Below are positions 1-64,000 of a stretch of DNA of 64,000 nt, in pieces. Origin of the DNA: Numidum massiliense (GTDB lineage Bacteria > Bacillota > Bacilli > Thermoactinomycetales > Novibacillaceae); contig NZ_CTDZ01000009.1 in NCBI RefSeq assembly GCF_001375555.1, positions 2,163,758 through 2,227,757 on the forward strand, written 5' to 3'. The notes under the pieces are model-generated. The model was given only the letters and a program-made list of their open reading frames with translations. It ran no database searches and was not told the origin of the DNA. The stretch's first letter is position 1. Each line of letters opens with the position of its first letter. A program made the translations under genes and the position numbers.

Positions 1-1
1 G

Positions 2-346
2 GCGATCGTCATCGTGTTCATTCCGACCGAGTGGGCCGTCTTTGCTGCCTTCCTCGTCGGCTTGACGCTTACCGGTATCCAACTGCCCGCCGTGCGGGCA
101 AAGCATCTGCACGCGTTCTGGCTAAAGCTGTACCCGGTCGAGCAGGCGGAGGACAAACGGGCGCTCGCCCAATTAGTATGTATCGCTCTCGCCGTGCAAA
201 GTGTGATCGTGAGCGCCGTTTACTTAATCGTCCACCAAGGCCCGTTACTTGCGCTCGCGCTCGCCTCTTGTGGCCTGCTGTTCAGTTATGCATTTAGTTT
301 TGTTTATTTGCCGGGGCGCTTGAAAGATGAAAGTTACGAGGTCTAG
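2..346 (+). CDS. Membrane protein, C-terminal part (gene runs in from the left edge)
   Basis: The frame is open to the first base of the window, so this is the 3' end of a longer gene; the GTG at 14 is only an internal codon that could be misread as a start. About 114 residues are visible. There are three hydrophobic stretches: WAVFAAFLVGLTLTGIQLP, ALAQLVCIALAVQSVIVSAV and LLALALASCGLLFSYAF. Between the first two lies a charged loop (VEQAEDKRA). The layout would fit the end of an ABC-2-type permease or another polytopic membrane protein, but no family motif is visible and I do not assign a function. It converges with the GH85 gene. Confidence 0.55.
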   Translation, partial: AIVIVFIPTEWAVFAAFLVGLTLTGIQLPAVRAKHLHAFWLKLYPVEQAEDKRALAQLVCIALAVQSVIVSAVYLIVHQGPLLALALASCGLLFSYAFSFVYLPGRLKDESYEV

Positions 347-392
347 GGAAATTATAGAGTTAGAGAGACACTTTAGGATGCGGAAGAAAAAA

Positions 393-433
393 GGGGCGGA
401 GGAAAGGTATTTATACCTGATGATCCCCCGCCC
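393..433 (-). terminator. Rho-independent terminator of the GH85 gene
   Basis: GGGGCGG at 393-399 pairs with CCGCCC at 428-433. Read on the minus strand, the stem is followed directly by a T run (complement of the A run at 387-392). It lies about 70 bases beyond the stop codon of the GH85 gene. Confidence 0.7.
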
Positions 434-504
434 TATTCGCGAGCCAACTCTCGGAGCCACTAAACGGAAGTGACAGATCCGTTACTTATTTGACCACGAG
501 CTAA

Positions 505-3174
505 TCATTTCACAAGCCCGTGTACTTCAAACTCGTAAATGCGCGCCGCGGTATCCCCTCCCTGGGTCGGCTTGGAAATGTAGAGCCGCGCATAGCGCGC
601 TTCCGTTAACGGAATGGCGTGTTTACTTACCCCCTGTGCATTTCCATTCACGCAGGCGACATCTGTCCAAGATTCACCGTCGCTACTTAATTGGATGCGA
701 TAGTCACTCGTGTTAAACGCCGCAGGCTCTCCACCTTCCTCTGCATGCTTAATGACAAATTCACTTATTTTATGCATTTCTCCTAAGTCGACCGCTACCC
801 AGTGGGGGGCGTCTCCGACCGCGCACCATTTACTGTTATCGGTCACCTTCCCGTCAAAAGCGAGATCTGGCTTCTCGCTGCCAACGAAACTGCTGGCAGT
901 CGCTTTTTTGCCGAGCGCTAAGTTCTTCACGCCGCCCTTCGCTTCCTTCGTGACGGTAATGAACGCTTCTTTTGTGATGACATCTTCGCCTACCGCATTT
1001 TTAGCCGTTAACGTTACAGGGTAAACTCCCTCTTCTTTGTAACGGACGACTGGCTTTTTCTCCGTACTCGTCGTCGGTTCACCTCCCGGGAAGTGCCACA
1101 CAACTTCCTGTGTCACTTCCGACGACTGATCGAAAAATTGCACCTCTTCACCAGGAGCGACGACGGTTTGATTTGCAGTAAATGCAGCAGCAGGCCGTGG
1201 GTAAGCTGGCCACTCGAACGTTGCACGCGCGCGTTTCCCCCGGCGGTCGTATTTGTCTAACGCGACAATTTCTAACGTCGTCTTTTGTTCAGCGCTCGAC
1301 TGGCGCTTCATTTGTGGCACGTAATAGACGTCGTTCGGCGTCGCCCCGAGAAACTCTTTTTTCCCGTTCGACTGAATACGGTATACCTCATACCGTGCGG
1401 CGTTTTTCACCGGTTGCCACGCGACGCGCGCATCGGCGTAAATACCTTCTTTAAACGCGTTGTCGATCGTCACGTTAGACACGCGAGGTAATTTTTTCAA
1501 TGAAGCTTTATTTTTTATCGACAGTTGCCCGACGTTGAGCGAAAAATCATCGATCGGCTTTTTGCTGTCAAACTTGAGCGAGACCGCCGTAATCGTCTTG
1601 CCGCGATACTTATTTAACGACACTTTTTTCGTATCCCACTTATTTCCCTTTAACGGACCCGTTTTGAGGAACACAAACTCACCGGGTTTGTCCGCGAATT
1701 CGAGGCCGACTTTCATCTCTGCACGTTTAAAGGGCGTCTTATAAGTGACGGACAACTTCGTATGTTTCTCCACTTTCAAGTCTGTGCGGTACAATTTGAG
1801 GTGCGTCGCGTTTTCCCGGCTTAAATCGCCCGTTACTTTCAACGAGCTGCCCCCGTAGTACGCGCGATCGAAGTCGAGGCTCGGTTTCAACGCTTTGCCT
1901 TCACTGTCCGCGATCCACCGCCACGTCGGCAAGACGTCCTGCAAACTGCGGTTGTGCCACTCTTTCTCACGCAATACTTTCCCGTCGACAGCGAAAAACT
2001 TGCCGTGCCCTGTATTAAAGTGTGTCGTAAACGGCAGTTTATCGATCGGCGACCGCTCGACGATATAATGGGCAATGCCTTTCCAGTTGGCTTTCGTGTC
2101 CGTATGACGTGGATCACCGTTTTCGCCTACCCAAAAGCGGTCTTCTTTAGCATAAAATTGTTCAGCACTATCGGAACTTTTATAGCTCCAGTCCGGACGG
2201 TAAATGCCAAGCGATGTTTTCGCTGCTTTACCAGCAGGAAACAATCCGTCCCAAGACACTTGCGTGTTGTAACCATTCGCTTCGACATCGATGCCGGCGA
2301 ATAAATCGTATGGACTTCGCGCGACACTTTTCGCTTTGTCGTGGGAAGACTGCATATCCCGCCACCAAAAGTTTAAGAACATACTGTCGGCCACTTTTGC
2401 ACCGTCATCATGAAAAAACATCATATTTTGATCCGTAAGCGCATTCTGCCAACGGATGCTACCGTTCTCAACCATCGAATCATACCACATAATGTGCATG
2501 TCTTTCGGTTTGTGCTGCTGCATGTATTGCAAAAATCGCTGCATGTTAGCGGCGTCCTCAGTGTTACCGCCTTCAGTTTCTTGGTTGAAAAACCATCCGT
2601 CAAAACCGTAGTATGTCGCAACTTCGAGCAGCTTATCGGCGAGTGGGAACGATCCGTCCGCCTCCTGTTGCAACAGTTGCTCCACCCATTCGTATTTTCC
2701 CCCGTAAACTTGCGGCGGGAAGAAAACGGTGCCTAACACTTTCACCCCGTTTGTGTGTGCCGCGTCGATGACGTCGGCACTCGGTGGGACGATAATGCCT
2801 TCGCCAGCCGACCCGCCCCACATGACGAGCGTATCGACGTATTGCCAGTAGTTAAACGCGTACACATCGAAAGAGTCCCCACCTTGGGACGGCGCACCAC
2901 TCGTTGACGGGTACATCGCTGACAGCGCCACCAATTTAGGTTCTTTCGTCGCGTTGGCATTGACCTTGTCTCCAATCACACGTCCTTGCAGCGGGATCGT
3001 GCCCCGATTAAACGTTGCATCCGGATCTTTCTCCGGCGACCACTTCAGCAAATCCTCCGGATACCAATACGACGATTCAGGCTGTGCAGCGTAACTAAGT
3101 GGTGCAAACACGAGGAGTACAGCAACAAAACAAAACAGAACCACCCACCGTTTACAATTGCATCGTCCACTCAT
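505..3174 (-). CDS. Secreted endo-beta-N-acetylglucosaminidase, GH85, with PKD and discoidin-type domains
   Basis: The product (889 aa) should hydrolyse the chitobiose core of N-glycans outside the cell. Residues 1-30 form a signal peptide (positive n-region, hydrophobic core, AYAA cleavage region). The GH85 catalytic domain covers roughly 35-450: it has YAFNYWQYVD, WGGSAGEGIIVPPSADV and GFDGWFFNQETEG, with the family's catalytic pair seen as Asn197 and Glu199. A beta-sandwich region follows, then a PKD domain (about 655-735, with WHFPGGEP) and a C-terminal F5/8 type C (discoidin) domain (about 745-889, starting NLALGKKATASS), both typical carbohydrate-binding or spacer modules. No LPXTG anchor is present. 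The ATG at 3174 has a good AAAGGGAG site. It is a single-gene unit with its own terminator. The family assignment is firm; the glycan preference is not known. Confidence 0.93.
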   Translation of the reverse strand: MSGRCNCKRWVVLFCFVAVLLVFAPLSYAAQPESSYWYPEDLLKWSPEKDPDATFNRGTIPLQGRVIGDKVNANATKEPKLVALSAMYPSTSGAPSQGGDSFDVYAFNYWQYVDTLVMWGGSAGEGIIVPPSADVIDAAHTNGVKVLGTVFFPPQVYGGKYEWVEQLLQQEADGSFPLADKLLEVATYYGFDGWFFNQETEGGNTEDAANMQRFLQYMQQHKPKDMHIMWYDSMVENGSIRWQNALTDQNMMFFHDDGAKVADSMFLNFWWRDMQSSHDKAKSVARSPYDLFAGIDVEANGYNTQVSWDGLFPAGKAAKTSLGIYRPDWSYKSSDSAEQFYAKEDRFWVGENGDPRHTDTKANWKGIAHYIVERSPIDKLPFTTHFNTGHGKFFAVDGKVLREKEWHNRSLQDVLPTWRWIADSEGKALKPSLDFDRAYYGGSSLKVTGDLSRENATHLKLYRTDLKVEKHTKLSVTYKTPFKRAEMKVGLEFADKPGEFVFLKTGPLKGNKWDTKKVSLNKYRGKTITAVSLKFDSKKPIDDFSLNVGQLSIKNKASLKKLPRVSNVTIDNAFKEGIYADARVAWQPVKNAARYEVYRIQSNGKKEFLGATPNDVYYVPQMKRQSSAEQKTTLEIVALDKYDRRGKRARATFEWPAYPRPAAAFTANQTVVAPGEEVQFFDQSSEVTQEVVWHFPGGEPTTSTEKKPVVRYKEEGVYPVTLTAKNAVGEDVITKEAFITVTKEAKGGVKNLALGKKATASSFVGSEKPDLAFDGKVTDNSKWCAVGDAPHWVAVDLGEMHKISEFVIKHAEEGGEPAAFNTSDYRIQLSSDGESWTDVACVNGNAQGVSKHAIPLTEARYARLYISKPTQGGDTAARIYEFEVHGLVK

Positions 3175-3379
3175 TGCAATGGCTCCCTTTCTGTGATGTA
3201 TATAACTTTGTTATGAGAATAACAAGAGTTACCGCTAACAAAAGGCAAGCATTTATTATACTTAATATAAATATATTTCCATTGTAGTAAATTAGTCCCA
3301 TGAATCAAGTAGAATTATAGTTTATTTTTTGAGCAAAGTAAATGGACATCTGGTGACTTTTTCACGTGGTTTAAAGACA

Positions 3380-3416
3380 AACCTCCCGATCCACACATCG
3401 AGCGGTTCGGGAGGTT
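3380..3416 (-). terminator. Rho-independent terminator of the two-component operon
   Basis: AACCTCCCGA at 3380-3389 is perfectly complementary to TCGGGAGGTT at 3407-3416. On the minus strand it is followed by TTTGTCTTT. It lies just beyond the response-regulator stop codon. Confidence 0.8.
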
Positions 3417-3426
3417 GTTGATCCGT

Positions 3427-4032
3427 TTAGATCCATCCTTTTTCCTCTGCCTTTTTGATTGCTTGATGCCGGGAGCTAGCCGCCATCTTTTGGATCGCAG
3501 ACGACAAATAGTTTCTAACCGTGCCGTTCGTTAAAAAGAGCTCCTTCGTCATCTGTCGCGTCGTTTTTCCCTCTTTCACGAGACGTAGCACTTCCTGCTC
3601 CCGCTCCGTCAGCGGGTTTTCCTCACGCCTAAATAGTGTCGTCGCCAGTTCTGCACTAATGACCTGCTCACCGTTCATCACTTTGCGAATGGCTGCAACT
3701 AAAAACTCAATCGGTTCATCTTTCAACAAATACCCTTCTACTTGTGCAGCCATTGCCTGTTGCAAATATCCTGGCCTCGCGAACGTCGTGACGATCATAA
3801 TTTTACACGATGAACCGCGATCGCGAAGTGCTTCCGCAACCTCGAGACCAGTCATGTGCGGAATTTCGATATCTAAAAGGCAGACGTCAGGTTGATACTC
3901 GGCGACGGCATCAAGCGCTTCTTTGCCGTCGGCTACTTGCGCCACCACTTCGAAATCGCCCTCGAGTTGCAAAAGCGAAGCGAGCGCACCGCGCAACATT
4001 TTTTGATCCTCCGCGATGACGATGCGTATCAT
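3427..4032 (-). CDS. NarL/LuxR-family response regulator (DesR-like)
   Basis: The 201 aa protein has an N-terminal receiver domain with the acidic pocket (AED at 7-9) and a phospho-acceptor Asp54 in DVCLLDIEIPHMTG. A C-terminal LuxR-type helix-turn-helix follows, from about residue 137 (LTEREQEVLRLVKEGKTT). It is the DNA-binding partner of the kinase immediately upstream; the two overlap by four bases (ATGA), so they are co-translated. In Bacillus the closest relatives are DesR (membrane fluidity, fatty-acid desaturase) and regulators of adjacent ABC exporters. No desaturase gene is present here, so the target is open; the membrane protein ending at 346 is not adjacent enough to argue for it. 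Confidence 0.9.
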   Translation of the reverse strand: MIRIVIAEDQKMLRGALASLLQLEGDFEVVAQVADGKEALDAVAEYQPDVCLLDIEIPHMTGLEVAEALRDRGSSCKIMIVTTFARPGYLQQAMAAQVEGYLLKDEPIEFLVAAIRKVMNGEQVISAELATTLFRREENPLTEREQEVLRLVKEGKTTRQMTKELFLTNGTVRNYLSSAIQKMAASSRHQAIKKAEEKGWI

Positions 4033-5192
4033 CGATCCTCCATCCTTTCTCGATTGTTCGGCGAATCACTCAACTCACCTTCGCTCAGCGGCACGCTCAA
4101 CGTCACTGCGACACCGCCGTGAGTGGAAGCGGTCAACTGAACGCATCCTTGTAACAGACGCATGCGCTCCCGCATAGACGCGAGACCGTTTCCTTCCGTC
4201 TCTTGCTGCGACAAACCGACGCCGTCGTCCACAATGTGTACGTGGTACCAGCCGTCCGTCAATTCCGTCGTCACGTGACACGTTTCCGCTTGGCTATGCT
4301 TCAAGATATTCGTAAACGCCTCGCGTACCGACAAGGCGAGCATCGTTTCTGCTACTTTGGACAGACGTGGTGCGGGGGTGCTCTCCTCGACGATTAAAGT
4401 AATCTGTGCGACGCGCATCAGTTCCCGTGCATACTCGATTTCATCTATTAGCGACACGTGCTTCATCGCAGTGACGAGTTCGCGCACTTGATGTAACGCC
4501 AAGCGGGCAGTACGCATCACTTCGTCCATTTCCTGTTTCGCCTGCTCCGGCTGCCGTTCGATCAAGCGTGTGGCCAATTCACTTTTTAATTTGATCATCG
4601 TTAACGTCTGTCCGAGCGTATCGTGTAAATCGCGCGCGATCCGGTGCCGCTCTTCTTCTTGAATGTACTTTTCAATCGTTTCGTTAGCCGTCGCCAGTTC
4701 CCGCTGTAAAAATTTCGTGCGTTCCGTAATGTATACGACTGCCGGGACGAGTAGCTGTAAAATTAGGACCGGCAAATGAACCGTCTCGACAAAAGCGAAG
4801 GGGGCACCTTTTAGGTATGTAAAAGACGCCAAGTACATCGCGGCGAATCCGAATAGCCCAACTAAAATGTGCACCTTCGACCGCGCCCGTCCAAGGAGAT
4901 CGGAAAAAATAAAGCCGTACAACAAGAGCCACTCATTCGTATACGAACTAAAAATGGCTAGCAGCCCGCAACCACAAATCGCAGCGACGGGCAACCGCCA
5001 ATCCCGGTTCCACAAACTGACATAAAACGCGAGCAAAAACAGCGCTAATAACGCAAGACTGCCGAGCAGCCCGAAGGGGCTGTCGGCTTTGAGTACGTGA
5101 TAAAACAAAAACACGAGAACGATTAGATCGATATAAAGATATCCGATGTGGTTGGCTGGGTATAAGTTACGTTTCATCCATTGCAGTATCAT
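4029..5192 (-). CDS. Sensor histidine kinase, HisKA_3 type (DesK-like)
   Basis: The N-terminal ~170 residues hold five or six membrane segments. A dimerisation/phospho-acceptor helix follows with the HisKA_3 signature RHRIARDLHDTLGQTL (His in RDLHD), then a HATPase domain with N box (REAFTNILKHS), DDGVG and NGLASMRERM. The ATG at 5192 is preferred over the longer reading at 5216 because GGGGGAA lies six bases upstream of it. It probably senses a membrane property or a membrane-active compound through its transmembrane part and phosphorylates the response regulator encoded downstream. The architecture matches DesK/LnrJ/YvfT-type kinases; which of these is not decidable from sequence alone. Confidence 0.88.
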   Translation of the reverse strand: MILQWMKRNLYPANHIGYLYIDLIVLVFLFYHVLKADSPFGLLGSLALLALFLLAFYVSLWNRDWRLPVAAICGCGLLAIFSSYTNEWLLLYGFIFSDLLGRARSKVHILVGLFGFAAMYLASFTYLKGAPFAFVETVHLPVLILQLLVPAVVYITERTKFLQRELATANETIEKYIQEEERHRIARDLHDTLGQTLTMIKLKSELATRLIERQPEQAKQEMDEVMRTARLALHQVRELVTAMKHVSLIDEIEYARELMRVAQITLIVEESTPAPRLSKVAETMLALSVREAFTNILKHSQAETCHVTTELTDGWYHVHIVDDGVGLSQQETEGNGLASMRERMRLLQGCVQLTASTHGGVAVTLSVPLSEGELSDSPNNRERMEDR

Positions 5193-5294
5193 GTACGGTT
5201 CCCCCGAACATTTCATCTGTCGGTATGTCCGCCAAACATTCCGACGGAACTTTATGAAACGGTTTATTTCTTGCTTATCTCGTCGATCGAGCAG

Positions 5295-6455
5295 TCAGTT
5301 TTCCCCGACAGTGACTCGCGCCAAATATTTGCGCACCGCTTCCATTGGTCCAAGTTTAAACGCGTGTAACCACAAAGCAGAAAAACTTATTTGCACGAGA
5401 CTAATGAGCACCCACGCCGCAATCGTGGAAAGAGAATCGAGCTTACCACCCAAACCTAAGCCCCAACCGTAAAAAATGAACGCTGACAACGTATTTTGCA
5501 ACACATAGCAGCTGAGCGCCATTTTTCCGATGCCCTCCAGACGCGACCAGAGCCAAAAGTTTTCGCTTCGCTCGACCATTTTAGCGATGAGCGCCATATA
5601 ACCGATCGCAAGTATCGGGGCGAATAAGTAGCGCAGCGGAAGATCTAACACGCCTCCCGGGACAAAAATGAGTACGTTTAACGGGACGCCTAGCAGCATG
5701 CCGACCCGCAACATTTTTTGCCGAATGCTCCTCCCCGTTTCATTCGGTAAAAACGCCCCTGCGCGCATCAGTCGCACCCCGGTGAGAAACAAAAAGATAT
5801 TCATTGGAATCACGAAAATAACTTCGCTTCTCAAGAGCAAAAAATTGTTCAATCGGTAGGCGACTTGTTCGAGCCACGTCCCCTCTTTATAAAGCACAGT
5901 GACCTCGTCCATTTTTCCAAACGAAACGTTCGCGCCAGAAGCTTCTAACCATACACTCGCGAAAAAAATGAGCAAAATAACAATCAGGTGAAAGCAGCCA
6001 ACAACTTTCATCGTGCGGTTAATCGCTCGATCACCCCGCTTCACGACGAACGACACGATGATTGCCGTGACAGCGTAACTCATTAAAATGTCAAATTCCA
6101 TCACGAGTGTGAAATGAAGCAAACCTTCTAGTAACAATATAACCGATGTCCATACGTAAACGCCTGGCCACGTCTTACCTTTACGTAACGCTTGTTGGTA
6201 CTTCAATTCTAAGCCGACGCCAAACATAATCGTCAACAACCCCAACAGCTTACCATTCACCAAGAACAAAACGGCCAATCTTAAAAAATCGTCGAACGAC
6301 ACCCACCACGCCGCATGATCGACGGTAAACATGTACGCAATATCGGTCAAGTTGGCAAACAGCCAAATGTTCGTCCCTAACGTCCCCAAAATAGCAAACC
6401 CGCGCAAAATGTCGAGCAAGCGAATTCTCGCACGCCCTGTCGTCATCGTCGTCAC
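5295..6455 (-). CDS. DUF418 family membrane protein (YeiB-like)
   Basis: A polytopic protein of about 386 aa with about ten hydrophobic segments. It starts with the RIRLLDILRGFAILGTLGTNI signature typical of the DUF418/heparan-alpha-glucosaminide acetyltransferase-like superfamily, and the C-terminal half (LWSRLEGIGKMALSCYVLQN) is the DUF418 domain proper. The biochemical role is unknown in the family; acyl transfer across the membrane is a guess from distant relatives. The GTG at 6455 sits five bases after GGGAG; a longer reading from 6476 is possible. It is separated by about 100 bases from the kinase gene and is probably a separate unit. Confidence 0.82.
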   Translation of the reverse strand: MTTMTTGRARIRLLDILRGFAILGTLGTNIWLFANLTDIAYMFTVDHAAWWVSFDDFLRLAVLFLVNGKLLGLLTIMFGVGLELKYQQALRKGKTWPGVYVWTSVILLLEGLLHFTLVMEFDILMSYAVTAIIVSFVVKRGDRAINRTMKVVGCFHLIVILLIFFASVWLEASGANVSFGKMDEVTVLYKEGTWLEQVAYRLNNFLLLRSEVIFVIPMNIFLFLTGVRLMRAGAFLPNETGRSIRQKMLRVGMLLGVPLNVLIFVPGGVLDLPLRYLFAPILAIGYMALIAKMVERSENFWLWSRLEGIGKMALSCYVLQNTLSAFIFYGWGLGLGGKLDSLSTIAAWVLISLVQISFSALWLHAFKLGPMEAVRKYLARVTVGEN

Positions 6456-7000
6456 GATCTCTCCCTCTTTCCTCATAAATTCTTCCTTTACGGTAAATGT
6501 TACTCTGGAAAGGGAGATGAACGGTATTCACAACGGTCAGCAATTTCACATGACAAGTGTCATTTTTTTAATCTTCAAGGAGGTTGAAGTTCGTCGTCAA
6601 TCAGCCGTTCGATCACATCGCGCCGTTCGATCGTGTCCTAAATTACATATCCTTGCGAATCTCCCGTACGACGTGACCGAGTTCCGGTAAGATGAGTTTA
6701 TGCATCGCCAATTTCACGGCGCCGCTCGACCCCGGCATGGCAAAAACAGCCGTGTCGTCCACCACCCCAGCAATGGCGCGACTCAAAATCGCGGCAGAAC
6801 CGATATCTTCCGTATAACTGAGCATGCGAAACAGCTCCCCGAAGCCGACAATCTCCTTCGTCAATAGCGCTTGGACTGTCTCGATCGTCACGTCGCGCGT
6901 CGCAATGCCGGTACCACCGTTAATGAGAACCACATCGACGTCCGCAGCTCGGCAGCCAGTCACAATCGCCTCGCGGATGGCCGCCTGCTCGTCCGACACG

Positions 7001-7041
7001 ATCTCGTATGCCGTCTTCTGCTTGAAAAAAAAAAAAAAAAA
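7001..7041. other. Illumina P7 adapter sequence plus poly-A, copy 1
   Basis: Bases 7001-7024 begin ATCTCGTATGCCG and end CTTCTGCTTG. This is the complete 24-base reverse complement of the Illumina P7 flow-cell primer. They are followed by 17 consecutive A (7025-7041), the usual signature of reading off the end of a short library insert. This is not organismal DNA. Confidence 0.96.
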
Positions 7042-7153
7042 CAGTTTGATCACCGCCCAGCACTATTCCGACGCTAATGTACGTGAATCTCACACAGTAA
7101 CAACTTTACAACGTAAGAGAGACTGCACTTCTATTTTATGTTACAAGCCACTT
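7042..7153. repeat. Error-rich duplicate of 7233-7345
   Basis: The segment aligns base for base with 7233-7345 at roughly three-quarters identity. Most differences replace another base by A (for example GTACGTGTATCACTCACTG versus GTACGTGAATCTCACACAG). This looks like low-quality read tail built into the contig rather than a biological repeat. Confidence 0.8.
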
Positions 7154-7193
7154 CACAATCGCCTCGCGGATGGCCGCCTGCTCGTCCGACACG

Positions 7194-7227
7194 ATCTCGT
7201 ATGCCGTCTTCTGCTTGAAAAAAAAAA
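7194..7227. other. Illumina P7 adapter sequence plus poly-A, copy 2
   Basis: The same 24-base adapter lies at 7194-7217, followed by ten A. The 64 bases 7154-7217 are identical to 6961-7024, giving an artefactual repeat offset of 193 bases. Confidence 0.96.
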
Positions 7228-7334
7228 CCAACAACTGTTTGATCAACGCCCCGCTCTTGTCCGTCGCTTCTGTACGTGTATCACTCACTGTAACCACTTT
7301 ACACCGTACGCGAGACGGCGCTTCTCTTTTATGT

Positions 7335-8036
7335 TCAACGACACTCATCGTGTCCGCCTCCCCATTCGCGATAAAATTGCTCTAAAAACGTCTCCATAAA
7401 CTGATGCCTGTCGCGCGCTAGTCTTTTAGCCGTGTCTGTGTTCATCAATCCTTCTAGTTTTAACAATTTCTCGTAAAAATGATTAATGGCCGTCGTCTGC
7501 TGCTGACGGTACTCTTGCTTCGTCAGTTGTTCGCGCGGACGTCGCGCAGGATCGTGGATGAGCTGCCCCTTCCAGCCAGCGTATGCGAAGGTGCGCGCGA
7601 TACCGACCGCCCCTAGCGCGTCTAAGCGATCCGCGTCTTGCACGACTCGTCCTTCTAGCGTGCGCATCGGCGGGTTGTGCCCACCGCTGTACGACATCGT
7701 CGCGATGATTTCTAAGACGTGCGCTGCCGTCGCCTGCTCGACCCGGTGGCCGTCCAGCCAGTCGCGAACTTTCCGCATCCCACTTTCGTGAGACTCATTT
7801 AATTTCTCGTCGGCAATGTCGTGTAGTAAGGCAGCTAATTCGCATACGTATGCGTCCGCCTGCTCCGCACGGGCAATCTCCTTCGCCAAGTTGGTCACAC
7901 GGTCAATGTGCCACCAATCGTGACCGCTATGATCTCCCGACAACTCGCTTTTGACGTAATCTCGCGCTTTGAGTAGCACGTCATATTGCTTCTGAAGCTT
8001 CTGTAGCTTCTGTGGCTTCTGTGGCTCGTCTACCAA
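7335..8036 (-). CDS. HD-domain phosphohydrolase (YedJ/YpgQ-like)
   Basis: A protein of about 233 aa with the HD metal-binding set: SGHDWWHIDRV (first His), ELAALLHDIADEK (HD pair) and VQDADRLDALGAVGIART (distal Asp). These match the YedJ/YpgQ group, some of which hydrolyse nucleotides in a metal-dependent way; the substrate here is unknown. The TTG at 8036 is preferred as start because AGAGGTG sits six bases upstream, although a GTG at 8045 is in frame. The N-terminus carries a short repeat (QKPQKLQKLQKQ) encoded by a nine-base tandem repeat at about 7988-8030. Its 3' end overlaps the moaB start, suggesting co-transcription. Confidence 0.85.
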   Translation of the reverse strand: MVDEPQKPQKLQKLQKQYDVLLKARDYVKSELSGDHSGHDWWHIDRVTNLAKEIARAEQADAYVCELAALLHDIADEKLNESHESGMRKVRDWLDGHRVEQATAAHVLEIIATMSYSGGHNPPMRTLEGRVVQDADRLDALGAVGIARTFAYAGWKGQLIHDPARRPREQLTKQEYRQQQTTAINHFYEKLLKLEGLMNTDTAKRLARDRHQFMETFLEQFYREWGGGHDECR

Positions 8037-8045
8037 TCGAAACAC

Positions 8046-8336
8046 CTCTTTTTTTTACAGACATACTGGGGACCCTCTATCACAGGCGATCGACTCACTT
8101 TAGTCGACTCACTTTGGTCGAAAAATAGTTACGTCTACTACTATGTGCAAGCTATTGTACCACGTCCTGGGAACCGGAACATAACCGCCCTCCTAATCAA
8201 AACCTCTGTTTTCGACGTCGCGCTTACAATGATAATTAACCCCCTAATCGGAAATTATTTTTAGATAGACTATTTACTTAAGTCTACCGATAGGTTAAGA
8301 TATAGGAAACAAATTCAAGTGGTGGGAGGGTGCAAC
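8046..8336. other. Intergenic region between the divergent HD and YwqH-like genes
   Basis: About 290 bases with no gene. It holds a short direct repeat (GTCGACTCACTTTAG / GTCGACTCACTTTGG, about 8088-8120). The sequence becomes AT-rich towards 8230-8310, where a promoter for the toxin cassette is expected; I cannot fix its -35/-10 boxes. Confidence 0.4.
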
Positions 8337-8690
8337 TTGCTCGATCCGTCTGTCGACTCGTTAAACGCTTCAGTGAAATTAAAAGAAGAACAACTCGCGC
8401 GACTAAAAACGTGTCACGCCAAATTGAAGATGACCCAGCAGGAGTTCATCAGATACAAAAATTGGTGCACACATCCATCCCTCTCATCTTATACGTGGCA
8501 AGGAAGTTTAGCTGAACAGTTCGATCAGATGCGAGAAAGCAACATCGTCAGAAGTTATGAAGACATTGCGGACAGACAGTTGAAAAATGTGATGCAAATG
8601 GTGCTCAATCGCACGACCCAACTCGAGGAAGAAATCGTCTCGCTCAAAGAGTCCATTCTCTCGTTAGAAGCGCAGTCCCGTTCAAAATAA
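8337..8690 (+). CDS. YwqH-like DUF5082 protein of a type VII-secretion LXG cassette
   Basis: The small (117 aa) largely helical protein has heptad-like regions (LNASVKLKEEQLARLKTCHAK and QLEEEIVSLKESILSLEAQ) and a central W-x-G-like turn (YTWQGSLAEQF), as in DUF5082/YwqH proteins. In Bacillus these small helical partners are encoded just before LXG toxins and help deliver them through the type VII (Ess/Yuk) system. The TTG at 8337 is chosen because GGAGGG lies six bases upstream; the GTGs at 8319 and 8322 have no Shine-Dalgarno sequence. It is the first gene of the cassette YwqH-YwqI-LXG-immunity. Confidence 0.75.
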   Translation: MLDPSVDSLNASVKLKEEQLARLKTCHAKLKMTQQEFIRYKNWCTHPSLSSYTWQGSLAEQFDQMRESNIVRSYEDIADRQLKNVMQMVLNRTTQLEEEIVSLKESILSLEAQSRSK

Positions 8691-8762
8691 GCACCCGCGT
8701 GTAAGATTGGGCGTTCGCGTTGGTAAACAAGCGTACGCTTAAGATTAAAGGAAGTGAAGCAA

Positions 8763-9050
8763 ATGAGTAGTGAAATTAGGATCGTCTTTCAAGAGGTGGA
8801 ACAAGCTTTATCCGAATTAAATGCGTCTTCACAGTCGCTTGACCCTTCGTTCCCCCTCAACAGTCGTGAGAAAAACGTCCTCGATACAGTGAAGAAACTG
8901 AAGGAATGCCAGCAGCTTCTGCAACAATCGATGCTCGCCTACAAACAGTTGCTGTTGAAAAACGAACAAGCGACGCGAACGGCTATACAGACGATGCGTG
9001 AAGCAGATCGCGACATCCTGCAGAAAACGGGCGCACGGGAGGTTTTCTAA
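8763..9050 (+). CDS. YwqI-like DUF5344 protein of the LXG cassette
   Basis: The 95 aa helical protein resembles DUF5344/YwqI (SSEIRIVFQEVEQALSELNASSQSL at the N-terminus, LKNEQATRTAIQTMREAD near the end). It is predicted to act with the YwqH-like protein as a targeting partner of the LXG toxin. The ATG at 8763 has AGGAAG eight bases upstream, better than the GTG at 8754. Its stop codon overlaps the toxin start (TAATG at 9048-9052), so translation is coupled. The last 35 bases of its coding region (9008-9042) recur exactly at 11171-11205. Confidence 0.75.
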   Translation: MSSEIRIVFQEVEQALSELNASSQSLDPSFPLNSREKNVLDTVKKLKECQQLLQQSMLAYKQLLLKNEQATRTAIQTMREADRDILQKTGAREVF

Positions 9051-10586
9051 TGAAGACCTTAGACGTCGCGGAACTTAGCCTCACCGCGAACGACATGCTG
9101 CGTAAACTACAGTCTTTAAACGAATCACTTGAAACTATTACAACGCGATGTCGAGAACATGATCTCACTGGACGATTCCTTTAACGGCCGAGCTGGACAA
9201 GCGATCCGTTCGTTCTACCTCGAATGCCACATGCCCTTCTTGTTGCTCAGCCAAACGTGTATCGAGGCGTTCAGCGAGACGTTAAAGCAAATAAATCAAG
9301 CGCTTAACGCATTGGAACCAGCTCCAAATGGCGTCATTCGGGAAGACTTTTTGGAGCAGGAGCTCAAGCATGGACTACAGAGAGTAGCTGATACGACGTG
9401 TGACCTGACGCGGGAAGCAAATGTCGCGATGCACCAAGTACAGGACATTGTTTCTCTTCCCCTGCTAAACGATACCGCCTTTATGAGTTATGTTCATGTG
9501 GCAAAAACGTTTAGCGCTGACACGGTAGAGAAACTATACGCTTTTGACGCCGAACAGACAAAGTCACTCGATTCGGTACAACAAAGCCTGTCGTTAATGA
9601 TACAATATGTGCAAGAAATTGATGCCTTGTTTCAGAGTGGGGATCTGTCAATTGCGGACTACCGTGTGAAGCAACTGTCTGACAGCGAACCGTATAATAA
9701 CGTGCTCGACGACATTGAAAGTAAGCTCAACAAGCATTTTATGACCGTCAACTCGACGATGCCCGCGGATGCGTTTATTAACGATCCGGACAAGCAAAAA
9801 GCGTGGCAGTATTTTAATCAGATTCGCGGTAAGACCCTAACACGAGAAGAATTTATGACGTTAAAAAGCCAGCTTGTCGAGGTTGTTGAGGTCATTGATG
9901 AACAACCAGACCTAAAGCCTGGAGAAGATCCAGACCTGAACTATATCGGGGGGAAATACTACGTATTCAAAAATGGCCTTATTGTTTGGTGGAACCGTTC
10001 CAAACGTACATACGAAGTAGTGGATGATATCCCTGAAAAAAGGGTCGGTGGGGCAATCCCGAAAGACTCTATTTTTGAGGATACCCCTTTGGAGTTTTTG
10101 GATTATGTATCTCCGGGGAGTGTTGTAAAAAAGGTTGTAGTAAAGTCTGTTCAGGGAATCATAAAGAAAAATGTAAGAAATGTAACGAAAAACAGCAAGA
10201 AACCTAATATCTCCAAGCACCACGATAAAGTCGCCCACAACGAATACTTTAAGCGAAAAAACGAACGGAGGGAATTATATAATTCGATCAAAAGTGATCG
10301 GAAGACTGCAATCGAGACAAGCAAAACTATTAAACCTAATAAACCGATAGAAACGACGATTAAAGGACGTAAGGTAAAGCTCCGAGTAGATATCGAGCCG
10401 GATGGAAATAAAATGCAAATACAAACGGGAGGGGGTAGTAATTCGTTTATCGATGAACGAATAAAGCCAAATAAACCAATAGAACCCCAGATTCCCAAAT
10501 ATATAAAGAGAAGTTTAACGAAGGGACAATATGAAGAGTTGGTTAAAAGGTTGAAGCAAGGGGCTAAATATTTAAAGGGGGAATAA
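9050..10586 (+). CDS. LXG-domain polymorphic toxin with an apparent frameshift near the N-terminus
   Basis: The expected start is the ATG at 9050, overlapping the previous stop, with GGGAGG upstream. That frame encodes MKTLDVAELSLTANDMLRKL and then stops at 9182-9184. The remainder of an LXG domain (DVENMISLDDSFNGRAGQAIRSFY onward) continues in another frame from about 9141 to 10586. A shift of one base near 9146 joins them into about 511 aa. The LXG domain spans roughly 1-220 and drives type VII export. A linker (LEFLDYVSPGS) precedes a variable C-terminal toxin of about 150 aa, rich in Lys and Asn, with IKPNKPIE twice and GRKVKLRVDIEPDGNK. I do not recognise the toxin fold. The 3' half is more AT-rich than the 5' half, as expected for swapped toxin tips. 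The frameshift may be a sequencing error, a pseudogene, or slippage. Confidence 0.78.
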
Positions 10587-10588
10587 AT

Positions 10589-11068
10589 ATGGAAACATAC
10601 GTGCTTTATAAAGATGGAAGGCTATCGTGTGATATCTTTGGATTAGCGTATTATATTTGGGATGACGGTATAAGTCTTTCCTATTTTAAATCTGATGTAG
10701 ACGTGAACGATAGTGATGAAATCAGTCTGTCGTGGGACAAATGGATCGACAACCCTGAGTGGGATAGCTCCGATAAATTTAAAGAGCATATCTACATAGA
10801 GCGTATGTCGCCTTCCAATATTACAGTACCCAAGTTGCGAAATAAGGCTACTCTATTAACTATAGAAAACATTTATTTAATTGAAGTAGCAGAAGATGCC
10901 GTAATCATGGATATAAGAGCATATAAAAGATTGGTTTATTATCTCTCAAAAGAACTCGACGGAATCGTTTATCTCCCTTCGGAGGATAGACTTCTTAATT
11001 GTACGGACTATTATCAGGTGAATAAAAGTATAATAAACCTTGCCTTCACGCGAGATGTTACAAATTAA
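10589..11068 (+). CDS. Putative immunity protein for the LXG toxin
   Basis: This acidic 159 aa protein starts two bases after the toxin stop, with its Shine-Dalgarno (AAAGGGGG) inside the toxin's last codons. Position directly after the toxin, small size, acidity against a basic toxin tip, and AT-rich composition all fit a cognate cytosolic immunity protein. No known immunity family is recognised with confidence. The C-terminal segment (GIVYLPSEDRLLNCTDYYQ) has a short look-alike in the decayed region at about 11646-11680 (DRTLNCTEW). Confidence 0.65.
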   Translation: METYVLYKDGRLSCDIFGLAYYIWDDGISLSYFKSDVDVNDSDEISLSWDKWIDNPEWDSSDKFKEHIYIERMSPSNITVPKLRNKATLLTIENIYLIEVAEDAVIMDIRAYKRLVYYLSKELDGIVYLPSEDRLLNCTDYYQVNKSIINLAFTRDVTN

Positions 11069-11079
11069 GGCTACCTCCA

Positions 11080-11170
11080 TCACTGGACGATTCCTTTAAC
11101 GGCCGAGCTGGACAAGCGATCCGTTCGTTCTACCTCGAATGCCACATGCCCTTCTTGTTGCTCAGCCAAA
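11080..11170 (+). repeat. Exact copy of the LXG-domain segment 9165-9255
   Basis: Ninety-one bases identical to 9165-9255, from TCACTGGACGATTCC to GCTCAGCCAAA. It is a truncated second LXG 5' region left after rearrangement. Confidence 0.9.
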
Positions 11171-11205
11171 TCGCGACATCCTGCAGAAAACGGGCGCACG
11201 GGAGG
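11171..11205 (+). repeat. Exact copy of the YwqI-like 3' end (9008-9042)
   Basis: Thirty-five bases identical to 9008-9042, from TCGCGACATCCTG to GCACGGGAGG. It directly abuts the LXG copy in swapped order, and its GGGAGG now serves as the ribosome binding site of the next gene. Confidence 0.9.
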
Positions 11206-11213
11206 CAAAAAAA

Positions 11214-11588
11214 GTGAATTACTATAAAGTACTTAAGGATCGCAGCGACGTGCGTGATATCATCTGTTATTGCGACGATGCCCATGGTTTTGAACAGTAC
11301 GAATTACTGGAGGGTAGATTGATTGATAACTGGCCAAGCAAAATGTTATTCTATTATAATCCAGATGAAGGTCATCGAATAACTGATTGTTTGCTGAATG
11401 ACCTTGGTTGGTTCGTTGTTTCTTCTAAATTCAAGAATTTATTGGATAAAATGGGCGGTCATAATATCCAATAATTTCCAGTACATATTATCAATCGTAA
11501 AGACGGATCAGAACTATTAGGTTACTCTGTAGCTAACGTTTTAAATATGCGAAAATTGCGAACAATCTATTGTCTCGTTTTAGAATAA
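11214..11588 (+). pseudogene. Orphan Imm11/DUF1629-like immunity gene with an in-frame stop
   Basis: A GTG start at 11214 follows GGAGG (in the repeat) by a usual spacing. The first 87 codons encode NYYKVLKDRSDVRDIICYC... and DCLLNDLGWFVVSSKFKNLL, reminiscent of Imm11/DUF1629 proteins. A TAA at 11472-11474 interrupts, but the same frame continues with FPVHIINRKDGSELLGYSVA, the expected next block of this family, up to a stop at 11586-11588. The C-terminal third appears lost. This is a decayed immunity gene kept next to the toxin cassette, or a gene with a base-call error at 11474 plus a real truncation. Confidence 0.55.
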
Positions 11589-11850
11589 CGTCAACGAGGT
11601 ATTGACAGGTAACCCGTATCCATAATTCGGGAAATTATAAGATTAGTGGATCGTACGTTAAACTGTACTGAATGGTTGTGCCAAATAAATTGTCTACTTG
11701 ACAACGAGCCATTAACTTTATACGATGCTAGTGTACTAACATTCGCTGGTGGGGCTCCGACCCCTTCCAGCGCCTACTAAGAATCGGGCGCCACGGTCAA
11801 CGGCAAGCAGACAGCTATCGCTGTGGCTTGGAGAAAACTTTAACTTTCAA
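11589..11850 (+). other. Decayed coding remnant of unknown origin
   Basis: In the same frame as the preceding pseudogene, stop-free stretches encode IIREIIRLVDRTLNCTEW (about 11610-11680) and later AGGAPTPSSAY, a stop, then ESGATVNGKQTAIAVAW (about 11781-11830). GCTGG-tGGGGC-CGACCCC-TTCCAGC around 11745-11771 can fold into a hairpin. The last part could be the tail of a transposon gene, but I cannot identify it. No intact gene is present between 11475 and 11933. Confidence 0.3.
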
Positions 11851-11933
11851 TAATCACGATAAAATTGATGAAAATATTTGATTATCAAGGAGCAATTTTT
11901 GTTCTTAAATATATAATACGAGGAGTGATCGTT

Positions 11934-12485
11934 ATGTTGTTTGAATCATCAAGGGTGAAACTAAGAAAGATGACAAAGGAAGACACAGAACTTTATCATA
12001 AGTGGAGAAATGATATTGAAGTTATGCATTCCACCAACCCATCTTTAGATGTTTATCCGATGGAAGCAACTAAAGAATTTGTAGATCATGTTATTTTGGG
12101 ATCTCATACAGCCAAAAGCTATATCATGTTAGAAAAAGGAAATGAGATACCAATTGGCATTGTATCATTAATTAACATTGATTATAAAAATAGAAATGCT
12201 GAATGTATTATCGATATTGGGGAAAAGGAATATTGGGGAAAAGGATATGGTTCAGAGGGATTGAAATTACTGCTGGATTACGCTTTTTACGAAATGAATC
12301 TTCATCGAGTTTCCCTTAAAGTATTTTCATTTAATGATAGGGCTATTCGTTTGTACACTAAGATTGGTTTTCAAAAGGAAGGAAGCAATAGACAAAGTCT
12401 ATTTAGAGATGGTGAATGGCATGACATCATTCATATGGGTCTTCTGCAAAAAGAATACTTTGAGAAACAAGTAAAGAATGTATAA
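11934..12485 (+). CDS. GNAT-family N-acetyltransferase (RimJ/RimL-like)
   Basis: The 183 aa protein has the GNAT acyl-CoA loop (EKEYWGKGYGSEGLKLLLDYAF) and the following NLHRVSLKVFSFNDRAIRLYTKIGFQ block typical of RimJ/RimL and related acetyltransferases. The acceptor is unknown (ribosomal protein, antibiotic or small amine are all possible). The ATG at 11934 has AGGAG nine bases upstream; a longer reading from 11865 has no binding site. It is much more AT-rich than the flanking chromosome, so probably acquired with the toxin island. Confidence 0.85.
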   Translation: MLFESSRVKLRKMTKEDTELYHKWRNDIEVMHSTNPSLDVYPMEATKEFVDHVILGSHTAKSYIMLEKGNEIPIGIVSLINIDYKNRNAECIIDIGEKEYWGKGYGSEGLKLLLDYAFYEMNLHRVSLKVFSFNDRAIRLYTKIGFQKEGSNRQSLFRDGEWHDIIHMGLLQKEYFEKQVKNV

Positions 12486-12765
12486 AAATTGTTCCACCAT
12501 ATAAGGCAATGAATGATTGGTAAGAAATATTTAATTATTTAGACTACACTATCACAACCGCTTATACACAGTCCCTCAATCTTTTAATTAAGACAATGAT
12601 TCATATTTGGTCGTGGAAATACTCTTTTGAAGCTCTTAAAGCAAAGATTTTATTCACTCAATCTTATCGTAAAGTTGAACAGAGAAAGACATTTAAAAAA
12701 GTAGATGTTACTTTCGGAAAAATGTTACCTGATCAATTGCCCATTTCCTTTTACAATGTCTGTCC
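12486..12765. other. AT-rich intergenic stretch
   Basis: About 280 bases between convergent genes. A 71-codon frame at 12596-12811 has no ribosome binding site and no recognisable motif and overlaps the next gene. I see no other feature. Confidence 0.4.
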
Positions 12766-13233
12766 CTATAGTTTGACTGACGTCTGTTTTCTTTTAACGG
12801 AAAAAAAGTAAAAGATACCACCAACCATCCAAAATGGTTCCCAAAAAAACAGCCTCCACAACACTGCATATAATTCCAAGTCAAAATCTAATATATGAAA
12901 TTGGCTTAATAAAATCGTGATAAAATTAAAAAATCCGTAAAAGAACAGAAGCATCCCCACTATTTTAGTCACATAAAAGAGAACATCTGTTATAAGTGGC
13001 TTCCTCCATCGAATAGATAGTAAAAACAATAATAGAAAACCTAGCATTTTAATGAAACCTGTAAGCCATAAAATAACCAAAAAGGAGCGAGAAGGATTCA
13101 TGGCCATTTCATAAATGGATCCACCAAGCGATCTTGCACCAATAAGGCCACCCATCGCCCAATAAAAGCTCATCGCTGCAAAAACAACCGTCCAAACCAT
13201 CCCTAATGTGATCATCCAATAATTTTTCTCCAA
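12766..13233 (-). CDS. DUF3995 family membrane protein
   Basis: This 155 aa protein has four membrane segments and the usual DUF3995 layout: a first helix ending in FYWAMGGLIG, a central KMLGFLLLFLL helix, and a last helix after RLFFWEPFWMVGGIFYF. The function is unknown in the family. It is AT-rich like the GNAT gene, with which it converges. The ATG at 13233 has GAGGAGCG upstream. Confidence 0.75.
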   Translation of the reverse strand: MEKNYWMITLGMVWTVVFAAMSFYWAMGGLIGARSLGGSIYEMAMNPSRSFLVILWLTGFIKMLGFLLLFLLSIRWRKPLITDVLFYVTKIVGMLLFFYGFFNFITILLSQFHILDFDLELYAVLWRLFFWEPFWMVGGIFYFFSVKRKQTSVKL

Positions 13234-13269
13234 AAAAAACGCTCCTCTGAATTCAATTTGTCTTATATT

Positions 13270-13476
13270 TTACTGATGGGGGTATGACCCGTTACGATAG
13301 GCACGACGATCTTCGGTGTGCTCGTAAGGTCCAGCGGCTATTTGTTCCGTCACTTGGGCTTGAAGCACTTGGTTTAATACCGATTCGAGCAACTTAGCGA
13401 CACCGGCATCTTGGGAATTTCCTAAAAAAAGTTTGTGCAATAATTCCTGATCTACGGTAATCTGGTAGTGAGCCAT
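13270..13476 (-). pseudogene. IS256-family transposase, N-terminal fragment
   Basis: It encodes MAHYQITVDQELLHKLFLG... and EQIAAGPYEHTEDRRAYRNG, the conserved N-terminus of IS256/mutator-type transposases. It ends after 68 codons at a stop following SYPHQ, so the DDE catalytic part is missing. The ATG at 13476 has AGGAGAG upstream. The sequence GTTTCAAAATCC (minus strand, about 13531-13542) upstream is likely part of the element's terminal inverted repeat. The element is dead and marks the edge of the accessory island. Confidence 0.8.
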
Positions 13477-13513
13477 TTCAAAATCTCTCCTCTTTAGAAT
13501 GTGGTCTCTCAAC

Positions 13514-13859
13514 TTTCATTCTAACCGAGGATTTTGAAACTGTCTCCCTTTATTTTCTTGAAACCCTTTCTACACAATTATACGGACTCAACTTGCTGTT
13601 CAACACTGTTTGAATGTGGTTGTTGTCGTGGAATTGTTTGATCTTTGATCGGACTGGAAAAGAGCCAAGATACGAATGAGAGGCAGCCAGCCCCTCATTC
13701 TTTCACACGGCCATTTCGGTATTATTTCGGTATTCATTATGCCGTTTATGCCGTTTTTTAACAATTATTTTCTGCTCCCGCTTACTCCCGCACACTCCTG
13801 CACTACTGACCAACACTTACACTTCCCTACACTTACACTTCCCTACCACTTCCCAATAC
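13514..13859. repeat. Gene-free stretch with short imperfect tandem repeats
   Basis: The left part holds the IS256 end. The right part (about 13795-13870) consists of imperfect copies of ACTTACACTTCCCT. No gene is supported on either strand. Confidence 0.5.
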
Positions 13860-14243
13860 TTACACTTCCCGCACATAAATCGCGGCCGACATTTTCCTCA
13901 CCTTACAGTCTTCCAACGTATCGGGCGCTAACAAGCCGAGCGTCACGGCGGCGTCTATTTTTTGTTCATCGGGACGCTTCACGATTTGCACGCAGTCCGT
14001 CAACTGGAGCGCCTCTAACTTTTGCACTGTTTCCTGGGGCAAATAGCTTTCCGAGGTGCGAATTTGCCGCTGCAACTTATAGTTTCCGAGTACAAATTCT
14101 CCTTTTTGCCGTTCACCGACGAGTTGATCGAAATAGTCGTTAAAGGTCTTTTTTAGTTTTGCGAGCTCTTTTTCAATCGCTTTTACCTCTTTGTTTAGTT
14201 GAAAATAGCGGGCGAGCGTCTCTTCTGTAAGCGAGATGGGCAC
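13860..14243 (-). CDS. Hypothetical protein with N-terminal coiled-coil region
   Basis: About 127 aa. It has a helical, charged N-terminal part (EETLARYFQLNKEVKAIEKELAKLKK, probable coiled coil) and a C-terminal part with ESYLPQETVQKLEALQL and VTLGLLAPDTLEDC. The composition and the look of its frame support a real gene, but I do not recognise the family. The start is uncertain: the frame stays open upstream to 14600, but that extension runs through tandem-repeat DNA (14283-14370) and into the divergent MFS gene. The in-frame GTG at 14243 is used as a minimal start and has no clear ribosome binding site. Confidence 0.45.
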   Translation of the reverse strand: MPISLTEETLARYFQLNKEVKAIEKELAKLKKTFNDYFDQLVGERQKGEFVLGNYKLQRQIRTSESYLPQETVQKLEALQLTDCVQIVKRPDEQKIDAAVTLGLLAPDTLEDCKVRKMSAAIYVREV

Positions 14244-14282
14244 ACGACTAGTACTTTTTACATTTGTCGCGCAGCCATCTCT

Positions 14283-14370
14283 TTCAACATTTCCTGACCT
14301 TCCCATACCATTTCCTATCCTTCCCACACCATTTCCTGACCTTCCCACATTGTTTCCCCCATCCGTCTCA
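14283..14370. repeat. Imperfect ~24-base tandem repeat (CATTTCCTGACCTTCCCACA type)
   Basis: Three to four imperfect units of about 24 bases in the region between the hypothetical gene and the divergent MFS promoter. In the minus frame it encodes GRSGNGVGRIGNGMGRSGN. It shares the CTTCCC theme with the repeats at 13795-13870. Confidence 0.7.
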
Positions 14371-14499
14371 CGGTTTACTCCATCGTATGGCTCGTTAGGA
14401 AGCAATATGACCGTTATCCTCCGAGTTTGATGAACACTTCTAGGGCAATTGCCATATAACATAATGCCCGATAATTTATAGAAGGAAGTGAGGATCACT

Positions 14500-15723
14500 G
14501 TGAAGCAGCAGTTGACGGTCACCCCTAACAGCACAACGATCCCTTCAAGGCGCATCTTGATCTTATCCGGGATCGGTCTGTTGTTTGACTCGATGGACAT
14601 CGGTTTGTTGTCTTACGTGTTAGTAGCGTTAACGAGTGAATGGCACTTGGACTCGACGCTCACCGGCGTCCTTGCCAGTATTAGCTTTATCGGGATGGCA
14701 ATCGGCTCCGCTGTGGCCGGTTCGCTCGCCGACCGTTACGGGCGCAGAAATATTTTTATGTGGACATTGGTCGTTTTTAGTGTGGCCACTGGCCTGACAG
14801 CGTTGGCGACGACGGTCGCTATCTTTATCGTGTTACGCTTTATTACCGGGCTCGGACTAGGTGGGGAGTTACCAGTGGCGACGACGTACGTCCTCGAATC
14901 GTCGCCGGAAGCGATTCGCGGGCGCCGCGTCGTCTACTTGAATTCGTTTTACGCCTTCGGATCGATAGCAGCTGCGCTCATTTCCTTTTTTATCCTACCG
15001 TCGTTTGGCTGGCGCATCGTGTTTGTCATCGGTGCGATTCCCGCGCTGTATGCGATCGTCCTGCGCATTGGCCTGCCGGAGTCGCCACTGTATCAGTCGT
15101 TGTCGTCGCGCGTCTCGTTAGGGAAATCGTTTACGGCTTTATGGAATAACCACCTTGCACGGCGTTCGCTCGTCACGTGGACGTTGTGGTTTGTCATGAA
15201 CTTTACGTTTTACGGGATGTTTTTGTGGTTGCCGTCTGTCTTGTCGATGCGCGGCTACTCGCTCGTGAACAGTATCGGCTACGTGCTCGTGATGACGTTG
15301 GCGCAAGTACCTGGTTATCTAACGGCGGCGTGGCTCGTAGAGAAGTGGGGGCGTAAACGAACACTCATTACCGCGATGGCCGGTTCTGCCTTGGCCGCAC
15401 TCGGCCTCGGGTTTGCGCAGTCGACGGTATGGATTATCGCGTGTGGGATGTTATTGTCGTTTTTCATGCTCGGTTCATTCGCCGCGACGTACATCTTCAC
15501 CGTGGAACAATTCCCGACGAAAGTACGCGGCAGCGGGATGGGCTGGGCAGCGGGATTCGGACGCATCGGGAGCATCATCGCCCCGTTTATAACCGGAGCA
15601 CTCATAAATGCAGGCGTTTCCTTTCCACTCGTGTTCGCGATGTTTTTCGCTGTCATGTTTATCGGCTTCGTCGTCGTCGCACGATGGGGAATCGAAACGA
15701 TCGGCACAGACATTCGCTCGTGA
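14500..15723 (+). CDS. MFS transporter, aromatic acid/niacin-type (NiaP-like)
   Basis: About 407 aa with twelve predicted membrane segments. It shows the MFS loop 2-3 signature GSLADRYGRRNIF, the RFITGLGLGGELPVATTYVLE segment in TM4-5 and the second-half WLVEKWGRKRT motif. These are hallmarks of the sugar-porter/AAHS-like group that includes Bacillus NiaP (YceI). The substrate is likely a small organic acid such as nicotinate, but this is inferred only from overall resemblance. The GTG at 14500 is preceded by GGAAGTGAGG; the GTG at 14488 falls within that site. Confidence 0.82.
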   Translation: MKQQLTVTPNSTTIPSRRILILSGIGLLFDSMDIGLLSYVLVALTSEWHLDSTLTGVLASISFIGMAIGSAVAGSLADRYGRRNIFMWTLVVFSVATGLTALATTVAIFIVLRFITGLGLGGELPVATTYVLESSPEAIRGRRVVYLNSFYAFGSIAAALISFFILPSFGWRIVFVIGAIPALYAIVLRIGLPESPLYQSLSSRVSLGKSFTALWNNHLARRSLVTWTLWFVMNFTFYGMFLWLPSVLSMRGYSLVNSIGYVLVMTLAQVPGYLTAAWLVEKWGRKRTLITAMAGSALAALGLGFAQSTVWIIACGMLLSFFMLGSFAATYIFTVEQFPTKVRGSGMGWAAGFGRIGSIIAPFITGALINAGVSFPLVFAMFFAVMFIGFVVVARWGIETIGTDIRS

Positions 15724-15842
15724 ACGGGTAACGGCATTTTTACGATAAGCCCATCTGCTTCACAGTCAGCCGAGACCCCGTCACACGAGAACCCGATACA
15801 CTTCAAAGTCATCCGGTACGTTTATGGGAAATGTGACTCGTT

Positions 15843-16612
15843 TCACAACAATCCGATGCGCGTCAGTCCGTAGCGAATACCGTCTAACGCCACGTCGCGC
15901 GTCACAAAGTCGGCGGCGCGCTTTGCTTCTTCGCTGGCGTTGCCCATGGCAATCCCCGTACCGACGTACCGCAGCATTTCAACATCGTTTAGGGCATCTC
16001 CGAATGCCACGGCACGTTCCCTCCCGATCCTGAGGTGCTGCAGCAGTGCGGCAATTCCGACCGCCTTCGACCCGTGTAACGTCAACACGTCTAGTGCGTA
16101 GTCGTGCCAGCGGATAAATTTGAACGCCTCAAACCGTTCCAAATAACGCGCCTTGCCCTTTGCACAAAAAAGAAGGGCATAATAAATGTTGCGGCTTCTC
16201 GCACGGCGTTCCTTCTCAAGTTCCGCTTCAAAACAAAGCGACTCCAAGGCGGCGCAGACGTATGGATGGTCGACGTCGGTCGTCCACAACGTATCCTGAT
16301 CGGAAAAAACCATCGCATCCCCGTGCGCATCTGCTTTTCGGCGCAAAGCTGCTAACTGTCGTTCATCGAGCGGCCTTGCAAAGACAACTTTCCCGTCGTA
16401 GACGACATATGCCCCATTGCAGCTGACGTATGAGAAAATATCCAACTCTTCCATTAAATGTTCGAACATCTTCGGTGCGCGCCCAGTGGCAAAAGCGACC
16501 TCTACCCCCGCGGCTTGAAGTGCGCGAATAGCTTCTTTCGTCGAACGAGGTACTTGTTTTTTTCATCTAAAAGCGTACCGTCAATGTCAAAAAAGACAAT
16601 TTCCGCGTTCAT
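15843..16612 (-). pseudogene. Cof-type HAD phosphatase, frameshifted in an A7 run
   Basis: The ATG at 16612 (GGAGAGAG upstream) opens MNAEIVFFDIDGTLLDEK, the HAD motif I nucleophile region. It then runs out of frame after a seven-base A run (minus strand; 16557-16563). One extra base there restores QVPRSTKEAIRALQAAGVEVAFATGRAPK and joins the long downstream frame (about 208 codons). That frame contains the HAD-IIB cap, SKAVGIAALLQHL (motif III Lys) and VAFGDALNDVEMLRYVGTGIAMGNA (motif IV). The full protein would be about 256 aa, usual for the family. A homopolymer sequencing error is the simplest explanation; slippage-based phase variation or a true mutation are alternatives. Relatives dephosphorylate sugar phosphates or flavin precursors. 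Confidence 0.85.
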
Positions 16613-16961
16613 TCAACTCTCTCCTCTCCATATCTGATTTGATTATAATGTATGCATGGTTGTCTCTCAGTTAACGCCATGTTAACCAAACGTAAAAATA
16701 GCCCCCGGATCATTACACTGATCCGGGAGCCGTGCGCGCATCTGTACCTGCCACACTTACTAATGACAGCTGCACTCGCTTTGGCGATATGCCGTCTCCA
16801 ATGGTAAGTGAATTCCTCTTCAATGGATGGGAGTTCGCATGACGCATGGGAGTTGCAACGCCATCATTGCATGGTTACCCAATGACCCATCATTGCCTTC
16901 TGTTTCGCGGCTTCCTGATGACATGTCGGCCGCTGTTGCTTTCGACTTTCGATGTTACCCG
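16613..16961. other. Intergenic region with the RND-gene terminator
   Basis: About 350 bases between two minus-strand genes. It contains the terminator at 16704-16727 and short direct repeats such as GCATGGGAGTTGC / GATGGGAGTTCGC near 16825-16855. No gene is supported. Confidence 0.45.
16704..16727 (-). terminator. Terminator downstream of the RND exporter gene
   Basis: CCCGGATCA at 16704-16712 pairs with TGATCCGGG at 16719-16727. The minus-strand transcript continues with GGCTATTTTTACG. Confidence 0.7.
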
Positions 16962-19900
16962 TCAAGCCACCGTCGTCCCCTCGGCTCTACCACCAGTCCT
17001 AAGCGCCTTTAACCGCTGTTCTTTCGACTTGCGGAAGTAAAGCAGTTCGTAAAAGACAGGGACAATGACGAGCGTGAGCACTGTGGCGACGGTCAGGCCG
17101 CCGATGACGACGACAGCCAACCCTTGTGAGACGAGACTCCCATCGGCCGAATGCCCGAACAGAAGCGGTAGCATCGCACAAATTGTCGCTATCGCGGTCA
17201 TCAAAATCGGGCGCAGGCGTGTGGCCGCTCCTTCGAGAATCGCTTCGCGAATCGTCATCCTTTCCTCGTTTTGCTTCACCCGGTCGATGAGCACAATCGC
17301 ATTCGTGACGACGATCCCGATGAGCATGAGCGCGCCAAGCATAGCGGTTGGATCGACAGGAACTTGCGTCACGAGCAGTCCGAGTACAGCGCCGATCGAC
17401 GCGAGTGGCAGTGTCATCAATATCGCGATTGGCGTCCGCAGCGACTTAAACGTAATGACCATGATCAAGTAGACAATCCCGATCGAGGCCAGCATCGTCA
17501 ACCCGAGATCGGCAAACTCACTCGCCTGTTGGTCGGACGCCCCACCTGTTTGCACGGTAACACCTTTGGGTAGATTTACTTGCTTTACTTTTTCGTCCAT
17601 AGCCGCGGAAACGACCGACAGTTGCTGCGGATCGACTTCGGCACTGACGCGGACGTACGATTTTCCGTCTTTATGGAGGACTGTGCTACTCCTTTTCTCC
17701 TTTTCAACTTTGGCGACAGATGAAAGCGGCACGATACCTTTCTCTGTAACGAGCGATAGTTTTTTCAAGTCTTTCTCAGACTTTGGTTCAATGTTGGCAT
17801 CGACGTACACAGGTGTATCGTTACCGTCCAATCGCACCGTCCCAAGTGGCGTTTCATTGAGCAGGCCGCGCAATTGCATCGCCGTCTGTTGCGTATTCCC
17901 TTTGGCCGTATCGACGACAATCGCATAAACCGGCTTCTTTTCCTCCACATTGCTGGACACTTTTTTGACACCTGTGACGGTTTTGAGCGCTGCTGTCAGT
18001 CTGTTAGCGGCGTCGTCGAGTGCCTTTTCATCGCCCCCGACTATGTCAAACGTGACGACCGATCCGTTCGCGCCCCCCATCATCGATGCGGTAGAGGCAG
18101 TAATGTCTGCATCCGGATACTGTTTTTTTAGCGCATTGATCGCCGTCACCGTCTTTTCCGCGTCTGCCCCTTCTTTCATGACGACGGTAAATTCGACTTC
18201 TGTCGGGTTGTTCACCTGCCCCCACGCTGCAGCGTCGGCACTATTCCCTTGCTGCATAATGACGTGTTCATGACCTTTCATTTGCAAAATTTGTTTTTCC
18301 AAGGCAAGGCCTTTTTGTTTCACTTTCTCCAGCGGGGTATCACTCGGAAAAGTCATCGTCGCCGAAACCATCGTCGCATCTTCGGCGTCGACCGCGCCCT
18401 TCGGCATCGCGGCGTACAGCACGACCGATCCGACGAGGACGACAACCGATAGTGCGATCGGCACAAACTTGTGATTCAGCGACCACCGGAGCACGCGTAC
18501 GTACCGCTTTGGCTGCTTGTGCCGCGGCAACTTGGCTCTTTTTAATAAGCTGTTACTCATTAACGGCACGACGGTTAACGCGACGATGAGAGACGTGAGG
18601 AGCGAATACGTCACCGTTAGTGCAAAAGGTAAAATAAAGCTACGTAACGAACCAGAAATTAACCCGAGCGGCAAAAAGACGGCCACAGTTGTCAATGTAG
18701 ACGACGTGATCGCTTTCCCCACTTCGCCCGTCGCCGCGATCACATCTTCTTTGCTAAGCGTCTTCGCTTGCATGCGGCGGAAGATGTTCTCGACGACGAC
18801 GATACTGTCGTCGACTAACCGCCCGATCGCCACCGCCACCCCGCCGAGCGTCAAAATGTTTAGCGTTACGCCGGACAGCCACAACAGCAACAGCGTGAGC
18901 CCTAAGGATAGCGGGATGGAAATGATCGTAATGAGCGTCGAGCGGACGTTGCGCAAAAAGACCATAATGACGACAGTCGCAAACAGTGCGCCGAGCAACA
19001 CTTCGCGCAACATCGTATTCACCGAGTCGACAATCATGTCTGACGTCGCGAAAACGACTTCCCCGCGCACGTCCGTGTGTTCCTTGTTAAGTTTTTCGAC
19101 TTTGTGTTGCACCTCGTCGGCAACAGAAACCGCACTCGAGGTACTATCTTTCGTGACCACGAGTAGAAGCGATTCTTTCCCGTTAATGCGCGTCGTGCTC
19201 TCTTGCGCGACAGACGTATCGATCGTCGCGACATCTTTTAGCCGTACAGTAGGTGGTGCAGCGGATGCGGAATTAGCCTCCCCCGTAGCTCCTCCCGGAA
19301 GCGGCAGCGTTAAGTTTTTAAGCGCGTCCAAATCGTCGAGGTTGCTGATCACTTTTAGATTCGTCGTTTGGCCGTCCATCGGTTTCTCCCCGACAGCGAC
19401 AGCGAAGTTTTGCCCCTCTAACACACCCATAACCGACTGTAGCGGTAGCTGGTACTTCGCCATTTTGTCCTTGTCGAGGCGAATGACGACGCGCGGGTCC
19501 GTCTTTCCGTAAACGGCCACTTGAGCTGCGCCTTTCACACTCTGAAATTGCGGTAAAATCTCTTTCTCCACTTTTTTAATATTTTCTTTCGTAATGCCGT
19601 CATTAAAAGCGAGCGACACTTGCGCGACCGGAATCATCGACGTGTTTAACTGCACGACGTGCGGCTTGGCAATCCCTTCCGGAAACGTCAGCGCACTTAA
19701 CGCATCTTTCACCTCTTGAGTCGCTGCTTTCATATCCGTATCAGATGCAAAAAAAATGTTCACTTGCGAGTAGCCGTCACCCGTTTGGGAAAAAACGTCC
19801 CGTTTCCCTTTTACTCCTGCGACCGCCTGCTCCAGCGGCTCCGTCACCGCTTGCACCATCGAATCGGCGTCATATCCTTGACCGAGCGTGGCAATCGTTA

Positions 19901-20036
19901 TTTGTGGATTGTCCGCCTCCGGCAAAAATTCCATCGGCAACGTAAAGTAGCTAAGTACCCCTAAGCATAGGACGAGCAACACGGAAACGACGATCGCTGC
20001 CCGGTTGCGAAAAGACCACGTAGTAATACCCTTCAT
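16962..20036 (-). CDS. RND-family efflux pump (SwrC/AcrB type)
   Basis: About 1024 aa, full length for the family. It has TM1 at about 10-30, and a first periplasm-like domain with EPLEQAVAGVKG and GYSQVNIFFASDTD. The TM2-6 block includes GGVAVAIGRLVDDSIVVVENIFR, with the Asp pair expected for proton relay. TM7 and a second large extracellular domain follow, then a TM8-12 block ending MLGALMLIGIVVTNAIVLID. SwrC-type pumps in Bacillus export surfactin and other amphiphiles; the substrate here is unknown. The ATG at 20036 has AAAGGGGAG upstream and is preferred over the longer 20057 reading. No membrane-fusion partner is adjacent, as usual for SwrC in Firmicutes. It is monocistronic. Confidence 0.92.
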   Translation of the reverse strand: MKGITTWSFRNRAAIVVSVLLVLCLGVLSYFTLPMEFLPEADNPQITIATLGQGYDADSMVQAVTEPLEQAVAGVKGKRDVFSQTGDGYSQVNIFFASDTDMKAATQEVKDALSALTFPEGIAKPHVVQLNTSMIPVAQVSLAFNDGITKENIKKVEKEILPQFQSVKGAAQVAVYGKTDPRVVIRLDKDKMAKYQLPLQSVMGVLEGQNFAVAVGEKPMDGQTTNLKVISNLDDLDALKNLTLPLPGGATGEANSASAAPPTVRLKDVATIDTSVAQESTTRINGKESLLLVVTKDSTSSAVSVADEVQHKVEKLNKEHTDVRGEVVFATSDMIVDSVNTMLREVLLGALFATVVIMVFLRNVRSTLITIISIPLSLGLTLLLLWLSGVTLNILTLGGVAVAIGRLVDDSIVVVENIFRRMQAKTLSKEDVIAATGEVGKAITSSTLTTVAVFLPLGLISGSLRSFILPFALTVTYSLLTSLIVALTVVPLMSNSLLKRAKLPRHKQPKRYVRVLRWSLNHKFVPIALSVVVLVGSVVLYAAMPKGAVDAEDATMVSATMTFPSDTPLEKVKQKGLALEKQILQMKGHEHVIMQQGNSADAAAWGQVNNPTEVEFTVVMKEGADAEKTVTAINALKKQYPDADITASTASMMGGANGSVVTFDIVGGDEKALDDAANRLTAALKTVTGVKKVSSNVEEKKPVYAIVVDTAKGNTQQTAMQLRGLLNETPLGTVRLDGNDTPVYVDANIEPKSEKDLKKLSLVTEKGIVPLSSVAKVEKEKRSSTVLHKDGKSYVRVSAEVDPQQLSVVSAAMDEKVKQVNLPKGVTVQTGGASDQQASEFADLGLTMLASIGIVYLIMVITFKSLRTPIAILMTLPLASIGAVLGLLVTQVPVDPTAMLGALMLIGIVVTNAIVLIDRVKQNEERMTIREAILEGAATRLRPILMTAIATICAMLPLLFGHSADGSLVSQGLAVVVIGGLTVATVLTLVIVPVFYELLYFRKSKEQRLKALRTGGRAEGTTVA

Positions 20037-20057
20037 ATGTACTCCCCTTTCTTTCAC

Positions 20058-20505
20058 CTACACAAGCGAAACTTGTAATGTTTTTGAGAACAAAATTAAT
20101 GATACGCGACTTTGCTACCCCGTTTGAGTGGCCACAGGTTGATTTTTCTCTCCGCCTTAAGTCGGAGATTCATCCGTGTCGCGTCAGCATCATTAGTTGT
20201 TATATTGTTGGCATAAGAAGAAATGATAGGATGAAGACGACCGTATGAAATAATAAAACGCGTTGCTGATCGATTAATCAGCAACGCGCTACGATTTTCG
20301 AGGACAAACAAATATTTTAAACAACAAAAAAACGACTATTGAAAGTCCTAAAACAACATGCTAAAATGGAGGATGGCTTACTCGACCATCACTCCTCGTG
20401 AAGGTAATAATTTTCTATAATAATCTTATCACGGGGGAGCGCGTTTGTCAATTCTTTTTGGCCAAAACATGTCATGGCAGACAGACTGTCAAAAGGAGCG
20501 GTTTA
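20058..20505. other. Intergenic region between divergent RND and HelD genes
   Basis: About 450 bases. It contains the large hairpin at 20259-20288 and a smaller one (TCTCCG-CCTTAAGT-CGGAGA, about 20148-20168). The HelD frame extends upstream to 20398 without a ribosome binding site. A 71-codon minus frame (20096-20311) has no binding site and runs through both hairpins, so it is not called. Confidence 0.45.
20259..20288 (-). promoter_or_regulatory. Strong hairpin in the RND leader (attenuator- or terminator-like)
   Basis: CGCGTTGCTGAT at 20259-20270 is perfectly complementary to ATCAGCAACGCG at 20277-20288 with a six-base loop. On the minus strand it is followed by TTTTATTATTT, so it has the form of an intrinsic terminator. 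However, it lies upstream of the RND gene, and no minus-strand gene precedes it. It may therefore attenuate the RND transcript. Confidence 0.55.
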
Positions 20506-23139
20506 ATGAATTTAACGGACAAAGACTGGCAGAAAGAACAACAGCGGGTCGATCGCGTCGTCGCCGACATCGACGCGCGCATCACCTCTCTTGAGCAGCA
20601 GACCGATCAAGCGAAAACAGAAATCGTGGACATCCGCAAACACTTTTGGGACGATGTAACTGTCAACCTCGATGATGCCATCGAAGCGATAGAAACGTTC
20701 ACGAGTATTCGGCAGCAAGCTGAAGTGCTTTCGGAAAGAGAGCGCAGTCACGGACAAGCGCACAAGCAACTGACGACGATGCGCCGCCTCAAGCAGTCAC
20801 CCTATTTCGGGCGCATCGACTTCGTGGCGCACGATGCAGCGATCAGGAGTGCAACCGACGCAGCCACAGCTCACGTGCCAACGGAAGTAGCGGACGAAGC
20901 GCACGAAAATACGGCCATTCACCCAGATCAGTCGCTAGGGGATCCGTCGCAAAAGGATTCGTCGCCAGCCGAAACAGCGTTGCACATTCGTTCGACTGCG
21001 GCAAAATCGCAAGTAGAGGCGGAACAAATCTACCTCGGAACCGCTTCTTTTTACGATGAAGACAGCGAACAGTTTCTCGTCTACGATTGGCGCGCCCCCG
21101 TGTCCAGCTTATATTACGACTACTCGCCAGGGCCTGTGCAATACGAAACGCCTAGCGGCACGGTCAGCGGCAACATGACACTAAAACGGCAGTACATCAT
21201 CCGCGACGGCCGCATCGCCAGCATGTTTGACACGTCGGTAACGATCGGCGACGAACTGTTGCAAGAAGTACTCGGCAAACAGTCAGATACCCAAATGAAA
21301 AGCATCGTCGCTACGATCCAAAAAGAGCAAAACCACATCATTCGCAATGAAAAAAGTCGTCTGTTCATCGTGCAAGGCGCAGCAGGTAGCGGTAAGACGT
21401 CAGCCGCGTTGCAGCGAGTCGCCTATTTGCTCTACCGCTACCGCGAGACACTCAAGGCGGAACAAATTGTGCTATTTTCACCGAATGACATGTTCAACAG
21501 TTACGTCTCCTCCGTCCTGCCGGAGCTCGGAGAAGAAAACATGCAACAAACGACGTTTCAACAGTATTTACAGTATCGACTCGGCAGTGACTACAAGCTC
21601 GAAGATCCGTTCACCCAGCTCGAATACGTCCTCACAGCGATGGATGAGCCTGGTTATGCGGAACGAGTGGCGGGCATTCGCTTTAAAGCGTCGATCGATT
21701 TTATGGACACAATCGAAAAATATATCGCTTGGCTCGGGCAAGATGGGATGATCTTCCGCGACATCACCTTCCGCGGCAAAATCCTCATTTCCGCCGCCTA
21801 CATGAAAAAGCAATTTTACGCCCTCGACGCGTCCATCTCGCTACCGAACCGTATCCAGTTACTCGTAGAAAAGCTGCTCAAAAAGTTGCAGCGCCGCGAA
21901 TGGATGGAACGAGACGAACAATGGGTGGAAGAAGCGATTGAACTGCTCGACGAAGAGACGTACATGCGCGCCTATCACGAATTGCAACGGAAACGAAAAA
22001 AACGTCGTACAACCGACACGTTTGACGATTATGAGCAGGAGAAAAAGTTGCTCGCCTCTTGGGTCGTGGCTAAACAGTTTAAACCGCTGCGCGCCCACGT
22101 ACGTAAGTTGCGCTTTATCAACATGCACGCCATCTATCGGCAATTGTTTGCAGGTTTTGCCCATCCCGCGTCCGACAGCCCCTTACCACCGAATTGGGCA
22201 ACTATTTGTGCCCAAACGGTCGCAAAGCTGGACCGCAACGAACTTGCCGCTGAAGATGCAACGCCTTACTTGTATTTACACGAGAGAATTACCGGTTTTC
22301 AAACGAACACGACGGTACGGCACGTCTTCGTCGATGAGGCGCAAGACTATTCACCTTTTCAGTTTGCCTTCATCAAACGGTTGTTTCCGCGGAGCAAAAT
22401 GACGGTACTCGGCGACTTAAACCAAGCAATCTACGCCCATGCTGCCGGCAGCGGCTATGCGCTCCTTTCGTCGCTCTTCGGCAGCGAACAGACAGAAACA
22501 GTCCTCTTGACGCGCAGCTACCGTTCCACGCGGCCGATCGTCGAATTTACGCGCGGCATGATTGCGGGCGGTGAAACCATCGAACCGTTTAACCGCGCCG
22601 GCAACTTACCGACCGTCACCCGCGTGGCCGACAAAGACGATCGCGTCGCAAAAATCGCCGCCCGCATCCGCACGTTGCAACAAGACGGGCTGGAGACGAT
22701 CGCCGTCATTTGCAAAACTGCCCGTGAAAGCCGTGAAGCGTACACCGCCCTCCAAGAAAACGGCAGCGTCCCGGTACGGCTAATCGCGCGAGAGACTGCT
22801 TCCTTTGAGGCAGGCACGGTGATCATCCCCGCTTACCTCGCCAAGGGCGTAGAATTCGATGCAGTGATCGTTTACGACGCCTCCGAGACGCAGTACGGAC
22901 GGGAGAACGAACGCAAACTGTTGTACACCGCCTGTACACGGGCGATGCACGAGTTACACCTTTACTACGTCGGCGAGGTGAGTCCGTTTATTGCTTCGCT
23001 TTCGCCAGATACTTATGTGGCGGATACTCTTGTGACGAAACCTTCTGCATCGGATCTGCCGGCACACATACGGAAAGCAGCGTTGAAGCTATCGCGAAAC
23101 GAGCCCCGTGATGAACGGCAAAATGGGGAATGTATTTAA
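20506..23139 (+). CDS. helD: HelD-type UvrD-like helicase (RNA polymerase recycling factor)
   Basis: About 877 aa. The N-terminal ~100 residues form a charged antiparallel coiled coil (EQQRVDRVVADIDARITSL... KTEIVDIRKHFWDDV) like the arm that HelD inserts into RNA polymerase. A YDWRAPVSSLYYDYSPGP block follows, then superfamily 1 helicase motifs: Walker A IVQGAAGSGKTSAALQR, Walker B HVFVDEAQDYSPFQ, motif III LGDLNQAIYAH, and the C-terminal motif with YTACTRAMHELHLYY. HelD releases stalled RNA polymerase from DNA using ATP. The ATG at 20506 has AAGGAGCGG upstream; the frame is open from 20398 without a binding site. Confidence 0.92.
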   Translation: MNLTDKDWQKEQQRVDRVVADIDARITSLEQQTDQAKTEIVDIRKHFWDDVTVNLDDAIEAIETFTSIRQQAEVLSERERSHGQAHKQLTTMRRLKQSPYFGRIDFVAHDAAIRSATDAATAHVPTEVADEAHENTAIHPDQSLGDPSQKDSSPAETALHIRSTAAKSQVEAEQIYLGTASFYDEDSEQFLVYDWRAPVSSLYYDYSPGPVQYETPSGTVSGNMTLKRQYIIRDGRIASMFDTSVTIGDELLQEVLGKQSDTQMKSIVATIQKEQNHIIRNEKSRLFIVQGAAGSGKTSAALQRVAYLLYRYRETLKAEQIVLFSPNDMFNSYVSSVLPELGEENMQQTTFQQYLQYRLGSDYKLEDPFTQLEYVLTAMDEPGYAERVAGIRFKASIDFMDTIEKYIAWLGQDGMIFRDITFRGKILISAAYMKKQFYALDASISLPNRIQLLVEKLLKKLQRREWMERDEQWVEEAIELLDEETYMRAYHELQRKRKKRRTTDTFDDYEQEKKLLASWVVAKQFKPLRAHVRKLRFINMHAIYRQLFAGFAHPASDSPLPPNWATICAQTVAKLDRNELAAEDATPYLYLHERITGFQTNTTVRHVFVDEAQDYSPFQFAFIKRLFPRSKMTVLGDLNQAIYAHAAGSGYALLSSLFGSEQTETVLLTRSYRSTRPIVEFTRGMIAGGETIEPFNRAGNLPTVTRVADKDDRVAKIAARIRTLQQDGLETIAVICKTARESREAYTALQENGSVPVRLIARETASFEAGTVIIPAYLAKGVEFDAVIVYDASETQYGRENERKLLYTACTRAMHELHLYYVGEVSPFIASLSPDTYVADTLVTKPSASDLPAHIRKAALKLSRNEPRDERQNGECI

Positions 23140-23146
23140 TATATAA

Positions 23147-23171
23147 AGACGGTAGGTCGCCCCTACCGTCT
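23147..23171 (+). terminator. Terminator of the helD gene
   Basis: AGACGGTAGG at 23147-23156 pairs with CCTACCGTCT at 23162-23171, followed by GCTTTGT. It starts eight bases after the helD stop. Confidence 0.75.
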
Positions 23172-23228
23172 GCTTTGTAAATCACTGCATTTTAGTCAAA
23201 CGCCTACAGAAAGGTAATGGTAATCTTC

Positions 23229-24182
23229 CTAACGTTTATGTGTCGTATACGGCAACAGTGACAGATCGATCACTTTCTTACGGTCTGTTAGTGCTGATAA
23301 CGATACTAATATCACCTCTTTATCTTGTAACGTGATGAAAACGTTAACGTCCCCCTGCATAATTGTCTTTATTGCTGCCTCCGCGAATTGTCGTGCGATC
23401 AGTCTTTCATAAACAGTCGGCTTACCGCCCCGTTGAATTTGCCCAAGCACCGTAACCGTCGTCTTTATTCTCGCTCTTTTTGTTATCTCTTCACTTACCC
23501 GCTGTGCTGAATCCGCTCCTTCAGCTACGACAATCAAATGGTTGGTAAACCCTTGTGCACGACGTTTGAGCAAATCCTCACACAGGTCATTATAGTCAAC
23601 GTCCATTTCCGGAACGATAATATATTCCGCGAAGGACGCCCTGCCACCGTGAAGGGCGAGCAGACCGCAATCTCGCCCCATCACTTCTACCACATGTGTC
23701 CGGTCGTGAGAAATGGCCGTGTCCCGAATGTTGTCTAAACTATTGCTGATGACATTTAGACTCGTATCAAAACCGATCGCGTAGTCACTTTCATATACAT
23801 CGTTATCGATCGTGGCCGGGATCCCGATCACGCTAACTCCCATCTCGCTCAAACGCGATGCACCGTGCAATGAACCATTTCCACCTATGACAATTAACAC
23901 ATCTAGGCCCAAAGCTTGAACTTCTGAGACGACCCGTTCCCGTCCGTCAATTGTTTTTAGCGCTTCAGTTCTTCCCGCAAGTAAAAAGCTCCCGCCCAAG
24001 TTATAAATGTGTCCAACATCTTTGCTAGTCAAAGTGATATATTCTTTGTTAAAAAAACCGTTAAAACCTCTTAAAATCCCTACGGTTTCATGATCGTACA
24101 GTTCATTCGCCTTAACAATTGATTGGATTGCGACATTCATCCCTTGTGCGTCCCCACCAGAAGTCAATACACCAATTTTCAC
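23229..24182 (-). CDS. 6-phosphofructokinase paralogue in a PTS operon
   Basis: The 317 aa length is standard for bacterial PfkA. It has the N-terminal GVLTSGGDAQGMNVAI, the GGNGS loop at 100-104, the catalytic PATIDND (Asp126), and VEVMGRDCG. In canonical ATP-dependent enzymes the loop reads GGDGS, and that Asp binds Mg-ATP; here it is Asn102. The catalytic base is kept. It is the last gene of an ascorbate-type PTS operon, 88 bases after the EIIC gene, so it probably phosphorylates the sugar phosphate delivered by that PTS (for example a tagatose- or fructose-6-phosphate-like intermediate) rather than serving glycolysis. GTG start at 24182 with AGAGGG upstream. A weakened or altered nucleotide requirement is possible. 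Confidence 0.85.
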   Translation of the reverse strand: MKIGVLTSGGDAQGMNVAIQSIVKANELYDHETVGILRGFNGFFNKEYITLTSKDVGHIYNLGGSFLLAGRTEALKTIDGRERVVSEVQALGLDVLIVIGGNGSLHGASRLSEMGVSVIGIPATIDNDVYESDYAIGFDTSLNVISNSLDNIRDTAISHDRTHVVEVMGRDCGLLALHGGRASFAEYIIVPEMDVDYNDLCEDLLKRRAQGFTNHLIVVAEGADSAQRVSEEITKRARIKTTVTVLGQIQRGGKPTVYERLIARQFAEAAIKTIMQGDVNVFITLQDKEVILVSLSALTDRKKVIDLSLLPYTTHKR

Positions 24183-24270
24183 TCACTAGTACACCCTCTA
24201 CTCATGAATATACCCCAGTTTATACCAAAAATACTCAAGCATTAATCTAAAGGAAAACACTATTATGCGT

Positions 24271-25644
24271 TCATTCCGTCTCCTCTGTATACTGGTTGTT
24301 TAACACTGGAGACTTCGTTTTTATGAACGACGGAATAATTAGAGCCAACAAGAACAGCGCAACAAGCGCATATACGCCTACTTTTCCCACTAGCGAAGCC
24401 TTGCCGAACAATATACCAATCACACCGAAATCCGTGTCACCAAAGGTCGTATTCTCAAACCCTAAATCACCGAGAACGGGTAAGAGCATGGCTGGTAAGA
24501 AAGAGATCGCCAAACCGTTAATGAAAGCCCCGACGATTGCCCCCCTCCTACCACCTGTAGCGTTACCATAAATGCCAGCAGTTGCCCCGCAGAAGAAATG
24601 GGGCACTAATCCCGGAATAATTAACGCTGCCCCAATGCCACCTAAAATGAACATCCCGACAAGGCCACCAATAAAACTTGCGACAAACCCGATGATAACT
24701 GCAGTAGGCGCATATGGGAAAAAGACGGCGCAGTCGACGGCGGGAATCGCATTCGGGACAACATTCAACGCTATCCCTTTAAATGCTGGAATCAGTTCAG
24801 CAAGGATCATACGTACACCTGCGTAAACAACTGCTACCCCAACACTAAATTTAAGCGCCGCTAGGAAAGAGAAGATGATATAGTTCATGCCGTCAGAAAA
24901 CTCATCAACAACTTGGGGACCAGCTACTAAAGCAGCGATGATGTAAAAAAACGACATCGTTAGTGCTGTCGATATGGTAGTGTCTCGCAAAAACCCCCAG
25001 CGATCCGGAATCTTAATCTTTTCTGTACTCTGTTCTGGCTTCCCGACAAGTTTCCCGACCCAAGCCGATAAATAATAACCGAGACTACCGAAATGACCCA
25101 TGGCGACTTCGTCTCCGTCTGTTACTTTCAACGTGTATTTCTGGCAAATTGCCGGTGATATTGCGCTATATGCACCTAGTGAGAAACCGCCGATTAAGAT
25201 TAACTCTGTCCCGGATAACCCTGCAGTTTGCAGTACAGCTGACAGAAGACAAGCCATGAAAAACGTGTGGTGACCGGTTAAAAAAATATATTTGTACTTC
25301 GTTAATCGGGCTACAAGAATATTGATGGCAAAACCGAGGACCATAATGAACATCGTCTCTCGGCCTAAAACGGTTTGTGCTACCGATACGATCGCCTCGT
25401 TGTTAGGAATAATCCCCTTTAAGTTAAAGCCAGATTCAATCATTTTCCCTAATGGATCTAAGTTACTAACGATAATATCGGCACCTGCACTGAGCATTAA
25501 AAACCCTAGTATCGGTTTTAAAGTTCCAACCAATATTTTGTTAAACGATTTCCTTAACGCGATTAGACCAATCATAGACATTAAACCTATAAGAAAAGCC
25601 GGTTGGGTCAAAATATCGTTAGCAATTATATTTAGTAACGACAT
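24271..25644 (-). CDS. PTS transporter EIIC, ascorbate/UlaA (SgaT) family
   Basis: The 457 aa protein has about ten to eleven membrane segments. It has the UlaA-type N-terminus (FLIGLMSMIGLIALRKS, LKPILGFLMLSAGADIIV), the conserved FLTGHHTFFMACLLS segment and HFFCGATAGIYGNATGGRRGA. It forms the membrane channel that couples uptake to phosphorylation by the separate EIIB and the EIIA domain carried on the regulator. The actual substrate may not be ascorbate: the downstream phosphofructokinase suggests a hexose- or hexulose-type phosphate product. ATG at 25644 with GGGGAGGAA. Confidence 0.88.
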   Translation of the reverse strand: MSLLNIIANDILTQPAFLIGLMSMIGLIALRKSFNKILVGTLKPILGFLMLSAGADIIVSNLDPLGKMIESGFNLKGIIPNNEAIVSVAQTVLGRETMFIMVLGFAINILVARLTKYKYIFLTGHHTFFMACLLSAVLQTAGLSGTELILIGGFSLGAYSAISPAICQKYTLKVTDGDEVAMGHFGSLGYYLSAWVGKLVGKPEQSTEKIKIPDRWGFLRDTTISTALTMSFFYIIAALVAGPQVVDEFSDGMNYIIFSFLAALKFSVGVAVVYAGVRMILAELIPAFKGIALNVVPNAIPAVDCAVFFPYAPTAVIIGFVASFIGGLVGMFILGGIGAALIIPGLVPHFFCGATAGIYGNATGGRRGAIVGAFINGLAISFLPAMLLPVLGDLGFENTTFGDTDFGVIGILFGKASLVGKVGVYALVALFLLALIIPSFIKTKSPVLNNQYTEETE

Positions 25645-25686
25645 CGTTATTCCTCCCCGTCGAAGATTATAGTGTCTTTAACATTG

Positions 25687-25962
25687 TCATTCTGACATTT
25701 CCTTAATTTTCTCCAAGACATCTTCCTTTACTTTTCTCTTGTTCATGTAGCTCCTAACTGTAACAACTTCCCGTTCATGGAACTGATTGGCAAATTCTTT
25801 TACCGTAATGATTAAGTCTGCTGGTTTACCTTGTGCTGCAGCAAAATCACAAGACTCCACCTCCGCAGCAACCCCCTCCTCGTTACAAATCTCTTCGACT
25901 GTCATTTTTAACATCAAACTACTACCAATGCCATTTCCACAAACTGTGATAATGTTAAGCAT
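25687..25962 (-). CDS. PTS EIIB component, lactate/ascorbate (GatB/UlaB-like) type
   Basis: The 91 aa phosphocarrier has the EIIB P-loop TVCGNGIGSSLMLKM, where the Cys (about residue 8) is the phosphorylated residue. It accepts phosphate from an EIIA and passes it to the sugar in the EIIC. The ATG at 25962 has GGGGGGAG five bases upstream; a TTG fifteen bases further out is less likely. It lies between the regulator and the EIIC gene in one operon. Confidence 0.87.
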   Translation of the reverse strand: MLNIITVCGNGIGSSLMLKMTVEEICNEEGVAAEVESCDFAAAQGKPADLIITVKEFANQFHEREVVTVRSYMNKRKVKEDVLEKIKEMSE

Positions 25963-25993
25963 AGTAACTCCCCCCAAAAAGAATTGTTTATAA

Positions 25994-27952
25994 CTAAAAT
26001 TTGCTGGCTGCGTGAATCGTCCGCAAGATGCTGTCCTTATCCGCCGTCATCAGTATTTTTTTTGTATCGTCGTCTCCGAGTACATGCGCTAATTGTCTTA
26101 AGGCATTTAAATGCATTTCCGCATCAACGCTACTTAAACAGACGACGAGTTTCACCGGATCATGTTCTTCGTGGCCAAATGCGATAGGTGTCTTCAGTCG
26201 CAACAAACAAAAACCTAGCGCTTTTGCTCCATTTTCGGGACGCGCGTGAGGCATCGCTACGGCTTGATCAATCACGATGTACGGCCCACTTTCCTTTACC
26301 ATGTTCACCATTGCGTCCACGTATCGGGGCTCGACAAGATTCTGCCCGACAAGCAGCTGTCCTGCTTGGCGGACGGCCTCCTCCCAATTTTGCACTTCGA
26401 CATCTAACATGATTAACTCCGGCACTAATACTTCTTCCAGCACAGGTCCATTCACCCTTTCTTCTATGCCTGTTTCGTACGATTGATGTAACAGTGTACT
26501 GATTTGTTGTCGATCTTGTGCCGTTAAAAACGGATTTACGACAATGTGTGGGATCATCGTTTGATGTATAGGGATTGTGGAAATGATCCAATCGACGTCA
26601 GCTTCTCTTAACCATTCATCGGTCAGATTAAACGATGCCCGCGTGTCAACAATATCCAATTCCGGAAAATAACGCCTCAACCGACTCGACAACAACTGCG
26701 CCGTTCCAATGCCACTTCCACACACCAATAGCACGCGCGGTTTTTCCTCAATTACAGCTTGCCGCTCGAGAGAAGCCCCAATGTGTATTGCCAGAAAGGC
26801 ACATTCATGATCGTTAAAGGAAACATTGAAGGCGTTCTCCAACGTGCGTACGCTTACTTTAATAACTTCCACAATGTCGGCGTACCACTTCATTATTTCT
26901 TCGCGCAACGGGTTTTCTAAACGTAAATTGTACTTTAAACGGTACAAAGTCGGACGTAGGTGCACGATTAAACCATCCCTTAACTGTTTATCTTGGGACA
27001 AATCTGTCCCAAGACGTGCCCCCGTTTCGCGAATAAATTGCCCAACTGCCTTCTGTAGCGAGTGGCGTGCAGGCGACACTTCCTGATTTTCGTGTAACAT
27101 TTTTGAACCGAGTAAATGCAACGCGATGTAACCGGCCTCGGCTTCGGGAATTTCAAGGTGCAATTCGGACGAGAGGTCTTCAGTGATCGCCATCGAAACA
27201 ACAAACTCCTCCGTTACGCGCAACTCGTATAACTCCCGCTCCGGCATCGCAATGTTGTAGCCTTTTCGCAAGCGTTGAACCGCAACAGCAATATGAAATA
27301 CGATTCCATCTAGAGAGAAATCCGTCAGGTCGTAAGGGAGTGGTCGAAGATGAGCCAGCACAATCTCTCGTATGGTCATCAGCTGTCTTTCCGTTAGATC
27401 AGTTAAGCGATACACGATCTCATTTAACGTTCTATTACGGTTCGGGTTCGGGATTAGCGCTGCCATGGCCAAACGAATGTCTCGCTCGTTGCCGTGAACA
27501 CAATATCCTTTGTTGCTAATGTATCGCAAAGTTAAACAATGTTGCTCCAACCACTTTTTTACACTTTTAAAATCATCTGAGATTGTTCGTCGTGTGACAT
27601 GCAACAATGCAGCAAGCTCCCTCGAATGAACAGGACGATTCGACCTGAATAAAACCCCAAGAATCGTATCACGGCGTTCTGTAGGTGAAAGTACGTTGTA
27701 GTATTTTGGTTCCCCAATAAGTCGTAGCAACCTCCACCGACGTTCATCTTCCGGTATAATGACACGCACTCCCCGCTGCTTGTGCCTTTCGCCCCCATAT
27801 CCACATTGCTCTAAAAAGTATTCAATTTCCTGTAAATCGTAACGAATGCTACGTTCACTCACTCGACATCGCTCAGCGATTTCGCAAACACGTACATATG
27901 TGCCGCACTCAATAATCATCCGCAAAATATAGCGCTGTCTTTGGTTGAGCAT
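25994..27952 (-). CDS. BglG/MtlR-type PTS-controlled transcriptional regulator with EIIB and EIIA domains
   Basis: About 652 aa with this order: two N-terminal helix-turn-helix domains (RQRYILRMIIECGTYVRVCEIAERCRVSERSIRYDL; SRELAALLHVTRRTISDDFKSVK), two PRD domains (about 190-400), an EIIB-like domain (VLLVCGSGIGTAQLLSSRLRR), and a C-terminal EIIA type 2 domain with the phospho-His in VAMPHARPENGA. Such proteins activate their own PTS operon and are controlled by PTS phosphorylation. No other EIIA gene is in the operon, so this C-terminal domain may also feed phosphate to the EIIB. The ATG at 27952 follows GAGGGGTGG. It is the first gene of the operon regulator-EIIB-EIIC-pfk. Confidence 0.88.
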   Translation of the reverse strand: MLNQRQRYILRMIIECGTYVRVCEIAERCRVSERSIRYDLQEIEYFLEQCGYGGERHKQRGVRVIIPEDERRWRLLRLIGEPKYYNVLSPTERRDTILGVLFRSNRPVHSRELAALLHVTRRTISDDFKSVKKWLEQHCLTLRYISNKGYCVHGNERDIRLAMAALIPNPNRNRTLNEIVYRLTDLTERQLMTIREIVLAHLRPLPYDLTDFSLDGIVFHIAVAVQRLRKGYNIAMPERELYELRVTEEFVVSMAITEDLSSELHLEIPEAEAGYIALHLLGSKMLHENQEVSPARHSLQKAVGQFIRETGARLGTDLSQDKQLRDGLIVHLRPTLYRLKYNLRLENPLREEIMKWYADIVEVIKVSVRTLENAFNVSFNDHECAFLAIHIGASLERQAVIEEKPRVLLVCGSGIGTAQLLSSRLRRYFPELDIVDTRASFNLTDEWLREADVDWIISTIPIHQTMIPHIVVNPFLTAQDRQQISTLLHQSYETGIEERVNGPVLEEVLVPELIMLDVEVQNWEEAVRQAGQLLVGQNLVEPRYVDAMVNMVKESGPYIVIDQAVAMPHARPENGAKALGFCLLRLKTPIAFGHEEHDPVKLVVCLSSVDAEMHLNALRQLAHVLGDDDTKKILMTADKDSILRTIHAASKF

Positions 27953-28267
27953 CACCGTCCACCCCTCATATTTATTGTACGGGAATAATGACTTGCGTAG
28001 ATGCGAAATAAACCGCCGCGTACAATCGGAAACTTTTCATACCTAATCTTACCTTTCGTCAAATTATCAAGGTACCATTTCTCAAAATAGCCATTACCAT
28101 CAAAAGGGGACGCAATCAGCTACGACATATGCGACAGAAGAGTTAACCGTAACAAAAGCGATGTTTTTGCTAAACTTGTTAGAGTGGCGTTAATGCGATA
28201 TACTCGATTTCACTCTCATGTGCCATTATAAGTCATACAGTCATAGTATAAGATTGAGGAGCAAAAA
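27953..28267. other. Divergent promoter region between the PTS operon and the DNA glycosylase gene
   Basis: About 315 AT-rich bases with no coding frame worth calling. I see no clear palindromic operator or terminator. Both flanking transcription units must start here. Confidence 0.4.
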
Positions 28268-28882
28268 ATGGAAAGAACATTTCTCGAACAAGACACGGTT
28301 AAAGTAGCAGAACTATTAATCGGCTGTCACCTCGTCAGACAGACAAAAAACGGACTCATCCGCGTGCAAATTACAGAAACAGAAGCGTACAAAGGGAGCG
28401 AAGATCCAGCTAGCCACGCCTACCGCGGCATGACGCCGCGAAATCAAGTCATGTTCGGAGAGGTCGGTGTTTTGTATGTTTACTTTATTTACGGCATGCA
28501 TTTTTGTATGAATATCGTCGCCCACGAACCGGGAGCGGTCGGGGCAGTGCTCATACGAGGGGCCGTTCCGATAGAGGGCATCGAATTAATGCGCACGAAT
28601 CGCGCAGGTGTTCCGGATAAAGCCCTTCTAAACGGTCCGGCGAAACTGACACAAGCACTTGAAGTTACGAAGGAGCTAAACGGATACGACCTCATTGACG
28701 ACCCGGAACGGCGGTTAACGTTGGAACTGCCTCCGACCACTTCGCCAGAGTCACGAGATAAGACAAACAAGCTCCCGCAGACGAAAAAAAATCGGCGAAC
28801 TCCCCGCATCGGCATTTCTTCTGGGACTGAGCTGTTATGGCGTTTCGTCGCTGTCGATTCCGCTACCCGTTGCAAACAGTAG
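28268..28882 (+). CDS. DNA-3-methyladenine glycosylase, AAG/Mpg family
   Basis: The 204 aa protein has the AAG family blocks RVQITETEAYKGSEDPASHAYRGMTPRNQVMF, GVLYVYFIYGMHFCMNIV, AVLIRGAVPIEGI and NGPAKLTQAL. The Glu in ITETEAY activates the water, and the Tyr-Met-His region intercalates into DNA. It excises alkylated and deaminated purines in base excision repair. ATG at 28268 with GAGGAG eight bases upstream. Monocistronic and convergent with the LacI-type gene, which ends 16 bases away. Confidence 0.9.
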   Translation: MERTFLEQDTVKVAELLIGCHLVRQTKNGLIRVQITETEAYKGSEDPASHAYRGMTPRNQVMFGEVGVLYVYFIYGMHFCMNIVAHEPGAVGAVLIRGAVPIEGIELMRTNRAGVPDKALLNGPAKLTQALEVTKELNGYDLIDDPERRLTLELPPTTSPESRDKTNKLPQTKKNRRTPRIGISSGTELLWRFVAVDSATRCKQ

Positions 28883-28898
28883 CGGTTTATCCATTAAA

Positions 28899-29915
28899 CT
28901 AACGCGCCTTGAACCCCAACGTCGACTCCCGTTTAACAAGACGGACGTCCAGCTCAAGATCCAAGGTATCATCGACTGTTTTCTCGATCAAATGAATCAG
29001 TTTATTCGTAGCAACGACACCGATCTCATAAATTGGTTGCTCGACTGTCGTAATTTCTGGCTCGACCATTTCGGTTAATTCTATGCCGTCAAACCCTACA
29101 AGTGCCACATCTTTCGGCACATTAATCGCCATTGATTTTAGCGCTTTAAGCGAGCCAATCGCCATTAAATCATTGGCTAAAAATATACCGTCAACGCTCG
29201 CATCGTCGTTCAGTAGTTGTTTAGTCATTTTTTTCCCGCTGCTTAGTGTAAAATTACCCTCATAAACAATCGGTTCCTCGTCCGGAAACCACTTCATTAC
29301 TGTATCGGCGAAACCGCAAATCCGGTCAATCGACGGAGGATAAGATTTAGGGCCACTAATATGGGCAATTTTTTTACAACCGATTTCCAGTAAGTGTTCG
29401 GTCGCCAGTTTAGCTCCTTTATAATTGTCTAGACCAATCGAATGAGGCGTTTCGTTGGATGCGGCTCGATCTACACGAACATAAGGAATTTGCAAATCAT
29501 GTATGCTTTTTAATACATTTTTGTTAAACCGGAAAGCAGCGATGATAAAACCATCGACATATCTGCTCTGTAAACTTTTCCAAAAGTTATTATCTTGCAA
29601 CTCATCTTCCACTGTGTTAATTAAGATAATGCTATAGCCTTTTGATCTCGCGACCTCATCGATCGCTACAACAAGCTCTGGGAAAAAAGGGTTTTTTATA
29701 TCTGGAATGATTAAGGCGATAGTATTCGTTTTTTTTCTTGCCAATCCGCGCGCAATTTCGTTAGGTTTATAATCTAATCGCTTCATCACCGCCTTGATTT
29801 TCCCTTTGGAAACGTCACTCACATAACCGTTTTTATTCAAATAGCGGGAAACGGTTGCTACTGATACACCAGCCTCTTTCGCAACTTCCCTAATCGTAAC
29901 CTTTTTTTTCTTCAC
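28899..29915 (-). CDS. LacI/GalR-family repressor of the ribokinase/ADP-ribosylglycohydrolase genes
   Basis: The 338 aa protein has an N-terminal LacI helix-turn-helix and hinge (TIREVAKEAGVSVATVSRYLN, then LDYKPNEIARGLARKKT) and a periplasmic-binding-protein-like effector domain (ALIIPDIKNPFFPELV, GIFLANDLMAIGSLKAL, DVALVGFDGIELTE). It resembles RbsR/PurR-type regulators. Five palindromes built on GTAACCGGTTAC occur just upstream of the two neighbouring transcription units and have the size and symmetry of LacI-family operators, so they are the likely targets. GTG start at 29915 with AAGGGG. The effector is probably ribose or a related metabolite. Confidence 0.88.
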   Translation of the reverse strand: MKKKKVTIREVAKEAGVSVATVSRYLNKNGYVSDVSKGKIKAVMKRLDYKPNEIARGLARKKTNTIALIIPDIKNPFFPELVVAIDEVARSKGYSIILINTVEDELQDNNFWKSLQSRYVDGFIIAAFRFNKNVLKSIHDLQIPYVRVDRAASNETPHSIGLDNYKGAKLATEHLLEIGCKKIAHISGPKSYPPSIDRICGFADTVMKWFPDEEPIVYEGNFTLSSGKKMTKQLLNDDASVDGIFLANDLMAIGSLKALKSMAINVPKDVALVGFDGIELTEMVEPEITTVEQPIYEIGVVATNKLIHLIEKTVDDTLDLELDVRLVKRESTLGFKAR

Positions 29916-30010
29916 TTCACGTACCCCTTTTCCAAAGTCAATGACACTTTTGCCAATCGCCGTTTTGCCAACGGGTAAGTAACAACTTCGAACGAAATAA
30001 ACAACCGAAA

Positions 30011-30066
30011 AGCTTGGTAAAACGGCATCCTATTCGTTGCAGGTGGTGCCGATTGTTTACCAAGCT
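30011..30066 (-). terminator. Long-stem terminator of the ADP-ribosylglycohydrolase operon
   Basis: AGCTTGGTAAA at 30011-30021 pairs with TTTACCAAGCT at 30056-30066, and CGGCA at 30023-30027 pairs with TGCCG at 30047-30051. The minus strand continues with TTTCGGTTGTTTATTTC. Confidence 0.7.
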
Positions 30067-30169
30067 CCTCGACTGATCCTTCACCATTTATTCGACAGAT
30101 CGCCCAGCATCGCTAAGTGAAACCATTCACACGAAAACGTTAAAATGACGCGTTATTTGCCAGCAACAA

Positions 30170-32275
30170 TTAAAGGTCCCGTATATGAAAATGCCGAATG
30201 TTTGTTTCACCTTCTGCTAAACAACCGAAACCAAACATGCCGTACTCAAAGCGATCATCCTCACACTCTAGAACGACTTGCCCATTAATGGAAAAAACAA
30301 ATCGACTTCCCCTACATTCTATATGAAAATAATAGTTTTTTCCATGTTCCCAAGCGAAGGGAACCGTTAGTAGTCTTTCATAGCCAAAATCGTTCTTAAT
30401 AAGAGAGACTCTCCCGGGACCATCAAAGCCTACTAAATAATGACGTTTAATCCCAAGCGCTCTAAAAATGAGGCAATGACTCTCACCGCTAATCGGTTGG
30501 ACGTTGGCTGCAATTGAGGCATCTTGCGCATAATAGTTTCCGCTATACGCGGAGCACCCTTCTTTAGGAGCCACACACGTCATATAATCCCCGGTTAGCG
30601 ACCACTCTCCGAGATTATGAGCGAAAGGCGTTATGCACTTGAACTCCTCAAACTGCTTAGAGAAATCGATCGTGTAATCCGCGTTACCAAATACGTGGAA
30701 GTTATCGATGTATAAGCAACCTAACGCCCTGTTCGTCAACGGAGAAGGACTCTGAATAATATAGCCGATTTCATCAATCACGGCACCATCCGTGTCCGGT
30801 ATGGTAAATGTGATCTTCTGCCACGCTTTATTTTGTAACGTGATAGATTCCGACGTCAAATCCTCTTGCGTGTACGTGTCGCGAACGTACGGTGTGAGAA
30901 TAATGTCTTCGCCATGCCATTTATCCAAATAAATGTCGGCACTTACCGTTTGTCCACAATATGCCTTCGGTGCAAAAGTCGGCTTATAGCGTTCATCACT
31001 AAAATCAAATCTTCTATAGAACGGTTTGTAAAAGACTTTGCTGCGATCCGTTTCTACCATGCGGTCGAACAACACTTCTAACGACCCCGTACTTTCAAAA
31101 CCGACTTGATCCGAATGGCGGAGCAATGTCTTAAACGAATGATCGGTTCTAAAGCCATGGGTGGAACCAGGAAGTTCAAAATCGAAATAAATGTCATCCC
31201 GCTTATATCCGTTTACAAGTGCTGCTGGAGCCTCTGCCCCCGACAAGCGATAGCCCAGCAGCGCAAGTTCTTTGCAAAATGTCGGGATGTCGACGATGTT
31301 TAAATAACCCGAGACACTCGATGTCACGATAAAATCGTTGATCGGTTGTCGATAATGATCGGGGATGTGAGCTAGCCCGTACATCACACCAGCAATCGTA
31401 CCGACGTTACCCGCATTACAATCAGTATCCCATCCACACATCGTCGCAATTTCAATCGTGCGGGCAAAATCGCCAGCTCCGTATAAAAGGGCAAGCACAC
31501 AAACACCCGCGTTCGGGATAATGTGACACACCCCAGTGTACTTATCGTACCCCCACTCCTCTTCCAAGTATTGCCGACACGCTTTAAAATCGTCTGGCTG
31601 TTGCTGGTGAAAGTCGACAACAGCCTGAACGACTTTCGCGTATGTCGAATCCTCGGGAATAGTGCTTAATCCCGCTTCTATCACTTCCAGTATCGAATGG
31701 GTTGCAAATGCCTTAGAAATACATGCGGCCATAAATCTCGCACCGTAAAGGCCGTTCTTGTCGTGAGAAACACTTGCTGCCTTCTCCGCGTACTCAGCCG
31801 CTTTGTGTATGTTGTTAGGAAATAGTAGTCCCCACGTATCGATAAAGATTTGGCCGCCAATTTGTTCTGCCATCACGAGCCCGTTAACTTCCGCTGATCC
31901 CGACTTCGGGGCTGGGATCCCGCGCGTCAAGTTTATGTACGCTGTATGTTCAGTACTAACACCTTCCCCACCCCACCAAAAAATTCCGATTCCGTGCCGT
32001 GCGTAGTTGAGCCATGCGTTACCGACGTCGGCCGCTTCAAGCTCGCGATCACTGGCATCGTCATACAGGGCGCGTATAAAAAACACCGGACCATTTGCAT
32101 CGTCGTCAGCAGCGAAATTTTTATACTCCTTGACATAACCGCGAATATCTCCGTAGATTTGTTCAATACGTTTATCCGTCCAGACAGGCGGCTCGACAGG
32201 CGCGCCAAGGCGAATCCCTGCATTCATCCCTAAAAAACCGGCATAAATCGTTTCTAAATAATTGTTCGGTATCAA
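30170..32275 (-). CDS. ADP-ribosylglycohydrolase-family protein with C-terminal beta-sandwich domain
   Basis: The 701 aa protein has an N-terminal DraG/ADP-ribosylglycohydrolase fold (about 1-360) with the metal-binding blocks FAADDDANGP and CGWDTDCNAGNVGTIAGVMYG. The C-terminal ~340 residues look like two beta-sandwich (LamG/concanavalin-like) modules, with SRFVFSINGQVVLE near the end. There is no signal peptide, so it is cytosolic. The family cleaves N-glycosidic bonds to ribose; here the context (ribokinase, LacI control, solute-binding remnant) suggests release of ribose from an imported riboside or ADP-ribose-like compound. TTG start at 32275 after GGAGGG. It is the last gene of the operon, 15 bases after the second glycohydrolase gene. 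Confidence 0.85.
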   Translation of the reverse strand: MIPNNYLETIYAGFLGMNAGIRLGAPVEPPVWTDKRIEQIYGDIRGYVKEYKNFAADDDANGPVFFIRALYDDASDRELEAADVGNAWLNYARHGIGIFWWGGEGVSTEHTAYINLTRGIPAPKSGSAEVNGLVMAEQIGGQIFIDTWGLLFPNNIHKAAEYAEKAASVSHDKNGLYGARFMAACISKAFATHSILEVIEAGLSTIPEDSTYAKVVQAVVDFHQQQPDDFKACRQYLEEEWGYDKYTGVCHIIPNAGVCVLALLYGAGDFARTIEIATMCGWDTDCNAGNVGTIAGVMYGLAHIPDHYRQPINDFIVTSSVSGYLNIVDIPTFCKELALLGYRLSGAEAPAALVNGYKRDDIYFDFELPGSTHGFRTDHSFKTLLRHSDQVGFESTGSLEVLFDRMVETDRSKVFYKPFYRRFDFSDERYKPTFAPKAYCGQTVSADIYLDKWHGEDIILTPYVRDTYTQEDLTSESITLQNKAWQKITFTIPDTDGAVIDEIGYIIQSPSPLTNRALGCLYIDNFHVFGNADYTIDFSKQFEEFKCITPFAHNLGEWSLTGDYMTCVAPKEGCSAYSGNYYAQDASIAANVQPISGESHCLIFRALGIKRHYLVGFDGPGRVSLIKNDFGYERLLTVPFAWEHGKNYYFHIECRGSRFVFSINGQVVLECEDDRFEYGMFGFGCLAEGETNIRHFHIRDL

Positions 32276-32290
32276 TGAAGTCCCTCCATT

Positions 32291-33451
32291 TTAATCTATA
32301 ACACTTAAATGCTGTTTCCGCTCGTCGTTCAGCTCTAAATCATCGGTAATGATTTTTTTCGCCACTTGCGAGAAGCGAGTAGCAAGCTCGCTAAAGGCTA
32401 TTCGGTTCGTCGCCTCTAGTAAAGCCACGTGCGCTTTCTCAATAACTCGGTCACCGTACATCGCTCCTAAAATAACACCAATCATTACTCCAATCGAATC
32501 GGTATCCCTACCAGAATTAATGCCATCTAACAGCGATTGATAGTAATCGCCGTCGTTTAAAACAATAAAAGCGAGTGCCATCGGTAATTCTTCAATCGAA
32601 AACAAACGGCTTGGCGTGTAATGATTGGAGGGAATCCCGATCTTATCCACCTGTCGATGAACATCGTCCCCCATGGGTGAGTATTGAGCGATTACCTGAT
32701 GAAAAGTCTTGACGACACGGTCCATGTCGTGTTTAACCGACCGCAGTTCTCGTGCGGCATCCGTTAGTGCCTTTATCGCTTGTTTTGTACCGTCCTTGGC
32801 GTAATAAATCGCGGTATCGACAATGTCATCAACGGTTACATGTTGTTGAAATGCCTTGGCCACACAGGCGGCGAGGACACCCGCAGCCTCCAGCCCGTAA
32901 CTACTTTGGTGGCCCATCGCAAACAAAATCGCTTCGTCGTACGCCGCTTTCGGATGACCAGCGTTGACGACTCCTACAGGAGCTATATACATTGCCGCAC
33001 CACAGTTAATCATATTGCCGATCCCCGCTTCGCGCGGTTCACAGTTAGCCAAAACATGGCGTGTAAAAATGTGTTTTTCTGGATAGAACAGTCGGTCGAT
33101 AATGAGTGCTTCTCTCCCGAACTCTGGAATGTACGTCTTTTTAAACGCAATTTCCTTCACAAATGCATTCCCGAGATCGTAGGCGTCCAAGTGTCGCCGT
33201 TCCTTCAGATAGACATTGATGAGGGCGATCGTCATCAATGTATCGTCTGTCACGATGCCGTTGCCGCGCTGTTTTCCTTGCGTCACCTCGAATGGCTCGT
33301 TCGCTTTATACCATTCAGTAGTAAGTGTCTCTACTCGCGTATACCGTTCTTTTATTTGTTCGTAACTTAATTTTTCGACGGGGGCGCCAAGTGCATCCCC
33401 TAAAGCGGTGGATAAAATGACGCCCTTTACTCGTTCTTCAAAAGAAAGCAA
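32291..33451 (-). CDS. ADP-ribosylglycohydrolase-family protein
   Basis: The 386 aa protein is a single-domain DraG-type fold. It has ALGDALGAPVEKL at the N-terminus, the metal ligands GIVTDDTLMTIALI, and GRDTDSIGVMIGVILGAMYG near the C-terminus. Metal-site residues are present, so it is probably active. TTG start at 33451 with AAAGGGG upstream. It lies 17 bases downstream of the chimeric ORF and 15 bases upstream of the 701-aa paralogue. The two paralogues may act on different linkages or on successive intermediates; this is inference. Confidence 0.86.
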   Translation of the reverse strand: MLSFEERVKGVILSTALGDALGAPVEKLSYEQIKERYTRVETLTTEWYKANEPFEVTQGKQRGNGIVTDDTLMTIALINVYLKERRHLDAYDLGNAFVKEIAFKKTYIPEFGREALIIDRLFYPEKHIFTRHVLANCEPREAGIGNMINCGAAMYIAPVGVVNAGHPKAAYDEAILFAMGHQSSYGLEAAGVLAACVAKAFQQHVTVDDIVDTAIYYAKDGTKQAIKALTDAARELRSVKHDMDRVVKTFHQVIAQYSPMGDDVHRQVDKIGIPSNHYTPSRLFSIEELPMALAFIVLNDGDYYQSLLDGINSGRDTDSIGVMIGVILGAMYGDRVIEKAHVALLEATNRIAFSELATRFSQVAKKIITDDLELNDERKQHLSVID

Positions 33452-33468
33452 TGCGACAGTCCCCTTTG

Positions 33469-35139
33469 TTATTTTTCATTGACAAAATCCGTAATCTGCT
33501 CGCCACCGGCTTGTTTCCATTCGTCGACAAACTTATCGAAATCATCGATCGGGCGTTTGCCAGTAATCATGTCCGTTGCATATTCTTTATACAAGTTGTC
33601 AATCGCATCCTTACTGGCAACCAATTCTTCCGGAATAATCACGTTGTTATTTTCACTGTAATGCTTTTGCACTAATTTTTGCGACTCAGTAGCCGGCTCA
33701 CTGAGTAACGGTGTTTTTAGCGGTTTTTCTGGATCAAACGCCTTAGGCTCCCAGAAGCGCGAGTACCACTCGTTGTAATATTTTTCATCTAGTGCGATCT
33801 CACCGTCTACTACTTTGTAGTGCTCCCCTTCAAACCCTAAGCGGTCAAACATTTGCCCCTTCGGACTGGCCAAATAGTCCAAGATCTTGAAGGCAATCTC
33901 TTTGTGCTCCGATTGCGACGAAATCGCAATCCCTCTCGCTTCTTTCGTCACGTCGGTCGGTCCGTAGCCTTGCCCTTCCCCTTTGGCCGGTGGAAGGACG
34001 ACTAACTCCGCATCCTTACCATTCACTTGTTTCATTTTCCCGTTGTAAATGTCGATAACTTTACCAGCTGTTCCTACGATGACCGCTGCTTCGCCATCGT
34101 AAAATGCCTTTTCCTTTGTGTCCCATTTTTTCGTAATATACTGCGGATCAATCAAGCCTTCTTTATACAACTTATTGTAGAAGGTTAATTTCTCCTTCTC
34201 TTTTTCCGAAACCTTCGCGTATTCTAAAGTGCCGTCTTTCTTTTTCAGCCAGTCTTTATCAATCCCGAAGGCCATGTCAAAAATATAGTCTAACTCGGCA
34301 ATATCACCTGCTGCCGTAAACGCATACTTCGGATTCTTACTGTCTCCCGAAGAATGTAAGATGTAAGGGTGTTCTTTTTCGTAAAACGTATGAGCGGCAA
34401 CGCTCGTCGGGCTACATTTTCGAAGCGGATTCAACGACTTTACGGTAAAGTAACCGTCCCCTATTTTTCCCAAAATACTATCTTTCGTCGTTCCAGGTTC
34501 AGCACAAAGTGCACCACACTCTAAAATTTTCCCTAAGTGATAGGATAGGGCTAAATCTTTCTTATGATAAACGCCAATCGCTGCAAATGGTGAGGGATCA
34601 TATGCCCTGCCACAAACAATAATGTCGCTTCCGTTTTCCAGCGCTTCCAAAATTGGCTCGTGGCCCATTTGCGCGACGATATTTTCCGTCTCCAAGATGA
34701 TAGCTTCCGTAAGCGGCTTTACATTAGGGGACAACGGTTTTATTTTCCCTCGCTTGTTAGCTTCAACTATGTACTCCTTCTCAAAGTCAGTCCAAATGAC
34801 AGCAATCTTTGCCTTTAAGTCTGCTTCGTGTAGTATTTCTTTTACAATACCAAGTGTCCAGTCCACATGCGGTTTGGCACCTGCCCCACCTGCTGAACCG
34901 ATCACTATCGGGATTTTTCTCGGCAGGCCGTTTTGTATAATGACCTCCAGGTCCTTTTTTGTCGCCCTTCGACTGACGATTGGCACACCTGCACCTAATT
35001 TATGCGGACCAGCATCCGTAGAGCCAGCGTCAACGACAATGCCGTGAAGGTTTTCTTTTAAGCCTCTCATAAAAGATTCAACCGGAAACCCGTAACCTAA
35101 CATACCGCACGGAGATAAAATATTGATTTCGTTGTACAT
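33469..35139 (-). CDS. Chimeric ORF: AtuA-family (DUF1446) N-terminus fused to the C-terminal half of an ABC sugar-binding protein
   Basis: Residues 1 to about 264 match the acyclic terpene utilisation AtuA/DUF1446 family, a cytosolic protein (ILSPCGMLGYGFP, VVDAGSTDAGPHKLG, GSAGGAGAKPHVDW, VCGRAYDPSPFAA, KCSPTSVAAHTFYEK). From about residue 266 the sequence is the C-terminal half of a large LplA-like solute-binding lipoprotein (YAFTAAGDIAELDYIF, KKWDTKEKAFYDGEAAVIV, SEHKEIAFKILDYLASPKGQ). The signal peptide and N-terminal lobe of that protein and any permease genes are missing. A cytosolic enzyme half joined to half an extracellular protein cannot be a normal domain fusion. A deletion (junction near 34345) or misassembly is most likely. 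ATG at 35139 with GAGGGATG; two LacI-type operators lie upstream. Confidence 0.8.
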   Translation of the reverse strand: MYNEINILSPCGMLGYGFPVESFMRGLKENLHGIVVDAGSTDAGPHKLGAGVPIVSRRATKKDLEVIIQNGLPRKIPIVIGSAGGAGAKPHVDWTLGIVKEILHEADLKAKIAVIWTDFEKEYIVEANKRGKIKPLSPNVKPLTEAIILETENIVAQMGHEPILEALENGSDIIVCGRAYDPSPFAAIGVYHKKDLALSYHLGKILECGALCAEPGTTKDSILGKIGDGYFTVKSLNPLRKCSPTSVAAHTFYEKEHPYILHSSGDSKNPKYAFTAAGDIAELDYIFDMAFGIDKDWLKKKDGTLEYAKVSEKEKEKLTFYNKLYKEGLIDPQYITKKWDTKEKAFYDGEAAVIVGTAGKVIDIYNGKMKQVNGKDAELVVLPPAKGEGQGYGPTDVTKEARGIAISSQSEHKEIAFKILDYLASPKGQMFDRLGFEGEHYKVVDGEIALDEKYYNEWYSRFWEPKAFDPEKPLKTPLLSEPATESQKLVQKHYSENNNVIIPEELVASKDAIDNLYKEYATDMITGKRPIDDFDKFVDEWKQAGGEQITDFVNEK

Positions 35140-35263
35140 TTACATCCCTCAATTTGTCCATATTATATTGATCTATTGGACGTACCATCTGGAACGATCG
35201 ATGACTTCCTTAAATTAAGGCGCCAACCGATCCACTCATACGTATTAATTATTCAGTTAAATA

Positions 35264-35275
35264 GTAACCGGTAAC
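35264..35275. promoter_or_regulatory. LacI-type operator O1 (GTAACCGGTAAC)
   Basis: Near-palindrome GTAACCGGTAAC with the central CCGG common to all five sites. It lies about 125 bases upstream of the chimeric ORF, in the promoter region of the glycohydrolase operon. Confidence 0.7.
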
Positions 35276-35322
35276 ACATAGGGAAAAAATAAATGAGCAA
35301 GCCCTACCCTATCATAAAGAAT

Positions 35323-35340
35323 GTGTGACCGGTTACACAC
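35323..35340. promoter_or_regulatory. LacI-type operator O2 (GTGTGACCGGTTACACAC)
   Basis: The best extended site: GTGTGACCGGTTACAC is a palindrome with a single mismatched pair around CCGG. It is 63 bases (six helical turns) from O1 measured centre to centre minus two, so looping is possible. Confidence 0.72.
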
Positions 35341-35378
35341 GTCTCTGCTGTAATTATAATAGTACTGCGCGTGATGTG

Positions 35379-36293
35379 TCAATAAGATTTATCGCGCAAA
35401 AAAGCCGCCACATCTTTTTCAGTCGGCATGCCGCCTTGTGCACCGAATTTTGTTACTGACAAAGCCCCTACGGCAACCGCGTAACGCACGGCCTCTCGAA
35501 GGGATGTCCCTTGGCTTAACTTCACAGCTAAACCGGCGTTAAAAGAATCACCAGCACCAGTTGTGTCGACAACTTCTACAGCAAAACTCGGAACGTGGAC
35601 GACTTGTTTATCGTCCTTATAGTAGACGCCCTCGCTACCTTTTGTCATCACAATTTCCCCGGCAAATGCTTGAATAAGTTGGGTAAAACCTTCTACGCGA
35701 TCTGCTTGCTCCCCACTTATTACCGCCAGTTCGTGTTCGTTCGGAGTCAGTACGGTCACTTGATCCAACAAATCCTGTGGCAATTGGGCTGCGGGTGCCG
35801 GGTTTAAAATGACAGGGACTCCGTGGCGGTGGGCGATCGTTACCGTCTCACGTACTGTCTCTAGCGGTATTTCCAACTGTAACAATACGATATCCGCCAT
35901 TTCTATCGCTTCTTCCGCACGTCGTACAGAGTCCGGTGTCAAGTGGTGATTAGCCCCTGGAACGACGATGATCGAGTTATCGCTGTTCGCAATCGTGATC
36001 ACAGCAATCCCTGTCGACACGTCGTCAATCCTTTCAACAAATCGTGTATGTACGTTTTCACGGCTTAAATTATCGATAAGTTCTTGACCAAATCCGTCAC
36101 CGCCAACACAGCCGACCATCGTCACATCGGCACCGAGACGGGCGCATGCAACAGCTTGGTTGGCTCCCTTTCCCCCAGGAACCGTAGAAAAACGCGTACC
36201 GATAAGTGTCTCCCCCAAACGTGGCACGCGAGGCGTTTCCGTCACGAGATCCATGTTGATACTTCCTACAACAGTTACTTTCGATTTAGACAT
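35379..36293 (-). CDS. rbsK: Ribokinase
   Basis: The 304 aa protein is a PfkB-family sugar kinase with the ribokinase signatures VVGSINMDLV, GGKGANQAVACARLGADV (substrate loop) and VDTTGAGDSFNAGLAV (anion hole and catalytic Asp in GAGDSF). It phosphorylates ribose at O5. ATG at 36293 with GAGGAG upstream. Three LacI-type operators lie 195-275 bases upstream, and two more follow its 3' end in front of the glycohydrolase operon. This ties ribose phosphorylation to the same regulator. No ribose ABC transporter is next to it. Confidence 0.93.
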   Translation of the reverse strand: MSKSKVTVVGSINMDLVTETPRVPRLGETLIGTRFSTVPGGKGANQAVACARLGADVTMVGCVGGDGFGQELIDNLSRENVHTRFVERIDDVSTGIAVITIANSDNSIIVVPGANHHLTPDSVRRAEEAIEMADIVLLQLEIPLETVRETVTIAHRHGVPVILNPAPAAQLPQDLLDQVTVLTPNEHELAVISGEQADRVEGFTQLIQAFAGEIVMTKGSEGVYYKDDKQVVHVPSFAVEVVDTTGAGDSFNAGLAVKLSQGTSLREAVRYAVAVGALSVTKFGAQGGMPTEKDVAAFLRDKSY

Positions 36294-36489
36294 GATGTTC
36301 TCCTCGCCTTAATTTATCTATTCTTCTGTTACCAATAATAGCCGTTCGATATCTCCCTGTCTACTTTCCCCTCTTCAGTAGCCCTCCCCTGATCCCCTGA
36401 TCCGCGGCACGGAAAGGCCATCGGATTGTCGCTACGCCACACCTCCCAACTATGCCCGCAAAATCACTTCCAACACTATCTAATAGTAT

Positions 36490-36505
36490 CCGGTACCGGT
36501 TACAC
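36490..36505. promoter_or_regulatory. LacI-type operator O3 upstream of rbsK
   Basis: CCGGTACCGGTTACAC; the CCGG core is at 36496-36499 and the right half-site TTACAC matches O2. Confidence 0.62.
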
Positions 36506-36519
36506 ATGTTTCAAAATAA

Positions 36520-36533
36520 GTAACCGGTAACAC
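36520..36533. promoter_or_regulatory. LacI-type operator O4 upstream of rbsK
   Basis: GTAACCGGTAACAC, identical in its first twelve bases to O1. Confidence 0.68.
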
Positions 36534-36550
36534 TCTAATGAAGTATAGTA

Positions 36551-36564
36551 CGTAACCGGTTACG
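36551..36564. promoter_or_regulatory. LacI-type operator O5 upstream of rbsK
   Basis: CGTAACCGGTTACG is a perfect 14-base palindrome. Centres of O3, O4 and O5 are about 28 and 32 bases apart. Confidence 0.72.
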
Positions 36565-36673
36565 GTTTAAGGATAGATTATCACGATTTGACGTACACTG
36601 TCAACACACCTAACCACCTGTCACACATTTATGATCAACTGAGGCGATACATAATACGCAAAAAATAAAAAAA

Positions 36674-36707
36674 GGGCACCCAACCTTACCAACCACAGTC
36701 GGTGCCC
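36674..36707 (-). terminator. Terminator of the histidine-phosphatase gene
   Basis: GGGCACC at 36674-36680 pairs with GGTGCCC at 36701-36707; on the minus strand it is followed by TTTTTTTATTTTT. Confidence 0.85.
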
Positions 36708-36736
36708 ACCCTTACTCGAAATTCCCACCTCACAAA

Positions 36737-37372
36737 CTAACGCTCCGCCACTTCCTTCCGATAATGCGACGTATCCCCGTACAAACGAATGCTCGGCTGT
36801 CCATCGATCACTTCCACTACATTGAGTGACGTCGGGTGCAAATAAGGCGGCTCCCAAAGGCGGTCGATGTCGCGCCCTTCAAAGTGGGCCATCATTAGCT
36901 TCACCGCTACCGAATGGCTGACAATGAGGATCGTCTCGCCCGCGTGCTCCTGCAACACCTTATCTAGTTCGGCTAGTACCCGCCTTTGCACGTCGAAAAA
37001 CGTTTCCGCACCCGGTAGCCGAAAGGTAGACGGCTTCTTCCAAAAGGCGTGAAATTGCTCCGGATCTTGCACGGCTAGCGTTTCTTGCTCTTGGCCTTCC
37101 CATTCCCCCAACTGTATTTCCCGCAATTGATCGCGCGCGACGACCGTCACATCTCGCTTTTTCATAATCAATTGTGCCGTGCGCAGCGCACGCGTACTCG
37201 AACTCGCGTACGCCGCATCGAAAGGCACATCCTTGAGCGCGGCTCCCAACCACTCCGCCTGCATCACCCCGAGATCCGTAAGCGGTGAATCCCAATGACC
37301 TTGCATCCGCTTCGCCACATTCCACTCCGTCTGGCCGTGCCTCGCAATGTATAGCTTCGTTGAACGACTCAT
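36737..37372 (-). CDS. Histidine phosphatase family protein (PhoE/GpmB-like)
   Basis: The 211 aa protein has the catalytic phospho-His motif LYIARHGQTEWN, the second Arg region SSSTRALRTAQLI, the catalytic Glu in REIQLGEWEGQ, and SHSVAVKLM with the distal His. This is a cofactor-independent phosphatase or mutase of the GpmB/CobC/PhoE group; the substrate cannot be read from sequence. ATG at 37372 with GGGGAGGAA. Monocistronic with its own terminator. Confidence 0.87.
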   Translation of the reverse strand: MSRSTKLYIARHGQTEWNVAKRMQGHWDSPLTDLGVMQAEWLGAALKDVPFDAAYASSSTRALRTAQLIMKKRDVTVVARDQLREIQLGEWEGQEQETLAVQDPEQFHAFWKKPSTFRLPGAETFFDVQRRVLAELDKVLQEHAGETILIVSHSVAVKLMMAHFEGRDIDRLWEPPYLHPTSLNVVEVIDGQPSIRLYGDTSHYRKEVAER

Positions 37373-37488
37373 TTTAGTTCCTCCCCTATAATGGCATACG
37401 TCATCTCTACCATAATAGCAAATTGCGTATCACTCGGTTATACAAGCCTTACCATTGTATCGCCCTCATTCTACATATTGCCTTCACT

Positions 37489-37975
37489 CTACTTGCTTAC
37501 GACCATACCGTCCTTCTCACTCGGTAGCGCCGGCTGCGGTTGCACCGTCGCAATCAACACACTCACAATGACGAGCGCCATCCCGCACAGTTGTTGCCAC
37601 GAAAGGGAGGCGCCGTAGATTACGACAGCAATCCATAAAGACAGGGCCAGTCGCGACAATTAACGACCCATTGACGGCAGACGTAATATTAAGTCCCACA
37701 AAGAAAAAGGCGTTATACAAAAAAATCCTCGTGACAGACATGAGCAGCAAGCCGCGCCAATGTTTGTGCACGGCGCGGGCATCCCATTCCGAACGTGCGA
37801 CGAGGATCATGAGTAAAATAAGGCCAGCTGACGCAAAGCGAATCGTAGCTGCCGTAAACGGAGAAATTTCACTGACGACGTGTTCCGCCGCCCCAAACGC
37901 ACCTCCCCAAAACAGCGGCACGAGAAGGAGCAACAAATAGATCGCTAACTGATTTTTAACGAATTTTGTTTGCAC
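37489..37975 (-). pseudogene. EamA-family (DMT) transporter, truncated and frameshifted
   Basis: The first ~116 codons encode the start of a drug/metabolite transporter: LLLLLVPLFWGGAFGAAEHVV, FTAATIRFASAGLILLM, and YNAFFFVGLNITSAVNGSLIVATGP. At about 37650 the frame is lost. The expected continuation SLWIAVVIYGASLSWQQLCGMALVIVSVLIATVQ is read in another frame to a stop at 37489. Even after repair only one of the two EamA repeats (five of ten helices) would be present, so the gene has also lost its second half. It is non-functional unless the single domain works as a dimer. Confidence 0.75.
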
Positions 37976-38217
37976 GCTGCCAAAACCCCTTTCCTTCTAT
38001 ATATAGAGATTGTATAAGTATACTCTTTTACGAAGTAAAGGGGAAGGTAAAACAAGTGATCAAACCCACGTTATATGCCGCCTGTCTGGCAATCATACGT
38101 GAACCGATCACCATAATCTCGCTACCGTCTAGGTGAAATCTCACTGTTCGTTTAGGAGGAATCTCATTGTTCTAGAAGGACTGTCCTTACCCAATCCCTC
38201 TTACCGATGTCGTTCTG

Positions 38218-38790
38218 TTACCCGATATGACTCTCCACATAATAACTTTTCTCGCATAACGCCCGCATTTTCCGACGCGCGCGAAATACGGCCGACTTTA
38301 CTGTCCCGTGCTTCACTCCTAAGCGCGCGGCGATTTCCGTCTCCTTCAATTCATGAACATACTTTAAAACGATCATCTTGCGGTAGTTCGGCGCAAGCCG
38401 TTCCATTTGGCGCAGTACGTCGCGATAGATCAGCTCGTTTTCGACCGTTTCTTCCACCGATCGCTCAGCTGCAAACGCTTCCGTCTCTTCCACCGTCACG
38501 TAGTCGATCGGTACTGCCACTTGACTGTTTCTTTTGCGTAAAAAATCGATCGCTGTCCGTTTCGTCACGGTCGTCAGCCACGCCCGTACTTTCCTGCGAT
38601 CGCGACAGTCGTCGAGATGACGATACGCCTTAATAAACGTTTCTTGCAACACATCTTGGGCCAAGTAATGATCTTTCACAATTTGCAAAGCGATTCCGTA
38701 AAGTAGATGGTAAAATTGTTCGTATAAATAAGTGCACGTCCCTTGACGGTCTTTTACTTCTAACGGTGTACAAGCAATTAATTGTTCCAT
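38218..38790 (-). CDS. ECF-type RNA polymerase sigma factor
   Basis: About 190 aa. It has region 2 (LYEQFYHLLYGIALQIVKDHYLAQDVLQETFIKAYRHL, then KVRAWLTTVTKRTAIDFLRKR) and region 4 (MERLAPNYRKMIVLKYVHELKETEIAARLGVKHGTVKSAVFRARRK). It directs core polymerase to alternative promoters. The ATG at 38790 has GAAAGGATTT upstream and is preferred over 38808. No anti-sigma gene follows: the 240 bases downstream are empty, and the next gene is the broken EamA. Control must come from elsewhere or by expression level. Confidence 0.88.
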   Translation of the reverse strand: MEQLIACTPLEVKDRQGTCTYLYEQFYHLLYGIALQIVKDHYLAQDVLQETFIKAYRHLDDCRDRRKVRAWLTTVTKRTAIDFLRKRNSQVAVPIDYVTVEETEAFAAERSVEETVENELIYRDVLRQMERLAPNYRKMIVLKYVHELKETEIAARLGVKHGTVKSAVFRARRKMRALCEKSYYVESHIG

Positions 38791-39152
38791 AAGTATAAAT
38801 CCTTTCATAATGGCTCCATATACGCTCGAGCGTACGGTAGCAAATAATTTGTTACTCCTATCATACAGCCCGCTTTTTAACTCCCGCTAATGAATTTCTT
38901 AAGAGTGCCTTAATTTTTTTCTCGTTTTTTAAAGATTAGGAAGCGAGTTGCGCGCTAACTAATCAACGCGCGTTTACGTACTCCTTCAGTATAATAACTT
39001 TATGTAAAAAAAGGTTGCAAAATAGTTACATATAACCTGGGAATAATCGGTACATACAACAAAAATCGGGCGAACCAGTCAAATTTTGACCGATTCGCCC
39101 GCTTCCTTCCATTTAGCAATGACTTCAACGATATGATACTGCATGATCCTAT
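38791..39152. other. Intergenic region between the sigma factor and nrdF
   Basis: About 360 AT-rich bases. It contains the nrd operon terminator at 39067-39101 and presumably the sigma-factor promoter. No gene is supported. Confidence 0.45.
39067..39101 (-). terminator. Terminator of the nrdIEF operon
   Basis: CGGGCGAA at 39067-39074 pairs with TTCGCCCG at 39094-39101, and the inner TCAA and TTGA extend the stem. The minus strand continues ATTTTTGTTG. Confidence 0.8.
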
Positions 39153-40136
39153 TTACACCACATCAAACACGAAATCTTCATCGCGCAGCGGTTCGACGTT
39201 TAAGGCCATGACGTAGCCGTTCCCTTTCACGCTAAAAAAGTCGTGGTTTTTCGTGTCTGTCTTCAGACCGTTTAAGACGATTGGGTTTACCGGCTCCTCG
39301 GGAAAGCGCAGTTCGCGCCCGAGATTCATTAGCGCCTTATTCGCATTGTAGCGGACGAAGCGGCACACGTCGTCAGCGAGGCCGACCTTACCGTAAACTT
39401 CGTTCGTGTAGGCGACTTCGTTTTCGTAAAGCTCGTCGAGGAGATCCGCCGTTTCTTTATCTGCTCGCGCCCGATCTTCGGCTGACATGGCGTTGTACAC
39501 TTCTTGTGCCAACGTACCGACGTACAAACCGTGAATCGATTCGTCGCGAATGATGAGCGAGATGATTTCGCCACTAGCGACGAGCTTACCGTGCCCGGCC
39601 ATGTACAGCGGGTAGTAAAAACCGCTATAAAAGAGGAAACTCTCCAGAAAGACAGATGAGACCATCGCTGTATACAGCTCGTACGGCGTCGCGTCGCGCT
39701 TGTGCAACGCGTGGTAACGGCCGCCGATCAACGCCGCTTTGCGTTTGAGGTGCGGCTGGTTCGGTACCCACTCGTCGAGATAGTAGTCGGTCATCCTAGA
39801 GGGCAACAGCGTCGTGAAAATATGTGAGTAACTTTTGGCGTGAATGTGCTCCATCATCCCCATCCACGACAGCACCGCTTTTTTCTGCATGTCATCGACG
39901 TGCAAAGCGATGAGCGGCATACCGTCGTCGCCCTGCATCGTGTCGAGTCCCGTCAATCCCGACAACGCCATGACATACGCCGTCTGTTCCTCTTTCGTCA
40001 GTGTGTGCCACGTTTTTAGGTCGCGTGAAACGGCGATTTCATCCTCGGTCCAAAACTGTAAAATGTTTTGTTTCCAGAACGCCTCACTATATTCGTCGTC
40101 TAGCCGATTCCAGTTGACAGCGCGCATGTTTTTCAC
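39153..40136 (-). CDS. nrdF: Class Ib ribonucleotide reductase beta subunit
   Basis: The 327 aa protein is a ferritin-like radical-generating subunit. Metal-binding helices are visible: the Glu-x-x-His in MEHIHAKSYSHIF and the Glu and His in GEIISLIIRDESIHGLYVG. It houses the dimetal (Mn or Fe) tyrosyl-radical cofactor, activated with NrdI, and transfers the radical to NrdE. GTG start at 40136, eight bases after AGGAGG. Last gene of nrdI-nrdE-nrdF, which lies behind a cobalamin riboswitch. Confidence 0.93.
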   Translation of the reverse strand: MKNMRAVNWNRLDDEYSEAFWKQNILQFWTEDEIAVSRDLKTWHTLTKEEQTAYVMALSGLTGLDTMQGDDGMPLIALHVDDMQKKAVLSWMGMMEHIHAKSYSHIFTTLLPSRMTDYYLDEWVPNQPHLKRKAALIGGRYHALHKRDATPYELYTAMVSSVFLESFLFYSGFYYPLYMAGHGKLVASGEIISLIIRDESIHGLYVGTLAQEVYNAMSAEDRARADKETADLLDELYENEVAYTNEVYGKVGLADDVCRFVRYNANKALMNLGRELRFPEEPVNPIVLNGLKTDTKNHDFFSVKGNGYVMALNVEPLRDEDFVFDVV

Positions 40137-40193
40137 GTCAAACGCCTCCTAATTTCTAGCAAAACGTATTCCAAATGTCAGTCTCGCTGGCAC

Positions 40194-42281
40194 TTACACG
40201 GCGCAACTCGTGCACTCGGCAATGTCGATCGTCTTATTGCGCGTGTAATACAAGCTTTTCAGCCCTTTCTTTTGCGCGTAGACGTAGTAGCGGACGAGCT
40301 GCCGCGTCGAAATGTCGCTCTGTACGAACAAAATCGTACTGATCCCTTGGTCGACGTGACGCTGTATTTCCGCAATCAAATCGATCAACTTAAACTGGTC
40401 GACGTTGTACGCCGATTTGTAGTAGTAATAGTTGTCCTGCGACAAAAACGGCATCGGGTAATACGTCGTCGAATTCTCGTACGTCCGGTTTTCGATGTGA
40501 TCGACGATCGGCATCACGCTAGACGTCGCGTTTTGAATGTAACTGATGCTTTGCGTCGGCGCAATCGCTAGCCGGTACGCATGGTACAACCCGTCTTTTT
40601 GCACGCTTTCCTTTAGCTGCTGCCAGTCGTCGGGCGTCGGAATGTGAATGCCTTTGAACAGCTGCTGCACGGCGTCCGTACGCGGCGCAAAGTTTTCTTC
40701 CAAGTACTGCTGGAAATACGTGCCTTTTGCATATTCGCTCTGGTTAAAGTGTTTAAACGTTACGCCGCGTTCCCGCGCGATTTCGTTACTTTTTTCCAGC
40801 GAGTAGTAGTTCATCATCATAAAAAAAGTCCGCACAAAGTCTTTCGCCTCGTCACTTTCGTACATGATGCGGTTTTTCGCCAAAAAGCCGTTCAAGTTCA
40901 TCGCACCTAAACCGACCGCGTGCATTTCTTCGTTCGCTTTTTTAATACTCGGCGCGTTCGATACGCTCGTCATGTCGGAAACGGCAGTGAGTGCCTCGAT
41001 GCCGGCGTGGACAGAGCCGCGGATGTCGCCCGATTCCATCACGTTGACGATGTTGAGCGAGCCTAAGTTACAGCTAATGTCGCGGCGTACATCATCTGCA
41101 ACGCCGTAGTCGTTAATCGTCGACGTCTCCTGAAGTTGAAAAATTTCCGTGCACAAGTTAGACATTTTAACCTGTCCGATGTCTTTCAAGGCGTGTACGC
41201 GGTTGGCGTTGTCCTTAAACACGATGTACGGGTAGCCGGACTGCATTTGCGTCGTCGCAATTTTCGTCAGCATTTCCCTGGCGTCGAGCTCTTTCTTTTT
41301 CACGCGGTCGTTCGCCACGAGCTCGTCGTACATTTCGTCCATGTCCAGGTCGTCCAAATGTTTACCATACGCATTGTACACCGAATAAGGCGCAAACACG
41401 TAGAACGGCTCGTCTTTCTCCGCCAACTCAAAAAACTTGTTCGGCACGATGAGGCCGATGGACAGAGACTGGATCCGAATCTTCTCGTCGGCGTTAATTT
41501 TTTTCGTCTCCATAAATTCGGCGATATCCCAGTGAAAAATGTTTAAGTACGCCGCCCCCGCACCTTTGCGCTGCCCTAATTGGTCCGCGTACGAAAACGC
41601 GTCTTCTAACAGTTTGACGACTGGGATGACGCCGCTCGCCGCCCCTTCGACCCCTTTGATCGGTTCGGCACGCGCCCGCAGTTTCGAGAGGTTGAGCGCG
41701 ACACCGCCGCCGATTTTCGACAGTTGCATCGCCGTCCCGATGTTAAAGGCGATCGAATTCAGGCTGTCGTCCATTTCGAGGAGGAAACACGACACCATTT
41801 CCCCGCGCCGCTTTTTGCCAGCGTTCATAAACGTCGGCGTTGCCGGCTGGTAGCGTTGCTCCATCATCGCCCGTACGAGTCGCATCGCTTTGGCATGATC
41901 CCCTTGGCCGAGGAAAAGCGCCGTAATTGCCACGCGGTCCTCGTAATGCTCCAAGAAGTGGCGTTTGTCATCCGTCTTCAAGGCGTAGTCATTGTAAAAC
42001 TTCGACGCGGCCATGTACGACTGGAAGGTGAATTCATAGCCGTACGCCGTGGCGAACACTTCCTCGATTTGTTCCGCACTGTACTGCTCGTACACGTCGT
42101 CGTAATAGTTGTTGGCGATCATGTAATCGACTTTGTCCAAGTGCGAATCGAAAGTGAGCATATTCCCTTCTACCTCGCGCATGAACGCCTGTACCGCTTC
42201 GTGGTCTTTTTCCAGCTGGAAAAAGCCATCTTTCATCATCATCATTTCGTTATTTAGTTCAATGTGACTGCTATTTGCCAT
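40194..42281 (-). CDS. nrdE: Class Ib ribonucleotide reductase alpha (catalytic) subunit
   Basis: The 695 aa protein has the length and motifs of NrdE: MVSCFLLEMDDSL (active-site Cys), MSNLCTEIFQLQETST, ISCNLGSLNIVNVM, APTQSISYIQNATSSVMPI, and the C-terminal redox pair in ECTSCAV. It reduces ribonucleoside diphosphates. The N-terminal ATP-cone seen in class Ia is reduced, as usual for class Ib. ATG at 42281 overlaps the end of nrdI by 28 bases; GGGCGGAG is upstream. Electrons probably come from the thioredoxin system encoded at 47.7-49 kb, as no nrdH is in the operon. Confidence 0.94.
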   Translation of the reverse strand: MANSSHIELNNEMMMMKDGFFQLEKDHEAVQAFMREVEGNMLTFDSHLDKVDYMIANNYYDDVYEQYSAEQIEEVFATAYGYEFTFQSYMAASKFYNDYALKTDDKRHFLEHYEDRVAITALFLGQGDHAKAMRLVRAMMEQRYQPATPTFMNAGKKRRGEMVSCFLLEMDDSLNSIAFNIGTAMQLSKIGGGVALNLSKLRARAEPIKGVEGAASGVIPVVKLLEDAFSYADQLGQRKGAGAAYLNIFHWDIAEFMETKKINADEKIRIQSLSIGLIVPNKFFELAEKDEPFYVFAPYSVYNAYGKHLDDLDMDEMYDELVANDRVKKKELDAREMLTKIATTQMQSGYPYIVFKDNANRVHALKDIGQVKMSNLCTEIFQLQETSTINDYGVADDVRRDISCNLGSLNIVNVMESGDIRGSVHAGIEALTAVSDMTSVSNAPSIKKANEEMHAVGLGAMNLNGFLAKNRIMYESDEAKDFVRTFFMMMNYYSLEKSNEIARERGVTFKHFNQSEYAKGTYFQQYLEENFAPRTDAVQQLFKGIHIPTPDDWQQLKESVQKDGLYHAYRLAIAPTQSISYIQNATSSVMPIVDHIENRTYENSTTYYPMPFLSQDNYYYYKSAYNVDQFKLIDLIAEIQRHVDQGISTILFVQSDISTRQLVRYYVYAQKKGLKSLYYTRNKTIDIAECTSCAV

Positions 42282-42628
42282 AGTTGCTCCGCCCTCTCTT
42301 GAAAAAGTAATACGTCAGATTCCGTTCCCGATAGTTCAAACTTGCTCACTACTGGGACGCCGTACGCTGCGGCGATGAGGTCCGCGCTTTTGGCGAACGA
42401 ATGACCCCAGTTGCGGTTGCCGCTTGCGGCTACTCCGACTAAGTGCTTACCGTTCCGCTCTAAGAAAGCAGCGACGCGTTCGGGGACTTGTCCAAATCCG
42501 GTCGTGTACGTGACGAGAATGAACGGTTCGTCAAGCTGTAACTCGTCGTCGATTTGCACGTGGTCTAACGGCAATTTTTGTACGAAACGGCGCACGTTGC
42601 CGGTCCGTGAATCGTATGTAATGAGCAT
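42254..42628 (-). CDS. nrdI: NrdI flavodoxin-like activase of class Ib ribonucleotide reductase
   Basis: About 124 aa. It has the flavodoxin-like phosphate loop YDSRTGNVRRFVQKL and the NrdI block VAASGNRNWGHSFAKSADLIA. It supplies the oxidant that assembles the dimanganese cofactor of NrdF. The ATG at 42628 is used; the frame extends upstream into the riboswitch leader and is not coding there. AAAGGGTG lies upstream. First gene of the operon. Confidence 0.9.
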   Translation of the reverse strand: MLITYDSRTGNVRRFVQKLPLDHVQIDDELQLDEPFILVTYTTGFGQVPERVAAFLERNGKHLVGVAASGNRNWGHSFAKSADLIAAAYGVPVVSKFELSGTESDVLLFQERAEQLWQIAVTLN

Positions 42629-42667
42629 GCGGAACACCCTTTCTCCCTTCTTTAACCAATAAAAAAT

Positions 42668-42687
42668 CCCTACCGTTAAGGTTGGGG
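42668..42687 (-). terminator. Riboswitch expression-platform terminator
   Basis: CCCTACC at 42668-42674 pairs with GGTTGGG at 42680-42686 (one mismatch). On the minus strand it is followed by ATTTTTTATT, about 40 bases before nrdI. It is the likely off-state terminator of the cobalamin riboswitch. Confidence 0.65.
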
Positions 42688-42805
42688 TGGGCATGTGAAA
42701 GTGGACTTGCGGGCGCAGTGATTGAAGCGCGCAAAAACAATCGACGGCATCGTTTACGGCGCCTATTTCCACTTCTAACACTCACACCCCGAAGGTTAGA
42801 TCTTG

Positions 42806-42975
42806 GCGCGTTAGGCAGGTCTCCTGACTCGTGCATCACCCTACTCTCGTCCCTTCCCACACAAGAAGCGTTAACCGACCTGTGCAGTGGGCGTTCCGAT
42901 TTCGTCCACACTTACAGTTGCGGGGGCAGTTCCGGGCTTGCACCGGATTCCCTTTTAAATCTACCAACCTAGTAA
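42806..42975 (-). ncRNA. Cobalamin (B12) riboswitch controlling nrdIEF
   Basis: Read on the minus strand, the sequence contains the conserved class I cobalamin elements in order: AAAGGGAATCCGGTGCAAG, CCCGGAACTGCCCCCGCAAC, CTGTAAGTG, the B12-box region AACGCCCACTGCACAGG, and a 3' end with GAGTCAGGAGACCTGCC. The aptamer is followed by about 180 bases of leader with a terminator and then nrdI. Binding of adenosylcobalamin should switch transcription off. A B12-independent reductase controlled this way implies that the cell has a B12-dependent class II reductase elsewhere. Confidence 0.95.
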
Positions 42976-43190
42976 ATACCTAAAGCGCTAATATATACAA
43001 TCTTTCTTTTTGTATCAATATGTTGTTGAGCACATTTAATAAGATACTATATATAGTATTAAAAAGCAATACTATCGTCTGTTCGTTAACGTGACACCAA
43101 TGGTCACGGAACAGTGTCACGCGTGGTAGAATCCTCTTTCGAAAGCACAAACAGCCGCTAAGACAGAGGAAATCGCGTGCCCTCAGATCG

Positions 43191-43240
43191 CTCAACCAGC
43201 CGCAACCAGTCACAACTGGTCGCAACCGGTCTAGCACCGA
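43191..43240. repeat. Ten-base tandem array (CGCAACCAGT type)
   Basis: Four imperfect decamers follow each other: CTCAACCAGC, CGCAACCAGT, CACAACTGGT and CGCAACCGGT. No coding frame uses them. Confidence 0.7.
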
Positions 43241-43268
43241 TTCACATGCCTTAACGGCTCCTTTTTTT

Positions 43269-43345
43269 GCTTCAGGTTGCTTTGACTTGCTTTGGCTTGC
43301 TTCGGATTGCTTCGGTTACTTTGGCTTGCTTCAGGGCGCTTTTTA
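43269..43345. repeat. Ten-base tandem array (TTGCTTCGGA type)
   Basis: About seven imperfect decamers of the form GCTTYGGNTT lie directly after the stop-side end of the NSS gene. Together with the array at 43191-43240 they fill a gene-free stretch (42976-43351). Confidence 0.7.
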
Positions 43346-43351
43346 ATGCTA

Positions 43352-44872
43352 CTACGTCGAACGAATGTCGTCACCTAACTGCTTGCGGCTCGTTCGACTG
43401 ACGATTACCGCAGCGACAATCATCGCCGCGACGGCCGCCCAGCCGAAGGTGACCAGCGCCGCACGCGGATATCCTTCGTACGGTCGGGCGATTTCGTCCA
43501 GCACACTGCTGACCATCGTAAAGCCGAGCACGGCAGGCGTCACATACTTAATGCAGACGTCCCACCATTTACCGACCGAGAGATCCGACACAGCATTCAC
43601 ATACGACCGCATGATGTGAGCCTTGTACACGTATCCGAGCACGATCGCTTCCATAAGGCCGACGAAGGCGATGCCAAAGCTGGTGACGAAATGGTCGACG
43701 ATGCTAAGCAAATGCACACCGGCCCGCGTCGTAAACAGGACGCTGACGCAAAAACCGACGACGGACACAATGGCGACGAGCTTCTGCCGCGACACGCGAA
43801 ACTTATCCAGCACAGCTGAACTGAACGACTCGGCCATCGACAAGACGGACGAGATCCCCGCCATCATTAAGCTGAAGAAAAACATTGCCCCAAAAATGGC
43901 TTGCAACACGGGTCCGCCGGGTAGTAAGTTAATCGCTTGCGGAAAGACGACGAAGGCGATGCCGGCGCCGCTAGCGGCAATCTCCTGCAAGGGAGTGCCC
44001 GACACCTGCACGATGTAGCCGAGAATGCCAAACACGGCGAGTCCGGCGACAAAGTCAAAGCTGCCGTTAGCGAGCACTGTAATGTACGAGTTGTTGACGA
44101 TGTCCGATTTCCGCGGCAAATAACTGGCGTAGGCGATCATCACCCCGACACCGAGAGTCGCCGAAAAAAACACTTGCGCATAAGCGGCAATCCACACCTC
44201 GGCATTCATAATTTGCGCGAAATCGGGACGTAAAAAGGCGTCCAACCCGATGGCTGCTCCGGGCAAAGTCACACTGCGCAACAATATGAACAAAAACAAT
44301 AGGCCTAACAGCGGTGTCGTCACTTTGCACACCCATTCGATCCCTTTGGAAATGCCGCGGCGACACGCCCAAAACGTAAATAGCCAAACGAGCGCGGTCG
44401 CGGCAAAAATCGGCCACTGAATGCCGCCGAACTCCCACGGTCCACTACTGACCGCCAAAAATTGTTCATCAAAAAACGCTCCGGGGTTTTCTCCCCACAT
44501 CTTTGTAAAACTATACACGAAGTATAGCAAACTCCAACTGACGATCACCGTGTAAAACACCATGACCGCAAGTGGGATGAACACCATCCACCAGCCGAGC
44601 CACTCCCAGCGCTTGCCGATCTCTCGCATCGCTCCTGGGGCGGCGAGGCGCATTTTATGCCCGAGCCCGAACTCCATGACCATGAGCGGCACACCGGCCG
44701 TTAGTAGTGCAAACAAGTACGGGAGCAAAAATGCGCCGCCCCCGTTTTCATAAGCCATGAAGGGGAACCGCCATAAGTTTCCTAATCCTACTGCTGCGCC
44801 AATCGTCGCATAAATGAACCCGCGGCGCGACGTCCACTGATCGCGTTGCCCATTGTGATCCTCTACATTCAT
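43352..44872 (-). CDS. Sodium-dependent transporter, NSS/SNF family
   Basis: About 506 aa with twelve predicted helices. The NSS signature is at the N-terminus: FIYATIGAAVGLGNLWRFPFMAYENGGGAFLLPYL, with the unwound TM1 sodium/substrate site. TM6 is recognisable from FFSATLGVGVMIAYASYLPR. These LeuT/MhsT-like proteins co-import sodium and an amino acid; the specificity is unknown. The ATG at 44872 follows GAGGTGAG; the frame extends to 44890. It is monocistronic. Confidence 0.9.
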   Translation of the reverse strand: MNVEDHNGQRDQWTSRRGFIYATIGAAVGLGNLWRFPFMAYENGGGAFLLPYLFALLTAGVPLMVMEFGLGHKMRLAAPGAMREIGKRWEWLGWWMVFIPLAVMVFYTVIVSWSLLYFVYSFTKMWGENPGAFFDEQFLAVSSGPWEFGGIQWPIFAATALVWLFTFWACRRGISKGIEWVCKVTTPLLGLLFLFILLRSVTLPGAAIGLDAFLRPDFAQIMNAEVWIAAYAQVFFSATLGVGVMIAYASYLPRKSDIVNNSYITVLANGSFDFVAGLAVFGILGYIVQVSGTPLQEIAASGAGIAFVVFPQAINLLPGGPVLQAIFGAMFFFSLMMAGISSVLSMAESFSSAVLDKFRVSRQKLVAIVSVVGFCVSVLFTTRAGVHLLSIVDHFVTSFGIAFVGLMEAIVLGYVYKAHIMRSYVNAVSDLSVGKWWDVCIKYVTPAVLGFTMVSSVLDEIARPYEGYPRAALVTFGWAAVAAMIVAAVIVSRTSRKQLGDDIRST

Positions 44873-44890
44873 CTTACTCACCTCATCCAT

Positions 44891-45388
44891 CCTCTGCTAT
44901 CGCTCGTTCACTCGGTAAGACAATTACACGCGAAACGCGCCTGGCAGTGATTCGTCACTTCACTTGTCGACACGTTTTCGTGTACGTTCACTCCCGCACA
45001 CTAGCGACGCGTGAGACGATGCGCGCGTCGACAAGGTCTCGTTCCGCTCGTAAGGCGGCGACTTTTTTCGCCGTCTGGCGCTGCTCCACGTGCAAAACTG
45101 GAATCGCCTTCCCATTCCCGTCTTCCCCAGTGCCATCATCCCCTCTGCCCAAGTAGTATGGCGCGCCAACGTCGGCACGGCTGGCAGTGAGTCTTCTGAT
45201 TCGAAATCGGGGACGACGCCGTAATAGTCTTTAACGTTTTTTGCACCGTAAATCTCCCCCAGCTATCCGTACGCCTCTCTAGTTTATGGAATGTTCCACC
45301 TTTTTAGGGCAACAAAAAATGGTAGATTTTCCCCGCGCCATACGGTATAGATAGTCTACCATTTTTTTTAGTCATTTTCGACGATATT
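44891..45388. other. Gene-free region with degenerate coding remnant
   Basis: On the minus strand, about 45000-45250 keeps a protein-like stretch in two frames: EIYGAKNVKDYYGVVPDF and LPAVPTLARHTTWAEGMMA, then after a one-base shift GNGKAIPVLHVEQRQTAKKV. It has no start codon and has stops just upstream. It looks like the decayed 3' end of a gene of unknown family. The terminator at 45314-45367 lies at the right end. Confidence 0.35.
45314..45367. terminator. Bidirectional terminator-like inverted repeat
   Basis: AAAAAATGGTAGA at 45314-45326 is perfectly complementary to TCTACCATTTTTT at 45355-45367, with a 28-base loop. The A and T runs make it usable from either strand. Confidence 0.7.
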
Positions 45389-45600
45389 TTACGATATTAT
45401 TCCGTTTTCCTCGCGCGCCATATGATCGGCCATTAGCGGCGATAAAATGCCGAGCAAGTATGTAGCTGCACTTCGGTAAAAGGCGGTAATTGTCCGGTCG
45501 CGAGCGCATCCTGCATAAAGCGCGCATGGTCGCCAAGCACTTATAGCCAATAGCGATGTTCGGCCACAACAGCAGGCGACGCACGGGCCGATTTGGTCCA
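45389..45600 (-). pseudogene. DUF2935-family gene remnant
   Basis: The minus strand encodes AEHRYWL, a stop, VLGDHARFMQDALATGQLPP in one frame and then, one base out of phase, YLLGILSPLMADHMAREENG. These are the recognisable start (EHRxWLxxLGDHARF) and end (PLxxDHMxREE) of DUF2935 proteins with most of the middle missing. A nonsense codon, a frameshift and an internal deletion make it a clear pseudogene. Confidence 0.55.
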
Positions 45601-45683
45601 TAGGCACCTACTCGCTGCTTACGAACCCAAGCATTGCCACGCAACTTTAGTCGTCAGGCGCAAACCGGGAACTCACGTCGAAA

Positions 45684-45986
45684 CTACTCCTTCGTTCGCG
45701 CTGGATACGAAAATTCGATTTCATTCGTCTCACTGTTCACAGCGACGCGGAAATCGTGATCGTCAAAATACCAAATGTCGTCTTCCTCGACGAAAAAAGT
45801 AATGCCGTCCTCTTTCGCATACGCCGCTATGTGGCGCGGTTTTTGTACGTTCACCCCGATGGAAAAGCCCGCCTGAATCGGACTGTGACCGCCATAACGC
45901 ACAAAAAAGCGTACAAAGTCGCCAGCCTGTGCCCCAATTTCCTCTTTAAACCACGTGAGCGCATCGGGTGTTATAGAAATATTCAT
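45684..45986 (-). CDS. HesB/YneR-family protein
   Basis: The 100 aa protein has the HesB-like beta fold (ITPDALTWFKEEIG, FVRFFVRYGGHSPIQAGFSIG, VEEDDIWYFDDHDFRV). It lacks the conserved cysteines of iron-sulfur A-type carriers, which places it with the YneR/YqgN-like subgroup of unknown role. ATG at 45986 with GAGGAGGTG upstream. Monocistronic. Confidence 0.82.
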   Translation of the reverse strand: MNISITPDALTWFKEEIGAQAGDFVRFFVRYGGHSPIQAGFSIGVNVQKPRHIAAYAKEDGITFFVEEDDIWYFDDHDFRVAVNSETNEIEFSYPARTKE

Positions 45987-46142
45987 CGTGGCACCTCCTC
46001 ATGCTGTTTACTTTATTATAGTGTTTACGTTACGCCTTATTCACCAATTATACCGTTAGCTACGCGCAAGCGTCGACCTTATCATGTGTGCGTCGTGCAA
46101 ACGGCAGCCGTTCGATCGTCGTTGTTCACAAAGATTTAACAC

Positions 46143-47009
46143 CTATGCGCGATGCAACGTAATGACCGATAGCTCGGGGCGGCAATGCACGCGAAGTGGT
46201 AAGCGGGTCGTCCCAATGCCGCGCGTCGTGTACACTTGCAGTCGGCTGTCCGGTACTGTGTACAAGCCACTCGTATATTTTTTAGCGAGGGCGGGGGTGT
46301 AAATTGAACCGAGGAGCGGCAGACGAATTTGTCCGCCGTGACTGTGGCCGGACAATTGCAGGGCAAGCGGGTAACGGGTGTAATCGTCGGCGACATCCGG
46401 CTCGTGGCTAAGCAATATCGTACAAGCCCTTTCCGGAATGCCGCGCAGCGCCTCCTCTACATCGGACGCACCGGCCAAGTGGTCGTCGACCCCAGCAACG
46501 TACAACGTCTCCTCTTTATGCATCAATGCAACATGTTCATTGATGAGCATATCAAAGCCCGCTGCAGTTAAGCCACTGACGACCGGCTCGCGGTTGTTCC
46601 CGTGGTCGTGATTGCCGAGCACCGCCAGTTGTCCAAACGGGGCGCGCAGTTGTGACAAATAAGAAACGGCCCCAGCGACGACGTCTGTCTCGTGATCGAC
46701 GAAATCGCCGGTAAAGCAAATAAGATCGGGACCTAGTTCGTTGATGTGACTGATCAAGTCCGTTAAATCTTCGGGCCATAAATAGTGTCCTAAATGCAAA
46801 TCGCTAAAATGCACAATACGAAACTTGTGAAAAGCTGGCGGAAGTTGCTCAAGCGTCACATCGACGTGTTTCACTTCTAACCAGTTCGGTTCTACCCAAT
46901 AGGCATAAGCACCCGATAGACCGCCAAGTGCGCATGCACCTAACACCCATCGGGTACTTTTCTTCAAAAATTGCCGCCGCGTTAGTACGAGCGGACTATT
47001 GTTCTCCAT
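46143..47009 (-). CDS. Tat-exported metallophosphoesterase (YkuE-like)
   Basis: The 288 aa protein starts with a twin-arginine signal (LTRRQFLKKSTRWVLGACALG). It carries all calcineurin-type metal motifs: SDLHLGH, TGDFVDHE, LGNHDHG, LLSHEPD and LSGHSHGGQI. In Bacillus YkuE is a Tat substrate with this architecture. It acts outside the membrane as a binuclear metal phosphodiesterase or phosphatase; the substrate is unknown. ATG at 47009 with GGGAGAAG. Confidence 0.9.
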   Translation of the reverse strand: MENNSPLVLTRRQFLKKSTRWVLGACALGGLSGAYAYWVEPNWLEVKHVDVTLEQLPPAFHKFRIVHFSDLHLGHYLWPEDLTDLISHINELGPDLICFTGDFVDHETDVVAGAVSYLSQLRAPFGQLAVLGNHDHGNNREPVVSGLTAAGFDMLINEHVALMHKEETLYVAGVDDHLAGASDVEEALRGIPERACTILLSHEPDVADDYTRYPLALQLSGHSHGGQIRLPLLGSIYTPALAKKYTSGLYTVPDSRLQVYTTRGIGTTRLPLRVHCRPELSVITLHRA

Positions 47010-47076
47010 GACTTCTCCCGTCCAACGTAGTGATGATTATGTTTCTGTCCATTTACCTCTCACGAACGGACGAACG

Positions 47077-47556
47077 TTACTTCGCCCCACCCCCGATCGC
47101 CCGCTTCATCGCATTGATGTACCCGAGGTGCATCGCCTCGTGAGTAAGCGCGAACAGTAACACGTCGTCATAAGTGGCGAAATCTAGCCCCGGCCCGAGC
47201 GAAAACGGCTTCGGCAACGGTTGGCCGAGTCGCCCTTCCATCGTTTCTTGAATGCGTGCCACCTGATCGTGCAACTGCGTGCGCAACGTCGCTAGTGACG
47301 GCGGTTTTGCTTGCCAGTCGGCTGGTTTCGTGCCGTTGCCGAATATTTTTTTATATTCGACTGGGATGTGCGACGTTTTTGGAAAACCGAAGAAGAACTC
47401 TTCGGCTGTCTCTAAAATGTGTCCCGCGTTCCAGCGTACCGTATTGTTAAACCCTTCTGGTCGAACGTCTGCCGTCTCTTCCGTCACATTTTCCAACACT
47501 TTTAGCAAATAACCGCGCGTCATCGCATATTGTTTCAGCATTGCTTCCTTACTCAT
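47077..47556 (-). CDS. DinB-family protein
   Basis: About 159 aa, a four-helix bundle of the DinB/YfiT superfamily: NNTVRWNAGHILETAEEFFFG contains the first metal His and LLFALTHEAMHLGYINAM contains the His pair near the end. Members are metal-dependent thiol transferases or of unknown function. The ATG at 47556 follows GAAGGAGTGG, so the longer frame from 47607 is not used. Confidence 0.85.
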   Translation of the reverse strand: MSKEAMLKQYAMTRGYLLKVLENVTEETADVRPEGFNNTVRWNAGHILETAEEFFFGFPKTSHIPVEYKKIFGNGTKPADWQAKPPSLATLRTQLHDQVARIQETMEGRLGQPLPKPFSLGPGLDFATYDDVLLFALTHEAMHLGYINAMKRAIGGGAK

Positions 47557-47638
47557 CGCTATACCACTCCTTCTTAACGTATAAAAATAGGGTTCATCCA
47601 TAAACACATACCCTTTTATTCATGCTACAAAACATAAT

Positions 47639-47662
47639 AGCAACGCGCCTAGGCGCGTTGCT
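47639..47662. terminator. Perfect 24-base palindrome downstream of trxB
   Basis: AGCAACGCGCC-TA-GGCGCGTTGCT reads the same on both strands. It lies about 80 bases after the trxB stop and may terminate it, though the following T run is weak. Its arm matches the arm of the hairpin at 20259-20288. Confidence 0.55.
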
Positions 47663-47740
47663 TCGCGTATAAGTGTTTGCTTGCACATCGGGGCGTTGCA
47701 TTACCAAACAAGTGTATTACCTCGGCTGTTTTAGCGATTT

Positions 47741-48661
47741 TTATTGATTTTCTAAAAAGCGTTCCGCATCGAGCGCAGCCATACAACCGCTACCCGCAGC
47801 TGTCACTGCTTGACGGTACGTCCGATCTTGGACGTCCCCACAGGCGAACACGCCGGGAACGTTCGTCGCAGACGTCCCTTCTTGCACGACTAAGTAACCG
47901 AGTTCGTCAGTCGTCAACTGGCCGTCCAAGAAGGCGGTGTTCGGACGGTGGCCGATCGCGACGAACACGCCGTCTGCCTCGATGATCTCCTCTTCGCCGG
48001 TGTCGCTATCCCGCACTTTTAGCCCGGAGACACCTTGGTCGCCAGCAATTACTTCTAGCGGCGTTTTGTTCAAACTCCAGCTAATTTTTTCGTTACTGCG
48101 GGCACGGTCTTGCATAATTTTTGACGCGCGCAACTCGTGACGCCGGTGTACGATGCGTACGTCGCTCGCAAAGCGGGTCAAGAAGGTCGCTTCCTCCATC
48201 GCCGAATCGCCGCCACCGACCACGATAATTTTCTTCCCGCGGAAAAAGAAACCGTCACACGTCGCACACGTACTAACACCGCGGCCCATGTTTTCTTTTT
48301 CCCCAGGAATACCGAGTAACTTCGCAGAAGCGCCCGTCGAGACGACGACAGTTTCCGCCACGATTTCCCCGATTCCTTCGACTTGCAGTTTAAACGGTCT
48401 TTCAGATAAATCGACGCTGTTTACCCATCCCGTACGAAACTCTGCCCCAAACCGCTCGGCTTGCTTGCGCATGTTATCCATTAGCTCCGGCCCCAATATC
48501 CCTTCCGGAAAGCCGGGGAAGTTTTCGACGTCTGTCGTCGTCGTCAGTTGCCCGCCCGGCTCTTGCCCTTCAATGACGAGGGGGTTCAAGTTAGCACGCG
48601 CTAAGTAGATCGCCGCGGTTAAACCAGCTGGTCCTGTACCGACTACAACTGTTTTATACAT
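47741..48661 (-). CDS. trxB: Thioredoxin reductase
   Basis: The 306 aa flavoprotein has the FAD site [17 protein letters not shown], the redox-active [13 protein letters not shown], the NADPH site [15 protein letters not shown] and the C-terminal FAD motif [23 protein letters not shown]. It reduces thioredoxin with NADPH. ATG at 48661 with TAGGAGCG. It lies 83 bases after trxA on the same strand, so the two are probably co-expressed. It supports the ribonucleotide reductase encoded upstream. Confidence 0.95.
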
Positions 48662-48744
48662 CGACTTTCGCTCCTAATCCACTAAGTGTTTGTCACCTTA
48701 TATCTTACATATTTAAACGGACGTATTCAAACGCTCCGCCGTCA

Positions 48745-49059
48745 TTAAACGTGGGCGAGGACGGCTTTCTTCAGCGTGCCTTCATCTTGTAAGCCGACAA
48801 AGCGATCGACGAGTTCGCCGTCTTTAAAAATGAGTAAGGCAGGAATCCCCGTAATGCCGAATTGCGCGGCGAGATCGCCGTGTTCATCGACGTTAACTTT
48901 AGCGACCGTCGCTTGCCCGTCCAATTCGGTGGCCAACTTCTCGATAATTGGCAATTGTACGCGGCACGGCCCACACCATTCTGCCCAAAAGTCGACTAGC
49001 GTCACCCCAGATTGAATTTGCCCTTGGAACGTATCTTTCGTGAGTACTTTAGCTGCCAT
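48745..49059 (-). CDS. trxA: Thioredoxin
   Basis: The 104 aa protein has the active site DFWAEWCGPCRVQLP, KVNVDEHGDLAAQFGI and the cis-Pro loop GIPALLIFKDG. A complete thioredoxin, reduced by the TrxB encoded downstream and donating electrons to NrdE and other targets. ATG at 49059 with GAGGAGG upstream. Confidence 0.94.
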   Translation of the reverse strand: MAAKVLTKDTFQGQIQSGVTLVDFWAEWCGPCRVQLPIIEKLATELDGQATVAKVNVDEHGDLAAQFGITGIPALLIFKDGELVDRFVGLQDEGTLKKAVLAHV

Positions 49060-49330
49060 TAATATTTCCTCCTCATGATTTAAAAAAAGAATCGTATAAG
49101 GTTAAAGCGACTTCGCGGTTCCACAATTACATAGTTGCTTAGTTAACCTGTCAAATACATCATATGCGGAATGCGCGCGTTTGTCAACACCTAAATTGCG
49201 CGGTAGCACAACTATACAGTTACAATGTGACAAACAGGATCGTCCATCGCGGACTTGCTTTTTTCACATACATTGATTATGCTAAAACTTAACTGGGTTA
49301 CTAGTCAATTAGGAAAGTTGGTTTTACCTT

Positions 49331-50002
49331 ATGACTGAAGCAAGCTTATTTAAAATCGACACGCGCTCCCCGTTGCCGCTCAACGTTCAAATAAGGGAGC
49401 AAATTAAGTGGTTAATCGGCAAAGGAATTCTTAAGCCGGGAGACCCCTTGCCGTCGACGAATCAGTTAGCGGAACAACTGTCGGTTAATCGCAACACAGT
49501 TCAAACAGTGTATACGCAATTGAAAGAAGAAGGGCTGCTCGTGATTATGAAAGGACGCGGCACGCGCGTGGCCGACCAGGAGCAGGTGGATGCGTTTAAG
49601 CAGCAGCATCCGTACGTTCCTTTTGTGGAAAACCTCGTGAAAGAGGCACTCGATGCGAATTACAGCGTTGAGGACGTGCTTTTATCGGCATTCGCCTTTG
49701 TTCAACTGTTCGGACAACCGTTAGCAAAAAAAACGCGCTACCTTTTTTTCGAGTGTCGCAATAGCGCCTGTATTTTTTATTTAGATGAAATTAAACGGAT
49801 TACGGAGGCGGAGATTGACACGATCGACATTTTTGCCCCGGAGGACGTGCGCAATGAAGCGATGCGCAAGGCGGACGTCATCGTCACGACGCAAGACCTT
49901 GCCCCGAAAGTAAGGAGATTCGTCGGATCAATGCCGACGCCGGTCATTACGGTCGGCTCTACGAACGACGTCTCCCTGCTTTTAAACATGCTGCGACCGT
50001 AA
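49331..50002 (+). CDS. GntR-family transcriptional regulator (YtrA/YhcF-like helix-turn-helix)
   Basis: The 223 aa protein has an N-terminal winged helix: LPLNVQIREQIKWLIGKGILKPGDPLPSTNQLAEQLSVNRNTVQTVYTQLKEEGLL. A C-terminal domain of about 120 residues with alternating strands and helices (RYLFFECRN, EIDTIDIFAPED, ADVIVTTQDLA, TPVITVGSTND) is not the usual FadR or UTRA effector domain and resembles a response-regulator- or EIIB-like alpha/beta fold. Target and ligand are unknown; it stands alone between trxA and the MalY-like gene. Confidence 0.8.
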   Translation: MTEASLFKIDTRSPLPLNVQIREQIKWLIGKGILKPGDPLPSTNQLAEQLSVNRNTVQTVYTQLKEEGLLVIMKGRGTRVADQEQVDAFKQQHPYVPFVENLVKEALDANYSVEDVLLSAFAFVQLFGQPLAKKTRYLFFECRNSACIFYLDEIKRITEAEIDTIDIFAPEDVRNEAMRKADVIVTTQDLAPKVRRFVGSMPTPVITVGSTNDVSLLLNMLRP

Positions 50003-50070
50003 TCTTACCGCGCGTAAAAGCGCGTAAAGTTGCCGGATATACTCTCGTCTCGATCCACCCCACTAAAAAA

Positions 50071-50090
50071 AGGGTTGCTACGGCAACCCT
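50071..50090. terminator. Bidirectional terminator between the GntR and MalY-like genes
   Basis: AGGGTTGC at 50071-50078 pairs with GCAACCCT at 50083-50090. The minus strand reads into a seven-base T run (complement of 50065-50071), which best fits termination of the MalY-like gene. Confidence 0.8.
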
Positions 50091-50225
50091 CATTTAGTGT
50101 AAAAAAATCACATTTGCAACTTCCGTTGCTTTGCAGCACATCGTGTGCGCGATTGCAGGTCGTTTTAACCGTGGACAACCTTGTCGTCGGCAATGTCGCA
50201 GTGTGTGCTTTAGTGCTTTAGTGCT

Positions 50226-51398
50226 TTAGTCGCGTGATGCGAACGCCGCTTCTAAGCGCGTAAGCGCTTCGGTTAACAGCGACCGCGGGCAAGCGAAGTT
50301 GAGTCGCATAAACCCGGCGCCTTCCTTCCCGAACGCCACACCATCGTTCAAACCGAGTCGCGCCTTCTGAACGATAAAATGAGGTAACTCCTCTGCCGGC
50401 ACCCCGCTGTCGCGGAAATCTAGCCAAGCGAGATACGTCGCTTCGGGTACGTGCATCTTCACTTGCGGTAGGCGCTCGCGTAAAAAGTTACTCGCGTATG
50501 TCGCGTTATCGTGCAAATAGGGGAGCAATTCATCCAACCACTGTTCGCCTCCGTTGTAAGCAGCTGTTAGCGCCTCGATGCCAAATGCATTCACGAATTG
50601 CAGCCCCATTCGCTGCTGCATCCCCTTAAACCTTTGAAGTAGCTTGCGGTTTTTGGCGATCGCAACGGACGTAAACAAGCCGGCTAAATTAAACGTTTTA
50701 CTACCGGAAACGAACGTCAAACTGTGGTCGGCCATTTCTTCGCTTAATGAAAAATACGGCCGGTGCGCGCCCTTTTCAAACACTAAATCGGAATGGATTT
50801 CATCAGAGATGACGATGATATCGTTCTCGCGGCAAATGTCCGCGAGTTCACGCAGCTCTTCCTCTGTCCACACCCGCCCGACCGGGTTATGCGGGCTACA
50901 TAAAATGAGAAGCCGCGTGTCAGCGTCAATTTTACGACGTAAATCGGCAAAATCCATCGTATAATAGCCGTTCGTTTCGACTAACGGATTTTCGACCAAC
51001 TGGCGGCCGCGCTTCTTGGCAACGTCAAAAAACGGATGGTACACCGGTGGCTGGATCACAATTTTATCCCCCGGCTCTGTAAATGCTTCAACAGCGACAT
51101 ACAACCCTGACACGACACCGGGAAGTTCTGTCATCCATTCTGTGTCTACCTTTACGCCTAAGCGGCGGTCAAACCAGCTAGCCGCCGCTTGAAAAAATGA
51201 CGTTGGCATCCCTGGATAGCCGTAGATCGGATGCTTCGCACGCGCGACTAACGCCTCGACGACGGACGGTGGCGCAGGGAAATCCATATCTGCTACCCAC
51301 AATGGCAATACGTCGTCAGTACCAAAAACTTGCTCGGAATAATTCCATTTAATCGAGTTTGTATGAGCGCGATCAATGACTGTATCGAAATCGTTCAT
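50226..51398 (-). CDS. PLP-dependent C-S lyase/aminotransferase, MalY/PatB family
   Basis: The 390 aa fold-type I PLP enzyme has the family start NSIKWNYSEQVFGTDDVLPLWVADMDFPAPPSVVEAL, SPHNPVGRVWTEEEL, VISDEIHSDLVF (PLP-ring Asp) and the Schiff-base lysine in FVSGSKTFNLAGL. Such enzymes are cystathionine beta-lyases, some with regulatory side roles. ATG at 51398 with AAAGGGG. Monocistronic, with its own terminator. Confidence 0.9.
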   Translation of the reverse strand: MNDFDTVIDRAHTNSIKWNYSEQVFGTDDVLPLWVADMDFPAPPSVVEALVARAKHPIYGYPGMPTSFFQAAASWFDRRLGVKVDTEWMTELPGVVSGLYVAVEAFTEPGDKIVIQPPVYHPFFDVAKKRGRQLVENPLVETNGYYTMDFADLRRKIDADTRLLILCSPHNPVGRVWTEEELRELADICRENDIIVISDEIHSDLVFEKGAHRPYFSLSEEMADHSLTFVSGSKTFNLAGLFTSVAIAKNRKLLQRFKGMQQRMGLQFVNAFGIEALTAAYNGGEQWLDELLPYLHDNATYASNFLRERLPQVKMHVPEATYLAWLDFRDSGVPAEELPHFIVQKARLGLNDGVAFGKEGAGFMRLNFACPRSLLTEALTRLEAAFASRD

Positions 51399-51524
51399 CC
51401 AACTGCCCCTTTTCTGTGAAAAAACTCTAGTTGACGGTTGTTTATTTATAAAGAGCTACGAGAAAGAGCTACGAGAGCAAAGGTGTTACCAGTTTTGAGC
51501 GCGAAAAGTCTGGCCCGTGTTCTG

Positions 51525-52334
51525 TTAAATACCGATCACTTGGCGCAAATAATGGGCGATGCCATCGTCTTCGTTCGTCTTTGTGACGTCGTCAGCAATA
51601 TTTTTTAAAGTTTCAATCGCATTACCCATCGCGATACCATGTCCGGCATACTCGATCATTTCTAAGTCGTTGTCCTCGTCCCCGAAGGCGATCACGCGCT
51701 CGCGCGGGATATTGAAGTATGCGGCAACCTTTTTTAAGCCGACTGCTTTGTTCATCCCCGCCTTTACGATCTCGATGACGTGCCACGGTGCGCCCCACGT
51801 GCGCTGGTCAATCACTTCAGCATGTGTCTGTTGTAACGTCTCGCGCAAAGTAGCGACATGCTCAGCTTCCGGATGTACGAGAATGGACGTCGGATGATCG
51901 GTTAAAATATCGCCGAGTCTTCCTGTTTTTAACGCCGTAGGCTCGATCGTTAACGCGCTAATGATCGTATCGTCGTGTTGCTGCAAATAGACGTCGTCGA
52001 GTACTTCGGCCATCATATTTTTGATGGCGAATGCCTCACACGCTTCAAACACCGTTTTCGCTGTCTTTAATTCGAGTGGCGTATGATAGATGCCCCAGCT
52101 CGGATCGAGCGGGTGATGGACGAACGCTCCGTTAAAATTGACGATCGGTGTATCTAATCCTAATTCGCGATAATACGACACACTCGAACGATACGGTCGA
52201 CCGGTCGAAATGACGACCTTATGTCCTTGTTGACGAGCCGCCTTGAGCGCTTGCTTCGTTTTTTCTTGAATCTTTTTTTCATCGTTCAACAGCGTACCAT
52301 CGAGGTCAACGGCGATTAAGTACGGTTGTGTCAT
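51525..52334 (-). CDS. Cof-type HAD-IIB phosphatase
   Basis: About 269 aa. It has motif I YLIAVDLDGTLLNDEKK, motif II VVISTGRPYRS, the motif III Lys in NKAVGLKKVA and motif IV VIAFGDEDNDLEMIEYAGHGIAMGNA, with a Cof-type cap between II and III. It is an intact relative of the frameshifted HAD gene at 15.8-16.6 kb. The substrate is probably a sugar phosphate or FMN-like compound. The ATG at 52334 follows AAAGGAGCG; the frame is open to 52373. Confidence 0.9.
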   Translation of the reverse strand: MTQPYLIAVDLDGTLLNDEKKIQEKTKQALKAARQQGHKVVISTGRPYRSSVSYYRELGLDTPIVNFNGAFVHHPLDPSWGIYHTPLELKTAKTVFEACEAFAIKNMMAEVLDDVYLQQHDDTIISALTIEPTALKTGRLGDILTDHPTSILVHPEAEHVATLRETLQQTHAEVIDQRTWGAPWHVIEIVKAGMNKAVGLKKVAAYFNIPRERVIAFGDEDNDLEMIEYAGHGIAMGNAIETLKNIADDVTKTNEDDGIAHYLRQVIGI

Positions 52335-52482
52335 GGAACGCTCCTTTCTGTTGCCCTTTTTAAACAAAAACATTTTGAATTGTTCCGTCTCTTTGTATTT
52401 GTGTAGTAACCACTATTTTAGCGAACTTTATACCGCCTGACAATGTAGAGCTGTTTAGAGTTGCCCAGTATAAAGGCTCGGC

Positions 52483-53529
52483 TCAATCGCATTCCACAAG
52501 GTAGTTACCCGTTTTTAATTGCTGCACGTCGCTCGCACCGACTCCGAACATGGCCGTTTGCAGTTCCAACTCGATACGCGCACAGACGCGACTTAGAGCG
52601 GCACGGGAATGTACGGCGGCAGCGAGCAAGGGACGCCCAACGCCGACTAAGTCAGCGCCGAGGGCGAGTGCTTTCGCCGCCTCGACTCCGTTTTGGATAC
52701 CGCCGCTGCCGATGACCGTCACCTCTCGTACGCGAGTGTGCACCTCGCGGATACACGTCGCCGTTGGAAGACCCCATCCGGCGAAGGACTCCGCCGCCAA
52801 GCTACGCACCGGGTCGCGGGAACGGTATTTTTCCACTTGGCTCCACGACGTCCCCCCGGCACCTGCCACGTCAATGAATTGCACGCCGCGGGCGGCGAGT
52901 GCCGCCGCGAGTTCACCACCAATGCCCCAACCGACCTCTTTAACCCCGACGGGAACGTCGAGGGTGTGGCACAATTGCTCGATCTTAGACAGCAGCCCTT
53001 TAAAATTCGTATTTCCTTCCGGTTGAAACACTTCTTGTAAACTGTTCAGATGCAAGACGAGTCCGTCCGCTTCTACTAACTGTACGGCGCGGCGGCAATG
53101 GTCGAGCCCGTATCCGTAATTGAGCTGGACGGCTCCTAAGTTGGCAAAAATAGGAATCGTCGGCGCCTGCTTGCGCACTTGAAAGGTCGCCACCAGTTCC
53201 GGTTCTTCCAGTGCCGCCCGCATGGAACCTAATCCCATCGCCCACCCGCGCTGTTCGGCGACCGTCGCCAAACGCTCATTAATCTCGGCCGCTTCCGGCG
53301 TCCCGCCAGTCATCGAACTGACGACGAGCGGAACCTTGATCCGTTTGCCCAAAAACGACCCGGCAAGACTAATCTCGGAAAAATCGATCTCCGGTAGCGC
53401 TGTGTGGCGCAGGCGGTACTTTTCGAAACCAGTCGTGACGTTTTGCCCGCGCACATCGCCGTGTAAACATATGTCGATGTGCTCGCTTTTTCGCCGTGCC
53501 GTATGTGTTTGTCGCTCGTCTTTTTCCAT
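52483..53529 (-). CDS. fni: Type 2 isopentenyl-diphosphate delta-isomerase
   Basis: The 348 aa FMN enzyme has the N-terminal RRKSEHIDICL, VVSSMTGGTPEAAEIN, LVLHLNSLQEVFQPEGN, VGVKEVGWGI and VIGSGGIQNGVEAAKALALGA. It interconverts isopentenyl and dimethylallyl diphosphate in isoprenoid synthesis and needs FMN and NADPH. ATG at 53529 with AAGGGG. The LNSLQE motif has Ser where Pro or Ala is more common. Monocistronic. Confidence 0.92.
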   Translation of the reverse strand: MEKDERQTHTARRKSEHIDICLHGDVRGQNVTTGFEKYRLRHTALPEIDFSEISLAGSFLGKRIKVPLVVSSMTGGTPEAAEINERLATVAEQRGWAMGLGSMRAALEEPELVATFQVRKQAPTIPIFANLGAVQLNYGYGLDHCRRAVQLVEADGLVLHLNSLQEVFQPEGNTNFKGLLSKIEQLCHTLDVPVGVKEVGWGIGGELAAALAARGVQFIDVAGAGGTSWSQVEKYRSRDPVRSLAAESFAGWGLPTATCIREVHTRVREVTVIGSGGIQNGVEAAKALALGADLVGVGRPLLAAAVHSRAALSRVCARIELELQTAMFGVGASDVQQLKTGNYLVECD

Positions 53530-53665
53530 TGTTTTGAAACCCCTTCATATGTAGCACTTCATATGTAGCAGCAACCGCAACCATCGATGCGCTTCATTAT
53601 TAGTCTTAAATCAGTCACTATCGATAGGTTCTATCCTCATCTCTATTTCATACTGTATCACACTT

Positions 53666-56002
53666 TTAACGTATCATGCCGAGCGCTTCAAACAAGGCAC
53701 CGGTAGGAAGTGGTACGAAAAAAATGAAGCGAAAAACGACGTACAACGTGCCGCTGACGAGGACAGCGAACAGCGCTGTATATACCGTACGTAGCTGCAT
53801 CGTACGCCATCGCATCGTCCGGAACTGAACCAAACGCCGCCTCATCGCGGGAACCTGCCTCGTATACGGCTGCATGGTTGGCCGGTGCTCCGTTTTCGAC
53901 TGCAACATACGCAATAGACGCGGTTGCACCGCTCGCCGCCCGTTGCCACGCTGGTGTGCACGTTGTAAATACCCAGCAAAAAACATTAGAAAGCTCACGC
54001 TTGCGAACAAGAATCCTACTGCCCACAACAACGCGGCAAAAACCGCCATGTGGCACATACTCGTTAACACGCGACGCCACTCGCTCCTAAGAAGTGATGG
54101 TTCACGCACAGGGAAGCGTACGCTTTTTGTAAAATAGAGTAAGCTTAAGCCGAGCGCGATCAATGCAACCGTACGCGGAAAGACGGCACTCGTTACGTGA
54201 AGGGAAAACGTGTGCCACACGGCAGTCCCATATATAACGAGGAGAATCACTGCGAGCACGCTATGGCGATTCACGCGCCACTGACGTTCCCCTGTACTGG
54301 ACACGCTAATCGCTGCTGAGGCGGGTGGTTTCGGTTCCCCGTCCTCCATTGCCTCCGCCTGTCGGGCAAGTACCTCCGGTTGCATAGCTACCGTTAGTTG
54401 TCGATGTTCTCCCGGGTGAGTGCGTTGCACGGCTTCTGTTGCCTGAATGACTTGTTCGTACGCCGCTCGCGGCATCTGCTGTTCGTCCGGGGAAGGCGAC
54501 GAAAGTTGTCGTCGTCGCTCGCGACGCCTCGTCATGACTGGCCACGCGAGGGAGAAGAAGCACAATGCGATCAGCGCGAGCGACAGCGGTCGGGTGAAAA
54601 ACACGAGCCATATACTGCCCTGCGCCTGCCCCGTCAACATCGACTGCACGAGGCCGACCTCCGCAATCGGGCCTAAAATTAACCCCAACACGATCGGCCC
54701 CGGATCAAAGCCGAACCGTTTTAACACGTAGCCTACGATGCCTAAGACGAGCATCGCCGCCACATCAAAAAAATAATTGCGCAGCGCATAAGAACCGACG
54801 ACGGTTAGGCAAATGATCAAAGGCGCCAAATAATACGTTGGGATGGCAATCGCACGGGCGACGACCTTTGCCCCGAAAAAGGCAAAGACGAACATAAGCA
54901 CGTTAGCGATGATGAATGCCCACGAAAACGTATAGACGAGCGCCGCATTCGTACTAAACAAGTCCGGTCCAGGGCGGATCCCTTGCATCGTCAACGCCCC
55001 TAACAATACCGCCGCCGGAGCGGCGCCAGGAATCCCGAGCGACAACAGCGGCACGAGCGACCCGCCGACTTCGGCGTTGTTCCCCGCTTCCGAAGCGGCG
55101 ACTCCTTCAATATTCCCGCAGCCAAAGGACGCCTTGTCTTTCGCAAACCGTACCGTCATGTCGTACGAGAGCAGACTAGCGACATTGCCCCCCGCCCCAG
55201 GAATAATACCGACGACAATACCGATGAGTGACGAGCGGATAAAAAGAAGCGGCTTGCGCAGTAACGCGCGAATCGTCTCGCTGGCTACACCTTTTTGTGG
55301 GCGATAAGACATCTTCCCATGTGTCACCGCGATCTGTTCCACCATGCGAATCACTTCCGGGATACAGAACAACCCGATTAAGGCGACCGTTAGATCGACC
55401 CCTCCTTGCAGCGTAGCAAAGCCAAACGTGTAGCGCGACTCACCGCCAATCGGGGCAATGCCTACCGTACTGAGTAACAACCCGACGCTACCGCCGAGGA
55501 ATCCTTTTAACAGAGAAGATGACGCCAGATTCGCAATGATCGTTAGCCCAAACATAGCGACCCAAAAATACTCCGGTGGCCCGAACGACAATGCCAGCTT
55601 CACTAACACCGGTGAAATAAAGAGCAGAGCAAAGCCTCCGAGGATACCGCCGACGCCGGAACTGAACGCAGCGGAAACGAGCGCGTGCTCCGCCTTCCCA
55701 CGCTGCGTCAAAGGAAAGCCGTCGAACGTCGTCGCAATCGACGACGGGGTCCCCGGCGTATTAATGAGAATCGCGGAAATCGAGCCCCCGTAAATCGCGC
55801 CAATGTAAATACCGCCGAGCGCGATGAGTGCCGTAATCGCCTCGAGGGAAAACGTAAACGGCAGCATGAGCGCTAACGCCATCGTCGCCGTCAGCCCCGG
55901 CAGGGCGCCGACGACAATACCCCCGGCAACGCCAGCTGTCATCGCCAGTAAGTTAATAGGATCTGTGAGCGCACTTAACACGTAAGAAATAACGTCTCCC
56001 AT
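53666..56002 (-). CDS. Tripartite tricarboxylate transporter: TctA fused to TctB, with a basic insert
   Basis: About 778 aa. The first ~500 residues are TctA: ALPGLTATMALALMLPFTF, GGIYIGAIYGGSISAILINTPGTPSSIATTFDGFP, LLSLGIPGAAPAAVLLGAL. A charged linker (about 510-590) leads into a TctB-like part with its four helices (RHSVLAVILLVIYGTAVWHTF, AVFPRTVALIALGLSLLYF, MAVFAALLWAVGFLFASVSFL, and a last helix near the end). Between TctB helices 3 and 4 lies a ~60-residue Arg/Gln/Met-rich insert (RLLRMLQSKTEHR, VPAMRRRLVQFRTMRWRTMQ). TctA and TctB are usually separate genes. ATG at 56002 after GGGAAGGTGAG. With the TctC lipoprotein encoded upstream it forms a secondary carrier for a carboxylate. Confidence 0.87.
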   Translation of the reverse strand: MGDVISYVLSALTDPINLLAMTAGVAGGIVVGALPGLTATMALALMLPFTFSLEAITALIALGGIYIGAIYGGSISAILINTPGTPSSIATTFDGFPLTQRGKAEHALVSAAFSSGVGGILGGFALLFISPVLVKLALSFGPPEYFWVAMFGLTIIANLASSSLLKGFLGGSVGLLLSTVGIAPIGGESRYTFGFATLQGGVDLTVALIGLFCIPEVIRMVEQIAVTHGKMSYRPQKGVASETIRALLRKPLLFIRSSLIGIVVGIIPGAGGNVASLLSYDMTVRFAKDKASFGCGNIEGVAASEAGNNAEVGGSLVPLLSLGIPGAAPAAVLLGALTMQGIRPGPDLFSTNAALVYTFSWAFIIANVLMFVFAFFGAKVVARAIAIPTYYLAPLIICLTVVGSYALRNYFFDVAAMLVLGIVGYVLKRFGFDPGPIVLGLILGPIAEVGLVQSMLTGQAQGSIWLVFFTRPLSLALIALCFFSLAWPVMTRRRERRRQLSSPSPDEQQMPRAAYEQVIQATEAVQRTHPGEHRQLTVAMQPEVLARQAEAMEDGEPKPPASAAISVSSTGERQWRVNRHSVLAVILLVIYGTAVWHTFSLHVTSAVFPRTVALIALGLSLLYFTKSVRFPVREPSLLRSEWRRVLTSMCHMAVFAALLWAVGFLFASVSFLMFFAGYLQRAHQRGNGRRAVQPRLLRMLQSKTEHRPTMQPYTRQVPAMRRRLVQFRTMRWRTMQLRTVYTALFAVLVSGTLYVVFRFIFFVPLPTGALFEALGMIR

Positions 56003-56117
56003 ATACTCACCTTCCCTCACTTCCCCCTGCTCGTTTCCTCTACGTCTGCCTGCTCTTCATTGCGCGGTTGCGCAGTTACGCTGTTACACTTGCCTGTTCG
56101 TCACTTTGCGCCATGCG

Positions 56118-57197
56118 TCACTTCATTAGGGCGTCCAGCGACTCGAGAACCGGCTCATATTGTTTCTTCTTCTCCGCTATGTACTGCTTCGCTTCCGCCG
56201 CCCCCATCGCTTGTGGCGCAAACCCGTCTTTCTGCATCTCCTTTTGCACTTTTGGGTCGTTCGCAACCTCGAGAAACGCCGCTTCCAGCCGTGCCACGAT
56301 TTCCGGTGGCGTTCCCGGCGGCACGGCAACCCCGCGATCGATACTCGCCGTTAAGTTAAACCCGCTCTCTTGGAACGTCGGCACATCGGGCAAAGCCGCG
56401 AAGCGCTCCTCCGAACCGATCGCCAAAATCGTCATTTTTCCCTTATAACTGACCAAGTCGTCGGAATTGGCTAAGATCGCTGTTGTATTGCCGCCGAGAA
56501 ACCCTTGGATTTGCGTCGCACCCCCGGTAAACGGCACGTACTGCAACTCGATGTCGGCGAGTTGCTGCAGTTGCCCGAAGGCCAAATGGTGCCCGGAATA
56601 CGATCCCGAACCTGCAACCGTCAATTTCCCTGGCTCTTTTTTAGCCGCCTGTACAAACTCCTCCAATGACGTGATGCCACTTTCCTTCGTCACCGCCAAC
56701 CCGATCGGCGATGTTTGAAAAATAGCGATCGGCTCAATCTGCGCTGTTTCGTAACCGGCGTCTTGTTGCGCGAGCGGCTGCAAAATAATGTGGGGGACAT
56801 TGATTCCGGCGATATAGTAGCCATCTGCCTTTTGTTGCACGAGTTCGGCCCAACCGACGGCACCGCCGCCCCCCGGCTTATACGTCACATTCACTTGCTG
56901 CCCGAGCAACTTTTTTAAAAGCGGTTGTTGCCGCCGTGCCTCGACGTCCGATTGCCCGCCTGCATCGAACGGAATCATGTACGTGATCGGTTGCGCTGGA
57001 TAGTTGTCCGCCTCGCGAGCGGCTTTGCCAGTTTTTCCACCTGTTCCCGCTGCACCCGCACAAGCTGTAAACAGCACAGCCAGTAACACCGTCGCGACGA
57101 GTACCATTAGGCGTCGCCCCCCGCAGCCCTTGCTACAGCTTGTGCTAAAGCCCCCCCTTACGTTTTTATATTTATATATGATCCAATCGACCACCAT
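56118..57197 (-). CDS. TctC/Bug-family solute-binding lipoprotein of the tripartite carrier
   Basis: About 359 aa. The N-terminus has a lipoprotein signal (RRLMVLVATVLLAVLFTACAG, lipobox Cys). The mature part has the Bug-family fold: PITYMIPFDAGGQSDVEARR, VNVTYKPGGGGAVGWAELV and the closing LPDVPTFQESGF. It binds a carboxylate outside the cell and presents it to TctA/TctB. The ATG at 57197 (GGGGAGG upstream) is preferred; its 30-residue n-region before the lipobox is longer than usual, so a more internal start is possible. It precedes the permease gene by about 115 bases in one operon. Confidence 0.88.
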   Translation of the reverse strand: MVVDWIIYKYKNVRGGFSTSCSKGCGGRRLMVLVATVLLAVLFTACAGAAGTGGKTGKAAREADNYPAQPITYMIPFDAGGQSDVEARRQQPLLKKLLGQQVNVTYKPGGGGAVGWAELVQQKADGYYIAGINVPHIILQPLAQQDAGYETAQIEPIAIFQTSPIGLAVTKESGITSLEEFVQAAKKEPGKLTVAGSGSYSGHHLAFGQLQQLADIELQYVPFTGGATQIQGFLGGNTTAILANSDDLVSYKGKMTILAIGSEERFAALPDVPTFQESGFNLTASIDRGVAVPPGTPPEIVARLEAAFLEVANDPKVQKEMQKDGFAPQAMGAAEAKQYIAEKKKQYEPVLESLDALMK

Positions 57198-57365
57198 TGC
57201 TACCAACACCTCCCCTTCCCCTTGTGGCAACACTTTTTTCGCTCTAGCATGGAATTCCTCCTCGTATGCCCTCGCTTTACATTTCCTTTCCGCTACACCG
57301 CTCGCTAACCGTTTCCGTGCATGCGTATATATACGACAGTGGCACGCATTTCATAACATAAAAAA

Positions 57366-57386
57366 ACACCGCATACGATGCAGTGT
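57366..57386 (-). terminator. Terminator of the DUF2238-like gene
   Basis: ACACCGCAT at 57366-57374 pairs with ATGCAGTGT at 57378-57386 (one mismatch); the minus strand continues into a T run (complement of 57357-57366). Confidence 0.7.
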
Positions 57387-57453
57387 CAAAATGAGATCCG
57401 ATTTACAATTTCCTGTCATCTTTTTCGGCCATTGGTACTGAATGCCACTCTAA

Positions 57454-58062
57454 TCACGCCTCTTGCTTCTGTTTCACAGGCGACCCTTCGGGCTGCCTTT
57501 CGCGCCACACGACCCATACCGCCGTCACGAGGCCTCCTAACGTATCGGCGATTAAGTCCAGCATCGTGTCCGTATTCCCTTGCTGTGCTTGCGTGTGCAG
57601 CAATTGGTCAACGCTGAACTCATATATTTCCCACACCACGCCGACAAACGCGGTGAACGAAAGCACGAACAGAAAGACGATCTGCGCAGACAAGTGCTGT
57701 CGTGTCAATTCATCCGTCATGCGGTCGAGTAGGGCAAATGCAACATAAGCGAGTAAAATACCGCTCAAGAAGTGTAACATTTTGTCCCACCACGGAAACT
57801 GACTGTAAAAGTCGAGAAAAGACCCTAAGCACTGTGACCCGATGAGAAACAAAAAGTACGCGATGACGAGACGCGGTTGTAGGCGGACGCGCGTAAATTT
57901 TTCTAAAAGGTACGGCACTGCCCCGCAGATGACCCCGCCGAGCGCGATCGGATATCGATACACATCGCCACTGGCGTAAAAGACGACAAGTGCTACGACC
58001 ATAAAAAGCACATAGCTCAAACATAGCACGTTATTCAACGTGCGATTCACACGACGTTTCAA
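57454..58062 (-). CDS. DUF2238/YjdF-like integral membrane protein
   Basis: About 202 aa with six membrane segments. The segment WWDKMLHFLSGILLAYVAFALLDR and the following VVWEIYEFSVDQLL and DTMLDLIADTLGGLVTAV are the conserved core of this family, with clustered His/Asp/Glu residues suggesting metal binding; the role is unknown. The TTG at 58062 (GAGGTG six bases upstream) is preferred over the reading from 58104. Confidence 0.78.
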   Translation of the reverse strand: MKRRVNRTLNNVLCLSYVLFMVVALVVFYASGDVYRYPIALGGVICGAVPYLLEKFTRVRLQPRLVIAYFLFLIGSQCLGSFLDFYSQFPWWDKMLHFLSGILLAYVAFALLDRMTDELTRQHLSAQIVFLFVLSFTAFVGVVWEIYEFSVDQLLHTQAQQGNTDTMLDLIADTLGGLVTAVWVVWRERQPEGSPVKQKQEA

Positions 58063-58298
58063 TAATAGCACCTCAAAAAAAGGAGCGAACCAGATGCAAA
58101 CCATATCCCGTTCCCAAATTTTTTTTTTGGAAACCCGTCCGCGCGATCCTCTTATTTTTCCTAACCTCAGTATATATGATATCGGGCGCTAACGTACAAC
58201 GTTCGCGGTCTCCGATGAAAGTGTCATCGATTAGCCGCAATTGCAAAGCGGAAAGACAGTTGCAAGACAAGAAGTAACAAATCAAACAAATTGACAAC

Positions 58299-58317
58299 TG
58301 TTAAGCGCTTATTAACA
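58299..58317. promoter_or_regulatory. Palindromic upstream activator candidate (TGTTAA-N7-TTAACA)
   Basis: TGTTAA at 58299-58304 and TTAACA at 58312-58317 flank TAAGCGCTTA, itself a palindrome. The distance to the sigma-54 promoter (about 85-100 bases) is typical for enhancer-like activator sites. AAGCGCTT also resembles the core of a catabolite (cre) site. Confidence 0.45.
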
Positions 58318-58399
58318 AAAGTGTAAACTAAATGAACACCTTCACCTATTCACCTGCTAGCAAAATACGAAAAAAGGCCGTCATACGCACTCCAACAGG

Positions 58400-58415
58400 T
58401 TGGCACGATCTTTGC
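58400..58415 (+). promoter_or_regulatory. Sigma-54 promoter (-24/-12)
   Basis: TTGGCACGATCTTTGC matches the consensus TGGCACG-N4-TTGC exactly, with GG at 58402-58403 and GC at 58414-58415. It lies 47 bases before the proline racemase-family start codon, and a sigma-54 activator gene closes the same gene cluster. Confidence 0.9.
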
Positions 58416-58461
58416 TTAATGTAACCACAACCTACTTTTTATATATGTTGGAGGCCTTATT

Positions 58462-59445
58462 ATGATAAATGGAGAGCGTTATATTCAGACGATAGACGCC
58501 CATACGATGGGTGAAGCCGCGAGAATCGTCGTCGACGGCCTTCCGCCCATTCGCGGAAAAACGATGATGGAAAAAAAGCAATATATGCAGTTGCACATGG
58601 ACGATATCCGTAAATTTTTGATGCATGAGCCGCGTGGCCATTTAAATATGTTTGGCGCGATTCTTACGGAGCCATGCGCATCGAATTGCGACTTCGGTGT
58701 CCTATTCATGGACAGTGGCGGTTACTTGAACATGTGTGGTCATGGCACCATCGCCTCTGTTACAATAGCAATTAATAGGGGGCTTATTCCTAAAAAAGAT
58801 AGCGTATTCATCGATACCCCTTCCGGCATCGTTGAATGCCAAGTTGCCTATGAAAACAACAAAGTAAAAGAAGTCTCCTTCATTAACGTCCCTGCCTTCT
58901 TGTTTGAACAGGACGTCGACATTGTCGTTGAAAATATCGGTCCCATCAAGGTAGACATCGCCTTCGGCGGTAGCTTCTTTGCCATTGTCGACGCCGGTCA
59001 ACTCAACTTAGAATTGGACATCGACGAACAACGACACCTCGCGGACCTCGGCATGGCGATTAAAAAAGCGGTAAACGAACAAATTAATGTCAAACACCCT
59101 GAACTGCCGGAAATAAATACGGTGGATCTCGTGGAATTTAGTATAGAAGCGGGTAGCAATCATTATAGAAATGTCGTTGTATTTGGCGAAGGACAAATTG
59201 ACCGCTCACCTTGCGGCACCGGCACGTGTGCAAAACTATCGACACTCGACCTACAGCCGGGTGAACACATTATCCAAGAAAGTATCATCGGTTCAACCTT
59301 TAAAGGAACGGTCATCGGGCAGACGACAGTTGCCGGTTTTCCGGCAAGCGTGCCAAAAGTTACTGGTTCAGCGTGGATGACAGGCATGCATCAATTTGTG
59401 TTGGAGGATACGGACCCGTACACCGAAGGTTTTTTACTCAAGTGA
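58462..59445 (+). CDS. Proline racemase family protein (proline racemase / hydroxyproline epimerase / dehydratase)
   Basis: The 327 aa protein has both signature cysteines of active racemases/epimerases: NMCGHGTIASVTIA and DRSPCGTGTCAKL. The N-terminal TIDAHTMGEAARIVVDGLPP and the GGSFFAIVDA block also fit. The presence of two Cys favours a racemase or 4-hydroxyproline 2-epimerase over the trans-3-hydroxyproline dehydratase type, which has Thr in the second position. It converts a proline stereoisomer for entry into the dehydrogenase encoded next. ATG at 58462 with TTGGAGG. Transcribed from the sigma-54 promoter. Confidence 0.88.
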   Translation: MINGERYIQTIDAHTMGEAARIVVDGLPPIRGKTMMEKKQYMQLHMDDIRKFLMHEPRGHLNMFGAILTEPCASNCDFGVLFMDSGGYLNMCGHGTIASVTIAINRGLIPKKDSVFIDTPSGIVECQVAYENNKVKEVSFINVPAFLFEQDVDIVVENIGPIKVDIAFGGSFFAIVDAGQLNLELDIDEQRHLADLGMAIKKAVNEQINVKHPELPEINTVDLVEFSIEAGSNHYRNVVVFGEGQIDRSPCGTGTCAKLSTLDLQPGEHIIQESIIGSTFKGTVIGQTTVAGFPASVPKVTGSAWMTGMHQFVLEDTDPYTEGFLLK

Positions 59446-59564
59446 CCTTCCATTCAACTGACGTGTGAACGTTCACCCTTCGTTGACCACGTGGCTGGTA
59501 AAAACTGCACTCGGACACGGTGTACAATCTACTTACTTTCTTAATCAAATTGGAGGTTTTTACA

Positions 59565-60542
59565 ATGGGATTAACTAAGGACTTTTTTATTATGCTCTCG
59601 CAAAATAAAGCGCTTAATAGCGGTGCGAAACGTTGGGGACTAAAGCTCGGCGCCCAGTCTGTCGTCGCTGGCACAAACATCGAAGAAATGATCGCCAGTG
59701 TAAAAGAGTTAAATGCGCAAGGCATTTCCGCGACGATCGACAACTTGGGCGAATTTGTGTTCGAAGAATCCGAGGCGCTCAAAGCTAAAGAAGAAATTTT
59801 GAACGTCATCGGAGCGATCCACGCACACGACATCGCTGCCCACATTTCGTTGAAGCCGACGCAACTCGGACTCGACATCGACTACGACTTCTGCTTGGAC
59901 AACTTGCGGGAAATCGTCGCTAAAGCGCATGCATACGACGTATTCGTCAACTTTGACACGGAAGATTACGGCCACTTGCAACCGACCTTCGATCTTCTCG
60001 ACGACCTTTCCAAAGACTATGACAATGTCGGGACGGTCATTCAGGCGTATTTTTACGAATCAGAAAGGAATATCGAGAAGTACAAAGATTACCGTTTACG
60101 CATTGTGAAAGGCGCTTACAAAGAGCCCGAGGACTTAGCGTATCAAGACAAAAAAGAGATTGACCGCAACTACATCAAGTTAATCGAATACCATTTGCTC
60201 TATGGAAAATTTACGTCCATCGCGACGCACGACCACCGCGTGATTGACCATGTAAAAAGATTTGTACGGGAACACAACATTCCGAAGGACAAGTTCGAGT
60301 TTCAAATGTTGTACGGTTTCCGTCGCGAATTGCAAATTAAACTTGCCCAGGAAGGTTTTAACTTCTGCACGTACGTGCCGTTCGGAGAAGACTGGTTTGG
60401 ATACTTTATGCGCCGATTGGCCGAGCGCCCGCAAAACCTCAATCTCGTGACGAAACAAGTGTTCAACAAAAAGACAAACACGCTCATTGGCGTCGGCGTA
60501 GCCGCATTTTTGTTAGGCCGCCTAAGTAAACGCAACAAGTAG
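59565..60542 (+). CDS. Proline dehydrogenase (PutB/PRODH, monofunctional)
   Basis: About 325 aa. It has the TIM-barrel FAD enzyme signatures AHISLKPTQLGLDIDYDFC, RLRIVKGAYKEPEDLAYQDKKEID, TSIATHDHRVIDHVKRF, FEFQMLYGFRREL and the C-terminal YVPFGEDWFGYFMRRLAERPQN, the conserved substrate-binding RRxxE region. It oxidises L-proline to pyrroline-5-carboxylate at the membrane. The ATG at 59565 follows TTGGAGG by eight bases; the GTG at 59520 has no binding site. About 120 bases after the racemase-family gene; co-transcription with it is likely. Confidence 0.92.
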   Translation: MGLTKDFFIMLSQNKALNSGAKRWGLKLGAQSVVAGTNIEEMIASVKELNAQGISATIDNLGEFVFEESEALKAKEEILNVIGAIHAHDIAAHISLKPTQLGLDIDYDFCLDNLREIVAKAHAYDVFVNFDTEDYGHLQPTFDLLDDLSKDYDNVGTVIQAYFYESERNIEKYKDYRLRIVKGAYKEPEDLAYQDKKEIDRNYIKLIEYHLLYGKFTSIATHDHRVIDHVKRFVREHNIPKDKFEFQMLYGFRRELQIKLAQEGFNFCTYVPFGEDWFGYFMRRLAERPQNLNLVTKQVFNKKTNTLIGVGVAAFLLGRLSKRNK

Positions 60543-60663
60543 TCGTCGCCAGTTGCCGCCAGATCCCGGGCAGGGGCAGATCACTCGCGATCACGCGCGT
60601 TGCCTTTGTAACCGGCACTCATTTTTCTCGACGTATTTTTTGACGGACATTGTGCCGCTTTAC

Positions 60664-60701
60664 TGGCACCCGGTGCGCGTCAATCGATCGCCCGGGTGCC
60701 A
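60664..60701 (+). promoter_or_regulatory. Hairpin in the brnQ-like leader
   Basis: TGGCACCCGG at 60664-60673 is perfectly complementary to CCGGGTGCCA at 60692-60701 with an 18-base loop. No T run follows, so it is more likely a regulatory or mRNA-stabilising stem between the two genes than a terminator. Confidence 0.5.
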
Positions 60702-60733
60702 AGCACGTAACATACGAATACTAGGGGGAGACT

Positions 60734-62092
60734 ATGGAAAAGAAACTACCGTTTTCTCAAGTTGTAGCGATCGGATTAATGCTTTTTGCCATGTTTCTAG
60801 GTGCGGGTAATGTCATTTTTGCTCCGATGGTCGGTCAGCAGGCAGGCACGAATACGTGGATCGCCATGGGCGGTTTCTTAATTACAGGCGTCGGATTAGT
60901 TTTACTCGCCATTATCGCCTTAACGCGCGGCGGCGGGACAGTGGAAAAACTCGCCGGAAGGGTAAACCCGCTATTTGCAACGATCTTCTCGATCTTACTC
61001 TTCCTCACCCTGGGACCTATTTACGTCATCCCGCGCACCACGTCGGTCGTGTATGAAATTGCGATCAATCCGCTCGTTGAATCGGGAGCGAATCAACGTC
61101 TTTATTTGTTCGTCTTTTCCACGATCTTTATCGTCCTCACCGTCATACTCTCGTGGAATACATCGAAGTTTGTCGATCGACTAGGGAAAATCATCACACC
61201 AGTGTTCGCCATACTGTTATTGGCGCTTATTATAAAATCCATCGCGACACCGATGGGTAGTCCGAAAGCACCATTAGAGACATACACGACAGGCGTTTTC
61301 TTGAAAGGCTTTACCCAAGGGTACTACACAATGGACGTACTGGCAGCGTTCGTGTTTGGTGGCATTTTTATTAAATCGATCGGGTCGTTAGGTATCCGCT
61401 CAGAGAAAGAAGTGTCTAAGCTTTTCATTAAATCCGGTATGATTACGATTATCGGGTTAATCGCGCTGCAAGTGTCCATGGCGTGGATCGGCGCCTCCAG
61501 CGTCGACGCTATTGGCTACAAGGAAAACGGAGGGGAAGTGTTGGCACAAAGTGCAAAGTTCCTCTTCGGACAAGTCGGTATATATATTATCGGCACCGTC
61601 ATTTTCTTAACCGGCATTACGACGAACGTCGCGTGCTTGGCTGCTGTTTCTGAGTACTTTGAACGGATCGTGCCGGCAGTTTCTTACAAAATGTGGCTCA
61701 TCGTCTTCGCGCTACTGAGTTTAGTTATTACGAACTTTGGCTTAAACACGATTTTGACGATGGCTTCGCCGATTTTACTGTTATTGTATCCGATTGCGAT
61801 CGCGCTTATCGCCTTGATTTTTGCGAACAATTTGTTTAACGGGCGTAAATCCGTCTATGTCGGCACAATCGTCGGCGTCGGTTTCGTCGCCATCCTCGAC
61901 GCGTTGAAAGATGCAAAAGTGGCACCAGAGGCGATCAATAATGCCTTCAGCTTCATTCCGCTGTTCGAATTTGGAGCCGGATGGATTATCACCGGATTGA
62001 TCGGATTTGCAGTCGGGTTAATCGTGGCGAAAGTAAAGAATGATCCCGTCACTCTGATTAATATGGCTGGCCAAGAAGTGGAAAAAACTTAA
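60734..62092 (+). CDS. BrnQ-family (LIVCS) amino acid carrier
   Basis: The 452 aa protein has twelve predicted helices and the LIVCS signatures GLMLFAMFLGAGNVIFAPMVG, FLTLGPIYVIPRTTSVVYEIA, and LTGITTNVACLAAVSEYFER. BrnQ proteins import branched-chain amino acids with sodium; since this one sits in a proline catabolic unit, it may import proline or hydroxyproline. ATG at 60734 with GGGGGAG. It converges with the sigma-54 activator. Confidence 0.88.
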   Translation: MEKKLPFSQVVAIGLMLFAMFLGAGNVIFAPMVGQQAGTNTWIAMGGFLITGVGLVLLAIIALTRGGGTVEKLAGRVNPLFATIFSILLFLTLGPIYVIPRTTSVVYEIAINPLVESGANQRLYLFVFSTIFIVLTVILSWNTSKFVDRLGKIITPVFAILLLALIIKSIATPMGSPKAPLETYTTGVFLKGFTQGYYTMDVLAAFVFGGIFIKSIGSLGIRSEKEVSKLFIKSGMITIIGLIALQVSMAWIGASSVDAIGYKENGGEVLAQSAKFLFGQVGIYIIGTVIFLTGITTNVACLAAVSEYFERIVPAVSYKMWLIVFALLSLVITNFGLNTILTMASPILLLLYPIAIALIALIFANNLFNGRKSVYVGTIVGVGFVAILDALKDAKVAPEAINNAFSFIPLFEFGAGWIITGLIGFAVGLIVAKVKNDPVTLINMAGQEVEKT

Positions 62093-62127
62093 GGTCTTTC
62101 CATGCGTTCTGTCTACAACAAGTCCCC

Positions 62128-62162
62128 GTTAAGTCCCCGTTTCGCCGCTGCGGGGACTTAAC
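62128..62162. terminator. Bidirectional terminator-like hairpin between brnQ-like gene and activator
   Basis: GTTAAGTCCCCG at 62128-62139 and CGGGGACTTAAC at 62151-62162 form a perfect 12-pair stem. The right arm overlaps the activator's stop codon (62158). Confidence 0.7.
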
Positions 62163-63546
62163 ATTCTATATTGTACTCTTTTAGTTTTTTATACAAGCTG
62201 ACGCGGGAAATGCCGAGTATTTTTGCTGCGGCTGTTTTATTGCCGTACGTCTCCGTTAGCGCCTCTTTAATGCGCTCCTTTTCCAGCATCGCTTTCTCTT
62301 GCGCGAGCCCTTCCCTCTCCTCACTTGCTCCTCTAGTCTTTTCACCGATCGACACTGGAAATATATCGACGAGGTCCTCTACCTGCAAACGACACTTATC
62401 GTTAAAAATAATCATCCGTTCCACGACATTTTTTAGTTCACGAATGTTGCCTGGCCATTCGTAACTTGTAAACAAGTTGAGGGCGCTCGGTTGCAACTCC
62501 GACATTTGCCTGTTGTATTTGATGGAAAATTCGTTCATAAAGTTTTTCACCAAAACGGGAATATCTTCGCTTCGCTCGCGCAACGGCGGGATGTTTAACG
62601 TGACGACATTCAAGCGATAATATAAGTCGTCGCGAAACGACCCATTGTCCACCATCTCACTTAGATTGCTATTCGTCGCCGCTACGACGCGGATGTCCAC
62701 CTTTTTCGAGCGATTGCCGCCAATGCGACAAACTTCTCGTTCTTGCAGTACACGTAACAATTTGGCCTGCATATCTAGGGGCAAAATGCCGATCTCATCC
62801 AAAAACAGCGTGCCGCCGTGGGCCATCTCCACTTTCCCGGGCTTCCCATCGCGGCCGGCACCGGTGAAGGCACCTTTTTCATACCCGAAAAACTCACTTT
62901 CAAACAGCGCTTCCGGAATGGCGCCACAGTTAATGGCCACGAAAGGTTCGTTCTTCCTTAAGCTCGCATCGTGAATCCCTTGCGCAAAAAGCTCCTTGCC
63001 GACGCCACTTTCCCCTTGGATTAATACGGTCGCATCCGTCGTAGCCACTTTATACGCCAGGTCGCGGGCCTTTTGGATCGCAAGGCTATTTCCGCGAATA
63101 TCGGAAAAGGGCCCCCCTTGCGCTCGCAAGCGATACTGCTTTTTTATCTTTTGCAATTGCGACGTCGTTAACGTCAATTTTTCGTTTAGTTTGACGATAT
63201 TCGTAATATCTTGGTCAATCGAGATCGCCCCGATTAAATGGTCCTCGTCGTCAAAAATCGGCGATGAGCTAATCAACACGTGCTTATCGGGTCGCGGTTG
63301 ATGGTACACACTAAACTGCGGTTCCCGCGTTTGGAGGATTTCCAGCAATTTTAGATCCTCATCTTTAAAGAACTGGTTGATTTTCTGTCCTTTAATGTCT
63401 TTTAACGGGATGCCGTACATTTGCTCGGCTATGGAATTCCAGTATTGCACGTCACCTGACGCATTAATAATCGTAATCGCTTCAGAACTCGTTTCAATGA
63501 GAGTCTGTAAATAACAACCTGTCAAGTCCTTAGGAATGTCGTTCAT
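62158..63546 (-). CDS. Sigma-54-dependent activator with PAS domain (RocR/PrdR-like)
   Basis: About 462 aa. It has an N-terminal PAS domain (SEAITIINASGDVQYWNSIAEQMYGIP), a linker helix, and an AAA+ domain with Walker A IQGESGVGKELFAQGIH, the sigma-54 contact loop KGAFTGAGRDG, Walker B GGTLFLDEIGILPLDMQAKLLRVLQE and RDDLYYRLNVVTLNIPPLRER. A C-terminal Fis-type helix-turn-helix closes it (NKTAAAKILGISRVSLYKKL). It should activate the sigma-54 promoter at 58400 in response to proline, hydroxyproline or a related signal. ATG at 63546 with AAAGGTG; the frame is open to 63588. Confidence 0.92.
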   Translation of the reverse strand: MNDIPKDLTGCYLQTLIETSSEAITIINASGDVQYWNSIAEQMYGIPLKDIKGQKINQFFKDEDLKLLEILQTREPQFSVYHQPRPDKHVLISSSPIFDDEDHLIGAISIDQDITNIVKLNEKLTLTTSQLQKIKKQYRLRAQGGPFSDIRGNSLAIQKARDLAYKVATTDATVLIQGESGVGKELFAQGIHDASLRKNEPFVAINCGAIPEALFESEFFGYEKGAFTGAGRDGKPGKVEMAHGGTLFLDEIGILPLDMQAKLLRVLQEREVCRIGGNRSKKVDIRVVAATNSNLSEMVDNGSFRDDLYYRLNVVTLNIPPLRERSEDIPVLVKNFMNEFSIKYNRQMSELQPSALNLFTSYEWPGNIRELKNVVERMIIFNDKCRLQVEDLVDIFPVSIGEKTRGASEEREGLAQEKAMLEKERIKEALTETYGNKTAAAKILGISRVSLYKKLKEYNIEC

Positions 63547-63588
63547 TGTCCACACCTTTACAAGTAACATGCCTGCAATCGGTTCCAT

Positions 63589-63790
63589 CTAAAGGTATAC
63601 GTGATCGGATCCCATCTGATCCGATCCTAATACGTACATTTTACCACAAAAGGTGATTCATTGTTACGACTACAGTCATTTCCGTATGTGTCAAGCTTTA
63701 CTCGACGACCTTACAGGATCAAGGATTTAAAGACCTAAATATGTCATTCCCTAACGTTCACTTGTTGTCCGCCCTTGAGGAGTTAACTCT
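63589..63790. other. Intergenic region at the right end
   Basis: About 200 bases upstream of the activator. CCGCCCTTGAGGAGTTAACTCTTCAAGGACGG near 63769-63800 can form a long imperfect hairpin at the end of the neighbouring partial gene, in the orientation of a minus-strand terminator but without a T run. No gene is seen. Confidence 0.4.
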
Positions 63791-64000
63791 TCAAGGACGG
63801 CGATTAACCACCTTATCCAAATACCCAATAGCACTTGAAGCTGATGCGGCACCTACTTGGATCCTGCCAACTTGAACCCCAATGTGATCCGACTTACCTA
63901 TTCGCCTCGCATGGCGTTTTAGTTTTTGTGTCACTTGGCGGTTGGGCCAGACAGTTAATAATGCCTGTCTCAACGTCCCATTGGTAACGCCTTGTTGTAC
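63791..64000 (-). CDS. Partial hypothetical gene entering from the right edge
   Basis: The minus frame is open from the last base of the window to a stop at 63791 (about 69 codons), encoding a basic stretch (KLKRHARRIGKSDHIG) and then VGRIQVGAASASSAIGYLDK. The start lies outside the window. I do not recognise the family, and an open frame this short may also be chance. Confidence 0.3.
   Translation of the reverse strand, partial: VQQGVTNGTLRQALLTVWPNRQVTQKLKRHARRIGKSDHIGVQVGRIQVGAASASSAIGYLDKVVNRRP

Follow-up and report, generated by a model that had tools for sequence, protein, structure and literature searches.

The moaB gene of Numidum massiliense appears broken in its assembly, and the question raised by this locus is whether the break belongs to the organism or to the sequencing. 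Within the window, that is, the entire 64,000-nucleotide stretch of DNA that was analysed, moaB occupies positions 6643 to 7348 of the minus strand and is broken into open frames of 136 amino acids (6643-7053) and 70 amino acids (7136-7348). The 3' part of the gene extends from 6643 to 7000 and the 5' part from 7228 to 7348, with 193 surplus bases in the region between them. A profile search matched both parts to TIGR02667 (3.5e-32 for the 3' part and 3.6e-8 for the 5' part), each match falling under the whole-protein cut-off as expected of a fragment. The two halves match the profile in order, over positions 5-59 and 49-150 of 163, identifying the gene as a MoaB. When the genome was searched, the 3' part was found in one place and the 5' part only in the two copies of a repeat described below. 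Directly upstream, on the same strand, is an HD-domain gene (PF01966, 7335-8045); because 14 bases at the start of moaB also belong to its open frame, a single transcript for the two genes is suggested.

An exact-match search of the window located two 24-base reverse complements of the Illumina P7 flow-cell primer on the plus strand, at 7001-7024 and 7194-7217, followed by runs of 17 A (7025-7041) and 10 A (7218-7227), respectively. A first-pass annotation, made from the sequence, had described both copies and their poly-A runs as splitting moaB, and the positions and open frames agree with that description. The 24-mer occurs nowhere else in the genome (3,755,739 bases in 9 contigs), for which about 2.7e-8 copies are expected by chance; two exact copies of a synthetic oligonucleotide thus lie far beyond chance, and the P7 and repeat structure is almost certainly a sequencing artefact rather than a feature of the organism, as first proposed. 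The site is not at a contig end, lying deep inside contig C9 (position 2,170,758 of 3,614,356 bases), and neither adapter nor index separates genome from P7, the moaB-side sequence abutting the primer directly. Mismatch scans of the whole genome, run with controls, gave no convincing oligonucleotide sequence besides these two copies. At up to two mismatches, the 15-base end of the P7 complement had 31 matches (2 exact, 1 with one mismatch and 28 with two) versus 26 for a reversed control. At up to three, part of P5 had one match versus one in the control and the Nextera motif two versus one, which is not above control level. For AGATCGGAAGAGC, three matches were found at up to one mismatch, none of them exact, versus none in the control, and exact AGATCGGAAGAG is absent from the genome.

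Both P7 copies are contained in a direct tandem repeat of 193 nucleotides (copy 1, 6960-7152; copy 2, 7153-7345), previously noted and here found to be ungapped and 86% identical. The repeat copies are identical over their first 75 nucleotides, and all 27 differences fall within the last 118. Copy 1 consists of 41 true bases, the P7 complement, its A run and, at 7042-7152, a degraded, in-register version of the moaB 5' sequence and start, hereafter called the ghost. The ghost contains no insertions or deletions, is changed mostly to A and lines up best with copy 2 at offset 0, where 15 of 60 bases mismatch, versus 36 at the next best offset. The differences are evenly distributed, at 3-5 per 20 bases. 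Copy 1 has changed to A at 21 of the 27 differences, and at 21 of the 23 where copy 2 does not itself have A (binomial tail with p = 1/3, about 1e-8). With copy 2 as the reference, C was changed at 12 of 39 positions and T at 8 of 35, every one to A, G at 3 of 20 (one to A) and A at 4 of 24. Such a pattern resembles poor base calls and not mutation. Of the clean copy and the degraded, A-biased copy proposed in the first-pass annotation, the latter was borne out; copy 2 is not clean, since it carries a foreign block of 34 bases at 7194-7227. The two sides of the 7152/7153 junction have just a short stretch in common, for example AGCCA.

Apart from this block on the plus strand, the P7 complement with ten A (P7+A10), copy 2 is true sequence. 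The 11-mer ATCTCGTATGC occurs in the genome only within the two overprints, as we call such blocks. Across the block the protein encoded by copy 2 reads LIKQLL-VFFFKQKTA-YEIVSD. It aligns without a gap to residues 1-65 of the solved MoaB structure 1y5e_A, from which it differs in that the nine residues before YEI are encoded by primer and A run. In the alignment to 4lhb_A, a second and weaker match in the PDB, there is a gap of one residue at the block and another, of two residues, elsewhere. Thirteen of 14 close homologues (3' part 58-71% identical) keep the spacing of nine residues before the Y position; the exception, L015, exceeds copy 2 by two residues at this point. Among more distant homologues the spacing agrees in four of five, L020 being two residues shorter. 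Because of the gap-free alignment to 1y5e_A and the spacing in homologues, it is very likely that P7+A10 in copy 2 stands in place of 34 moaB bases, in register, and is not an insert in the gene, as had been assumed.

Subtracting 193 bases from the 706-base span of moaB leaves 513 bases, or 171 codons with the stop; open frames of the 14 close homologues encode 166-229 amino acids, some with sequence preceding the start. The gene is probably intact in the cell, as the first-pass annotation also held, and the assembly 193 bases too long. A product across the site had been predicted to be 190-260 bases shorter than the assembly; since P7 in copy 2 replaces sequence in register, the surplus should instead equal the 193-base period. 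The moaB of this genome should not be labelled as duplicated or as a pseudogene. The true bases under 7194-7227 are present in neither repeat copy, and up to 26 of them would be hidden by the overprint. Because YEI is conserved, moaB likely carries ATCTCGTA at the break, in line with the earlier proposal, and the conserved YEI would also imply the first few bases beneath the block.

In-register overprinting without a change of length was found at the protein level in the window and at the DNA level at six other loci for which an intact counterpart exists. Klebsiella phage Marfa (L191) and phage EI (L344) were each compared with three relatives, and a genome of the class (L263), whose gene we read as SecF, was compared with its genus. 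Counterparts of the prophage tail sheath gene of E. coli 2024CK-00535 (L349) and of Vibrio phage D173 (L360) were WCHEC005784 and 219E41.2, respectively, and Paenibacillus sp. GM2 (L134) provided its own counterpart in a second copy 128 bases further along. The E. coli pair differs at 0 of 600 bases outside the block and at 22 of 34 inside, and the Vibrio phage pair at 1 of 600 and 15 of 34. Outside the block, mismatches number 7, 9 and 16 of 666 between Marfa and its relatives and 15, 11 and 20 of 666 between EI and its relatives, with 17-18 of 34 inside for both phages; for L263 versus L266 the figures are 37 of 566 and 15 of 34. When the 60 bases behind the block were scanned against the counterpart at 121 offsets (using one relative each for Marfa and EI), offset 0 was best at all six loci, with 0-7 mismatches at five of them and 22 at the noisy Paenibacillus locus; the next best offset gave at least 31.

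The block stands at the same site of the portal gene in Marfa (MN044033.1 and NC_048798.1, 99162-99195) and EI (MN106245.1, 100436-101135). The portal protein of EI is annotated as two coding sequences, and the Marfa record has no coding sequence over its portal gene. In the complete chromosome of E. coli 2024CK-00535 (NZ_CP157243.1, 1731289-1731322) the overprint is in frame inside the annotated tail sheath protein WP_349335858.1. P7 blocks also lie under annotated coding sequences in Vibrio phage D173 and in Proteus phage Saba (L365, a candidate overprint). These cases, together with frames in L156, L216 and L263 that contain KQKTAYEI or KQKTAYEM, substantiate the earlier warning that a contaminant peptide would enter protein data; the peptide KQKTAYEI was not found in the literature searched. 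The Vibrio phage error recurs at one site in separately deposited genomes, the block having identical coordinates (30016-30049 in OZ196032.1) in several records of this 52,228-base phage.

Most of the P7 matches listed from other records are of a different kind. Within the class, 2 of 398 genomes, this one and G107, contain the 24-mer. Scans with the 24-mer returned at least 120 stretches in genome contigs and at least 120 in viral contigs, with 246 matches among those listed. Sorted by script, 230 of these 246 have a TruSeq or Nextera adapter before P7 and 15 have none, one being too short. Reading by eye reassigned six matches to the adapter-bearing group on account of adapter or index remains before P7 (L038, L055, L070, L109, L214 and L239), and 10 of the 246 listed were finally taken as adapter-free (L063, L098, L110, L134, L148, L156, L188, L191, L207 and L216). 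Nine of the listed matches have at least 300 bases of the locus on both sides; five of these are adapter-free (L134, L148, L156, L191 and L216), and the other four have an adapter or its remains (L070, L078, L086 and L251). Adapter-free P7 is therefore rare yet makes up about half of the contig-internal cases among the matches listed, as would be expected if such a P7 leaves the assembly unbroken. In 130 of the listed matches the end of the A run is visible; 30 runs are shorter than ten, 25 are exactly ten and 75 are longer, so that 100 of 130 reach ten or more, with a jump at ten.

Among phage records, 64 of 50,697 had a P7 match at a limit of E 1; a further eight of these 64 were inspected, of which two were adapter-free (L360 and L365) and six had an adapter. 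P7-like matches were found in 9 of 5,426 E. coli genomes, one of them being the overprint L349. In six others (L350-L353, L355 and L356) an adapter, or what is left of one, precedes the match. All six are complete chromosomes, in whose interior adapter, index and P7, or damaged versions of these, are found. In E. coli kdpA (L354; NZ_LR882052.1, 3103008-3103035) an adapter-free P7 is out of register, with 13 surplus bases, and the gene is marked as frameshifted. A weak match in asnB (L357) may be natural. The P5 complement with ten A was found in 72 stretches of viral contigs, 61 with an adapter and 11 without, and 6 of the latter 11 are contig-internal. For one internal case, an RmlA (L287), the alignment of the protein to 4ho0_A runs through the block with no gap. 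On these comparisons both surface oligonucleotides, P7 and P5, appear to produce overprints.

Mispriming by the P7 oligonucleotide of the flow cell, during cluster amplification, is a likely cause of the overprints, and we consider it probable that the overprint, the ghost and the false join all arose in this way. The grafted 5'-T10-P7 oligonucleotide would anneal by its 3' end inside an insert, here at the YEI codons of moaB, and be extended. Truncated strands, the dominant ones, would then sit beside full-length strands within one cluster and would be read as genome, P7 complement, ten A and end, the A10 deriving from the T10 linker. Full-length strands remaining in the cluster would supply the genome behind A10, in register, giving a 34-base overprint that leaves the length unchanged. 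In copy 2 the continuation of such an overprint would be clean and in copy 1 a weak, A-biased ghost; at 7152/7153 the assembler may have run the ghost's end into clean sequence, producing the 193-base tandem and splitting moaB. Ten A are what the complement of a T10 spacer on the surface oligonucleotides would give, and PMC11123353 lists T10-P7 and T10-P5 primers for bridge amplification on a slide. Some observations count against this mechanism. The intact counterparts match the 3' end of the primer over 13 bases in Marfa, EI and the Paenibacillus locus; because the match is 7 bases in L263, 6 in the Vibrio phage and as short as 2 in E. coli, 3' annealing alone does not account for all loci. 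The kdpA case is out of register, the Paenibacillus locus is noisy and 30 of the 130 listed A runs fall short of ten; the gap at the block in 4lhb_A and the spacing in L015 and L020 point the same way.

Mispriming could also have occurred earlier, by a P7-tailed primer during library PCR, yielding real short molecules from which, once their reads were stacked with normal ones, a column-wise consensus of the assembler or polisher took P7+A10 over 34 columns. Blocks in register, like that of copy 2 and those at the six loci, would be expected in this case too, as would P7 lacking an adapter. No single read would then continue in register behind P7, although a column-wise consensus could mimic copy 2, and copy 1, in which P7 is followed by a noisy, in-register ghost, would be hard to produce. 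We therefore prefer mispriming within clusters, the ghost being noisy yet in register, and regard an origin in library PCR as unlikely. The first-pass annotation had suggested that untrimmed reads merged at the break, and read-through of short inserts into untrimmed adapters, with a chance merge at a common word, does describe the appearance of the 230 scripted adapter-bearing matches among the 246 listed. It explains neither the resumption in register after P7+A10 nor the ghost, both of which flow-cell mispriming explains. Ordinary read-through was rejected for the moaB site, where P7 is not preceded by an index or by a TruSeq or Nextera adapter, no exact AGATCGGAAGAG exists in the genome and the length of copy 2 is unchanged; it is very improbable. 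A true tandem duplication with insertion in the living organism has nothing in its favour beyond the assembly itself and was likewise rejected. It would have to place a synthetic 24-mer twice against a chance expectation of 2.7e-8, A-directed noise without insertions or deletions is not a usual mutational spectrum, and the same block occurs in unrelated organisms; its probability is close to nil.

The overprint in the window differs from contamination described before. Adapter contamination of microbial genome databases has been found at contig ends by scanning for AGATCGGAAGAG, according to the portions of Moeller et al. 2024 (PMC11536531) consulted. The window shares with those cases Illumina oligonucleotide sequence built into a microbial assembly, but has no adapter, carries P7 deep in a 3.6 Mb contig and keeps the gene length in copy 2. 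A published read-end case, as excerpted, has the same P7 complement followed by exactly ten A; there the read end is trimmed and followed by poly-G, whereas in the window the genome resumes in register, inside the assembly. No description of flow-cell primer mispriming or in-register overprints as an assembly error was found in the literature searched, which included excerpts of PMC3163567; older or paywalled work may exist. Filters keyed to AGATCGGAAGAG miss overprints because these do not contain it. On balance, we lean towards regarding length-preserving overprinting by P7 and P5 as a distinct, recurrent class of assembly error, sited where the genome resembles the oligonucleotide, missed by AGATCGGAAGAG filters and contig-end checks and already affecting proteins annotated in named isolates and phages. 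Assembly checks do not catch an error that preserves length and, in many cases, frame, and it reaches databases as protein; a search for P7+A10 or P5+A10 lacking a preceding adapter would reveal further cases.

A further observation concerns the window at 8319-10586, where genes for a YwqH-like protein (8319-8690), a DUF5344 protein (8754-9050) and an LXG-domain protein (9129-10586) follow one another on the plus strand. This row looks like an LXG polymorphic-toxin locus.
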